A DNA stretch of 41,120 nucleotides from Mariniphaga sp. (lineage in GTDB: Bacteria; Bacteroidota; Bacteroidia; Bacteroidales; Prolixibacteraceae), in contig JAAFHB010000018.1 in assembly GCA_010906965.1 (NCBI GenBank), positions 1-41,120 of the forward strand, read 5' to 3'. Position 1 is the first letter of the stretch. Each line of letters begins with the position of its first letter. Shown in pieces: positions 1 to 41,120 of the stretch. The position numbers and the translations under genes are program-made. A model generated the notes under the pieces. The model was given only the letters and a program-made list of their open reading frames with translations. It made no database searches and was not told the DNA's origin.

Positions 1-116
1 GTGAAAGTTTAAGAAAAAAACGGTAAAATTGTCAGTCATTAGAGTTCTCTGAACCATCATCCTTGATGGGGGTCAATATGACCGGAGAAGGGGGGTCAAT
101 ATCACCGGAATATCCA
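1..116. mobile_element. End of an IS21-like insertion sequence (partial, runs off the left edge)
   Basis: Two direct repeats of 19 bp (68-86 and 91-109, period 23, one mismatch) with the core GGGGGTCAATAT(G/C)ACCGGA lie at the left edge. Tandem copies of a GGTCAnnnTnACCGGA-like unit near a terminus fit IS21-family elements, whose ends carry several repeated transposase-binding units; this assignment is from memory of the family. The element end is probably near 116, where the sequence reads ATCCA and the neighbouring gene's own coding sequence seems to begin. The codons GTG AAA GTT TAA at 1-12 could be the tail of the element's last gene (istB-like), but four codons prove nothing. No transposase is visible in the window. 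Confidence 0.5.
68..109. repeat. Two 19-bp direct repeats, period 23 bp
   Basis: Copies at 68-86 and 91-109 differ only at one position (G80 versus C103). Each begins with a run of five or six G and ends with ACCGGA. This is the main visible evidence for the transposon end. Confidence 0.85.
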
Positions 117-410
117 AGAGATAATTAAATATTGTGAATCAATGATAATTCTTCGAACATCATTAATATCTGTTTTATTAATTTTATCTGTATCAACCTC
201 TATACTCCACCATTGATACCAGCGATCTCCACTCTGGGTTATCAATACCTCTCTTGTTTTTAGAATATCTGTTGAGTCAATAAATTGGTACTTGTAACCT
301 TTCAAATCTTCGAAAGATATATAGATGTTCTCTTTTTTAGTCGCTTGATAAATACAAAAAGAAACTGAAAGTATTACAATTACAAAACAAAAATAGTTAT
401 TGATCTTCAT
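102..410 (-). CDS. Hypothetical secreted/membrane-anchored protein, C-terminus cut off by the transposon end
   Basis: A 102-residue protein of unknown function. Residues 1-22 form a hydrophobic N-terminal segment (FCFVIVILSVSFC), either a signal peptide or a lipoprotein signal ending at Cys19; the rest is polar. It starts with ATG at 410 and lies 9 bp downstream of the pseudogene at 420-921, so it probably belongs to the same minus-strand transcript. Its last residues (WIFR) and its TGA stop at 102-104 are read from the transposon terminal repeat, so the original C-terminus has very likely been replaced. I recognise no domain. Whether the truncated product is made is unknown. Confidence 0.5.
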   Translation of the reverse strand: MKINNYFCFVIVILSVSFCIYQATKKENIYISFEDLKGYKYQFIDSTDILKTREVLITQSGDRWYQWWSIEVDTDKINKTDINDVRRIIIDSQYLIISWIFR

Positions 411-419
411 ATTCTTATA

Positions 420-921
420 TTATTGACAGTTTAAACCCCGTGCACGAAAATAAGCTTCTGCCTCCCATATATCATTCATTTCCTCTGTTGTGAGATTAAT
501 TGAACCAACCTCTTTCAGTCCACTTAATGCTAATGACCTGTAATATTTGTCAATTTCAGAAAAGCCATTTTGCAAATCATAAGTCTTCAAAAACCTCGTC
601 ATTGCTGGAACATAAAAATGTATCAAAGGTGAAACTACACACTACTTCAATATAGTCCATTAGCTTTAGATTAATTCGAGGTGCAGCATCTTCACCTATT
701 TCAACTTTCGCTACAACTTTCCCATCCTTATATTTCCAGCCATTTACAAATTCGCCTTCTGTACTATGGTAAAACACATATCCAGACAGATCTTTGTCTC
801 TTTTGAGGTAGGATTCTCCCTGCATTGTGAATTTCTTTTTTTCCAAATAATCCTTATCACCAAAAACTGTCATAATAAACGACACCGACGCTTGTTCTTC
901 TTGTATTTCAGGATTACACAC
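420..921 (-). pseudogene. Frameshifted lipoprotein pseudogene, homologous to the core of the protein at 1468-3030
   Basis: Two overlapping reading frames form one broken gene. The first (921 to 577) encodes a stretch matching residues about 140-225 of the neighbouring large lipoprotein (counted from its upstream ATG): GDKDY for GDKEY, SYLKRDKDLSGYVFYH for AYLKREKHFSGHIFYH, NGWKYKDGKVVA for NGWKYEKGKLVA. The second (626 to 420) begins where this homology ends. Removing one T from the T5 run near 613-617 fuses the frames into one continuous product of about 165 codons. Upstream of the GTG at 921 the frame continues as a signal-peptide-like stretch (STIRIKAIAFI, then SVIFVC) interrupted by TGA at 934-936. 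So at least two lesions are seen. A sequencing error could explain the T run alone, but not the nonsense codon as well. Confidence 0.6.
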
Positions 922-998
922 AAAAATGACACTTCAAATAAATGCAATGGCTTTGATCCTAATCGTGCTCGTATTTACATCAAACAATACAACAATTC

Positions 999-1466
999 TT
1001 ATCCCGCAAATCGATTGAAACTCCGATGTACCCTTCTGAATATTAATGATTCGGTTCCTTCAATCGGTTCAACAACATAAATTTTCATGGAGTCAAACCT
1101 GCCACTACATGTTTTCCAAAATTTATCCAGATTTTCCTCCTTTTTGAGCCATTCCGTACCGTAATAATCAATGCTGTCAAGATATGATTTGGGCTTGATA
1201 AAAGAAGTGTCCCGATAATTTGAAAATTTGTAATAATGAATTAACTCATAGACTTTATAGCCTCTCTCAGAAGAAGCGGAATCCTTAGGAGGAATCTCTT
1301 TCCCTTTGGTGTAGTACAAATAGTGGTAATAATTATCCACTATTATATCATCACAGTGAAATAATTCTTTTGCATTATAAAAATAATAGGTTTTAGCTTT
1401 AATAATAGTCGGTTTACATTGACTGACAACTACACCTAGAAGTAGTATTAGAAAGAGTTTTTTCAT
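999..1466 (-). CDS. Small hypothetical lipoprotein
   Basis: A 155-residue protein with a clear lipoprotein signal: KK followed by LFLILLLGVVVSQC, giving a mature N-terminus at Cys17. The mature part is rich in Tyr and Lys and shows no domain I can name. The ATG at 1466 lies one base after the stop codon of the upstream lipoprotein gene (1468-1470), so the two are almost certainly translated from one mRNA. Immediate coupling to a large modular secreted protein makes a partner or immunity-type role conceivable, but nothing in this sequence shows it. Confidence 0.7.
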   Translation of the reverse strand: MKKLFLILLLGVVVSQCKPTIIKAKTYYFYNAKELFHCDDIIVDNYYHYLYYTKGKEIPPKDSASSERGYKVYELIHYYKFSNYRDTSFIKPKSYLDSIDYYGTEWLKKEENLDKFWKTCSGRFDSMKIYVVEPIEGTESLIFRRVHRSFNRFAG

Positions 1467-1467
1467 C

Positions 1468-3030
1468 TCAATTACAGTATTTTCGTGTGTTTTTCAATTC
1501 ATCGAAAAAACTTTGTCCTTGAGGGTATTTGCCCGGACCTAATATATCGTTTGACAGGCTGAATTTCACAGCCTCTGTATATGTATTTAGCGGCTTGGAT
1601 ATGCCTTGAGACTGATCAAAAGATTGAAGAGCCAAGGCTAAGTCATCGGTGTAGAAATTTAGCATTTCAGTTTCCTGATTTTTATCAAGACCACCGCCGT
1701 TAAAACCCCATCCTTTATAAAAAGCAAACAATGTTTGCCAGTTTTTAGAATGAGCATCTTCGTAGAACTGAGCTGCCAGTTTGGCATGTAGTGCTTCGTG
1801 CAACATACCGAGGGCAACAATCGTATTTGAGCTATTGTTCACAAAATCCTCCTCAAGTATAATTTGAACTGAATTATACACGTTATTTCTGGGTACTCCT
1901 AAAAATAATATTTCAGCATTAATTGTCGTATCGCTACCTAATGTCCATCTTAAGTTTAAATCGACGGGGCCTATGTATTTGTTAAGAATGCCTCTAAAAA
2001 TTTTCCCATTTAATAATCTATTATAGATGCAATCAGCTTTAGGATTCAGCCATAGTTCGTTAAACAAAATTGGACAGTTACAAAGAGGACAGTCTGTTAC
2101 ACCAGCACTTTTCAGCTGACTCATTTCCACACATTTTCCACAAACCGGGCACGTAGATGCACAATTACATGGGGCAGGTGGTGTTGGAGGCTTGTATAAA
2201 CCATCGTTAGGATCTGTTGTCCCGTTTCCATTGATGCCATTAGTAAATCCACCGGAACCAGTAAAATAGGTAGGACATTCGATGAAATCTAATGTCGTAT
2301 AATACGAATATGTTGTATAAATATACTTGCCGTGTTGAAACCATTCAGTAGCAACCTCCCATCTAGTATAGACTGTTGTAGGAATACAAGTGGTCGCCAT
2401 TTTTAAATTAGTCTGCAAAACATCCCCCGAAGTTTGGGTTGTTGTTGCAACTAATTTTCCTTTTTCGTATTTCCAGCCATTCGCATAATTTCCAGCAGGA
2501 TCGTGGTAAAAAATATGGCCTGAAAAGTGTTTTTCCCTTTTCAGGTAAGCGTTTTCTTTCAGCCGACTTTCTTTATTATCATGGTATTCTTTATCTCCTA
2601 TAATAGACATCAGAAACTGTTCAATTTTCCCACTCTTTTTATTTTTAGTAAAAACCATTCGCGTTAAAGAATTTTTTAGCCCGTTTTGCTTATTTGCGTT
2701 CCATTCATCATATACAGATTTATCTGCAAAACCAAAACCACCCTGCACAAGCAAGCCAACTTCAACAACTTCAATATCATCATTTTTCGAAGTCGTTCCA
2801 TTGCTCCAGTCGGGCTTTATCCCCATTTTTCTACTTTCGCCCACTTTCCCGTCTTTCAATACCATATCCGGTTGTTTGTTAGAGTCGTAAAAGTTTTTCG
2901 CATCGGCCAAGCTCATTGATTTGGCATCATTTTCATTGGTAGTCTCTTTAAGTTTTTCTTTTTGGCAGGCCAGTGCAACCAACATAAAAACAAAAACAAT
3001 TGTGCTTGTTCTAAGTAATAATTTTCTCAC
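1468..3030 (-). CDS. Large modular lipoprotein with Cys-rich linker and C-terminal HEALH metalloprotease-like domain
   Basis: I chose the GTG at 3030 (VRKLLLR...) because it gives a normal 22-residue lipoprotein signal ending LVALAC; an upstream in-frame ATG at 3087 would add 19 residues (539 in total). Residue numbers below use the longer form. After Cys41 comes a charged region, then a core (about 140-225) with the motifs GDKEY, YLKREKHFSG and NGWKYEKGK, shared with the pseudogene at 420-921. A Cys-rich stretch follows at 306-338 (CNC, CPVCGKC, CPLCNC). The C-terminal half has MLHEALHA at about 428-435, a zinc-metallopeptidase HExxH motif; a third zinc ligand is not obvious. Probably surface or periplasmic. 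Family unknown to me by name; proteolytic activity is inference. Confidence 0.75.
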   Translation of the reverse strand: MRKLLLRTSTIVFVFMLVALACQKEKLKETTNENDAKSMSLADAKNFYDSNKQPDMVLKDGKVGESRKMGIKPDWSNGTTSKNDDIEVVEVGLLVQGGFGFADKSVYDEWNANKQNGLKNSLTRMVFTKNKKSGKIEQFLMSIIGDKEYHDNKESRLKENAYLKREKHFSGHIFYHDPAGNYANGWKYEKGKLVATTTQTSGDVLQTNLKMATTCIPTTVYTRWEVATEWFQHGKYIYTTYSYYTTLDFIECPTYFTGSGGFTNGINGNGTTDPNDGLYKPPTPPAPCNCASTCPVCGKCVEMSQLKSAGVTDCPLCNCPILFNELWLNPKADCIYNRLLNGKIFRGILNKYIGPVDLNLRWTLGSDTTINAEILFLGVPRNNVYNSVQIILEEDFVNNSSNTIVALGMLHEALHAKLAAQFYEDAHSKNWQTLFAFYKGWGFNGGGLDKNQETEMLNFYTDDLALALQSFDQSQGISKPLNTYTEAVKFSLSNDILGPGKYPQGQSFFDELKNTRKYCN

Positions 3031-3125
3031 TGTGATTTGATTTAAGGTTAACTTAATTTGGATTTTTATATTAATAGGAAAGGGCATCCAATTGTTACCT
3101 TAATTATAGCCAATTTATGTGGAAT

Positions 3126-3662
3126 TTATTCTGAAGCTTGCGGCACCTTGTAAAGCTTCTCCAGATTATACCCCCGCTTCCGGGCTTTATCGCAAAGCAT
3201 GTTGTAAATAGTAAGATCCATTTGTGGCGTACGACTTAGTATCCAGAAGTATTTGTCAGATGAACTGCCATTTATAACATACTGGTAATTTGCATCTAAT
3301 TCCAACACAAAGTAATCGGCATAGAAGATCCAGAAGAAAGAGACTTTCAACTTTCCGGGCTCCAGTTTATTCGGGATTTTGGCTTTCCCTGTTGCCTTTG
3401 AATGTTCGCCATCAAGGGTTCCTCTGAATCCCTCATTCAGAACTTCAATCATCCCGTCATCTTTAAGCCTGTAAGTTGCAGTTACTCCAACCAGGTTCTT
3501 TTCGAACGAATGTGGAAAACGCGCAATCTCATACCACTTTCCGAGGTAACGGTTCAGATCGAGTTCTTTCACAGTAGTTTTGTCAATCATCTGGCTTTGG
3601 GTCTTTGTACAGCTGCAAAAAAACAGAACATTCAATATCAGGAGGACTCGGAATATTCGCAT
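3126..3662 (-). CDS. blc: Outer-membrane lipocalin (Blc family)
   Basis: A 178-residue lipoprotein: signal MRIFRVLLILNVLFFCSC with lipobox cysteine at 18, then a lipocalin domain. The first lipocalin signature (G-x-W) is YLGKWYEIARF at 39-49, and later strands carry GKAKIPNKLEPGKLKVSFFW and a YFVLELDANYQY strand, all in the Blc order. Length and signal match bacterial lipocalins anchored to the outer membrane, which bind fatty acids or lysophospholipids and are linked to envelope stress. It is divergent from the ABC operon and has a perfect -7 element just upstream. Confidence 0.92.
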   Translation of the reverse strand: MRIFRVLLILNVLFFCSCTKTQSQMIDKTTVKELDLNRYLGKWYEIARFPHSFEKNLVGVTATYRLKDDGMIEVLNEGFRGTLDGEHSKATGKAKIPNKLEPGKLKVSFFWIFYADYFVLELDANYQYVINGSSSDKYFWILSRTPQMDLTIYNMLCDKARKRGYNLEKLYKVPQASE

Positions 3663-3686
3663 AACTTAAATTGTTTTTAGGCACTT

Positions 3687-3694
3687 CAAAATTA
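3687..3694 (-). promoter_or_regulatory. Bacteroidota -7 element for the lipocalin gene
   Basis: On the minus strand this reads TAATTTTG, an exact match to TAnnTTTG, 24 nt upstream of the lipocalin ATG. A TTTA (plus-strand TAAA, 3712-3715) about 17 nt further upstream is the best -33 candidate, one base off TTTG. Confidence 0.45.
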
Positions 3695-3716
3695 ACCAAT
3701 AAATTCAGAAATAAAT

Positions 3717-3724
3717 TATATTTG
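3717..3724 (+). promoter_or_regulatory. Bacteroidota -7 element for the ABC transporter operon
   Basis: TATATTTG matches TAnnTTTG exactly, 31 nt upstream of the ATG at 3756. No good -33 TTTG is seen at the expected spacing. Confidence 0.45.
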
Positions 3725-3755
3725 TCTGTCTAAATACCTTTATACCTATTACCTT

Positions 3756-4535
3756 ATGAACAATCAAATAATCGTTGAAATACGCAATCTTCAAAAAAAC
3801 TATGGTCAGAAGCAGGTGCTTCAGGGAATTAATCTTGAGATCACATCAGGGCAAATCATTGGTTATATCGGACCGAACGGCGCAGGTAAATCGACAACTG
3901 TAAAGATCCTTTGTGGTTTAATCAGCGATTTTCTGGGAGAAGTCACCATCTTCGGAAAAGATCTTCGCACGCAAACACTTGATATTAAACGGCAAATCGG
4001 CTATATTCCGGAAAATGCAGTACTTTACGAATCCCTGACACCGTTGGAATTTATGGAGTTCGTAGGCGAAATGCGGGGACTTGGGACAGAACAAACGCGC
4101 GATAAAGCTGAAAAGCTGATGAATATCTTCGAAATGAAGCCGCATCTGAATCAACGGATTGCCACCTTTTCGAAAGGGATGCGCCAGAAAGTGCTCATCT
4201 GTTCCGCATTGCTCCACAATCCCGATCTTATCTTTATGGATGAACCGCTCTCTGGTCTCGATGCCAATTCGGTGATCATGGTCAAAGAGATGCTGATTCA
4301 CCTCGCGCATGATGGGAAAACAATTTTTTACAGTTCGCACCTGATGGATGTTGTCGAAAAGATTTCGGACCGGATCATTCTGATTGATCAGGGGAAAGTG
4401 ATTGCGGATGGTTCGTTTGACGATTTGAATAAGCTCTCGCATGACGAAAATCTCGAAAAGATGTTTACACGTCTCACTGGAAATACAGACCATGGCGAAA
4501 AAGCGGAAGCATTTATCAACGCATTCGAAAAGTAA
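3756..4535 (+). CDS. ABC transporter ATP-binding protein
   Basis: A 259-residue ABC ATPase. Walker A is GPNGAGKS at 39-46, the signature motif is FSKGMRQ at 138-144 (a variant of LSGGQ common in ABC-2 exporters), Walker B is DLIFMDE at 157-163, followed by the D-loop SGLD and a switch His in SSH. It works as the cytoplasmic motor for the membrane protein encoded 5 bp downstream. The form (single domain, about 260 residues, FSKGMRQ signature) is typical of ABC-2-type export systems; the substrate cannot be read from the sequence. Confidence 0.93.
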   Translation: MNNQIIVEIRNLQKNYGQKQVLQGINLEITSGQIIGYIGPNGAGKSTTVKILCGLISDFLGEVTIFGKDLRTQTLDIKRQIGYIPENAVLYESLTPLEFMEFVGEMRGLGTEQTRDKAEKLMNIFEMKPHLNQRIATFSKGMRQKVLICSALLHNPDLIFMDEPLSGLDANSVIMVKEMLIHLAHDGKTIFYSSHLMDVVEKISDRIILIDQGKVIADGSFDDLNKLSHDENLEKMFTRLTGNTDHGEKAEAFINAFEK

Positions 4536-4540
4536 AGACG

Positions 4541-6214
4541 ATGATACGCATTATACTATCGCTTTTTGTCCCCTTCCGCTGGTTTATTGAGAAAATGGAT
4601 GCTGATTACAATCAGTTTATCCGGATCTTACAACTCAAGCTCACGCTCGATGACCGGCGCGCTAATAAATATTCGAAAAAATCAACAAACGGACAAGAGA
4701 AAACGTTGATCAAGCAATCGTTTTTTCAAATCCTGATGGGAGCGTTCTTTGGGATATTTCTAATAATGATCAAAACACCATTTACCTTTTTCTACCTCTC
4801 CCACACGTTTCTGATGGCAATGATGGCCATGATGATCATCTCGGAGTTCTCCACCATTCTGTTCGATACTTCAGAGAACGTAATTATCCAACCCTTACCA
4901 ATCAAAGGGAATACGGTGAGTCTGGCACGCAATGCGCATGTGTTTATCTACCTCGCAATGATGGCATTTTGTCTTTCAGTGGTAACGATCGTTATTGCAA
5001 TCTATAAGTTTGGAAATCTGGCAGGATTGATTTATGTTTTCACCATATTTCTGAATGTGCTGTTTACCTTATTTTTTACCAATATTCTGTATCTCGGAAT
5101 TATGCGTGTCGTCAGCGGAGAGCGGCTTAAGAACCTGCTTATGTACTTTCAGATCGTGATTGCCATCTTCTTTATGGCGGCCTACCAGATCGGACTAAGG
5201 ATGATTGATAAAACGGCCATTCAGGAGCTGGTCCTGCCTGTTCACTGGTTTACTTTCCTGTTGCCACCGGCTTTCTTTTCCGGGCTGATCGAAGCACTCA
5301 CAACATTGAATTTTGATCAATCGCACCTGTTATTTATTGCTGAAGCATTGGTTATACCACCTGTTGCAATCTATTTTACAGGTAAATACCTCACGCCAGT
5401 CTTTAACAGGAAATTGATGGATCTGGAACAGGGCGACCGCGTTTCGAAGATCAAAATGGAGTCGGGCCATAAGAGTATTTGGTACAGTTTAATGGCTCCG
5501 CTGTTTGCTCATTCAAAGGAGGAAAAGGCAGCATTTAAAATGATGTGGAAAATGACCGGCCGCGAAAGACAGTTTAAACAAACAATGCTACCATCGTTTG
5601 GATATATCATTATCATGATCATCGCACCCAACATTGGCAAACACAGCAGTTTCAGTGATTTCACAACAGGCTACAATTACCTGTTTGTTTTATATGCCTT
5701 TATAATGATTCCGTTTGCGCTCTCCACTTCTTTATTGATTGGAAATAATCAAACTTCGACATGGGTATTCAAAACAATGCCATTAGCATCACCTGTAAGC
5801 CTTTTTAAAGGAGCCATTAATGCAGCTTTTGCAAGGTATTTTATTCCGTTTTATCTTTTGATGGGTACCGGAGTATGTGGACTGTGGGGCATCAAGGTTC
5901 TGCCGGATGTTTTCATAGCATTTCTTGCAATCTACCTGATTACATTGCTATTGTATTACTATCAGCAACCTGGTTTCCCGTTTTCACTTGAGAAAACAGC
6001 TGCGCAAGGCAGCGCCAATGCAATAAAAGTATTTGGATTGATGGCCATAACCGGGCTAATTGGGTTTCTGCACTATGCATTGCTGAAATGGTTTGACTTT
6101 GCCAGCCTGATGTTGATTCCAGTTTATGTCGGAGCGATATATTACGTGAACCGGACGATGGTTTACAGGAAGATTACCTGGTTGGAAGTCGATCGCGTTA
6201 ATAGTTATTCATAG
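4541..6214 (+). CDS. Large ABC transporter membrane subunit (putative permease)
   Basis: A 557-residue integral membrane protein with roughly ten to twelve hydrophobic segments. The N-terminal amphipathic part (FIRILQLKLTLDDRR) precedes the first membrane span at about 65-90, and a central charged stretch near 290-345 separates two membrane halves. It starts 5 bp after the ATPase stop, so the two form one operon and presumably one transporter. No named permease family is certain from memory. The substrate is unknown. Confidence 0.8.
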   Translation: MIRIILSLFVPFRWFIEKMDADYNQFIRILQLKLTLDDRRANKYSKKSTNGQEKTLIKQSFFQILMGAFFGIFLIMIKTPFTFFYLSHTFLMAMMAMMIISEFSTILFDTSENVIIQPLPIKGNTVSLARNAHVFIYLAMMAFCLSVVTIVIAIYKFGNLAGLIYVFTIFLNVLFTLFFTNILYLGIMRVVSGERLKNLLMYFQIVIAIFFMAAYQIGLRMIDKTAIQELVLPVHWFTFLLPPAFFSGLIEALTTLNFDQSHLLFIAEALVIPPVAIYFTGKYLTPVFNRKLMDLEQGDRVSKIKMESGHKSIWYSLMAPLFAHSKEEKAAFKMMWKMTGRERQFKQTMLPSFGYIIIMIIAPNIGKHSSFSDFTTGYNYLFVLYAFIMIPFALSTSLLIGNNQTSTWVFKTMPLASPVSLFKGAINAAFARYFIPFYLLMGTGVCGLWGIKVLPDVFIAFLAIYLITLLLYYYQQPGFPFSLEKTAAQGSANAIKVFGLMAITGLIGFLHYALLKWFDFASLMLIPVYVGAIYYVNRTMVYRKITWLEVDRVNSYS

Positions 6215-6216
6215 CA

Positions 6217-6603
6217 GTGAAGATCGCACAAATACCAAACAATCAACTCATTCGGCTGACAATCATTCTTGGCTTATTAGTGATTGTCGCATTGATTCCG
6301 CATCAACTCCTATTCGACGAAACACAAGTGGTATGCATTCACTACTATTTGCTGGGGTTTCAATGTCCGTTGTGCGGAATGACACGCGCGGTTCACGATT
6401 TTATGCACCTTCAATTTGCATCCGCAATCAGTTACAACATTGTGGTTGCCCTGCTCCCACTCTACCTTGCAGTAGATATCGCCGTGATATTCTTTAAACG
6501 GAACCGGTTGTTTGTGCAGGCCAGGAAAATCCTTATAATTCTAATCATGGCTGGATTCCTGTTGCTTTATATCTTCCGCATCGTAATCCACTTTAGCTCA
6601 TAA
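6217..6603 (+). CDS. DUF2752 family membrane protein
   Basis: A 128-residue protein with three membrane spans. The family hallmark CPLCGMTRAVHDFMHL sits after the first span; it is the conserved CPxCGxTRA motif of DUF2752, a family of unknown function with two conserved cysteines that could bind metal or a redox partner. It starts with GTG two bases after the permease stop, so it is translationally linked to the ABC transporter and may be an accessory part of it. Confidence 0.85.
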   Translation: MKIAQIPNNQLIRLTIILGLLVIVALIPHQLLFDETQVVCIHYYLLGFQCPLCGMTRAVHDFMHLQFASAISYNIVVALLPLYLAVDIAVIFFKRNRLFVQARKILIILIMAGFLLLYIFRIVIHFSS

Positions 6604-6759
6604 TTGAATGGTTGAATCAACAATAAGGAAACTTAAATGCGATGAAAATAATTTCTGCGCCTCCGGCGGTATCGCTACTTTCGTATAGATTTTCCCGGCA
6701 TTGTTCCTTGCGCTTATCTGGTAACACTTTCTGGCTAAGACAAGAGACAAACTCAACGT
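6604..6759. other. Intergenic gap between convergent genes
   Basis: A 156-bp gap between the end of the ABC/DUF2752 operon and the end of the DUF58 gene. I see no strong terminator hairpin with a T run; only a short GCCTCCGGCGG element near 6660. No gene is supported. Confidence 0.5.
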
Positions 6760-8097
6760 CTAAATCTTCCCCATCATCTTCAATTCCAGGTATTGATTGA
6801 TCAGGTTCGCCGAGAGATCTTCTGGTTTCGTCAGGATCGACAGAATTCCATGCTTCTTCAGCTCGCGGACAATCAGCTTCTTCTCGAAAACAAACTTCTC
6901 TGCAATGGTTTTTACATAAATCGCTTCGAGTGTATGCACATTGGATTGCGCAAAAGTTTTCACTTCGGCATTTTCGAAGATCACCACCAAAAGCAGGTGA
7001 TTTTTTGACAAGTGCTTTAAATAATTCAATTGCCGATGAAGCGAAGTGATGCTTTCGAAATTCGTGTAAAGGATCATCAGACTCCGATGCGTGACATTCC
7101 GGCGGACAAAAGCACTTAGATAAGCATAATCCGATTCAAGGAATGCAGTCTTCTGATTGTAAAGCAACTCAAGAATTTTAGCCATCGTTTTATTCCCGCG
7201 CTCTGCCCTCAGAAAAGTATCTGTCTTTTGATTAAAGGTGATCAATCCCGCCTTATCATATTTCAACAACGCTGTATTCGAAAGGATTAATGAACTATTG
7301 ATCGCATAATCGAGCAATGTCATCCCGTTGAAAGGCATGTGCATGGATCTTCCCTTGTCGATCACATTAAAAATCTGCTGTGAACGTTCCTCCTGGTATT
7401 GATCAACCATAAGTTTCGAACGTCGTGCCGTAGCGTTCCAGTTGATCGTGCGGTAGTTGTCACCAACAACATAGTCCTTTATCTGATCGAACTCAGAGAA
7501 AGAACCCACGCGACGGATGCGCTTAACACCAGCATCAACCAATTGATTCGAAATAGCCAGAAATTCGTATTTACGCATTTGCAGAAACGAAGGATATACC
7601 GAAACTTTCGTCTCCGGATTCCCGAATCTAATTCGCCTGCTCCACAATCCGATTTGCGTTGATATATACACATTCGTAAAACCAAAAATATATTCACCCC
7701 GCTCTTTGGGAACTAATACGTAATGAATCACTTGCTCTTCCTTCGGCTTCAAAACCATCAGCACAGAAAAGTCGCGCATCTGAAATTGTACCGGGACTTC
7801 ATCAATTACCTCAACCCAAAGTTTAAAGAAATGGTTGTTGGTAATGTAAATAGCCACCTTATTTTCATCGCCATTCGAAAGCTTTTCGGACATTGTCCGA
7901 CGCAATAACACTAACTGCCGCCTGGTGAGAAACAGCAAAACAGCGTCGAAGATCAACAGCAGGCTAAAAAACAACAGCAAAACTTTGGCCACAAGAAACA
8001 CCGGATCAAAAAACTGACCCAGCACAAACAACACTATAATCATGGTGCTTATTGCATACAACCGAAACCGCGTATATATTTCCTTGATGAATCTCAC
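6760..8097 (-). CDS. DUF58 domain-containing protein
   Basis: A 445-residue protein with two N-terminal membrane spans (about 13-58), an extracytoplasmic-looking beta-rich part, and the DUF58 core near 195-240: FSEFDQIKDYVVGDNYRTIN, then W-x-A-T-A-RR, matching the family's E-Y-x-x-GD-x-x-R-x-I-x-W-x-x-x-AR motif. The C-terminal part resembles a von Willebrand A-like fold (IDKGRSM, FNVI). DUF58 proteins are nearly always coded next to MoxR ATPases, as here (9 bp downstream of MoxR), and are thought to be MoxR clients. Exact role unknown. Confidence 0.9.
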   Translation of the reverse strand: MRFIKEIYTRFRLYAISTMIIVLFVLGQFFDPVFLVAKVLLLFFSLLLIFDAVLLFLTRRQLVLLRRTMSEKLSNGDENKVAIYITNNHFFKLWVEVIDEVPVQFQMRDFSVLMVLKPKEEQVIHYVLVPKERGEYIFGFTNVYISTQIGLWSRRIRFGNPETKVSVYPSFLQMRKYEFLAISNQLVDAGVKRIRRVGSFSEFDQIKDYVVGDNYRTINWNATARRSKLMVDQYQEERSQQIFNVIDKGRSMHMPFNGMTLLDYAINSSLILSNTALLKYDKAGLITFNQKTDTFLRAERGNKTMAKILELLYNQKTAFLESDYAYLSAFVRRNVTHRSLMILYTNFESITSLHRQLNYLKHLSKNHLLLVVIFENAEVKTFAQSNVHTLEAIYVKTIAEKFVFEKKLIVRELKKHGILSILTKPEDLSANLINQYLELKMMGKI

Positions 8098-8106
8098 AAT
8101 AAATTT

Positions 8107-9087
8107 TTATCGGGGTATTGATACAGAATTGATGATCTCTGAAATAATTTGTGCTTCCGATATTCCTTCCATCTCCTTCTCAGGCGTCAGATAGATACGA
8201 TGAATTAAAATGGGAATCATTACCGCTTTGATATCTTCGGGAATCACGAAATCGCGTCCCTGGATAGCAGCAAAAGCCTTGCTCGCTTTTAAAATATTAA
8301 TTGATGCACGTGGTGAAGCGCCCAAATAAAGCGATGCGTGATTACGTGTTTTGTTCACTATTTCAGCAATATACGTCAGAAGATGATCCTCAACATGAAC
8401 CTGTTGTATTACTTTCTGAAAACCGACCAATTGCTGTGCAGCGATCACCGGTGCAACTCCTTCCATCTCTTTCCCACCCTGGCGAAGATGGGCATTTTTT
8501 AAAATCAGAAACTCGTCTGTAACAGATGGGTAATTAATAACCAATTTAAAAAGGAAACGATCCAGTTGCGCCTCGGGCAAACGATAAGTTCCTTCGTGTT
8601 CGAGCGGATTTTGGGTCGCAAAGATCAAAAATGGAGCTTCCATCTGGTAAGTTGTACCGTCAACGGTCACCTGCTTCTCTTCCATCACCTCGAATAAAGC
8701 TGACTGCGTCTTTGCAGGAGCGCGGTTGATCTCGTCGATCAGTATAATATTCGAAAAGATAGGCCCTGCATTAAATTCAAATTTCGAGTTGCCGGCATTA
8801 AAAACAGTTGTACCGGTTACATCCGAAGGCATCAAATCAGGCGTAAACTGAATGCGCGAAAAGTTAGTCGATATTAGCTTCGAAAGCATTTTGGCGGTCA
8901 GTGTTTTCGCAATTCCAGGAACTCCTTCGAGCAGAACATGGCCATCAGCAAGCAATGCAACTATCATTAGTTCGATCATTTTCTCCTGACCAATGATCAC
9001 TTTTGCCATCTCCCTTTTGATCTCCTCCACCTTTTCCTGCAATAGTTTAAGACCAATGCGATCTTCAAAATATTCCTGATTTTCCAT
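8107..9087 (-). CDS. MoxR-family AAA+ ATPase
   Basis: A 326-residue AAA+ protein. Walker A is GVPGIAKT at 55-62, Walker B is LIDEIN at 116-121, sensor 1 lies in FATQNP and the sensor-2 arginine in GASPRAS. This order and the length are those of MoxR-type ATPases, which act as chaperones that mature or activate membrane and vWA-domain partners. It sits between DUF4350 and DUF58 genes with gaps of 9 bp on each side, so it is part of the same operon. Confidence 0.95.
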   Translation of the reverse strand: MENQEYFEDRIGLKLLQEKVEEIKREMAKVIIGQEKMIELMIVALLADGHVLLEGVPGIAKTLTAKMLSKLISTNFSRIQFTPDLMPSDVTGTTVFNAGNSKFEFNAGPIFSNIILIDEINRAPAKTQSALFEVMEEKQVTVDGTTYQMEAPFLIFATQNPLEHEGTYRLPEAQLDRFLFKLVINYPSVTDEFLILKNAHLRQGGKEMEGVAPVIAAQQLVGFQKVIQQVHVEDHLLTYIAEIVNKTRNHASLYLGASPRASINILKASKAFAAIQGRDFVIPEDIKAVMIPILIHRIYLTPEKEMEGISEAQIISEIINSVSIPR

Positions 9088-9096
9088 TATCTATTT

Positions 9097-10284
9097 TTAT
9101 AAACATTGTTTGTAAAACATTTCCATATCGCGGTTAAAAGCGATTATCCCAACATCCGAAGCCTTTTGAGCCGTTTCGTAATATTTTATTGCATTCAAAA
9201 GCTCACGTACTAATTCGATTGATACACCTGATTTTTCAGAAACCATTATCTGACACTCGCTTGCAGCCGTAATATTGGATATAAAATAATGCTCCCGCAA
9301 AAATTCTTTAAAGTAAATTGATTTCTTTAAGGCCAGGTCGACGTTATTTCGTTGTTTAAAATATAAGCCCCCAATCGTCTTAACGAAGCGCAACGAACTG
9401 TTTTCAAGTGGCTTTAGTACCGGGATAACACGCTGACGCCGCTTCGACTCGACAACCAGGTAGAGCAGCAACGTCAAAAGCAACAGGTAATAGGCAGATT
9501 GTAGCGGAGGTTGCGACAAAATGTACCGTACAGGCGATGAATTAACAAAGCGGTCCGGTTTATAATAATTGTCCCAAATGGTTTTCCTGACAGGAAGATA
9601 CGACAACACCTTGGCGGCATACTCAACATTTCCATGCAGAAGATGATAATTCGTAAATACAAGCGGCTGCGTATGAAAATAGATATTACCCAGACCATAT
9701 TTTGTGCAGATAAAATTCAAGTTCCCGTCGCGATTTGTTCCTAATTTGGAAGCGTTTAAAGTATCAAAAGACGAAATATAAACGAGGGGCATTTTTTTAT
9801 CGTAATAATATCCAGAATCGTTTCGAAGTTCCGGATTCAGCAGGTATAAAGCATCTTTGCCTTTACGGTAAACAGAGGTATCGATAATCGAAGATTTGAG
9901 TTTAATTTTCAGACTATCCAGAAACGAATCGCCAAAGCTGGCCGCAGACACAAAAAAATCATTCCCTTTGGCGACAAATTTCAGCAACGAACCTAAATCA
10001 TACTTTTCGGGATCGAAATCAGTCGTAATAACAATTACATTTTTCTTCTCCAGATTGGTGGAATCTAACGAAACATAAAAGCCGTCGTAGCTGTTAATGA
10101 TCGTTTGGTCAGGGAAAAGTGCACCAAGCATATCGCTCAGGATATAACAAGCATAGGGTGTTTTCCCTTTGGTATTGTAAGTGGCGCGCCAATCCATTTG
10201 TTTGGGTGCAAAATGATTGATGGCAATAAGCGTCGCAAAAAGCGTAACGACAATCATCACATATATGCGTTTATTCTTTAGCAT
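9097..10284 (-). CDS. DUF4350 domain-containing membrane protein
   Basis: A 395-residue protein with an N-terminal membrane anchor (IYVMIVVTLFATLIAINHFA), a soluble domain resembling the glutamine-amidotransferase-like fold assigned to DUF4350 (a conserved NVIVITTDF strand and TKGKTPYACYILSDML), a second span at about 262-280 (YYLLLLTLLLYLVV) and a helical cytoplasmic tail. The ATG at 10284 overlaps the upstream DUF4129 gene by 14 bp, which is strong evidence for translational coupling. Function unknown; the family belongs to the MoxR/DUF58 module. Confidence 0.8.
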   Translation of the reverse strand: MLKNKRIYVMIVVTLFATLIAINHFAPKQMDWRATYNTKGKTPYACYILSDMLGALFPDQTIINSYDGFYVSLDSTNLEKKNVIVITTDFDPEKYDLGSLLKFVAKGNDFFVSAASFGDSFLDSLKIKLKSSIIDTSVYRKGKDALYLLNPELRNDSGYYYDKKMPLVYISSFDTLNASKLGTNRDGNLNFICTKYGLGNIYFHTQPLVFTNYHLLHGNVEYAAKVLSYLPVRKTIWDNYYKPDRFVNSSPVRYILSQPPLQSAYYLLLLTLLLYLVVESKRRQRVIPVLKPLENSSLRFVKTIGGLYFKQRNNVDLALKKSIYFKEFLREHYFISNITAASECQIMVSEKSGVSIELVRELLNAIKYYETAQKASDVGIIAFNRDMEMFYKQCL

Positions 10285-10993
10285 CGATCGCCGTATAAAA
10301 TGAATTAAAACGCGCTTCGAACCTCAGATACTGATCTTCGGCTATTTCAACATCGCCATACCAAACATGGTTATAAATTGCAGTAATCGTGATAAATTGC
10401 AATTTTAAATCATTGCTCGTCAAATCTGACAAGTAATCGACATTGGTTTTCTCTTTTGAAAAATGGATGTACTCTTTGATGCGCAACTGGTTAATCATTT
10501 TGAGGTAAAGCAAACGAATGGCCAGGCGATACTGATGCTGCGTCATTTGTAATCGGATTGCTTCATCAAAATCAATGGATTGATCAATCGTATTTGAAAG
10601 TTGGTAATCGGGCGAATCAAACTCCTTGTCGGAATAAAAGAGCTTGTAAATTTGTGTTTTGGTAATTGTAATAAACAGTGTGAAAATAACGCATCCCCCC
10701 AACAATATCTTATATATTAAAGGCATAGCTGCTGATAAATCGAGCAGAACTCTAAATCGCTTTAATAAATAGTCCCATAACTGCATAAAAAAATTGGTCT
10801 CCAAAGGTGGAATCGAATAGTTAAATTCACTTTGAGATCGGTATGAATCAACAAATTCAGGAGCCGGTTGCCGAACAAACACGTGCGAACTGTCGACAGC
10901 CGAAAAATAGGATGCAAAAAGAGTTATCCCGGGAAATCCCGGGATAACCAATATTATAAAGAAGAATAGTTGTCTGACTAACCGTTTACTCAT
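10271..10993 (-). CDS. DUF4129-type membrane protein
   Basis: About 240 residues, with a secretion signal or anchor at the N-terminus (RLVRQLFFFIILVIPGFPGI), a span near 94-115 (IYKILLGGCVIFTLFITIT), and a C-terminal helical domain with FDEAIRLQMTQHQYRLAIRL and YLKMINQLR, the usual DUF4129 appearance. The ATG at 10993 is preferred over a GTG at 10999; either way it overlaps the previous gene's stop (10986-10988). DUF4129 accompanies DUF4350, MoxR and DUF58 in many Bacteroidota. Confidence 0.75.
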   Translation of the reverse strand: MSKRLVRQLFFFIILVIPGFPGITLFASYFSAVDSSHVFVRQPAPEFVDSYRSQSEFNYSIPPLETNFFMQLWDYLLKRFRVLLDLSAAMPLIYKILLGGCVIFTLFITITKTQIYKLFYSDKEFDSPDYQLSNTIDQSIDFDEAIRLQMTQHQYRLAIRLLYLKMINQLRIKEYIHFSKEKTNVDYLSDLTSNDLKLQFITITAIYNHVWYGDVEIAEDQYLRFEARFNSFYTAIDAKE

Positions 10994-11870
10994 TATCACC
11001 TATTTGGCCAATCTTATCCATCAGCGAAGGTTTCTCAACTTTTTCGACTGTGCTGTAATAAAGAAAAGCGGAAATAGTGATTGGAATTACCATTAAAACC
11101 TGCGTAAATAAGGAGGTTATAGCATTGGCAATATAAAAACCGGTAGGTAAATTAAACATCTGATTTTGCGCATCTTTTATATTCGAGAGCATTGACTTAA
11201 AACCAAATATCATGCTTGGGATGGAGAGTAAAATTGCTAAAATGTAAACAATGATCATTACGATTACAAATACACCAAAGGCAAGCCACCAATTTGTGTT
11301 AATTAGCTTCATGCTCCGTTTGAAAGCATCGGTAAATTTCTTTTCTTCAAAAATCATAATGCAGAAAACAAGACTTAAAGCGACTGCAAGATAAATACCA
11401 GGAAGAACGCAAAAAACAGTTCCGATCATCACAACCAAACTAATTGCAATAGAAGCAATTAAAAGCGCCCAAAAGTTTGAAGTTACCTGAATCCAAACAT
11501 CGTTGATCGTAAATCCTTCGGCCCCCTTGTCTACATAGAGTTTAATATAGCTGTAAACAGTACTAAACAGCATTGTTATTGCGAGTATATAAAGTGCCAT
11601 TGCAATTCCTATGTAGCCAATCAGCGAACCCATTACCGAAAATATCGCAAACGGTGAAGGTTTGTCCCCCAGTACCATTGTTTGTACCATTTCCTGCGAT
11701 TTTACAGAATAGATCGTCATCGCAATAGCAGACAAGAGAAGGAAAGGAACCACAAAATAGAGAATTGCAGTACCGAGTCGTTTAAACTCCTGCGAAATAA
11801 AGCCAAAAGTTGCATTGAAAAGATCGCCAAAGTCGCGTTCTTGCTTGAAATTAATTTTTGTACCAGTCAT
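10986..11870 (-). CDS. Multi-pass membrane protein of the MoxR module
   Basis: A 294-residue protein with about six hydrophobic segments, one per 35-45 residues, and a GDLFNATFGFISQEFKRLG N-terminus before the first span. This looks like the multi-pass proteins found between SpoIIM-like and DUF4129 genes in Bacteroidota. No catalytic motif is visible. Its start overlaps the upstream SpoIIM-family stop by 4 bp (ATGA type), so the two are translationally coupled. Not assigned to a named family with confidence. Confidence 0.75.
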   Translation of the reverse strand: MTGTKINFKQERDFGDLFNATFGFISQEFKRLGTAILYFVVPFLLLSAIAMTIYSVKSQEMVQTMVLGDKPSPFAIFSVMGSLIGYIGIAMALYILAITMLFSTVYSYIKLYVDKGAEGFTINDVWIQVTSNFWALLIASIAISLVVMIGTVFCVLPGIYLAVALSLVFCIMIFEEKKFTDAFKRSMKLINTNWWLAFGVFVIVMIIVYILAILLSIPSMIFGFKSMLSNIKDAQNQMFNLPTGFYIANAITSLFTQVLMVIPITISAFLYYSTVEKVEKPSLMDKIGQIGDNE

Positions 11871-12826
11871 AATTTTGATTTTTTAATTAGGAAAATTGGA
11901 TATAAATAAAAATAAAAGACGATTGATAACAGCGAGAAAAATATAATACCAAAACGCACAACATAAGGAGCTTGCGTATATCGTGTAACAAAACCCTCAA
12001 GAAATCCGGCAATTACAAACACAGGGATCAGTCCGATTATCATTTTCGAACCTCGTATCGCTCCCCGCCTGAAGGACTCGATACGCGAATAGGTTTTTGG
12101 GAAGATAATACTGTTGCCAATAACAATACCTGCTCCACCGGCAACTGTTATTGCAAATATCTCGTAAGTTCCGTGAACCCAAATAGTAGCGATCGAAGAG
12201 AGCAGAAACCCCTGCTCTGCCAGAAATGAATGAAAGGTGCCCAGCATTACCCCGTTTTGCAGCATGATAAAGCCAACGCCAATTGGAGTTAAAATGCCCA
12301 TTGCAAAAGCGAGAAATGACACCTTGATATTATTTAAAGTGATTCCCAAAAACATATCCACCTGATTCATGCTTTTATAAACTGCCAACGGGTCCCCTTT
12401 TTGAATGTTGGAGAGTGTCATATTTACATAGCTATCACCCATTATCACACGCGAAAAACCATTGTCGTATTTATTTGATATCAAACCAATTAAAACAGAT
12501 ATCGAAAGAATGATAAACGATACAAGAATCTCTTTTCGTGAAGCATAAATCAATAAAGGAAACTCTGAAGCCCAGAATATTTTAATACGGCTTTTATTGA
12601 TTGGCTGACTCTGATATATTTCACGGTGCGCCTTTTGCGTTAGCTGATTGAGAAATTGAGTAGATTTAGCGTCGGGAAAATGGGTGCGCGAATAAGCTAA
12701 ATCGTCGGTCAGATTAATAAACAGATCGGACATCTCGTCCGGCTGAACGTGATTCTTAGTATCAAGAAGCGCTTCGAACGCTTCCCATTTTTTAATGTTC
12801 TTATGTAAGAATTGAATCTCATTCAT
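11867..12826 (-). CDS. Stage II sporulation protein M-family (SpoIIM/DUF95) membrane protein
   Basis: About 319 residues from the ATG at 12826 (MNEIQFLHKNIKKWEAFEAL), which matches the family's usual start; an upstream in-frame start would add an untypical 20-residue leader. A soluble helical N-terminus is followed by five or six spans, including GMLTP-like ILTPIGVGFIMLQNGVMLGT and WVHGTYEIFAITVAGGAGIV, the conserved H-G-x-x-E-I motif of SpoIIM/DUF95 proteins. In non-sporulating Bacteroidota these have no sporulation role and accompany RDD and MoxR genes. First gene of the minus-strand operon. Confidence 0.88.
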   Translation of the reverse strand: MNEIQFLHKNIKKWEAFEALLDTKNHVQPDEMSDLFINLTDDLAYSRTHFPDAKSTQFLNQLTQKAHREIYQSQPINKSRIKIFWASEFPLLIYASRKEILVSFIILSISVLIGLISNKYDNGFSRVIMGDSYVNMTLSNIQKGDPLAVYKSMNQVDMFLGITLNNIKVSFLAFAMGILTPIGVGFIMLQNGVMLGTFHSFLAEQGFLLSSIATIWVHGTYEIFAITVAGGAGIVIGNSIIFPKTYSRIESFRRGAIRGSKMIIGLIPVFVIAGFLEGFVTRYTQAPYVVRFGIIFFSLLSIVFYFYLYPIFLIKKSKL

Positions 12827-12916
12827 TTGCTGAATACAAATGGTGATAATTTTGCGCAAGGTAATTAATAAATGAAAAAATAACACTTATTTTACAAAAA
12901 TTATAAAAAATAATTA

Positions 12917-13627
12917 ATGGATACTTTAAAAATAGATACTTCTCAAAATATTGACATCGAACAACCTATTGCAAGTATCGGTGAGCGCTTCGCAGCAACA
13001 TTGCTCGACATGCTCTTTATTATGAGTTATCTATTGGTTTTAGGCCTTATTTACCGGGGATTGCATTCAAAAGTTCTATTGTTTATTGGATTATTACCTG
13101 TGGCATTGTATAGTATTGTAAGTGAAATGGCAATGAACGGCCAAAGCTGGGGTAAAAAGATACTTAAAATAAAAGTAGTAACAATGGATGGAACACCAAC
13201 CTCTTTTTCGAGCTACTTTCTGCGATGGGTATTGCGACTTGTCGAAATACTTGCAATGTTTGGCACACTGGCTACGATTACAATTATTCTTAACCGCAAA
13301 GGCCAGCGCTTAGGCGACATTGCGGCAAACACTTCGGTCATACGACTGCGCAATAAAAGTTTAAGAGAAACCATTTATACGCAAATTCCCGATAACTATA
13401 CGATTGTTTATCCCGAAGTTTCAAGGTTAACAACCAGCGATATTTATATTATCAAAGAGGTGATCGAGTTAATTAAATCGCGTAACAAAACAATCCGGAC
13501 GGTGACAATAGTGCAAACAGCACACGAAGCCATTGAACGGAAATTAGAGATCAAAGTCGCGCAAAAAACCGAAGCATTTTTTCAAGCCATTCTTCGCGAC
13601 TTCAATTTTATGAATAGAAACATTTAG
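12917..13627 (+). CDS. RDD family membrane protein
   Basis: A 236-residue protein. The RDD domain spans about 15-145: IASIGERFAATLLDMLFIMSY (the R...D pair), NGQSWGKKILKIKVV and RKGQRLGDIAANTSVI. Three or four spans, then a soluble C-terminal helical tail (150-236). RDD proteins are coded with SpoIIM-family and MoxR-module genes in Bacteroidota, and this one diverges from that operon across 90 bp. Function unknown; some RDD proteins have been linked to ion exchange. Confidence 0.9.
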   Translation: MDTLKIDTSQNIDIEQPIASIGERFAATLLDMLFIMSYLLVLGLIYRGLHSKVLLFIGLLPVALYSIVSEMAMNGQSWGKKILKIKVVTMDGTPTSFSSYFLRWVLRLVEILAMFGTLATITIILNRKGQRLGDIAANTSVIRLRNKSLRETIYTQIPDNYTIVYPEVSRLTTSDIYIIKEVIELIKSRNKTIRTVTIVQTAHEAIERKLEIKVAQKTEAFFQAILRDFNFMNRNI

Positions 13628-13677
13628 AGGAAAGAAAATATCAGCCATTTCGGAAAATAATATTAAAATTCAAAGGT

Positions 13678-14256
13678 ATGGGAAAGAGTATCAAAGGAAC
13701 GCTTACCGAACAGAACCTGCTGACCGCTTTTGCAGGCGAGTGTCAGCGGAAGAACAGGTATGAATTTTTTGCAGAAAAAGCCAGCGCTGAAGGTTATGAG
13801 CAGATCGCCGCCATCTTTGAAAAAACTGCGCTGCAGGAACAATCGCATGCGAAACAGTTTTTTAAATTTATGGAAGGTGGAGCTGTTGAGATCACAACCA
13901 CTATTATGACCGGTCTGGCAGATCAAACCATTCAAAATCTGAAGGTGGCTATCGAAGAGGAGAAGAATGGATGGTCAGCGGTTTATCCGCATTTCTCGGA
14001 GATTGCCAAAGAGGAAGGGTTTCCGGCAATTGCCGCTATCTTTAAAATGATCGCCAAAGTGGAGGCGGCGCATGAAAAGAGGTTTCTAAAACTTCTGAAA
14101 AGACTGGAAGATGGAACTGTCTTCCAGCGTGATCAGCCTATCAGTTGGGAATGCCGCAAGTGCGGATATATTCACGAAGGGACACAACCTCCGCAGATCT
14201 GTCCGGCATGCCAGCACCCAACAGGATATTTCGAAGAGATGGTGGAGAATTATTGA
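13678..14256 (+). CDS. rbr: Rubrerythrin
   Basis: A 192-residue protein in two parts. Residues 1-150 are the four-helix ferritin-like di-iron domain, with ligand motifs in FAGECQRKNRYEFFA, EQSHAKQFFKF and VEAAHEKRF. Residues about 155-190 are a rubredoxin-like domain with CRKCGY and CPACQHP as the Cys4 iron site. It reduces hydrogen peroxide in the cytoplasm of anaerobes and microaerophiles. Same strand as, and 50 bp after, the RDD gene, though co-transcription is not needed for its role. Confidence 0.96.
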   Translation: MGKSIKGTLTEQNLLTAFAGECQRKNRYEFFAEKASAEGYEQIAAIFEKTALQEQSHAKQFFKFMEGGAVEITTTIMTGLADQTIQNLKVAIEEEKNGWSAVYPHFSEIAKEEGFPAIAAIFKMIAKVEAAHEKRFLKLLKRLEDGTVFQRDQPISWECRKCGYIHEGTQPPQICPACQHPTGYFEEMVENY

Positions 14257-14268
14257 TAGAGAAATAAG

Positions 14269-14308
14269 ACATATATATAAGCAAGGCATGCCTTGACTTT
14301 ATATATGT
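14269..14308. terminator. Stem-loop between convergent genes
   Basis: An outer 9-bp stem (ACATATATA near 14269 with TATATATGT ending at 14308) encloses an inner palindrome CAAGGCATGCCTTG at 14282-14295. It lies between the ends of rubrerythrin and the di-CxxCH lipoprotein gene, so a bidirectional terminator is likely, though the T run is weak. Confidence 0.55.
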
Positions 14309-14338
14309 TCTCCACATCAATTTTATTCGATCAGCACC

Positions 14339-14806
14339 TTAATTTGTCCATATTTTATCTGTTGTAACGCCATGGCAACTGTTACATTGACCAGTAGTTA
14401 TTGCAGTGGTCATATATTTAGGCCCTGCGATACCTTTAACTGACACATATAAACCGCTCCCAAAATCGATGTTTTCGGTGGTATAAAAGTTACCCGCAGC
14501 ATCTCCCCAAATAGTGTATTTTAGTGTACCTGTTCCGTTAATTCCAGTATACAAATTTACAGTAGTATTTGCATATGCATTGATTTTTGCATTGTCGTAC
14601 GCAGATCCTGCAACTGTAAACCAACCCTCGCCCGAGCCATTCGAGGAATGACAACTCATGCAATTTTGTCCTGTATGATGACTTCGGCTTGTACCATTGG
14701 CACTCACTTTTTGTTCGTTCTCACCTTCTTTCCCGCACGATAGAAGAACAATCATCAACAGCGGAAAAGCCAGCGCAAGTGATGTTCTCAATTTCAATTT
14801 TAACAT
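14339..14806 (-). CDS. Lipoprotein with two c-type haem motifs
   Basis: About 155 residues from the ATG at 14806, chosen because it gives the lipoprotein signal MLKLKLRTSLALAFPLLMIV-LLSC (Cys24) and does not overlap the upstream gene. The mature protein has CMSCH at 49-53 and CNSCH at 141-145, at the two ends of a beta-rich middle (GWFTVAGSAYD, VNLYTGINGTG, GLYVSVKG). Both are CxxCH covalent haem-c sites, so a membrane-anchored electron carrier is likely. The middle domain is not a classical cytochrome c fold by eye. Lies 13 bp downstream of the propeller gene. Confidence 0.75.
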   Translation of the reverse strand: MLKLKLRTSLALAFPLLMIVLLSCGKEGENEQKVSANGTSRSHHTGQNCMSCHSSNGSGEGWFTVAGSAYDNAKINAYANTTVNLYTGINGTGTLKYTIWGDAAGNFYTTENIDFGSGLYVSVKGIAGPKYMTTAITTGQCNSCHGVTTDKIWTN

Positions 14807-14819
14807 TTTCAACGTATTA

Positions 14820-16067
14820 TTATTTTTCCTGAATGTCATAAGCCATTAAAGACTTGCCATGCCTAATGTACATTGTTCCATTGGCAATAACGGGATGCGA
14901 GAAATGTTCTTTGGTCCCTTTATCCACCTTAAATTTGCTGATCTCCGTAAATTTATTGTTTTCAAATTTAATCAGTTTCACATCGCCCGTTTCGTTGTAG
15001 CAATAGAACTTGCTATCGGCATAAATAAGGCTCCCTTTGTTTGCCGATAACGAATCGACCACACTTCCTGTGCTTGTATCAACACATACCAATCTCTTTT
15101 TCTTCGTAGTTGTGAATAAACGGTCATCAAGCTTGATAAAGCCACCCTGCGCATTTGTCACATCTTTGTTCCGCCACACTTCTTTAATGCTTTTTCCATC
15201 GGCAGATAATTCAAGTTTTACTGCTCCGTTGGCAGCTTCTTCGCCGGCTGTGAAATAGATAAAACCATCGGCATAGATGGGTGTATTGCAATGTAATTTT
15301 TCGAATGCGAAATTGTCGAGTGTTTTTGTTGACCAAAGCAACTCCCCGTTTTGTGCATCAACACCAAAAACAAAGTGAGCGGAGATAGTCACTAAAATCT
15401 TTCGGGCCGGTAATGTGATTAAAAGTGGTGAACAAAAAGCGGCCGTATCTCCCATTGCTTTCGATTGCCAGATCGTTTTACCAGTGAATCTGTCTAAGGC
15501 AACCACATTGTGTGTGATTCCTCCGGCCATAAAATAAACTTTGTCGCCATCAATCAGTGGTGATTCAGCAAATCCAAACATATTTTCAATACCACCCAGC
15601 TCAGGAACCATGTCAACCGCCCATTTTTCTTTACCTGTAGCCAATTCATAACCAGCTAACCGGCCTTTCCCGGAACTCGCATAAACAAGATCGCCTGCAA
15701 TGGTAGGAGTCGAGCGTGAACCGGGGAAACTGGCCGAAAATCCTTTCCCGTAATATTCTTTCCCGTTTGCCGTTTTCCAGAGCAATTTGCCTTTCAGATC
15801 GAATGCAAATAAATAACTTGTACTATCTGCTTCGCCATTGATCAGCAATTTATCGTTTGTCACAACAGGAGCAGCATAACCCTGACCAACCTCTTCATTA
15901 AACCAGAGAAGCTCAGGTCCTTTTTCGGGCCACGACTTCATCAGTTTGTTTTCGTTGTAAATACCGTCACGATTGTCGCCGCGCCATTGATATACTTTCT
16001 GTCCAATGCTTTGGTGTGCTGTAATTAGCAGAATGATAAGAACAAAAATGGATTGTAAGTTTTTCAT
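14820..16067 (-). CDS. PQQ-like beta-propeller protein
   Basis: About 415 residues from the ATG at 16067, which directly precedes a signal peptide (IFVLIILLITAHQSIGQ); longer in-frame starts lack it. The mature part is built from repeated blades with motifs such as LFAFDLKGKLLWKT, LAGYELATGKEKWAVD, VVALDRFTGKTIWQS and VFGVDAQNGELLWST, the W-motif repeats of PQQ-enzyme-like eight-bladed propellers. It begins WRGDNRDGIY, as in Bacteroidota and Planctomycetes propeller proteins. No dehydrogenase catalytic residues are identified, so it may bind rather than oxidise. Operon partner of the di-haem lipoprotein. Confidence 0.85.
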   Translation of the reverse strand: MKNLQSIFVLIILLITAHQSIGQKVYQWRGDNRDGIYNENKLMKSWPEKGPELLWFNEEVGQGYAAPVVTNDKLLINGEADSTSYLFAFDLKGKLLWKTANGKEYYGKGFSASFPGSRSTPTIAGDLVYASSGKGRLAGYELATGKEKWAVDMVPELGGIENMFGFAESPLIDGDKVYFMAGGITHNVVALDRFTGKTIWQSKAMGDTAAFCSPLLITLPARKILVTISAHFVFGVDAQNGELLWSTKTLDNFAFEKLHCNTPIYADGFIYFTAGEEAANGAVKLELSADGKSIKEVWRNKDVTNAQGGFIKLDDRLFTTTKKKRLVCVDTSTGSVVDSLSANKGSLIYADSKFYCYNETGDVKLIKFENNKFTEISKFKVDKGTKEHFSHPVIANGTMYIRHGKSLMAYDIQEK

Positions 16068-16150
16068 GGTTTTCAATGGATTATTTAAAATATTTAGGCT
16101 CAGCAGTTCATTATAAAGTGATTGAATGTTACAAATATCGAAAGCAAGGT

Positions 16151-16777
16151 TTAGTCTAAATTGCGTAGCTTTTTTTGCAGATACCAAATAACAATTCCAC
16201 AATATTGTCTTTTCTTACCTAAAATATCGGGATTAATAAACTCAAGCAATTTATTTTGCAACTCCGCTTTTTTCCATTTTCGTTTTTCAAGAGCATATCG
16301 AATACCATCGAGGGTTTGGAATCTATTGTTTTTAAGCCTTTCGCTATTGAGCTTAATAACACTATTAATTTCCTGATTCCAAATTTCATTGGATGATCTG
16401 ATTGTTCCATCTTTCGATGAGTACGTGATACTATTCTGAAGAGCAATATTAAAAAGGGGAAGAGAAATTGAACTAGTTCCTTTTGATTTATCACAATGTT
16501 CATTGCCATCAATAAATCCGGGACAACAAATAACCATGTTCTCATATTCTAATTCGAGGTCAGGATTATCGGCTCTGCATTTAATATGATCGATGCGCGA
16601 CGTTTCTATATTTCCCAGATCTTTAACTGGAATTGTGCGCATGCAATAAGCACAAATAAAACCTTGCTCCGTCAGAAGGGCATTTCGTAGATCATCGGTA
16701 GCCTGATAGACAACACCGGGAGTATTTCTATACCGTGTCCAGGAGGTAGGCGCATTTCCCTTATTAATCTTTATCAT
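16151..16777 (-). CDS. ptuB: Septu system HNH endonuclease PtuB (TIGR02646-like)
   Basis: A 208-residue HNH nuclease. Zinc and catalytic residues are visible: C42xxC45 (CAYC), D63-H64 (SRIDHIKCR), N80 (ENMVICC) and H94-C95-D96 (NEHCDKSKGT). The opening MIKINKGNAPTSW and the length of about 200 are typical of the TIGR02646/PtuB family, the nuclease of Septu and of Septu-linked retrons. The start lies 4 bp after the stop of the ATPase gene, in the conserved ptuA-ptuB order. In Septu, PtuA and PtuB form a complex whose nuclease acts on infection. No retron reverse transcriptase is present here. Confidence 0.85.
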   Translation of the reverse strand: MIKINKGNAPTSWTRYRNTPGVVYQATDDLRNALLTEQGFICAYCMRTIPVKDLGNIETSRIDHIKCRADNPDLELEYENMVICCPGFIDGNEHCDKSKGTSSISLPLFNIALQNSITYSSKDGTIRSSNEIWNQEINSVIKLNSERLKNNRFQTLDGIRYALEKRKWKKAELQNKLLEFINPDILGKKRQYCGIVIWYLQKKLRNLD

Positions 16778-16781
16778 TAAC

Positions 16782-18044
16782 TTAACGCAGAAAGTTCAAC
16801 ATAGATTCAGCTTTTTGCAGCTCGGGCAGCGAGTCTCCAAACCGCACTTTCATTTTGTCGAGCAAAAGGCTTGCCTCTGAATATTTATCATCATCAATTG
16901 TCTGAAAAAGAGCGTTCAGTTCATCATCAACCTCCTTTGATCGCGGAATAGTGTCAAGGGCGACATTAATAATGCTCGAAGCATCCATCCCATAAAGTTC
17001 GACTGCATGTACTTCGTAATCATTCTCTTTTGTATAACTAAGCTTATAGATAATGTTCTCTTTATCCGTTTTAATGCCTGTCATTACCATTGGTGCATGA
17101 GTAGTTACAATAAATTGCAAATTAGGGAAAGCATTTTGCAATCCAGGTAGTACCAATGACTGAAGACCTGGATGTAAATGAAGATCTATTTCATCAATCA
17201 ATACAGTACCCGTTGTTTTCAGACAAGCATCCTTTCCATATATACCCTGATTTAAAAGTGCGCAGCGAAATGCTAAATCGGTGACGATATTTACTAACCT
17301 TGTATAACCATCTGATAAATTTTCGGCCATCACTTCGCGGCCATCAATAAGATAGTAATACACGTGTCCCTGATTAGGTCGAATTTCCATATCATTGATG
17401 ATATTGCAACCATCAGAACCTAGTGTTTTTTGTATAGATTGACGTACACTTGCTAATTCAAGTTCTCCTTTCCCACCTTCTTTTAAAATCAAAAGGCGCT
17501 TAATCCAATACTGAAAGAAGCCATCACCCTGCAAACATTCGTAATAACCAAACGAAGGTTTATGAGTGTATTGCTTAAATGGAGTCATTGATAACTTTCT
17601 GATACTATGAATGTCTTCAGTTGAAAAACTGGCAAATAATGGCAGTGCTCTCTGTTGGTTATTCTTTTCATCAAAAAGCGTTTCTTTTAATTCCTTCCCA
17701 TAATTTAAAATAGATATAAGAGGAATCTGTAAAGTTCTTCCTTTTGCAGAGTTTAATATTAAGAAAGACAATTGACTAAATATTTCAAAACGTATCGTTA
17801 TAGGCGCCTCATTTACAATGCTGTGCTTCGTCTCCTGTACTGTAAAATCGGCTTTCGATAATCCGTTAAAACGGGTGTTTTCATCACTGTAACCAGTAAA
17901 GAATGAACTCAATACATGACGAAGTGCCCTAATGATTGTGGTTTTTCCGCTGGAATTATCCCCAATAAGCAAGTTGACTTTCTTTTTAAAAGAGAGATCC
18001 AGTTTTTTAAAGCACCTGTAATTTGTCAATTCAATCCTTTCCAT
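16782..18044 (-). CDS. ptuA: Septu system ATPase PtuA
   Basis: A 420-residue ABC-type (SMC/OLD-like) ATPase. Walker A is GDNSSGKTT at 28-36, an ABC-like signature LSDGYTRL at 243-250, Walker B VLIDEIDLHLHP at 281-292, and a switch His in VTTHAP at 313-318. After 360 there is a helical C-terminal tail (DDELNALFQTI, LLLDKMKVRF). No TOPRIM nuclease domain is visible, unlike OLD proteins, which fits a PtuA that relies on the adjacent HNH nuclease. First gene of a two-gene operon with its own promoter. It is on the shorter side for PtuA from memory. Confidence 0.82.
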   Translation of the reverse strand: MERIELTNYRCFKKLDLSFKKKVNLLIGDNSSGKTTIIRALRHVLSSFFTGYSDENTRFNGLSKADFTVQETKHSIVNEAPITIRFEIFSQLSFLILNSAKGRTLQIPLISILNYGKELKETLFDEKNNQQRALPLFASFSTEDIHSIRKLSMTPFKQYTHKPSFGYYECLQGDGFFQYWIKRLLILKEGGKGELELASVRQSIQKTLGSDGCNIINDMEIRPNQGHVYYYLIDGREVMAENLSDGYTRLVNIVTDLAFRCALLNQGIYGKDACLKTTGTVLIDEIDLHLHPGLQSLVLPGLQNAFPNLQFIVTTHAPMVMTGIKTDKENIIYKLSYTKENDYEVHAVELYGMDASSIINVALDTIPRSKEVDDELNALFQTIDDDKYSEASLLLDKMKVRFGDSLPELQKAESMLNFLR

Positions 18045-18094
18045 AACGCCCTATTTAATACAATCGATACTTCACAAAACATTTAAACTCATGT

Positions 18095-18125
18095 CAAAGA
18101 TACATAATTGGCACAATAAACGAAA
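18095..18125 (-). promoter_or_regulatory. Promoter of the Septu operon
   Basis: On the minus strand the -7 element is TATCTTTG (18095-18102), an exact TAnnTTTG, 50 nt upstream of the ptuA ATG. TTTCG (18121-18125) lies 18 nt further upstream at about the expected -33 position, one base off TTTG. It overlaps the dyad at 18118-18140. Confidence 0.5.
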
Positions 18126-18140
18126 TTCTATATTTCGTTT
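18118..18140. repeat. Perfect 9-bp inverted repeat over the Septu -33 region
   Basis: AAACGAAAT (18118-18126) and ATTTCGTTT (18132-18140) are exact reverse complements separated by TCTAT. Its place on the -33 region suggests an operator, but no regulator gene lies next to it. Confidence 0.6.
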
Positions 18141-18230
18141 CATTTTAAAATATTTCCTTCATTAATTCTGAGTTAATCAAATACTTAACTTTTGCGGATA
18201 AAATTAATCACCCGGCCACTTTATATAAAC

Positions 18231-18266
18231 AGAAACCCGGTCCTGTTTTGAACAAGCCGGGTCTCT
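18231..18266 (-). terminator. Terminator of the glucan-utilisation operon
   Basis: AGAAACCCGG (18231-18240) pairs with CCGGGTCTCT (18257-18266). The single mismatch on the plus strand (A18234/C18263) becomes a G-U pair in minus-strand RNA, so the hairpin is best formed in transcripts of the GH30 gene, which stops 42 bp upstream. The T run after it is weak (TTTCTGTTT is partly inside the stem). Confidence 0.55.
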
Positions 18267-18308
18267 TCTTTACAAAGCGAACACTCTACTATCTAAACTA
18301 ACAATTTT

Positions 18309-19736
18309 TTACCAGACATATGTACCGACAGCATCTTTTTCCAATGAGGTGGGAACTGTTTTACCATTAAAGCTGACATTGAAAACTTTCTTTCCACCGG
18401 TGTTATTTTGAACGATCAATACCTTCTTTCCATCGGGATTCTTAAAGGCGACATTAGGAAGACTTGAAGTTGAATTAGAAGCGATACGAACTGATCCGGG
18501 TCGTACAAATTTTGCAGCATGGGCAAGAACATAGTAGGCTGGATTTCGGGTTACGTTATTCCCATCAATGGTGATGGTACCCAAACATTGGTCGCAACCT
18601 CCAACCGTATGCGGATCGTTATTCGGATCGGCAGCAAGGTTCCATTCCAATACATTGCGGCACCAGTTACGCGTTGCTCCGATAATAAGGGTACGAACAT
18701 GCCAAGCAAGATCACCTGCAAGATTTCCCGGAGCGCCTACCCATTGTTCGGTGAAATAGAGATTCTTATCCGGGAAGGCTTCATGAACAGGCGTTAGCGC
18801 TTCGATTTTGCCTCCGTAAAGATGAAAAGCCGAGCCGTCGACATATTTTGATGCTTCCGGATCGTTGAATATCGTCAAAGGATAATCGGGACGGTCGGCA
18901 TTGTGATCGTAAACAATAATTTTAGTTTTAATATTTGCCGCTGCAAATGTTGGTCCGAGACTGCGTTTAATAAACAGTGCCTGATCTTCGGCTGTCATAT
19001 ACATACTCGGATTATTCCCCGGATGCAAAGGCTCGTTCTGAATCGTTATCGCATCTATTGTAATCCCTTCAACTTTCATTCCCTGGATATACTTCACGAA
19101 ATATTTGGCATAGGCATCAAAATACTCCGGTTTTAAACTTCCGCCTTTCGAATTGTTATTCGTTTTCATCCAGGTTGGTGCTGACCATGGAGATCCCATC
19201 AGTTTAATGTTGGGATTGATGGCCAATATCTCCTTCAGTACAGGAATCAGATCAATCCTGTCGGCATCGAGCGTAAATTTAGCCATCGAAGGATCGGTTT
19301 CTCCCTCGGGAAGATCGTTATACGAAAAAACCTTTGGATCTAAATCGGATGCGCCAATACTAACACGCAAATAGCTAATCCCGATATTATTACCATCGGT
19401 GGCAAATAACTCTTTCAGGATTGCGCTCCTACTTGTAGCATCCATTTTATGTAACAGTGTTGCGCTGCCGCCTGTCAGACAGTTTCCAAATCCATCGATG
19501 GTTTGAAAGATTTGCGTGGTATCAACTGTGATCGACTGATCCTGATTAATCAGGTTGCCAAAGGCTAAACCAGCCGGCTGAAGCTTAAATAACACATTCG
19601 ATTGAGGACTTGTCAGCCAAAATGCCAAAGTAGTTTTAGACGCTTCGTTGAGATCGGTGGGTTTATCCCCGGCGACGTTTCCTTTGCAGCTTTGAAAGGA
19701 TAAAAGGGCAAATAAAATGATGAAGTAGTATTGCAT
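18309..19736 (-). CDS. GH30 family glycoside hydrolase (beta-1,6-glucanase or glucosylceramidase type)
   Basis: A 475-residue lipoprotein (signal ending LLSFQSC, Cys17). The TIM barrel follows FQTIDGFGNCLTGGSA. The acid/base glutamate is E235 in TIQNEPL and the nucleophile E330 in LYFTEQW, with MGSPWSAPTWMK, as in GH30 subfamilies 1 and 3. A C-terminal beta-sandwich (VLIVQNNTGGKKVFNVSFNG) is the usual GH30 side domain. With GH16 and GH3 in the same operon, a beta-1,6-glucanase that removes or cuts branches of laminarin-like glucan is the best guess; subfamily assignment needs alignment. Last gene of the operon. Confidence 0.9.
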   Translation of the reverse strand: MQYYFIILFALLSFQSCKGNVAGDKPTDLNEASKTTLAFWLTSPQSNVLFKLQPAGLAFGNLINQDQSITVDTTQIFQTIDGFGNCLTGGSATLLHKMDATSRSAILKELFATDGNNIGISYLRVSIGASDLDPKVFSYNDLPEGETDPSMAKFTLDADRIDLIPVLKEILAINPNIKLMGSPWSAPTWMKTNNNSKGGSLKPEYFDAYAKYFVKYIQGMKVEGITIDAITIQNEPLHPGNNPSMYMTAEDQALFIKRSLGPTFAAANIKTKIIVYDHNADRPDYPLTIFNDPEASKYVDGSAFHLYGGKIEALTPVHEAFPDKNLYFTEQWVGAPGNLAGDLAWHVRTLIIGATRNWCRNVLEWNLAADPNNDPHTVGGCDQCLGTITIDGNNVTRNPAYYVLAHAAKFVRPGSVRIASNSTSSLPNVAFKNPDGKKVLIVQNNTGGKKVFNVSFNGKTVPTSLEKDAVGTYVW

Positions 19737-19759
19737 GTGTATGTATTTAATCGATTATC

Positions 19760-20593
19760 TTATTTTGTCGTATAAACCCGTACATAATCGACAATCATCG
19801 ATCGCGGGAATATCGTATCATCAATTCCCTTTGCACCACCCCAATTGCCGCCTACAGCTACATTCAACAGCAAGTGAAACCGTTTATCGAATGGCCAGAC
19901 TTTGTAACCGGTGCCTTCATTCTTAAAAGTAAAATATAAAGCATCATCAACATAAACACGGAACTCACTAGCTTCCCATTCGAGGGCATATACATGAAAA
20001 TTTGTATAACAGTCAGCTACCGTCATTCTGTTGCTCTTCTGTGTTCCAATGACATGATAATACGATTCGGTATGACCAGAGGCTACAATAACGTAGGGGT
20101 CGTATCCTACATTTTCCATTATATCAATCTCACCGCTCGCAGGCCATCCGCCATATGCCCAATCGGTCGGAAGCATCCAGATTGCAGGCCACATTCCACG
20201 TCCGTCGGGTAGTTTTGCCTTTACCTCAATTCGACCATAAAGCCAGTCACCCTTTGTGCGGGTAACTAAACGGGCAGAAGTGTATTTGAAACCCTCGTAA
20301 TCTTCCTTGATTGCATTAATAGAGAGGAAACCACCCTTTACTTCTGAGTTTTGTAACCGGCCACTTGTATAATATTGCTTTTCATTATTCCCCCAACCGC
20401 CGGAATTACCATCCGTATCATAACTCCATTTGTTTGGATCGGGAAGTCCTGTATAATCAAACTCATCACTCCAAACCAGGGTTTTTGTTCCGGATCCGGG
20501 CTTTATTCCGGGAGGAGCTGTGTTTTTGGCCGGAGTGCAACCCTGTGTCATCAAAGAATATAAAACCAAACTTATAATTACGAATCCTTTCAT
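19760..20593 (-). CDS. GH16 family endo-beta-glucanase (laminarinase type)
   Basis: A 277-residue lipoprotein (lipobox LMTQGC, Cys19). The GH16 catalytic motif is GEIDIMENVG with nucleophile E155, helper D157 and acid/base E160. Flanking motifs are WSDEFDYTGLPDPNKWSYD, GGWGNNEKQYYT, GRGMWPAIWMLP and HVYALEWEASEF, the usual order of GH16_3-type beta-1,3(4)-glucanases. It would cut beta-1,3-glucan at the surface or in the periplasm. It lies between GH3 (79 bp upstream) and GH30 (23 bp downstream). Confidence 0.95.
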   Translation of the reverse strand: MKGFVIISLVLYSLMTQGCTPAKNTAPPGIKPGSGTKTLVWSDEFDYTGLPDPNKWSYDTDGNSGGWGNNEKQYYTSGRLQNSEVKGGFLSINAIKEDYEGFKYTSARLVTRTKGDWLYGRIEVKAKLPDGRGMWPAIWMLPTDWAYGGWPASGEIDIMENVGYDPYVIVASGHTESYYHVIGTQKSNRMTVADCYTNFHVYALEWEASEFRVYVDDALYFTFKNEGTGYKVWPFDKRFHLLLNVAVGGNWGGAKGIDDTIFPRSMIVDYVRVYTTK

Positions 20594-20672
20594 TGCAGTA
20601 TATTCAGTTATAATTTATAATAAAAAAAGTTTATGACATTAAAAGTAAGCAAAATGCAATCATTCATGAATT

Positions 20673-22934
20673 TTATTTAACTATAAACACACTGTGCAGA
20701 CCTTCATCCGAATTTGGTCCGACCCAGATATCAAATTCACCAGGTTCGATCACATTCTCTTTTCCATTGAAGAATTCAAGTGCAGAGGCGGGAAGTTCAA
20801 ACGTCACGCCAACCGTTTCGCGACTTTTCAAATGTATTCTTTTAAATCCTTTCAATTCTTTCACCGGACGCGTGATGCTTCCGACCCTGTCGCGAATATA
20901 GAGCTGAACAATTTCATCAGCATCAACATTCCCATCATTTAACACAGATGCTTTCACGGTAAGGCTTCCTTTACTGTCCATTTCGGATGATGAAAGGATT
21001 ATATTGCTGTACTTAAATGTTGTATAACTTAAACCATAGCCAAACGGGAAGAGTGGCGTAAATCCATAATCGAGGTGAAACGATTTATAACCTAACGAAG
21101 CCTGACTATTTATGACGGGAATACTGTCCATTGGTGTCCATGATTTTGCATTTGCAGGACGACCCGTATTATTGTGGTAATAATAGAACGGAATCTGACC
21201 TGAACCTTTTACAAAGGTAACAGGAAGTTTCCCCGATGGTGACTCCTTGCCAAAAATAAGATCGGCCAGCGCAGGACCGGCCATCGATCCGCCATGAAAT
21301 GCATAAAGCAATGCATTCGACTTTTCAACAACCTTTCCGATCGCTAAAGGACGGCCTGCCATTACGACAACAATCAAAGGTTTCCCGGTTTTCGCCAGCT
21401 CTTCGATCAGCTCTTCCTGAACTCCCGGAAGATTAATTTCGCCACGGCTTTGACCTTCGCCCGAGAGAATCCATTCTTCACCGGCAAAGAACAAAATGGC
21501 TTGTGATTTCTTTGCTGCCGCGATTGCCGCAGCAAAACCGGTTTTACTTTTGTCGCGGCTATATTTTAGTCCGGCTGCAAAATTAACTTTCGAATCGCCC
21601 AATACCTCCTTAATGGCGGTCAATGGTGTAACCGAATTTTCGGCTTTACCATCGAAAACCCATGTTCCAAGCTGGTCGCGTGGCGCATCGGCCAATGGTC
21701 CGATAACAGCGACTGAAGAAATGCCGGCAGAGAGCGGAAGCGTATTAGGATCATTTTTCAGGAGGATTGCACTTTGCCGGGCGACAGTTCGTGCATGATC
21801 GAGGAAGTCAGGTGAAAGCATTTGCTTCTCCGCTTCAGGATCGACATAAGGGTTTTCGAATAAACCGAGTTTAAACTTTACCCTCAATATATTTTTCACA
21901 GCCTCATCAATCATTGTCTGATCCACCTTGCCTTCGGCAATAAGTGTTTTAAGATGTTTGACATAGGTTGTACTTGACATTTCCATATCAACTCCTGCGG
22001 TAATTGCTTTTAATGCAGCTTCCTTTTCATCCGCACAATAACCATGAGAGATCATTTCTGAAACAGAACCCCAGTCACTCACCACCATGCCATCGAATTT
22101 CCACTCCTTGCGAAGTACCTGGCGCAAGGTAAATTCATTACCAGATGTAGGAACACCATTTAAGTCGTTAAATCCAGACATAAATGTCAATACTCCGGCC
22201 TCTTTTGCAGCTTTGAAAGGTTTAAGAACCACATTCCGAAGAACGGGTTCCGAAATATAAGTTGTATTGTAGTCGCGGCCTCCTTCGGCAAATCCGTAAC
22301 CCACAAAGTGTTTGGCACATGCTGCAACGGCAGTTGGATCGGTGAGTTGTTCTCCCTGGATTCCTTCAACCATTGCTTTTGAAAAGGCGGAAGCAAGATA
22401 AGGATCTTCGCCACACCCTTCGGCAATCCTTCCCCAGCGAGGATCCCAGGTGATGTCTATCATAGGGGCAAAAGTCCATTTAATTCCCTGGGAAGAAGCT
22501 TCGGCAGAGGAGATGCGAAATGCCTTTTTTACGACCTCAGGATTCCATGTAGCCGCCATACCCAATGGGATGGGAAAAATGGTCCGGTAACCATGAATAA
22601 CATCGCGGCCAATTAGCAGAGGAATCTTCAACCGACTCTCCTCCATCGCTATCTTTTGAAGTGCATTTATTTTCGCAACACCGAAAACATTTAAAAAGGA
22701 ACCGTAATTACCATCACGGACTGTTTTATTAATTTGATCGACAGACATATAGCCAGGATCGATCTGAGACATTTGTCCTATTTTCTCATCAAGCGTCATC
22801 TCCGAAAGTAGGTTATTCACCCGACTTTCAATATCGTTTTTTTTAGGTTCTGGTTGTTTGCAAGAAGAGGTACACAGAAGAGAAGCAAATAAATAAATAA
22901 TAAAAAGGGAGGGTTTTATCAACTGATAAATCAT
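20673..22934 (-). CDS. bglX: GH3 family periplasmic beta-glucosidase (BglX type)
   Basis: About 753 residues from the ATG at 22934, preferred over one at 22955 because it gives a tight lipoprotein signal (MIYQLIKPSLFIIYLFASLL-CTSSC). It follows E. coli BglX order: TLDEKIGQM, GRDVIHGYRTIFPIPLG, DPRWGR, KHFVGYG, then the nucleophile Asp in MVVSDWGS (about residue 287). A GH3 C-terminal domain (ILLKNDPNTLPL, VVVMAGRPLAI) and a fibronectin-III-like end follow. It removes terminal glucose from beta-gluco-oligosaccharides. First hydrolase of the operon, 66 bp after the PKD gene. Confidence 0.95.
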   Translation of the reverse strand: MIYQLIKPSLFIIYLFASLLCTSSCKQPEPKKNDIESRVNNLLSEMTLDEKIGQMSQIDPGYMSVDQINKTVRDGNYGSFLNVFGVAKINALQKIAMEESRLKIPLLIGRDVIHGYRTIFPIPLGMAATWNPEVVKKAFRISSAEASSQGIKWTFAPMIDITWDPRWGRIAEGCGEDPYLASAFSKAMVEGIQGEQLTDPTAVAACAKHFVGYGFAEGGRDYNTTYISEPVLRNVVLKPFKAAKEAGVLTFMSGFNDLNGVPTSGNEFTLRQVLRKEWKFDGMVVSDWGSVSEMISHGYCADEKEAALKAITAGVDMEMSSTTYVKHLKTLIAEGKVDQTMIDEAVKNILRVKFKLGLFENPYVDPEAEKQMLSPDFLDHARTVARQSAILLKNDPNTLPLSAGISSVAVIGPLADAPRDQLGTWVFDGKAENSVTPLTAIKEVLGDSKVNFAAGLKYSRDKSKTGFAAAIAAAKKSQAILFFAGEEWILSGEGQSRGEINLPGVQEELIEELAKTGKPLIVVVMAGRPLAIGKVVEKSNALLYAFHGGSMAGPALADLIFGKESPSGKLPVTFVKGSGQIPFYYYHNNTGRPANAKSWTPMDSIPVINSQASLGYKSFHLDYGFTPLFPFGYGLSYTTFKYSNIILSSSEMDSKGSLTVKASVLNDGNVDADEIVQLYIRDRVGSITRPVKELKGFKRIHLKSRETVGVTFELPASALEFFNGKENVIEPGEFDIWVGPNSDEGLHSVFIVK

Positions 22935-22952
22935 TTTTATCTGAATTAAGAA

Positions 22953-22984
22953 CATTGCTTACCGGAACAAACCGGCAAGCAATG
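22953..22984 (-). other. Intercistronic 13-bp hairpin inside the glucan operon
   Basis: CATTGCTTACCGG (22953-22965) pairs with CCGGCAAGCAATG (22972-22984) across a 6-nt loop. The one plus-strand mismatch (A22961/C22976) is a G-U pair in minus-strand RNA. It sits between the PKD gene stop and the GH3 start and is not followed by a T run, so a transcript-end stabiliser or partial terminator is more likely than a full stop. Confidence 0.7.
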
Positions 22985-23000
22985 TCTTGATTTACAATTA

Positions 23001-24749
23001 TTATAATGTCGCAGATTTTAAACCTTCAACATGAGGACCTGAAATGTCGTCAAAATAGAACTGATGTGTTCCTGTTCCAACCCCAGGATTACACATAATA
23101 CGAATCACATTATAGAAGTCGTGATTGAATTGCGAACTTGAAACAATATCGCCTGTAAACTGATCGCCTGTCCAGTCAAACCCGGCGCTGACACCGCTAA
23201 AGTTGTATTCTGCAATTTCCCAGGTATTATCTTTCCTGATTGTATAAATTACATCAGCTGTTCCTGTTTGCCATGCGTTACCACCTCTGTCGGTATTCTC
23301 AAGTTTCAGCAGTATTTTATCTCCTGCTTTACCATACACCTGAATTTTAAAGATATGCTGTAAGCGCAGATCAAAACGATATCCTGGTTTTAACTGCATA
23401 TTAGCATTGGCCCATTGCTGATTTTCTTTACTGTAGAATGCAACCTTTGACGATTTATTAGGATACACCTTGGATGGATTATCTTTAATAGTGACACCAC
23501 AATCCTGACCATTTACAGGAGCCAATGCTACTTCACTAAAGTCGTTGTAAACAACCATCATATCCAGTAAGAATGGAACATAGCTTGGATGGTTGGCAGC
23601 GATTTCAATTAGTTTTGTTTTGACGATGGTTTCATTTGAAGTTGTTACCGTAACCGTCATATTGTATGGCGACTTTCTCATATAAGTATTGGTAAATACA
23701 GCATGGTAGTCAGTACTTTCTTTAATAGTACCATCTCCAAAATCAACAACTACTTTTGTCACAGAAAGGCCTGCGGGAATCACTGTATTATTGAGTTTGA
23801 CAGCATACTCATTTACATTTGCAGTAAGAGTGGCTGATAATTCAAATGTTACAGTTGGTTTTACATATCCTTCAGGAATAAGTTGATAATGCCATGCCAA
23901 ACCGTCACTTCCGGTGGCAACCAATTCAAGCAGGTTTTCTTCAAGTTTCAAAATCTGGTAAGCACCGTCCTTGGCACCTGTATCGAATATCGGGAAGAGG
24001 GGTTTTGCTGCTGACATTGTCAGATAGCTTTTGCCATTTTTGTCTTCAATAAACCATTTACCGGGAACAGGCGTAAAGTTGACCATATAATCGGCATCAT
24101 TAATTATCGCATTGGTATAAGCCGGGTCGGCTTTCTGAAAATCTTTTACGTAACTTACACCATGATTTGTCAATGTAGCGACAAAACCATTCACCTTGAA
24201 ATTAATTTTGTCGTCATACAAAACTTTGACCGCTTTTTTAGCCAAGGGAGCAGCTGACCACCATTCCAGTCCTGCAGTTCCGGCAGGGCCAACACCAATG
24301 TGTCCCTGAGCCAGACTGTCTAAAACCCATGTTTTACCGTTAACAGCATTGATACCACCACTGAGAAACACAAACTTAGCATCAGTAAAAATTGAATAAT
24401 CTGTTTTAGTCTGCGTGATCTTTTTCGTTTTAACAGCGGTACCACCTCGTGTTACCAGGGTGAGCGTAACAGTGTACTCACCTGGGAGTGAATATGTTCC
24501 AACAGCTTGAGCATCGCTGCTTTTGCTGCCGTTTCCCAGATCCCACGAAGGGATACCTACAACTGAGGAAGTGTTTTTAATCACAAACTTGAAATCGTTT
24601 GTACCTGGTGTAATAGAAAAATCAAGTTGGTCTTCTGTTGGAGCCAAACCAATATCAGGTTTTGTGTCCATTTGAGGACTGCAGCCCAGCATCACTGCCA
24701 TGAGTGCAATAAGGCCTGCAATATTTCGAAAGTATTTATTTTTTTTCAT
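23001..24749 (-). CDS. PKD-domain surface glycan-binding lipoprotein
   Basis: A 582-residue lipoprotein (lipobox VMLGC, Cys23). PKD-like domains lie at about 45-112 (SWDLGNGSKS, YSLPGEYTVTLTL) and 300-385 (VVDFGDGTIKES, Y-N-M-T-V-T-V). Between them is a lipocalin-like or beta-rich stretch, and the last 190 residues form a beta-rich end that resembles a carbohydrate-binding module. Proteins of this build follow susC/susD in laminarin loci of Bacteroidota and act as the SusE/F-like surface binder. No catalytic motif. Lies 45 bp after susD and before the hydrolases. Confidence 0.8.
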   Translation of the reverse strand: MKKNKYFRNIAGLIALMAVMLGCSPQMDTKPDIGLAPTEDQLDFSITPGTNDFKFVIKNTSSVVGIPSWDLGNGSKSSDAQAVGTYSLPGEYTVTLTLVTRGGTAVKTKKITQTKTDYSIFTDAKFVFLSGGINAVNGKTWVLDSLAQGHIGVGPAGTAGLEWWSAAPLAKKAVKVLYDDKINFKVNGFVATLTNHGVSYVKDFQKADPAYTNAIINDADYMVNFTPVPGKWFIEDKNGKSYLTMSAAKPLFPIFDTGAKDGAYQILKLEENLLELVATGSDGLAWHYQLIPEGYVKPTVTFELSATLTANVNEYAVKLNNTVIPAGLSVTKVVVDFGDGTIKESTDYHAVFTNTYMRKSPYNMTVTVTTSNETIVKTKLIEIAANHPSYVPFLLDMMVVYNDFSEVALAPVNGQDCGVTIKDNPSKVYPNKSSKVAFYSKENQQWANANMQLKPGYRFDLRLQHIFKIQVYGKAGDKILLKLENTDRGGNAWQTGTADVIYTIRKDNTWEIAEYNFSGVSAGFDWTGDQFTGDIVSSSQFNHDFYNVIRIMCNPGVGTGTHQFYFDDISGPHVEGLKSATL

Positions 24750-24794
24750 TTCTGTATTGTTTATCTCATTAAATATAAAGAATTTAATTCAACC

Positions 24795-26399
24795 TTATTT
24801 GTAAGCAGGAACCATTTGTTTCAGTACGTCTTTGTTACCGTTCCTGATTTCGCTTGCCGGAATAGGAAACATTCCAAAGGTATTGGCCACAAAAACGCGC
24901 CCGGTAAAATCTGCAGGATTCGGAATGCCTGAAGGAAGAACGAAGCTGGCATTGATTTTTTCAGCGGCATAGACAGCACCTCTTCTTAAAAGATCCCATT
25001 TCCGCAATCCTTCTCCGCCAAATTCCACACGTCTTTCGTGGAAGATAATATCAATATTGACAGCAGTAAGCGCAGCACCCGTGCCAAGTGAACGAGTCCT
25101 CACCTGGTTGAAATATCCCAAAGCTTTAGCTGCATTATCAGGTAGCCAAACCTCGGCAGCCATCAATAAAACGTCTGCGTAGCGGATGTCAACAAAATTG
25201 CGTGGAAAGTTGTGCGCCTGATCTCCGCCTGGTCCGATATAGGCACTTAAGGCCATGTATTTTTTGTTAAAATATCCTGTGTTCATAAATGCTTTATTGT
25301 AGGAGGTCATTTTAACATTCGCATTATAAATCGTTGCATCCTTTCTTGGATCGCCGGCTTCAAATTCATTGGCAAGACTCCAGGTTGGAACATCCAATGA
25401 CCAACCAGGGAACACTGACGCATCTCCTACCGGGTTCCTGACACTCAGCCAAACGCTCGAGAAATTCCCGTTGATATTCCAGCCACCCCAGTCACCGGAC
25501 TTGGCTTTTTCCGAATACTGAATTTCAAGCAACGATTCCTTGTTGTTCTGCTTTGTCCAATTCCAAAGATCTGCATAGACAGGAAGAAGTGAATATTTAT
25601 TGCTCGCAATAACCTGGTCAAGTGAGGCTTGTACGTATGCCTTATTGATGGTTGTAGTTCCGTCACTCCAGCTTTGTGCCGTTAAACCCAATTCAGGGAT
25701 ACTGCTCATCCCTGTGTGATACATATAAATACGGGCAATTAATGCCTGGGCTGCCCCTTTTGAAATGCGACCCGTTTCCGAAGGGGAAATGTCAACAGGG
25801 AGTACATTAACTGCTTTAATCAAATCCTTTGCTATATGCGTAAAAACTTCATTTGGCGTACTCTGCGGCAGATTTTTATAATCTTCGATATTCGGAAGTC
25901 CGGCAGTAATGACTGGCACCCATCCGTAATGGCGCGCCAGGTCCCAATAAAAATAGGCCCTTAAAAAGAGCGTTTCGGCTTCAAGCCTTTCTTTCAATCC
26001 GTCGGTTACCCAGGTTACATTATTCTGTTTTTCAAGATACAAATTGGCACGGTAAATTCCGGAATAACAACGGTTCCACAAATCTTTTGCGGCACCGTTT
26101 TCACCAGTCATATTAAACATCTCAATTTCCTGAAACTGACTCATATCATTCACATTGGCACCCCCCGCAAAAGAATCGTCCGAATAAATATCAGACATTA
26201 CAGGGACAAACTGCCAGTTTTGTACAGAATAGGCATCATAAACTGATGTTACGGCAAGTAAAGCCTGGTTTTCTGTTTTGTAATAATTGGCTTCTGCCTG
26301 GCCTGTTTTGGGCTCCAGCTCGAGGAACCCCTGCGAACAAGAGGTTGCCCCAATTGTTAAAGCCAAAAAAGAAGCTACATATAATATTCTCTTTTTCAT
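24795..26399 (-). CDS. SusD/RagB-family glycan-binding outer-membrane lipoprotein
   Basis: A 534-residue lipoprotein (GATSCSQGFLELEPKTGQAE, a typical SusD start). Tetratricopeptide-like helices follow, with QNNVTW, AETLFLRAYFYWDLARHYG, the conserved SusD motif, and a C-terminal RYADVLLMAAEVW, IFHERRVEFGGEGLRKWDLL. It binds glycan on the cell surface and forms the lid over the SusC channel. It starts 27 bp after susC. Length is normal. Confidence 0.96.
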   Translation of the reverse strand: MKKRILYVASFLALTIGATSCSQGFLELEPKTGQAEANYYKTENQALLAVTSVYDAYSVQNWQFVPVMSDIYSDDSFAGGANVNDMSQFQEIEMFNMTGENGAAKDLWNRCYSGIYRANLYLEKQNNVTWVTDGLKERLEAETLFLRAYFYWDLARHYGWVPVITAGLPNIEDYKNLPQSTPNEVFTHIAKDLIKAVNVLPVDISPSETGRISKGAAQALIARIYMYHTGMSSIPELGLTAQSWSDGTTTINKAYVQASLDQVIASNKYSLLPVYADLWNWTKQNNKESLLEIQYSEKAKSGDWGGWNINGNFSSVWLSVRNPVGDASVFPGWSLDVPTWSLANEFEAGDPRKDATIYNANVKMTSYNKAFMNTGYFNKKYMALSAYIGPGGDQAHNFPRNFVDIRYADVLLMAAEVWLPDNAAKALGYFNQVRTRSLGTGAALTAVNIDIIFHERRVEFGGEGLRKWDLLRRGAVYAAEKINASFVLPSGIPNPADFTGRVFVANTFGMFPIPASEIRNGNKDVLKQMVPAYK

Positions 26400-26426
26400 T
26401 TCCTTGTTTTTTAATTATTGGCCTTA

Positions 26427-29400
26427 TTAAAATGTAATATTCACTCCACCAAGCATTGTAAGGGCTTGCGGGTAGATTCCATGATCGATTCCATTACTGA
26501 AAACACCACCACCTATTTCAGGATCAAATCCCTTATAATTGGTGAAAGTGACCAGATTCTCGGCTGATACATAAAACCGAATTTTAGAAATTTTCAGGTA
26601 TTCGGAAGCCACTTTTGGCAGTGTGTAACCAAGACTGACATTTCTTAACCTTATGAAACTTCCGTCATGAACAAAAAAGTCACTCACGGTTTTCATATTC
26701 ATATTGTCGTCTACAAATGTGACGCGCGGGTAGGTATTTGTAGTTCCTTCTCCTGTCCAGCGATTCAACCATTCGGCCCGGTAATTTGTGCCATTCATAT
26801 CATATCTCCTGGTCGCATCATAAACGTCCTGTCCCAATGCGGCATACCAAAACATAGTAAGGTCAAAACCTGATAGTTCGAAATTTAAATTCAAACCACC
26901 TGTAAATTTGGGGTAAGGAGAACCAATGGCCACGCGGTCGAGATCAGTGATCGTTCCGTCACCATTTTGATCGATAAATTTAATATCTCCCGGTTTGGCT
27001 TTAGGTTGGATTTTTGCACCAGTCGAGCTCAGGTAACTGTCAATTTCGGCCTGATTCTGGAAGATTCCATTGGTCTTTACGCCGTAAAAAACACCCATAG
27101 GAGTTCCGACTTCGGCATATAGAATACCTGCCTGGCCAAATCCTCCATCACCACCCTGTAATCTTTTCTCAGAATTGCGGATGTCGAGTACTTCGTTTTT
27201 ATTATAGGCTCCATTTACTGAAGCATCAAAATAAAGTTTGCCGAAATTGTTCTTGTAACCTACTTCAGCTTCAATACCTGAATTACGAACAGATCCTCCG
27301 TTAATCGTTGGTGCAGAATTTCCCACAAGCATCTGAACAGGGGCAACAACAAGCCAGTCTTTGGTAGTTTTGATGTAATAATCGAGGGTAACCCTTAATT
27401 TGCTTTTCATTGTGGTGAAATCAACGCCAAGGTTAGTTTGTTCTGAGGTTTCCCATTTTAACGATGGGTTAGCAATACCTCTGGGTTGAGTTCCGTTATA
27501 CTGTGTTTTGCTATCACCAAAATAGTAGATATTCTGATTTCCAATAATGGACGTATATCCGAAATCTCCAATGTTTTCACTACCATTCTGACCCCAGCTT
27601 GCCCTTAACTTTAGCATATCGATAAAACCTGCAGTATTGCTCATAAAGCCTTCCCTGGACATTACCCATCCCAATGCAGCAGAGGGAAAGTAGCCGTATT
27701 TATTTTCAGCGCCAAATCTGGAAGAACCATCTTTGCGCAATGTAGCAGTTAACATATACCGTTCCTTTAAGTCATAGTTGACCCTTCCAAATAAAGAAGC
27801 CACAGTATGTTCGGAATATCCGCCCCCGACGCTCGCACTTAGCGGGTCTGTGGCATTATCAAGGTAAGAATGTTCAAAATCGTCAAAGATCAGGTTAGAT
27901 TTTGAGCCCGAAATATTTTCATACATATCTTTGAAAGCAGTTGTACCGGCCATTAATGTAAAATGGTGAATGTCAATTGTTTTATCGTATGTAAATACAT
28001 TTTCAAAATTCCATCTTGAATACAGATCCATGCTTTTTGAAGCTTTATCCACAATTGTGAAATGCATGGCATCCAGGTTATAAAGCGGGGTATAGGTATC
28101 ATTGGTAACCAAAGCCATCTCACCGCCAAAACTGGATTTAAAGGTTAATCCCTTCAATGCAGGGTTCAGATGACCAAAATCGAACTCTGCAAAAACTCCA
28201 GCAATAACCTTATTGGTTCTTGTTTTGGAATTATTGTAGCTAAGCAGCCCCACCGGATTTGTAATCTCCTGGAGTCCGACTCCAAAATCTTGAGGAGTTG
28301 CCCATGTGCCATCAGAATAAGTCACTGGAATAATAGGAGGCATATTCAATGCCTGGGCTAGCGGACCGCCAAAATGATCGTTCGTAGCAACTCCTTTGCT
28401 AGTGATATGTGCAAGGTTGATATTGCCACCAACTCTCAGAAATCCAAAATTCCCGGTGGTATTTAAACGGTATCCGAATTTCTCGTAATTCGATTTCCCT
28501 TTGGCTACAATACCATCTTGTTTAAAATAGTTAAGTGACGAAGAGTACTCCAGTTTATCGCTGCCTCCATTCATCGAGATCGAATGGCTTTGTTTAGGTG
28601 CATTGTAATTGAACACCTCATCCTGCCAGTCAGTATTGGCAGTAAATCCCGCGATATCGGACGGGGAAAACTTGGGAGCAAGCCCTCCGTTAATAGCAGC
28701 CTCATTGGTGAGCATCGTATATTCGCTGCTATTGAGCAGGGGGATTTTTTTCCAGGGATTCTGAACGCCGTAATAACCATCGTAATTAACGACCATCTTT
28801 GATCCTTTTTTACCAGTTTTAGTAGTAATCAGCACGACCCCATTTGCACCGCGGGCTCCGTAAATTGCACACGAAGCAGCATCCTTTAAGACTTCAATTG
28901 AAGCGACATCATTTGAATTCAGGAAATCGGTTCCGGCGCCGCTCATCGGCAGCCCGTCGATAATATACAGTGGTTCTGCATCACCGTTGGTTCCTGTTCC
29001 ACGAATACGAACAGAAACCTGGTCACCCGGCTGGCCTGATCTGCTTGCAATGACCACGCCTGCGGTCTTTCCCTGCAATGCCTGTGTGACCAGCATGTCA
29101 GAAGCTTTCTTCAGCTCATCACCACTTACTTTTGATATTGCACCTGTAACCAGGCTTTTCTTTTGTGTTCCATAACCAACGACCACAACCTCATCAATAT
29201 TTTCGTAAGAATTGGCTAAGATTACATCTATTTTTGTGCGATTGTTTACAGGAATTTCCTGCGTTTTTAATCCAACAAAAGAAAATACGATGGTTGAGTT
29301 ACCAGGAACAGTTAAGGTATAAACGCCATCAATATTAGTAGTAATACCAGTTGTTGTCCCTTTCACAACAACACTGGCACCCGGGATTGGCAGTCCGTCG

Positions 29401-29495
29401 TCGGCTGAGGTAACGACCCCTTTCAATTGTAATCCCTGCCCATAACCGGTTAGTGAGATTACAATAACTAAAAGAACCAAAATTGTTTTTTTCAT
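26427..29495 (-). CDS. SusC/RagA-family TonB-linked outer-membrane transporter
   Basis: A 1022-residue outer-membrane protein. Signal peptide ends near GYGQ (20); a carboxypeptidase-regulatory-like domain follows (LKGVVTSADDGLPIPGASVV), then the TonB-box-like stretch IDEVVVVGYGTQ, a plug (SGQPGDQVSVRIRGTG, PLYIIDGLPMSG) and a 22-strand barrel ending in ...GGVNITF, an aromatic C-terminus needed for outer-membrane assembly. It imports oligosaccharides with energy from TonB. First gene of the operon; leader of 269 bp upstream. Confidence 0.97.
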   Translation of the reverse strand: MKKTILVLLVIVISLTGYGQGLQLKGVVTSADDGLPIPGASVVVKGTTTGITTNIDGVYTLTVPGNSTIVFSFVGLKTQEIPVNNRTKIDVILANSYENIDEVVVVGYGTQKKSLVTGAISKVSGDELKKASDMLVTQALQGKTAGVVIASRSGQPGDQVSVRIRGTGTNGDAEPLYIIDGLPMSGAGTDFLNSNDVASIEVLKDAASCAIYGARGANGVVLITTKTGKKGSKMVVNYDGYYGVQNPWKKIPLLNSSEYTMLTNEAAINGGLAPKFSPSDIAGFTANTDWQDEVFNYNAPKQSHSISMNGGSDKLEYSSSLNYFKQDGIVAKGKSNYEKFGYRLNTTGNFGFLRVGGNINLAHITSKGVATNDHFGGPLAQALNMPPIIPVTYSDGTWATPQDFGVGLQEITNPVGLLSYNNSKTRTNKVIAGVFAEFDFGHLNPALKGLTFKSSFGGEMALVTNDTYTPLYNLDAMHFTIVDKASKSMDLYSRWNFENVFTYDKTIDIHHFTLMAGTTAFKDMYENISGSKSNLIFDDFEHSYLDNATDPLSASVGGGYSEHTVASLFGRVNYDLKERYMLTATLRKDGSSRFGAENKYGYFPSAALGWVMSREGFMSNTAGFIDMLKLRASWGQNGSENIGDFGYTSIIGNQNIYYFGDSKTQYNGTQPRGIANPSLKWETSEQTNLGVDFTTMKSKLRVTLDYYIKTTKDWLVVAPVQMLVGNSAPTINGGSVRNSGIEAEVGYKNNFGKLYFDASVNGAYNKNEVLDIRNSEKRLQGGDGGFGQAGILYAEVGTPMGVFYGVKTNGIFQNQAEIDSYLSSTGAKIQPKAKPGDIKFIDQNGDGTITDLDRVAIGSPYPKFTGGLNLNFELSGFDLTMFWYAALGQDVYDATRRYDMNGTNYRAEWLNRWTGEGTTNTYPRVTFVDDNMNMKTVSDFFVHDGSFIRLRNVSLGYTLPKVASEYLKISKIRFYVSAENLVTFTNYKGFDPEIGGGVFSNGIDHGIYPQALTMLGGVNITF

Positions 29496-29764
29496 AAAAT
29501 TTTTAATGAATTTTTAAAATTGTTAATGTTAATTGATAAATAATTAACGATGACTTAAACTTTGATTGACAAAATAAGCTATAACAATTCGATTAAAAAT
29601 AGATTTTGGTACTGCATTAATACGTCAAAGCAAAACTGCCATTACATCAAAAATACATCACACAAAATTTTATATCGCTCATATTATGAACGATAAATCA
29701 AAACACACATATAATGGTTATACGACGGGAGGCGAATGGTGATACTACAATCAGAAGATTGACA
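29496..29764 (-). promoter_or_regulatory. Leader and control region of the glucan operon
   Basis: 269 bp of A+T-rich DNA between the regulator gene end and susC. On the minus strand TATTTTTG (29648-29655) is an exact TAnnTTTG 152 nt upstream of the susC ATG, so a long 5' leader is possible; no -33 TTTG stands at the right spacing. Regulator binding sites probably lie here, but I see no clear repeat to name. No gene is supported in the gap. Confidence 0.4.
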
Positions 29765-32680
29765 TTAAAGATCAATTATTAAACTTGTGAGGTTGGTGTC
29801 ACGATCAATATTCAATTTCTTTCGCACACGGTAGCGACAAATCTCCACACCGCGAATTGAAATATTCATTAACGGCGCAATCTCTTTGGTTGAGATGTTC
29901 ATTCGCAGATAGGCACAAAGCCGGAGTTCTTTGGGAGTCAAAGCAGGGTATCGTGCTTTAAGCCGGTTTAAAAAGTCTTCGTGAACATCATCAAAAGCAG
30001 TCTCAAAGACTTCCCATTGCTTGTTGCGATCAATGTCTTTGTCGATCTTTCCTATTAACGAAGATATTTTCTCTTTCGAAATTTCATCAGACGATACAAC
30101 TTTGGTTTTTTCGAGTTCTTCTTTAATTTTAGAAAGGAATTTATTCTTATGGATCAGATCCATGGCCTGATTAGCCAGCTCCTTATCACGGTGAATCATT
30201 TCAATTTTAAGCTTTTCGTTTTTAAGCTTAATAATTTTCTTTTCAGATAAAGCCGCCTGTTGGATATAATCACGCTCTTTCTGCCTGTAAGACCTAAGAT
30301 GTTTTAACCGCTCTTTTCGCCTCGATATTTCAATCCTTTTAATGAACAACCACATCGCAAAAAGAATTAAAATTATTAAAAGCACAACATAACCTATTAT
30401 TGCGATTAAAGATCTATACCAAGGTGGCCTGACCGTAAATGGTAATTCATCGATCTTACTCTCCACACCCAACGAATTGCGCGCTTTGACACTGAAGATA
30501 TAGCTTCCCTCAGGTAAAAGGGCAAATTCGACCGACGAAGAACTGCTCCAGATGGACCAATCGTTGTTCAATCCAGCCAATTTAAAACTATATTCAATAC
30601 TTCCCGGGTTGTCGTAGACAGGAGTCGTAAAGTAAAACTTAAAGTCGTTTTTAGGATAACTGAAACTATACCGATCATGAGCAGGAAAATCACCTGCACG
30701 CTGATTATTCCCGTAAAAGTAGGTGCTGTCTATATTCGTGGCCAATGCTTTGGTTATAAAAGCAGAAAACTCGGGATTAACCTTAAAGTGAGCAGTTTGC
30801 GAATAATGTGCAAAACCATCTTCAGTTCCAAAAAACAAGTGATCGTCTGAATAAGGATAAACAGATTCGAAACCGCTGATAAATTTACTGTTCAGCAATA
30901 TAAATGGAGAAGTAATATTCAGAAAACTACCACCCTCCTGTATCCGAAAAACTCCGGTCTTGCTACTCATTTGGTGCCGTGCCACATACCACACATTGCG
31001 ATTTTTATCCTCTTTTAGATAAGAGAAGTCCATGATTGGACTGAACAACTGATTGAAATACACCGACTTTTCAAAGCGTTCATTTTGCTGGTTATATTGG
31101 TATATCCCAACGTTGGAGGTGAAAATTATTTGTTCTTTAATTTTAAAAACATTCAGGTTATAATTGGTAGGTAATCCATCACCTGTGGTATAATACCGAA
31201 AGGATTTAACACGATCAAGCGTATTTCCAAAACTGATTTTATAAATCCCTTTAAATCCGTGACTCATCCAAAGGTTTCCTTCATTATCTTCCTCAAATAC
31301 TCTGAACGATTCGTCAAATCCCTTGATTTTATCAACAAATTTCCACGTGCCATTTTCCTTTTCAAAGAGAATCATTCCGCTGTAGGTTCCTCCTATTAAA
31401 TACTTTGGGAACCGTTTAAGAATATGGTACTTCCAACCTCCGGGAATTTTGCTGATTTGCTTTGCAGTCTCACCCTCGATTACGAATGTTCCGTTGTTAT
31501 GCCCACAGATTAATACACCATCATGAACGCCCAGGGACCATACTTGTCCTGATGTATTTGGAATCATCTTTAAGACGCTGTTCTGATCACTGCCATCCCA
31601 ATCTTTCACGAACAAACCCTGGTTAGTACCAAGATACAACTTTCCCTGATGAATGATGGAGGTATACCCAGCCCCGATATCTTCAGCCTGTTTCAGAAAA
31701 GTGATCGGAGAATTAATGTTGATATAGTCGATTCCGTTATCGAGTCCAAGCCATAAATCGCCGGATCTGTCAGCAAATACCTTAAGCACTGTATTATTCT
31801 GAAGTCCTTTTTTACGATTGATATGCTGAATAATATCACCGCGGGCATTGGTAATAACAACCCCATCCTGAATAGTTCCAAAGGCATAGTATTGATCTTT
31901 AAGAACTATGGCACTGAATATCTGATTCTTTTTCAGGTATTCATTTACAGGAAACTTCCATTCATTCAGTTTTCCATCTTTGTAAATAAAGACGCCTTTC
32001 TTCAAGGTGGAAATTAGCAATGCGTCACCTCCGGCAAAAGGAAGTATAGACCATATCTCTTCCCCATTTAAACTTTGGCAATCGGGTAATGGCACAAGTT
32101 TACCTTTCACTAGTTCGAACAATCCCTTTTCAATATCATTAAAGTAAAGCCGATCATTGACTTTATAGGAATTCTGAAACCTGACAGGCGCTTTAATCAC
32201 AGTAATCGAAGTATCATTGTCATAAACAAAAGCACCTGAATAGGATTGAAAAATAATTTTGTTGTCGTGCGAGGTAATGTTCCAGATATCATCAAAATTT
32301 TGATATTCAGCAGGTATGTACTTTTTGAGCGATTTAAATTCTAATATCCCATTACTTCCAAAGACCATCTTACCCAACTCATTGTAAGCGCCAACGTAAA
32401 TATTGCTGTTTTCACCGATGTAAACAGATCGTGTGATGGACGAATTTGGCATTTTATACAAGTGCCACTTTATACCATCAAACCCCACAAGCCCTTCGTT
32501 ATTTGCGAAATACATAAATCCTCGTTGATCCTGTGCGATTGACCAGTTTTGGGTGCCGGCTTTGTACTCTCTTTTGGGAAAATTCCTTATAAACGGAATC
32601 CCAATGTTTTTTATCTGAGAATAGCTCAGGTTAAAAAACAGCTGTATCAATAAAAACAGGAGGATAATTTTTTTTGTCAT
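29765..32680 (-). CDS. Membrane-spanning one-component regulator: beta-propeller, Y_Y_Y and LuxR-type HTH domains
   Basis: A 971-residue protein. A signal peptide (1-22) precedes two propellers of Reg_prop-like repeats (examples: DQRGFMYFANNEGLVGFDG, DRSGDLWLGLDNGIDYI, DNEGNLWMSHGFKGIYKI), a Y_Y_Y domain near 685-745 (IEYSFKLAGLNNDWSIWSS), one membrane span at about 757-780, a basic coiled coil (about 785-860) and a C-terminal HTH (about 905-971) with LTPKELRLCAYLRMNISTKE. There is no histidine kinase or receiver, so it differs from hybrid two-component regulators. It would sense sugar in the periplasm and bind DNA directly, acting on the adjacent susC operon. Confidence 0.88.
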   Translation of the reverse strand: MTKKIILLFLLIQLFFNLSYSQIKNIGIPFIRNFPKREYKAGTQNWSIAQDQRGFMYFANNEGLVGFDGIKWHLYKMPNSSITRSVYIGENSNIYVGAYNELGKMVFGSNGILEFKSLKKYIPAEYQNFDDIWNITSHDNKIIFQSYSGAFVYDNDTSITVIKAPVRFQNSYKVNDRLYFNDIEKGLFELVKGKLVPLPDCQSLNGEEIWSILPFAGGDALLISTLKKGVFIYKDGKLNEWKFPVNEYLKKNQIFSAIVLKDQYYAFGTIQDGVVITNARGDIIQHINRKKGLQNNTVLKVFADRSGDLWLGLDNGIDYININSPITFLKQAEDIGAGYTSIIHQGKLYLGTNQGLFVKDWDGSDQNSVLKMIPNTSGQVWSLGVHDGVLICGHNNGTFVIEGETAKQISKIPGGWKYHILKRFPKYLIGGTYSGMILFEKENGTWKFVDKIKGFDESFRVFEEDNEGNLWMSHGFKGIYKISFGNTLDRVKSFRYYTTGDGLPTNYNLNVFKIKEQIIFTSNVGIYQYNQQNERFEKSVYFNQLFSPIMDFSYLKEDKNRNVWYVARHQMSSKTGVFRIQEGGSFLNITSPFILLNSKFISGFESVYPYSDDHLFFGTEDGFAHYSQTAHFKVNPEFSAFITKALATNIDSTYFYGNNQRAGDFPAHDRYSFSYPKNDFKFYFTTPVYDNPGSIEYSFKLAGLNNDWSIWSSSSSVEFALLPEGSYIFSVKARNSLGVESKIDELPFTVRPPWYRSLIAIIGYVVLLIILILFAMWLFIKRIEISRRKERLKHLRSYRQKERDYIQQAALSEKKIIKLKNEKLKIEMIHRDKELANQAMDLIHKNKFLSKIKEELEKTKVVSSDEISKEKISSLIGKIDKDIDRNKQWEVFETAFDDVHEDFLNRLKARYPALTPKELRLCAYLRMNISTKEIAPLMNISIRGVEICRYRVRKKLNIDRDTNLTSLIIDL

Positions 32681-32728
32681 TTCGGATATAAATACTTACT
32701 TGAAATAATCTTTAACATTGCCTGCTGA

Positions 32729-32777
32729 AATAGCCAAGAGCCTAAACTTCCCCAAAACCAAAATGATTATGGCTATT
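32729..32777. repeat. 8-bp inverted repeat upstream of the regulator gene
   Basis: AATAGCCA (32729-32736) and TGGCTATT (32770-32777) are exact reverse complements 33 nt apart. They lie between the regulator start and a possible -7 element TATGTTTG (minus strand, 32825-32832), so would fall in the 5' leader if that promoter is used. Confidence 0.35.
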
Positions 32778-32824
32778 CCATCTAACCCTTAAAAACAAAT
32801 TATTTACAGATGACAGGAGAACAT

Positions 32825-32832
32825 CAAACATA
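32825..32832 (-). promoter_or_regulatory. Possible -7 element for the regulator gene
   Basis: Minus strand TATGTTTG matches TAnnTTTG exactly, 144 nt upstream of the regulator ATG. It lies just beyond the pepD terminator. No good -33 element is seen. Confidence 0.35.
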
Positions 32833-32856
32833 CACATTCGTTCTGATTCAGACGAA

Positions 32857-32891
32857 AAAACCCTGAGGGTTTATGAAACCTTCAGGGTTTT
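32857..32891 (-). terminator. Strong terminator after pepD
   Basis: A 16-bp stem with one G-U pair and a 3-nt loop: AAAACCCTGAGGGTTT (32857-32872) pairs with AAACCTTCAGGGTTTT (32876-32891). On the minus strand it is followed by a T run (32855-32860), so it ends transcription of the MFS-pepD operon. Confidence 0.9.
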
Positions 32892-32922
32892 ATATTATTT
32901 CTGTTCAAACAGAAAAGCAAAT

Positions 32923-34383
32923 TTATTTCACCGGGGCGTTTTTCAAAACCTCTACCAGAAAATCCCAGAATTTCTTTACTGATGGGATGTTAACACGCTC
33001 ATCGGGTGAATGGGGAGAACGCATTGTAGGACCAAAAGAGATCATATCCCAGTTAGGATAAACAGCACCCAGAATTCCACATTCCAAGCCAGCATGAATT
33101 CCCAAAACTGCAGGTACTTTACCAAATTTGGCCTGATAAATCTCTTTCATTTCTTTCAGAATCGCAGAATCCATATTAGGTTTCCAACCCGGATATCCTC
33201 CATCGAAAGACACCATCGCACCACCCAAAGCGAAAACACTGTCAACCTGTTCAACCAAATCTTCTTTTGCAGATTCAACCGAACTACGCAAAAGGCATTT
33301 GACAAAAATCACCCCTTTTTGCGATTTAACGGTTGAAAGGTTCGTCGAAGTTTCGACCATACCTGCCATTCCGTCAGACATTCGGATTACACCATTCGGA
33401 CAGCCGTAAACAGAATCGATCAAATCGTCCTGAACGCGTTCTTCGATCATCGAATTCGGCTTTTCAGTTTCTTCTAATTTAAAGCTCAGTGCTGGTTCGA
33501 CTGCACCTAATTCCAATTGATATACAGACTCGTAACGCTTTACCGCTTTCTTTAGCTGATCGACATTTTCTTCGGGTACCAAAACAATTGCATAACCTTC
33601 GCGGGGAATGGCATTGCGCATTCCGCCCCCGTTGATGTCAGCAAGACGAACGTCCAGTTCACGTGTGGCATATTTTAAAAAACGGATCAATAGCTTATTG
33701 GCATTTCCTCTTCCAAGACTGATCTCAAGTCCAGAATGCCCTCCCTTTAAGCCGGAAATAATCACTTTAAATGGTTTAACGCCATCTGGAACAATCACTT
33801 CGTCGTATTCAAATTCGATATTTGCATTAATACCTCCGGCGCAACCTACATAAAGTTCGCCTTCTTCCTCAGAGTCCATATTAAGCAGGATATCGCCTTT
33901 CAGCCAATTGGCTTTCAATCCATTAGCACCAGTCATACCGGTTTCTTCATCGCAGGTGAAGATTGCTTCGATTGGACCGTGAACAAGGTCTTTTGATGCA
34001 AGAACACCCATTGCACTCGCAACGCCTATTCCATTATCAGCACCTAAAGTGGTACCACGGGCGCGAACCCATTCGCCATCAATAAAAGCATCGATGGGAT
34101 CTTTATCAAAATCGTGGGCAGTACCGTTATTTTTTTGTGGAACCATATCAAGATGTCCCTGCAGGATCATTCCTTTGCGGTTTTCCATACCAGGGGTTGC
34201 TGGCTTACGTATCAGCACATTTCCAACACTATCTTTTTCAGTTACAAGTCCAAGGCTTTTACCAAAATCGACCATAAACGCCTGGATCTTCTCCTCTTTC
34301 TTCGAAGGACGCGGAACTTGCGTCAGTTTATAAAAGTTTTCCCAAACCGCCTTGGGTTCGAGATTTGCAATTTCTTTAGCCAT
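32923..34383 (-). CDS. pepD: Aminoacyl-histidine dipeptidase (PepD, M20 family)
   Basis: A 486-residue cytosolic metallopeptidase. Metal and catalytic residues are visible: H77 and D79 in QGHLDMVP, D116 in LGADNGIG, E146 and E147 in CDEETG, and a late MISFGPTMRSPHSPDERV motif with the C-terminal His ligand. The long insert (about 200-390) is the M20 lid domain. It cleaves Xaa-His and other dipeptides. The ATG at 34383 lies 26 bp after the stop of the MFS gene, so the two share a transcript, ended by a strong hairpin. Confidence 0.95.
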   Translation of the reverse strand: MAKEIANLEPKAVWENFYKLTQVPRPSKKEEKIQAFMVDFGKSLGLVTEKDSVGNVLIRKPATPGMENRKGMILQGHLDMVPQKNNGTAHDFDKDPIDAFIDGEWVRARGTTLGADNGIGVASAMGVLASKDLVHGPIEAIFTCDEETGMTGANGLKANWLKGDILLNMDSEEEGELYVGCAGGINANIEFEYDEVIVPDGVKPFKVIISGLKGGHSGLEISLGRGNANKLLIRFLKYATRELDVRLADINGGGMRNAIPREGYAIVLVPEENVDQLKKAVKRYESVYQLELGAVEPALSFKLEETEKPNSMIEERVQDDLIDSVYGCPNGVIRMSDGMAGMVETSTNLSTVKSQKGVIFVKCLLRSSVESAKEDLVEQVDSVFALGGAMVSFDGGYPGWKPNMDSAILKEMKEIYQAKFGKVPAVLGIHAGLECGILGAVYPNWDMISFGPTMRSPHSPDERVNIPSVKKFWDFLVEVLKNAPVK

Positions 34384-34409
34384 AAATTTTTATTTAAGCG
34401 TTAAAGTAA

Positions 34410-35975
34410 TTAATGTTTAGAGCTTGAGGGAAACTCAAGACCATATCCTTGTTTTTTATCAGCCTTCTTAAGCAATGCTGCAAGAAAGATCGAAATAATA
34501 CCGCAAACTACCAGCGCCATGATTGGTATCGTATAATCGTAAACATCTTTACCTGCGCGAATAGCTGCCAGTTTATCGTGATTTGCCAGATCGAGTACGG
34601 CTCCAATTCCCCAAAAGAAAAGACCAAGTCCCCAATTCTGAACGGTGAACATGGTAGCATAGGCAGTACCCAAACGTTTTTCGGCGACAATTTTGGCAAC
34701 AGACGGCCACATGGCAGCCGGAACCAACGCAAAGGCAATGCCTAAACTCACGAGGGCGGCATAACCAAGCGTTATACTGTTTGACAGGGAGAGTGACAAG
34801 TGAGCGAAAATCAGCAAACATGAACCCAGCATCATTAAAGATGCCGCTTTCCCTTTTTTATCGACAATATTTCCAAAGATAGGGGTAAAGACAATGGTAC
34901 CAAGCGGAATTAAAGAGGCTGTTTTAGGCCCGTTGTGAAGCCAAACCTGCAGAATATCCCAGAAATTAAAAATGATGATTCCAAATACTGCAACCAGCGT
35001 AACGGTAAATACCCTTCGCATGGTCAGATCTTTTATTCGCGACGGAACAATCGAAAATGCGAGTGCAAAAACAAACAAAATCAGGTAAACGCCGACAATT
35101 CCCAAAGCTTCGCTTCCAAAAATCATCACCGAACCTTCGGGAGGCAGTATAGAAGTAAACCCGAATTTATTAATCAGCATATCCGGCGCATACTGAATAA
35201 ACGGGAAAACAGCCGCGTAAAAGGTAACGCAAAGCAGTGTAATATAAATGAATGACTTATCAGTTATTAATTTGACAAAATCGGAGAAACGAAACTCTTC
35301 GTCTTCAACTTCAGTTCCGGGAAGTACAGCACCTTTTGCCTGGCGATCAATCCGCGCATCGAAAAATGTGTAAATGACGAACATGATAAACGAAAGTGCA
35401 ATCAGCGTCGCAGCAAATGTTACCGCCGGTGAAAAGCGTCCTCCCCCAAGATCAAGGGATGTTGCCATTCCAAGCGCCGTCCCCAATCGTCCAAATCCGA
35501 TATTAATTGCCATGGCGAGTGCCATCTCGTAACCTTTAAACCATTTCACGATGGTTCGGGTTGCCAGAACGCATAAGATCTCGAGTCCCGATCCAAACAT
35601 GATCCTCCCAACAATCATCATTGTCAGGATCGTACTTTTATCGTCACCGAAAAAACCCGCTGCTGCCAACGCAGTAGTGGCAGCTCCGATTGTTGCAAGT
35701 ACTCCAAAAACATAACCGGTAAGACGTATCCCCCATTTATCGAGAATAAATCCACCGACTAAAATCATCCCAAACATATTTGCGATGGTCGTCAGTCCGA
35801 TAATCCGGCCAAACTCTTCACTCGAAAATCCCATTTCCGACTCCATGATTCCTTTCAGTCCCGACATAAAGTCCTGGAACCAATAGGTTGAAAATGTTAA
35901 TCCTGATATCAAAATAAGTACAAACCAACGCATTGCAGCAGAATCACGCATGGTTTTATTGACAGCTACAGTCAT
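34410..35975 (-). CDS. MFS transporter (peptide or organic-anion uptake predicted from context)
   Basis: A 521-residue protein with about twelve membrane spans. The central cytoplasmic loop (about 210-232, ARIDRQAKGAVLPGTEVEDE) splits two six-helix halves, and the A-motif-like stretch GGFILDKWGIRLTG follows span 2. A second such stretch is FGNIVDKKGKAASL. Substrate not readable; co-transcription with pepD, 26 bp downstream, suggests a peptide or amino-acid substrate (inference only). Confidence 0.85.
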   Translation of the reverse strand: MTVAVNKTMRDSAAMRWFVLILISGLTFSTYWFQDFMSGLKGIMESEMGFSSEEFGRIIGLTTIANMFGMILVGGFILDKWGIRLTGYVFGVLATIGAATTALAAAGFFGDDKSTILTMMIVGRIMFGSGLEILCVLATRTIVKWFKGYEMALAMAINIGFGRLGTALGMATSLDLGGGRFSPAVTFAATLIALSFIMFVIYTFFDARIDRQAKGAVLPGTEVEDEEFRFSDFVKLITDKSFIYITLLCVTFYAAVFPFIQYAPDMLINKFGFTSILPPEGSVMIFGSEALGIVGVYLILFVFALAFSIVPSRIKDLTMRRVFTVTLVAVFGIIIFNFWDILQVWLHNGPKTASLIPLGTIVFTPIFGNIVDKKGKAASLMMLGSCLLIFAHLSLSLSNSITLGYAALVSLGIAFALVPAAMWPSVAKIVAEKRLGTAYATMFTVQNWGLGLFFWGIGAVLDLANHDKLAAIRAGKDVYDYTIPIMALVVCGIISIFLAALLKKADKKQGYGLEFPSSSKH

Positions 35976-36077
35976 AAAAGTTAAAGTATAAAATTTTTAA
36001 TTTGATTTTAGCGGCGCAATATAGTTAAAAACGGGTGATTTAATATGGGTCAAAAATCATTAAACGGGCGAATCAAC

Positions 36078-36113
36078 AAAAAAGGCCAAAGGTGATTTTA
36101 CCTTCAGCCTTTT
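36078..36113 (-). terminator. Terminator after the nnr-DUF4831 operon
   Basis: In minus-strand RNA a 14-bp stem with two G-U pairs (36080-36093 with 36100-36113, 6-nt loop) is followed by a run of Ts. The two plus-strand mismatches (A36088/C36105 and C36087/A36106) turn into G-U pairs only on the minus strand, which fixes its direction. Confidence 0.85.
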
Positions 36114-36148
36114 ATGCTGTAATACATTACAAAATCCTTTTGCTCATC

Positions 36149-37258
36149 TCAATTTCCAATTCGTTGAATTGCTCCTGTAACCGGATGGAATTCGATCGAA
36201 TATTCGCCATTTGCTAATCCATCAGGAACAGGTGTGACAACTCCAAACTGTGCCATCGAGAGACGAGCCTGGGCAAGAACATCACTTCCATTGAGCAATC
36301 GCGCGACGACTATTCCCGGAGTTCTGTAAAACAGACCATTTGACGAAGTTTCACCAGATACTGGTGCTGCTTTCTGCTCCCCGTTTTTTATTAAATCAGC
36401 ATTGGCATCCAACTCAAGCATAATCGGTTTTCCCGAAACATTACTCTCTGGCAAAATACCGGCATTAGCCGAGAACCTGAATGCCACGATCGCTTTGCTC
36501 CCTTTGGTGTCTGGAACGACCTCGAAAACATATTTATGAGATGATTTAAAAGACTTTCCGATAAAAAGACTTTCGTAATCGCCAATTATTTTATTTAATT
36601 CCTCCACCATCACCTGATATGCTTTTCCATCGGGAGGAAGTTTGTCATAATTGGCGGCCAAAGCAAGTGCCTTGCGTTTACGTAATTTCAGAATATCATG
36701 TGCAGCTTCAGCCGCTTTTTCCTCCAGAGTTTTTAACTTGTCACCTGTCCGGCGGGTTGAATCTTTCCCCACGATAAATGAGTGCATCGACACATCGGAC
36801 CAGATTTCGCGTGGAATTTCACCATCTTGTGTAAATACCGATGTGTATGTTTTCGCAGATTCTCCTTTGACAGAACTGTTAATGCCAATTAAAATACCAT
36901 TCTCCGACAAACTGATCATTGATGCAATTGCACCAGTTGCTTTATGTATTTCGGCAGGATCGGGCTCCCCAAAAGTTTCTATTTTCAAATCATTTATCTT
37001 CCAAAACTCCGCATCCGAAGCCGAAGTACTCTTCACCCCGAGATATTTTTGCGCAAATTCGCTGTAAGGACCACGGAAATATTTCTCCTGCGATACCTCT
37101 GCAACAATGCGAATGCCAGTTCGCGGCAGGCTATAGATAACACCACCGTTGACAACACCTAATTCTAAAGCTGATTTCTTTTTATCGCTCCTTTGCGCTG
37201 TAAGATTTCCGGCGATCAGAAAAGAGGTAAATAACAAAATTGCAATTCGTCTCATCAT
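36149..37258 (-). CDS. DUF4831 family secreted protein
   Basis: A 369-residue protein with signal peptide MMRRIAILLFTSFLIAGNLT-AQ. It opens with the Bacteroidota-type GVVNGGVIYSLPRTGIRI and VAEVSQEKYFRGPYSEFAQ motifs of DUF4831, then a middle coiled part (EEKAAEAAHDILKLRKRKAL) and an ordered C-terminal domain. Role unknown; the family is restricted to Bacteroidota. It is 44 bp downstream of nnr and probably co-transcribed, ending at the terminator 36078-36113. Confidence 0.85.
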   Translation of the reverse strand: MMRRIAILLFTSFLIAGNLTAQRSDKKKSALELGVVNGGVIYSLPRTGIRIVAEVSQEKYFRGPYSEFAQKYLGVKSTSASDAEFWKINDLKIETFGEPDPAEIHKATGAIASMISLSENGILIGINSSVKGESAKTYTSVFTQDGEIPREIWSDVSMHSFIVGKDSTRRTGDKLKTLEEKAAEAAHDILKLRKRKALALAANYDKLPPDGKAYQVMVEELNKIIGDYESLFIGKSFKSSHKYVFEVVPDTKGSKAIVAFRFSANAGILPESNVSGKPIMLELDANADLIKNGEQKAAPVSGETSSNGLFYRTPGIVVARLLNGSDVLAQARLSMAQFGVVTPVPDGLANGEYSIEFHPVTGAIQRIGN

Positions 37259-37302
37259 TATTATTTTAAGTTATTATTTTTAACACAACATCATTTAATC
37301 TT

Positions 37303-38859
37303 TCAAAATTGACTCTTTTTTTTGGCTTTCCCAAAATCATCATCTCTTTTAAGGCGTCCGAAAGCCAGACCAAGCCCGTCAGCAATATCACCGGCAAGCA
37401 ATGACTCTTCAGATATTCCTAAATCCGAGATAGATAAATCGGCGGAAAGGCTATGAAGATAAACTCCCAGAATTGCAGCTTCCTCAGGTGTATAACCTTG
37501 CGCAAGCAATCCGGTTAGTACCCCTGTCAGAACATCACCGCTGCCGCCTGATGCCATGCCAGGATTTCCGGTAATATTAAACCAGCAATTGCCATCGGGC
37601 AATGCGATGGCAGTATATGTTCCTTTCAGAATCAATATAATACGATGGGTTTTAGCAAAGTTCAGGGCGAGCTTTAACCTTTCAAAATCGGATTCTGCAT
37701 GTCCGGCCAATCGCTCAAATTCGAGCGGATGGGGCGAAAGAATTGATTTTTCAGGAAGTAATTCAATCATTTCAATGTTCTCCGAAAGCAGATTGAGCGC
37801 ATCGGCATCCATCACCAATGGTCCATGATAATTTTCCAAAAGCAACTCCAAAGCAATCGCTGTTTGGTTCGCTTTACCAATTCCAGGTCCGATCCCAATT
37901 GCTTTATAACTGGTTAGATTTGGAATGCCCGAAATTAAATTTTCGGATTTATCCATGCTTACCATCGCCTCTGGAACGGCACATTGTACGATCTGATTTC
38001 CAGATTTGGGAATATGAATTGTAAGTAAACCGACTCCTGACCGGAGACATCCCTTTGCTGAGAGTATAGCAGCGCCCATTTTCCCTAAACTCCCAACCAC
38101 CAAAAGTGCATGCCCGTAAGTTCCTTTGTGTGAAAATTTCTTCCTCGGTTTAAGTATTGAAACCATTGACCTGAGGTCTGAATAATGCCAAAGAGTTTCG
38201 GTTTGCGCAATTCCAGCAGGATGCAATCCGATAGGAAGAATTTCCCATTTACCCGTAAACCGCTCATTTTCTCTAAAAAAGAAACTCAATTTAGGCAACT
38301 CGAATGTCAAAGTATAAGTGGCGTGAATAATCGCTTCATGATCATTCCCGGTATTGTCTTCACCCATTAACCCAGATGGAATATCGATGGAAACAATTGG
38401 TAAACCGGAACTATTCAGGTGCTTTACAAGTTGTGCCGGAAAATCAGAGAGAGGACGCGATAATCCAGAGCCAAATAATCCATCAATAATCAAATCATAT
38501 TCAGCAAGTTCCGGAAGCAATTCACGATTACTCCAATTGATGGTCGTTACTTCTGTCAGTTTTTTTAACCGGTCGAGATTGATTTTAAAAGAGTCCGAAA
38601 ACTTTTTACCTGAATCAGGAATATAAACATCAACCATGAAGTTCTTCTCAATCAACATGCGCGAAACAGCTAAAGCATCACCTCCATTATTGCCGGGACC
38701 TGCAAAAACCGCAATTTGATAATGGGTATTAAAGTGAGTTTCGATCCAGATTTCAAGCTGTTCTGAAGCGCGTTCCATCAGACCGATTGCCGTTATTGGT
38801 TCATTTTCGATTGTATACTGATCAATTTCAGCGATTTGAGAAGTGGAGAAAAATTTCAT
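37303..38859 (-). CDS. nnr: Bifunctional NAD(P)HX epimerase/dehydratase (NAD(P)H-hydrate repair)
   Basis: About 518 residues from the ATG at 38859 (MKFFSTSQIAEIDQYTIENE), preferred over an upstream start because it matches the family. Residues 1-215 are the YjeF N-terminal epimerase domain with FAGPGNNGGDALAVSR and IDGLFGSGL. Residues about 235-505 are the ribokinase-like dehydratase domain, with SHKGTYGHALLVVGS, GPGIG, LSPHPLEFERL, and NPGMASGGSGDVLTGVLTGL near the ATP/ADP-binding site. It repairs hydrated NADH and NADPH in the cytoplasm. Promoter just upstream. Confidence 0.96.
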   Translation of the reverse strand: MKFFSTSQIAEIDQYTIENEPITAIGLMERASEQLEIWIETHFNTHYQIAVFAGPGNNGGDALAVSRMLIEKNFMVDVYIPDSGKKFSDSFKINLDRLKKLTEVTTINWSNRELLPELAEYDLIIDGLFGSGLSRPLSDFPAQLVKHLNSSGLPIVSIDIPSGLMGEDNTGNDHEAIIHATYTLTFELPKLSFFFRENERFTGKWEILPIGLHPAGIAQTETLWHYSDLRSMVSILKPRKKFSHKGTYGHALLVVGSLGKMGAAILSAKGCLRSGVGLLTIHIPKSGNQIVQCAVPEAMVSMDKSENLISGIPNLTSYKAIGIGPGIGKANQTAIALELLLENYHGPLVMDADALNLLSENIEMIELLPEKSILSPHPLEFERLAGHAESDFERLKLALNFAKTHRIILILKGTYTAIALPDGNCWFNITGNPGMASGGSGDVLTGVLTGLLAQGYTPEEAAILGVYLHSLSADLSISDLGISEESLLAGDIADGLGLAFGRLKRDDDFGKAKKKSQF

Positions 38860-38880
38860 TGTTCGTCGTTTTACTTCTTT

Positions 38881-38911
38881 CAAATTTACGAAGAAATCGT
38901 TTCAAGGCAAA
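38881..38911 (-). promoter_or_regulatory. Promoter of nnr, complete Bacteroidota consensus
   Basis: On the minus strand TTTG (38908-38911), a 19-nt spacer, then TAAATTTG (38881-38888). Both elements match the Bacteroidota sigma consensus (TTTG, N19-21, TAnnTTTG) exactly. The -7 element ends 21 nt upstream of the nnr ATG. Confidence 0.8.
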
Positions 38912-38995
38912 CGAAGATTGCATGTAGTTCAATAAATGCTTCCGGTCTCCTCAAAACATGATTTTTAACAGCATTACGACACCAAAAAAGATCGC

Positions 38996-39003
38996 TATAT
39001 TTG
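38996..39003 (+). promoter_or_regulatory. -7 element for the peptide transporter gene
   Basis: TATATTTG matches TAnnTTTG exactly, 41 nt upstream of the ATG at 39045. No TTTG at the -33 position. Confidence 0.5.
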
Positions 39004-39044
39004 TCGCAATTAATCATTCTTTAACTCCTTAAACAATATTTTTT

Positions 39045-40838
39045 ATGCTTAAAGGACATCCCAAAGGGCTCATCGTTGCCTTTTTTGCCAATATGGGCGA
39101 ACGGTTCGGGTTTTACACGATGATGGCCATCTTAGTATTATTTCTGCAGGCTAAATTTGGATTGACAGAACAGGAAGCTGGTGGCTATTACAGTTGGTTC
39201 TATTTTGGGATCTACGCCCTTGCATTGATAGGTGGAATTCTTGCAGATGCCACCAAAAAATATAAGCTCGTAATTCTCGGAGGAATCGTGACAATGATGG
39301 CCGGCTATGTACTGATGGCCATACCAGGAGTTTCACTTAATCTTACACTCGCCAGCCTCTTCGTAATCGCTTTCGGTAACGGACTTTTTAAGGGAAACTT
39401 ACAGGCAGTCGTTGGGCAGTTGTACGACGATCCCAAATACGAGAAAATGAGGGATTCGGCCTTTATGGTATTTTATATGGGAATCAACGTCGGCGCATTT
39501 TTCGCACCTTTCGCTGCTAACGGTGCCAGAAACTGGTTTCTTAAATCGAATGGTTTTCTTCATGACGGCAGTCTTCCTTCCCTCTGTCATCAATTTATTA
39601 ATGGCACACTTACCGACACCACAAAATTTCAGGAACTTGCCAACAAAGTAAGTTTAAACGGACCGATATCTGACCTTTCAGTATTTGCACAGAACTATAT
39701 CGATGTTTTTTCCAAAGGATACAATTATGCATTCGGGATTGCAGCCGGAGCCATGCTGGTATCGTTGCTGGTTTACGTGCTGTTCCATAAATATCTGCCA
39801 AACAAAGAAAAAACGCAGACAGACAAGCAGAAACAAGGCGAAAAGGTTGAAAAGAAACCCTGGGCATCAGTCCTGGCATTGGCCATTGGAGGAATTGTAT
39901 ATGCAGCTATTTATTATGGGGCTGGCGTTAAAGACATTGCTTTGGCCGTGGGACTATTCGCCGCTTTTATTACATGGATTGTATCCATTTCGAACAAGGA
40001 GGAGAAACCCCGGATTATAGCCTTGATTCTTGTGTTTGTCGTGGTAATATTCTTCTGGATGTCGTTCCATCAGAATGGTTTAACGCTGACCTTCTTCGCA
40101 AGGGACTATATCGTTAAAGAAGTCAGTGCATTTACCTACCTGTTCTTCGATATGTGGTCGCTTCTTGCTGTAATATCCTTTATTGCTGGTTTCTTTGTGA
40201 TGTTTGGGAAAGAGAAAAATCAGACAACACGCCTGATTGGTGGAGCACTAACCCTTATTGGCGGTGGATTTACATACTATTTTTACAGCAGTAATGCAGT
40301 AACCAATGCAATTGCGCCTGAGGTGTTCCAGTCATTCAATCCACTATTTATTGTCGCTTTAACAGGATTGGTAATGGGATTTTTTGCAATGCTGAACAAA
40401 GCCGGCAAAGAACCTTCTACACCAAAAAAGATTGGTTTTGGTATGATTATCGCTGCATTAGGATTTTTACTCGTGCTCGTCGCTTCGCTAAACCTGATTT
40501 CTCCTCACGAACTAAACGGCGCTCCAGTACCTGACTCCTCACGGGTTTCACCTTACTGGCTTATCAATAGTTATTTGATTCTCACTGTAGCAGAATTGTT
40601 CCTCAGCCCGATGGGTTTGTCTTTTGTTTCGAAAGTTGCCCCTCCACGGTTCCAGGGATTGATGCAAGGTGGCTGGCTTTTGGCAACTGCCGTTGGAAAC
40701 AAGCTGCTTTTCACAGGAAGCTTTTTCTGGGGGAAAATTGAACTTTGGCAATTATGGGCCATATTCATTACGGTCTGTCTTCTCTCTGCGATGTTTATGT
40801 TCTCGATGATCAAAAGACTTGAGAAAGTTACAAGTTAG
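39045..40838 (+). CDS. POT/PTR2-family proton-coupled peptide transporter
   Basis: A 597-residue protein with about twelve to fourteen membrane spans. It opens MLKGHPKGLIVAFFANMGER and has the family signatures GYYSWFYFGIYALALIGGIL and FGNGLFKGNLQAVVGQLYDD, and a late SPMGLSFVSKVAPPRFQGLM motif. In the TM1 motif, normally ExxERF, the first glutamate is replaced by Asn (NMGERF). A long loop near 165-225 and an extra helical hairpin in the middle make it larger than basic POTs. It takes up di- and tripeptides with protons. A strong terminator follows. Confidence 0.93.
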   Translation: MLKGHPKGLIVAFFANMGERFGFYTMMAILVLFLQAKFGLTEQEAGGYYSWFYFGIYALALIGGILADATKKYKLVILGGIVTMMAGYVLMAIPGVSLNLTLASLFVIAFGNGLFKGNLQAVVGQLYDDPKYEKMRDSAFMVFYMGINVGAFFAPFAANGARNWFLKSNGFLHDGSLPSLCHQFINGTLTDTTKFQELANKVSLNGPISDLSVFAQNYIDVFSKGYNYAFGIAAGAMLVSLLVYVLFHKYLPNKEKTQTDKQKQGEKVEKKPWASVLALAIGGIVYAAIYYGAGVKDIALAVGLFAAFITWIVSISNKEEKPRIIALILVFVVVIFFWMSFHQNGLTLTFFARDYIVKEVSAFTYLFFDMWSLLAVISFIAGFFVMFGKEKNQTTRLIGGALTLIGGGFTYYFYSSNAVTNAIAPEVFQSFNPLFIVALTGLVMGFFAMLNKAGKEPSTPKKIGFGMIIAALGFLLVLVASLNLISPHELNGAPVPDSSRVSPYWLINSYLILTVAELFLSPMGLSFVSKVAPPRFQGLMQGGWLLATAVGNKLLFTGSFFWGKIELWQLWAIFITVCLLSAMFMFSMIKRLEKVTS

Positions 40839-40860
40839 ATCTTAAAATACCTCTATATTG

Positions 40861-40891
40861 AAGCCGGACCCTTAAAAAGTCCGGCTTTTTT
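40861..40891 (+). terminator. Rho-independent terminator of the peptide transporter gene
   Basis: AAGCCGGAC (40861-40869) pairs with GTCCGGCTT (40879-40887) around a 9-nt loop and is followed by a T run to 40891. Confidence 0.92.
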
Positions 40892-41008
40892 CATTCTCAA
40901 CTTTAAAATCACTTCACTAAAATCTTCCAATTCCTTATTATAATTTGATCAGTTATTTATATAATCAAATTTAAATTTATTATAATTGCAGAACTTACAG
41001 GCATTAAT

Positions 41009-41052
41009 TCTTTCAAACAGACTAAATTCAGATTGAAAGACTTAAAGTCTGT
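41009..41052 (+). other. Interleaved inverted repeats, possible RNA pseudoknot in a leader
   Basis: TCTTTCAA (41009-41016) pairs with TTGAAAGA (41033-41040), and ACAGACT (41017-41023) with AGTCTGT (41046-41052). The arms alternate, which is the order of an H-type pseudoknot or two exclusive hairpins. A third option is AGACTT (41038-41043) with AAGTCT (41045-41050). It lies 42 nt before a likely start codon at 41094. In A+T-rich DNA some of this could be chance. Confidence 0.35.
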
Positions 41053-41093
41053 GATAAAAAAAGATTTTTAAGTAATGTTTTAAAATATTAAAA

Positions 41094-41120
41094 ATGACAC
41101 TTGCAAAAAATTCACAGCCA
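41094..41120 (+). CDS. Possible 5' end of a gene running off the right edge
   Basis: ATG at 41094 opens nine codons without a stop (MTLAKNSQP) to the window edge. It follows a 200-bp A+T-rich gap after the POT terminator. Nothing else supports it, and nine codons prove little. Confidence 0.3.

Follow-up and report, generated by a model that had tools for sequence, protein, structure and literature searches.

The window, a stretch of 41,120 nucleotides from a contig of Mariniphaga sp., carries two adjacent genes on the minus strand, ptuA and ptuB, between a propeller gene and a glucan locus. The features referred to below are the following.

14820-16067: propeller gene, PQQ_2/BamB-like.
About 16139-18230: inserted stretch, delimited by blastn against genome G008, with a GC content of 35.7% as against 40.3% for the window.
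16151-16777, minus strand: ptuB, an intact open reading frame for an HNH nuclease of 208 residues, 4 bp downstream of ptuA.
16782-18044, minus strand: ptuA, an intact open reading frame for an ABC-type ATPase of 420 residues.
18091-18104, minus strand: putative promoter block TGTATCTTTGACAT, containing TAnnTTTG, which begins 58 bp upstream of ptuA.
18118-18126 and 18132-18140: perfect 9-bp dyad AAACGAAAT-5-ATTTCGTTT, from the inverted-repeat search.
18231-18266, minus strand: terminator-like hairpin, an inverted repeat downstream of the GH30 gene, at the right border of the insert.
18309-19736: GH30 gene of the glucan locus.
19760-20593: GH16 gene of the glucan locus.
20673-22955: GH3 gene of the glucan locus.

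The initial annotation had described the pair as an insert between the propeller gene and the glucan locus; the flanks are as it stated, and comparison of the locus in relatives reveals a patchy presence. Blastn homology to G008, a genome of the same genus, ends at 16138 and restarts at 18233, and in G008 the same PQQ-propeller and GH30 genes enclose 327 bp without a blastn match and no ptuAB. To the eye, this replacement stretch (L063 2830-3156) resembles a series of imperfect repeats, each some 25 bp long (TTTTAACGCnGGnGAAA). The hairpin on the GH30 side has a counterpart in G008, although it is absent from the output of the terminator scan. Insertion with a target-site duplication was considered and rejected: no convincing duplication was found at the insert, the best matches between the flanks being four of 6 bp. 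The genome that contains the window is assembled in 509 contigs and is 99.57% complete, with contamination given as 7.93%, but DNA identity between the insert's flanks and those in G008 is 78-83%, which makes it unlikely that the contig is foreign. Judged from these alignments, ptuAB is carried as a variable insert. Positions 14339-14839 of the window encode a protein of 166 residues with CMSCH and CNSCH motifs that looks by eye like a c-type cytochrome, has no Pfam match, and is present in 2 of 18 congeneric genomes, including that of the window.

The coordinates, the 4-bp gap, and the motifs quoted for the two reading frames in the initial annotation are all present in the translations. In PtuA these are the Walker A lysine, Lys34 (GDNSSGKTT), an LSDG motif at residues 243-246 (LSDGYTRL), the Walker B residues Asp284 and Glu285 (VLIDEIDLHLHP), and His316 (VTTHAP); Lys34, Asp284, Glu285, and His316 are invariant in an alignment of 25 PtuAs. 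The protein matches the PADLOC PtuA model PDLC00272 over residues 1-419 (6e-165) and the Pfam families AAA_15 and AAA_21. Its best match among proteins of solved structure is E. coli PtuA (8ee4, 1.1e-37), followed by retron-type PtuAs. An AlphaFold2 model of the single chain, built with 25 sequences, has a mean pLDDT of 82.7, and its best Foldseek match in the PDB is a Septu entry (8eea, 6.3e-28); the best 50 of 249 matches at an E value of 0.001 are all Septu or retron entries, with TM-scores (by query length) of 0.60-0.73 and rmsd values of 4-12.6 Å. PtuA had been called short, and its length is indeed 420 residues, but this does not distinguish it, the best PADLOC PtuA model having a length of 444 and E. 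coli PtuA 465.

PtuB contains Cys42 and Cys45, Asp63-His64, Asn80, Cys84 and Cys85, and His94-Cys95-Asp96, in which Cys42, Cys45, Cys85, and Cys95 are zinc-type cysteines and His64 and Asn80 form the HNH site. In an alignment of 23 PtuBs, Cys42, His64, and Asn80 are invariant and Cys45, Cys85, and Cys95 nearly so. The PADLOC PtuB model PDLC00322 matches residues 1-206 (6.2e-60), but the Pfam HNH family stays below its threshold (17.1 versus 21.4). Against proteins of solved structure, the single sequence finds the PtuB of Ec83 weakly (0.014), together with one unrelated chain (0.48), whereas a profile built from eight PtuBs matches the solved PtuBs of Septu and retrons. The AlphaFold2 model of the single chain (23 sequences) has a mean pLDDT of 89.2, and the ten best Foldseek matches in the PDB are all Septu or retron PtuAB entries, the top one being 8eea (2.7e-7).

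A PtuA-family ABC ATPase thus lies next to a PtuB-family HNH protein with no reverse transcriptase found beside them; a canonical pair of this kind is Septu type I in the PADLOC scheme, which assigns pairs linked to a reverse transcriptase to type II or retron I-A (PMC8565338). Homology and the predicted folds together make it highly probable that the pair is a stand-alone (type I) Septu system for defence against phages, made up of the ATPase PtuA and the HNH nuclease PtuB. The PtuA-PtuB assignment of the initial annotation is thereby upheld, the PADLOC models matching both proteins nearly end to end and the folds agreeing best with Septu and retron PtuAB. The pairing recurs on viral contigs: of the 80 best loci among 103 relatives, 68 have a ptuB-like gene no more than 300 bp away from the PtuA homologue. 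What counts against the Septu reading is the weak structure match of PtuB, the TM-scores and rmsd values of the PtuA fold matches, the broken ptuB of the nearest relative, and the position of both proteins below the curated cut-offs of NCBIfam models that are of retron type: PtuA scores 207.1 bits against NF041760 (cut-off 500), and PtuB scores 78.5 bits against NF041761 (cut-off 150) and 44.0 bits against TIGR02646 (cut-off 52.15). The expectation that the HNH protein would hit TIGR02646/PtuB models therefore holds strongly for the PtuB models, but the TIGR02646 score falls short.

The PADLOC models ATPase_I-A and HNH_I-A also match the pair (3.7e-64 and 3.4e-27), and in the PtuB tree the window protein falls in one set with some PtuBs linked to reverse transcriptases (98/94), as would be expected if the pair were a remnant of a type I-A retron that has lost its reverse transcriptase and ncRNA. 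This is very unlikely, since all 16 of the 16 PtuAs linked to reverse transcriptases in the PtuA tree form a separate branch (92/96, below the star mark) and the other parts of such a retron, a reverse transcriptase and an msr-msd ncRNA upstream, were not found: a motif scan of the window revealed no reverse transcriptase, in agreement with the initial annotation, and positions 16000-18400 have no Rfam match. A scan of window open reading frames of at least 100 residues for the [YF]xDD motif of reverse transcriptases found it only in a TonB-receptor gene (26427-29495) and in the GH16 gene. In addition, the alignment of Ec78-type PtuA begins only at about residue 67, and the window PtuA is without that N-terminal part. 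The retron remnant was accordingly rejected on the separate branching of the PtuAs and the missing reverse transcriptase. A restriction-type or OLD-, RloA-, or PARIS-like nuclease unrelated to Septu would share the ABC-ATPase superfamily (AAA_15 and AAA_21), and the PADLOC model of AriA does match PtuA (8e-23). However, the PtuA models score far above those of OLD-type ATPases and AriA, the phmmer match with OLD (6p74) is confined to residues 2-48, the partner is an HNH PtuB, and the folds agree with PtuA and PtuB. As the initial annotation stated for PtuA, there is no TOPRIM domain, the domain or partner that characterizes OLD, Gabija, and PARIS systems, in the Pfam matches of PtuA and PtuB or in the 25 PADLOC matches listed for each. 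On the PADLOC and phmmer scores, the grouping with RloA or OLD-type ATPases that would have spoken against Septu was rejected and is extremely improbable. Finally, the closest relative of the pair, in G013, is broken in ptuB, which raises the question of whether the window copy is also decaying and nonfunctional. This is very unlikely, as both of its reading frames are intact with all motif residues kept, and the 86, 31, and 217 differences from the G013 PtuA at the first, second, and third codon positions over 420 codons show a third-position excess that is the mark of purifying selection on the compared sequences. The preferred reading is thus that of an intact stand-alone Septu.

The leader of ptuA carries TATCTTTG. 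The exact 14-base block is found at −58 in the window and at −60 in G013, a relative with 79% PtuA identity, and contains TAnnTTTG, which we take to be the Bacteroidota −7 consensus. When the 190-bp leader was shuffled 2000 times by mononucleotide, TAnnTTTG occurred somewhere in 24% of the shuffles. Because the leader beside the block is still partly alignable to that of G013 (to 18110 by blastn and slightly further by local alignment), the exact match is moderate evidence only. A promoter of its own, as originally proposed for the window ptuAB, is therefore partly supported by the compared leaders: the block common to G013 speaks for it, but a sigma-70 scan of 16000-18400 returned no site on the minus strand. 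The dyad is likewise present and is a perfect 9-bp repeat, with an equally good one in 1.2% of the leader shuffles, but the G013 leader has none as good, which led to its rejection as a conserved operator. A structured leader RNA was also rejected (fold z of −0.94). In two genomes from the family to which the window genome belongs, a small regulator of the HTH_3 type immediately precedes ptuA (L006 1184-1492 and L007 1146-1481).

PtuA matches at an E value of 0.001 occur in 50 of 101 genomes, including that of the window, but many are short stretches. At 1e-60 only three others among the 101 are reached: G013 (79% identity), G083 (66%), and G015 (62%). In samples of the class, phylum, and order, which overlap, this level is attained in none of 394 other genomes of the class, in one of 394 of the phylum (G500, 58%), and in one of 392 of the order (G083 again). 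The clade of window-type PtuAB is rare, with five members known. Within the genus, 4 of 18 genomes have a PtuB match, namely those of the window, G013, G015, and, remotely, G012; among four genomes from the surroundings of G500, the one with a member is G500 itself. A single-protein scan of viral contigs found no relative, and the plasmid and phage collections yielded matches of 25-37% identity only (4 and 5 records, respectively). In G013 the ptuA reading frame is open but ptuB (L034 1501-2010) has an internal TGA stop and lacks its end, so the module is dispensable there.

The window pair itself is ordinary; the new item is the BREX setting of its nearest relatives. In three of the four (58-79% PtuA identity), the pair occupies the space from brxC to pglX in a BREX operon: around ptuAB, PADLOC names PglX, BrxC, and BrxB in G015 and BrxA, BrxB, BrxC, and PglX in G083, and the same four genes are found in G500, confirmed by profiles as for G083. 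The genes are tightly spaced: in G500 the two ptu reading frames overlap, and only 11 bp separate the end of ptuB from pglX. In G015 a Schlafen/AlbA_2 open reading frame separates brxC from ptuA. By tblastn, no brx genes were found in the window or in the 14 kb around ptuAB of G013. A BrxC search at 1e-10 gave no match in the window genome; in G013 it turned up a single, different BrxC (41%), which lies on another contig. The window pair therefore lies outside a brx operon, the site that defines accessory effectors of BREX type 1.

The BrxC proteins of the BREX hosts of window-type ptuAB are 72-75% identical. BrxC was found at 1e-150 in 21 of 395 genomes of the phylum, and, leaving aside G500, G760, and G689, the stretch behind brxC was compared in the remaining 18 and at two more loci; in 17 of these 20 loci the BrxC end and the PglX start are both visible, and none of the 17 has window-type PtuAB between them. 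By these comparisons, window-type ptuAB is the mark of one BREX lineage. Other modules occupy comparable positions. In G525 (L099 777-4775), the gap between brxC and pglX holds two ABC-ATPase genes, each followed by a small partner gene and not PtuAB-like as far as seen, and in G645 (L106 7100-8997) a distant PtuAB pair directly follows pglX of another BREX locus. The brxC-pglX gap thus accepts various ATPase modules, and, from the G645 pair, PtuAB has probably been recruited by BREX more than once. Schlafen/AlbA_2-like reading frames recur beside brxC or pglX (L065 7969-9501, L071 13737-15122, and several of L098-L112); these calls are from tblastn, with Pfam used for L065 7969-9501 only. According to a 2026 survey, HNH proteins linked to OLD-type ABC ATPases form dyads at BREX loci and are putative backup effectors (PMC12839542); the words Septu and PtuA are absent from its main text. 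In the literature as accessible to our search, no description of Septu inside BREX was found.

In the PtuA tree (76 rows), the window and G013 proteins pair (100/99) and are joined by the BREX-embedded copy of G083 (99/94) and then by those of G015 and G500 (100/100), whereas E. coli Septu and the PtuAs linked to reverse transcriptases are placed elsewhere. In the PtuB tree (30 rows, with the broken G013 copy left out), the window, G015, G083, and G500 form one clade (100/100) whose internal order is not settled. A BREX-embedded module may thus have been the ancestor of the window pair, though the direction is unproven. We regard it as an even chance that the lineage is a former accessory module of BREX that left the brxC-pglX slot and now stands alone with its own promoter. 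This is favored by the order brxC-ptuA-ptuB-pglX in three of the four nearest relatives, one with an extra reading frame, by the nesting of the window pair among BREX-embedded copies, by the missing BrxC match in its genome, and by the promoter block common to both stand-alone copies. On the other side, parsimony is tied, since an entry into BREX followed by an exit takes as many steps as two entries, and the PtuB tree leaves the place of the window among the four open. The nearest copy to the window PtuB is that of G015 (55%), but among BREX-embedded copies the nearest to the window PtuA is that of G083 (66%); moreover, the identities of BrxB and BrxC between the three hosts show no clear parallel to those of PtuA, and the sample has five members only. 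Since the slot and the BREX lineage are identical in three hosts, we lean to an exit from BREX. Such an origin refines the identification as Septu and does not exclude it, the mechanism still being Septu-like.

In studied homologues, PtuA oligomerizes and holds PtuB, as titles of PDB entries also imply. By analogy, an oligomer of the window PtuA would carry PtuB, and on phage infection the complex would cut nucleic acid through the HNH site at His64 and Asn80, so that phage production would fall and growth of the infected cell would be arrested. The trigger and target are here extrapolated from homologues at about 25% identity. Two reports indicate that Septu EcB88 cleaves the variable loop of tRNA-Tyr upon T6 infection and loses immunity on substitution of Walker (Lys43 or Asp316) or H-N-H (His75 or Asn91) residues (PMC13096335), that PtuAB of retron-Eco7 depletes tRNA-Tyr, that tRNA is unlikely to be the target of retron-Eco4, and that Septu of E. 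coli ATCC25922 reportedly acts on nicked DNA (PMC11555353). The window pair has Lys34, Asp284, His64, and Asn80 where EcB88 has Lys43, Asp316, His75, and Asn91, an equivalence based on motif and spacing and not on alignment. From these homologues, a tRNA would tentatively be the slightly likelier target, and phage DNA would be a candidate of nearly equal probability. The zinc-type PtuB of the window resembles the retron forms more than that of 8ee7 does, but these cysteines leave the target undecided, because the PtuB of Eco4 (Ec83) has them and yet likely spares tRNA.

It is about an even bet that this small Bacteroidota PtuAB clade serves one BREX lineage as a built-in backup effector, closely packed between brxC and pglX, and has here escaped as an autonomous Septu with its own promoter. 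If so, whole effector modules would pass between BREX, retrons, and stand-alone defence. The clade offers a natural experiment in which related PtuABs (58-66% PtuA identity) are found inside and outside BREX; if the embedded copies acted only once BREX is inhibited, whereas the free ones responded to phage by themselves, what triggers Septu could be mapped by comparison in laboratory strains.

Among known systems, the window pair is most like E. coli Septu (8ee4, 8ee7, 8eea, and 8sux), which likewise combines a PtuA ATPase with a PtuB HNH protein and is the best fold match for both, although PtuA identity in the fold alignment is only about 24% and the E. coli PtuB retains in alignment just Cys42, the first of four zinc-type cysteines in the window protein. 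Septu EcB88 (PMC13096335) is also a stand-alone pair with Walker and H-N-H residues and the same spacing of 16 between His and Asn (His75/Asn91 versus His64/Asn80 in the window); this likeness is one of motifs and spacing, and cleavage of tRNA-Tyr is a feature of EcB88. The effectors of the type I-A retrons Ec78/Eco7 and Ec83 are homologous PtuA and PtuB proteins but work with a reverse transcriptase, and their PtuAs have 542-552 residues in most PDB sequences. The dyads of ABC ATPase and HNH protein reported at BREX loci (PMC12839542) share the setting of three of the four nearest relatives, whereas the window pair stands outside BREX in a genome without a BrxC match.
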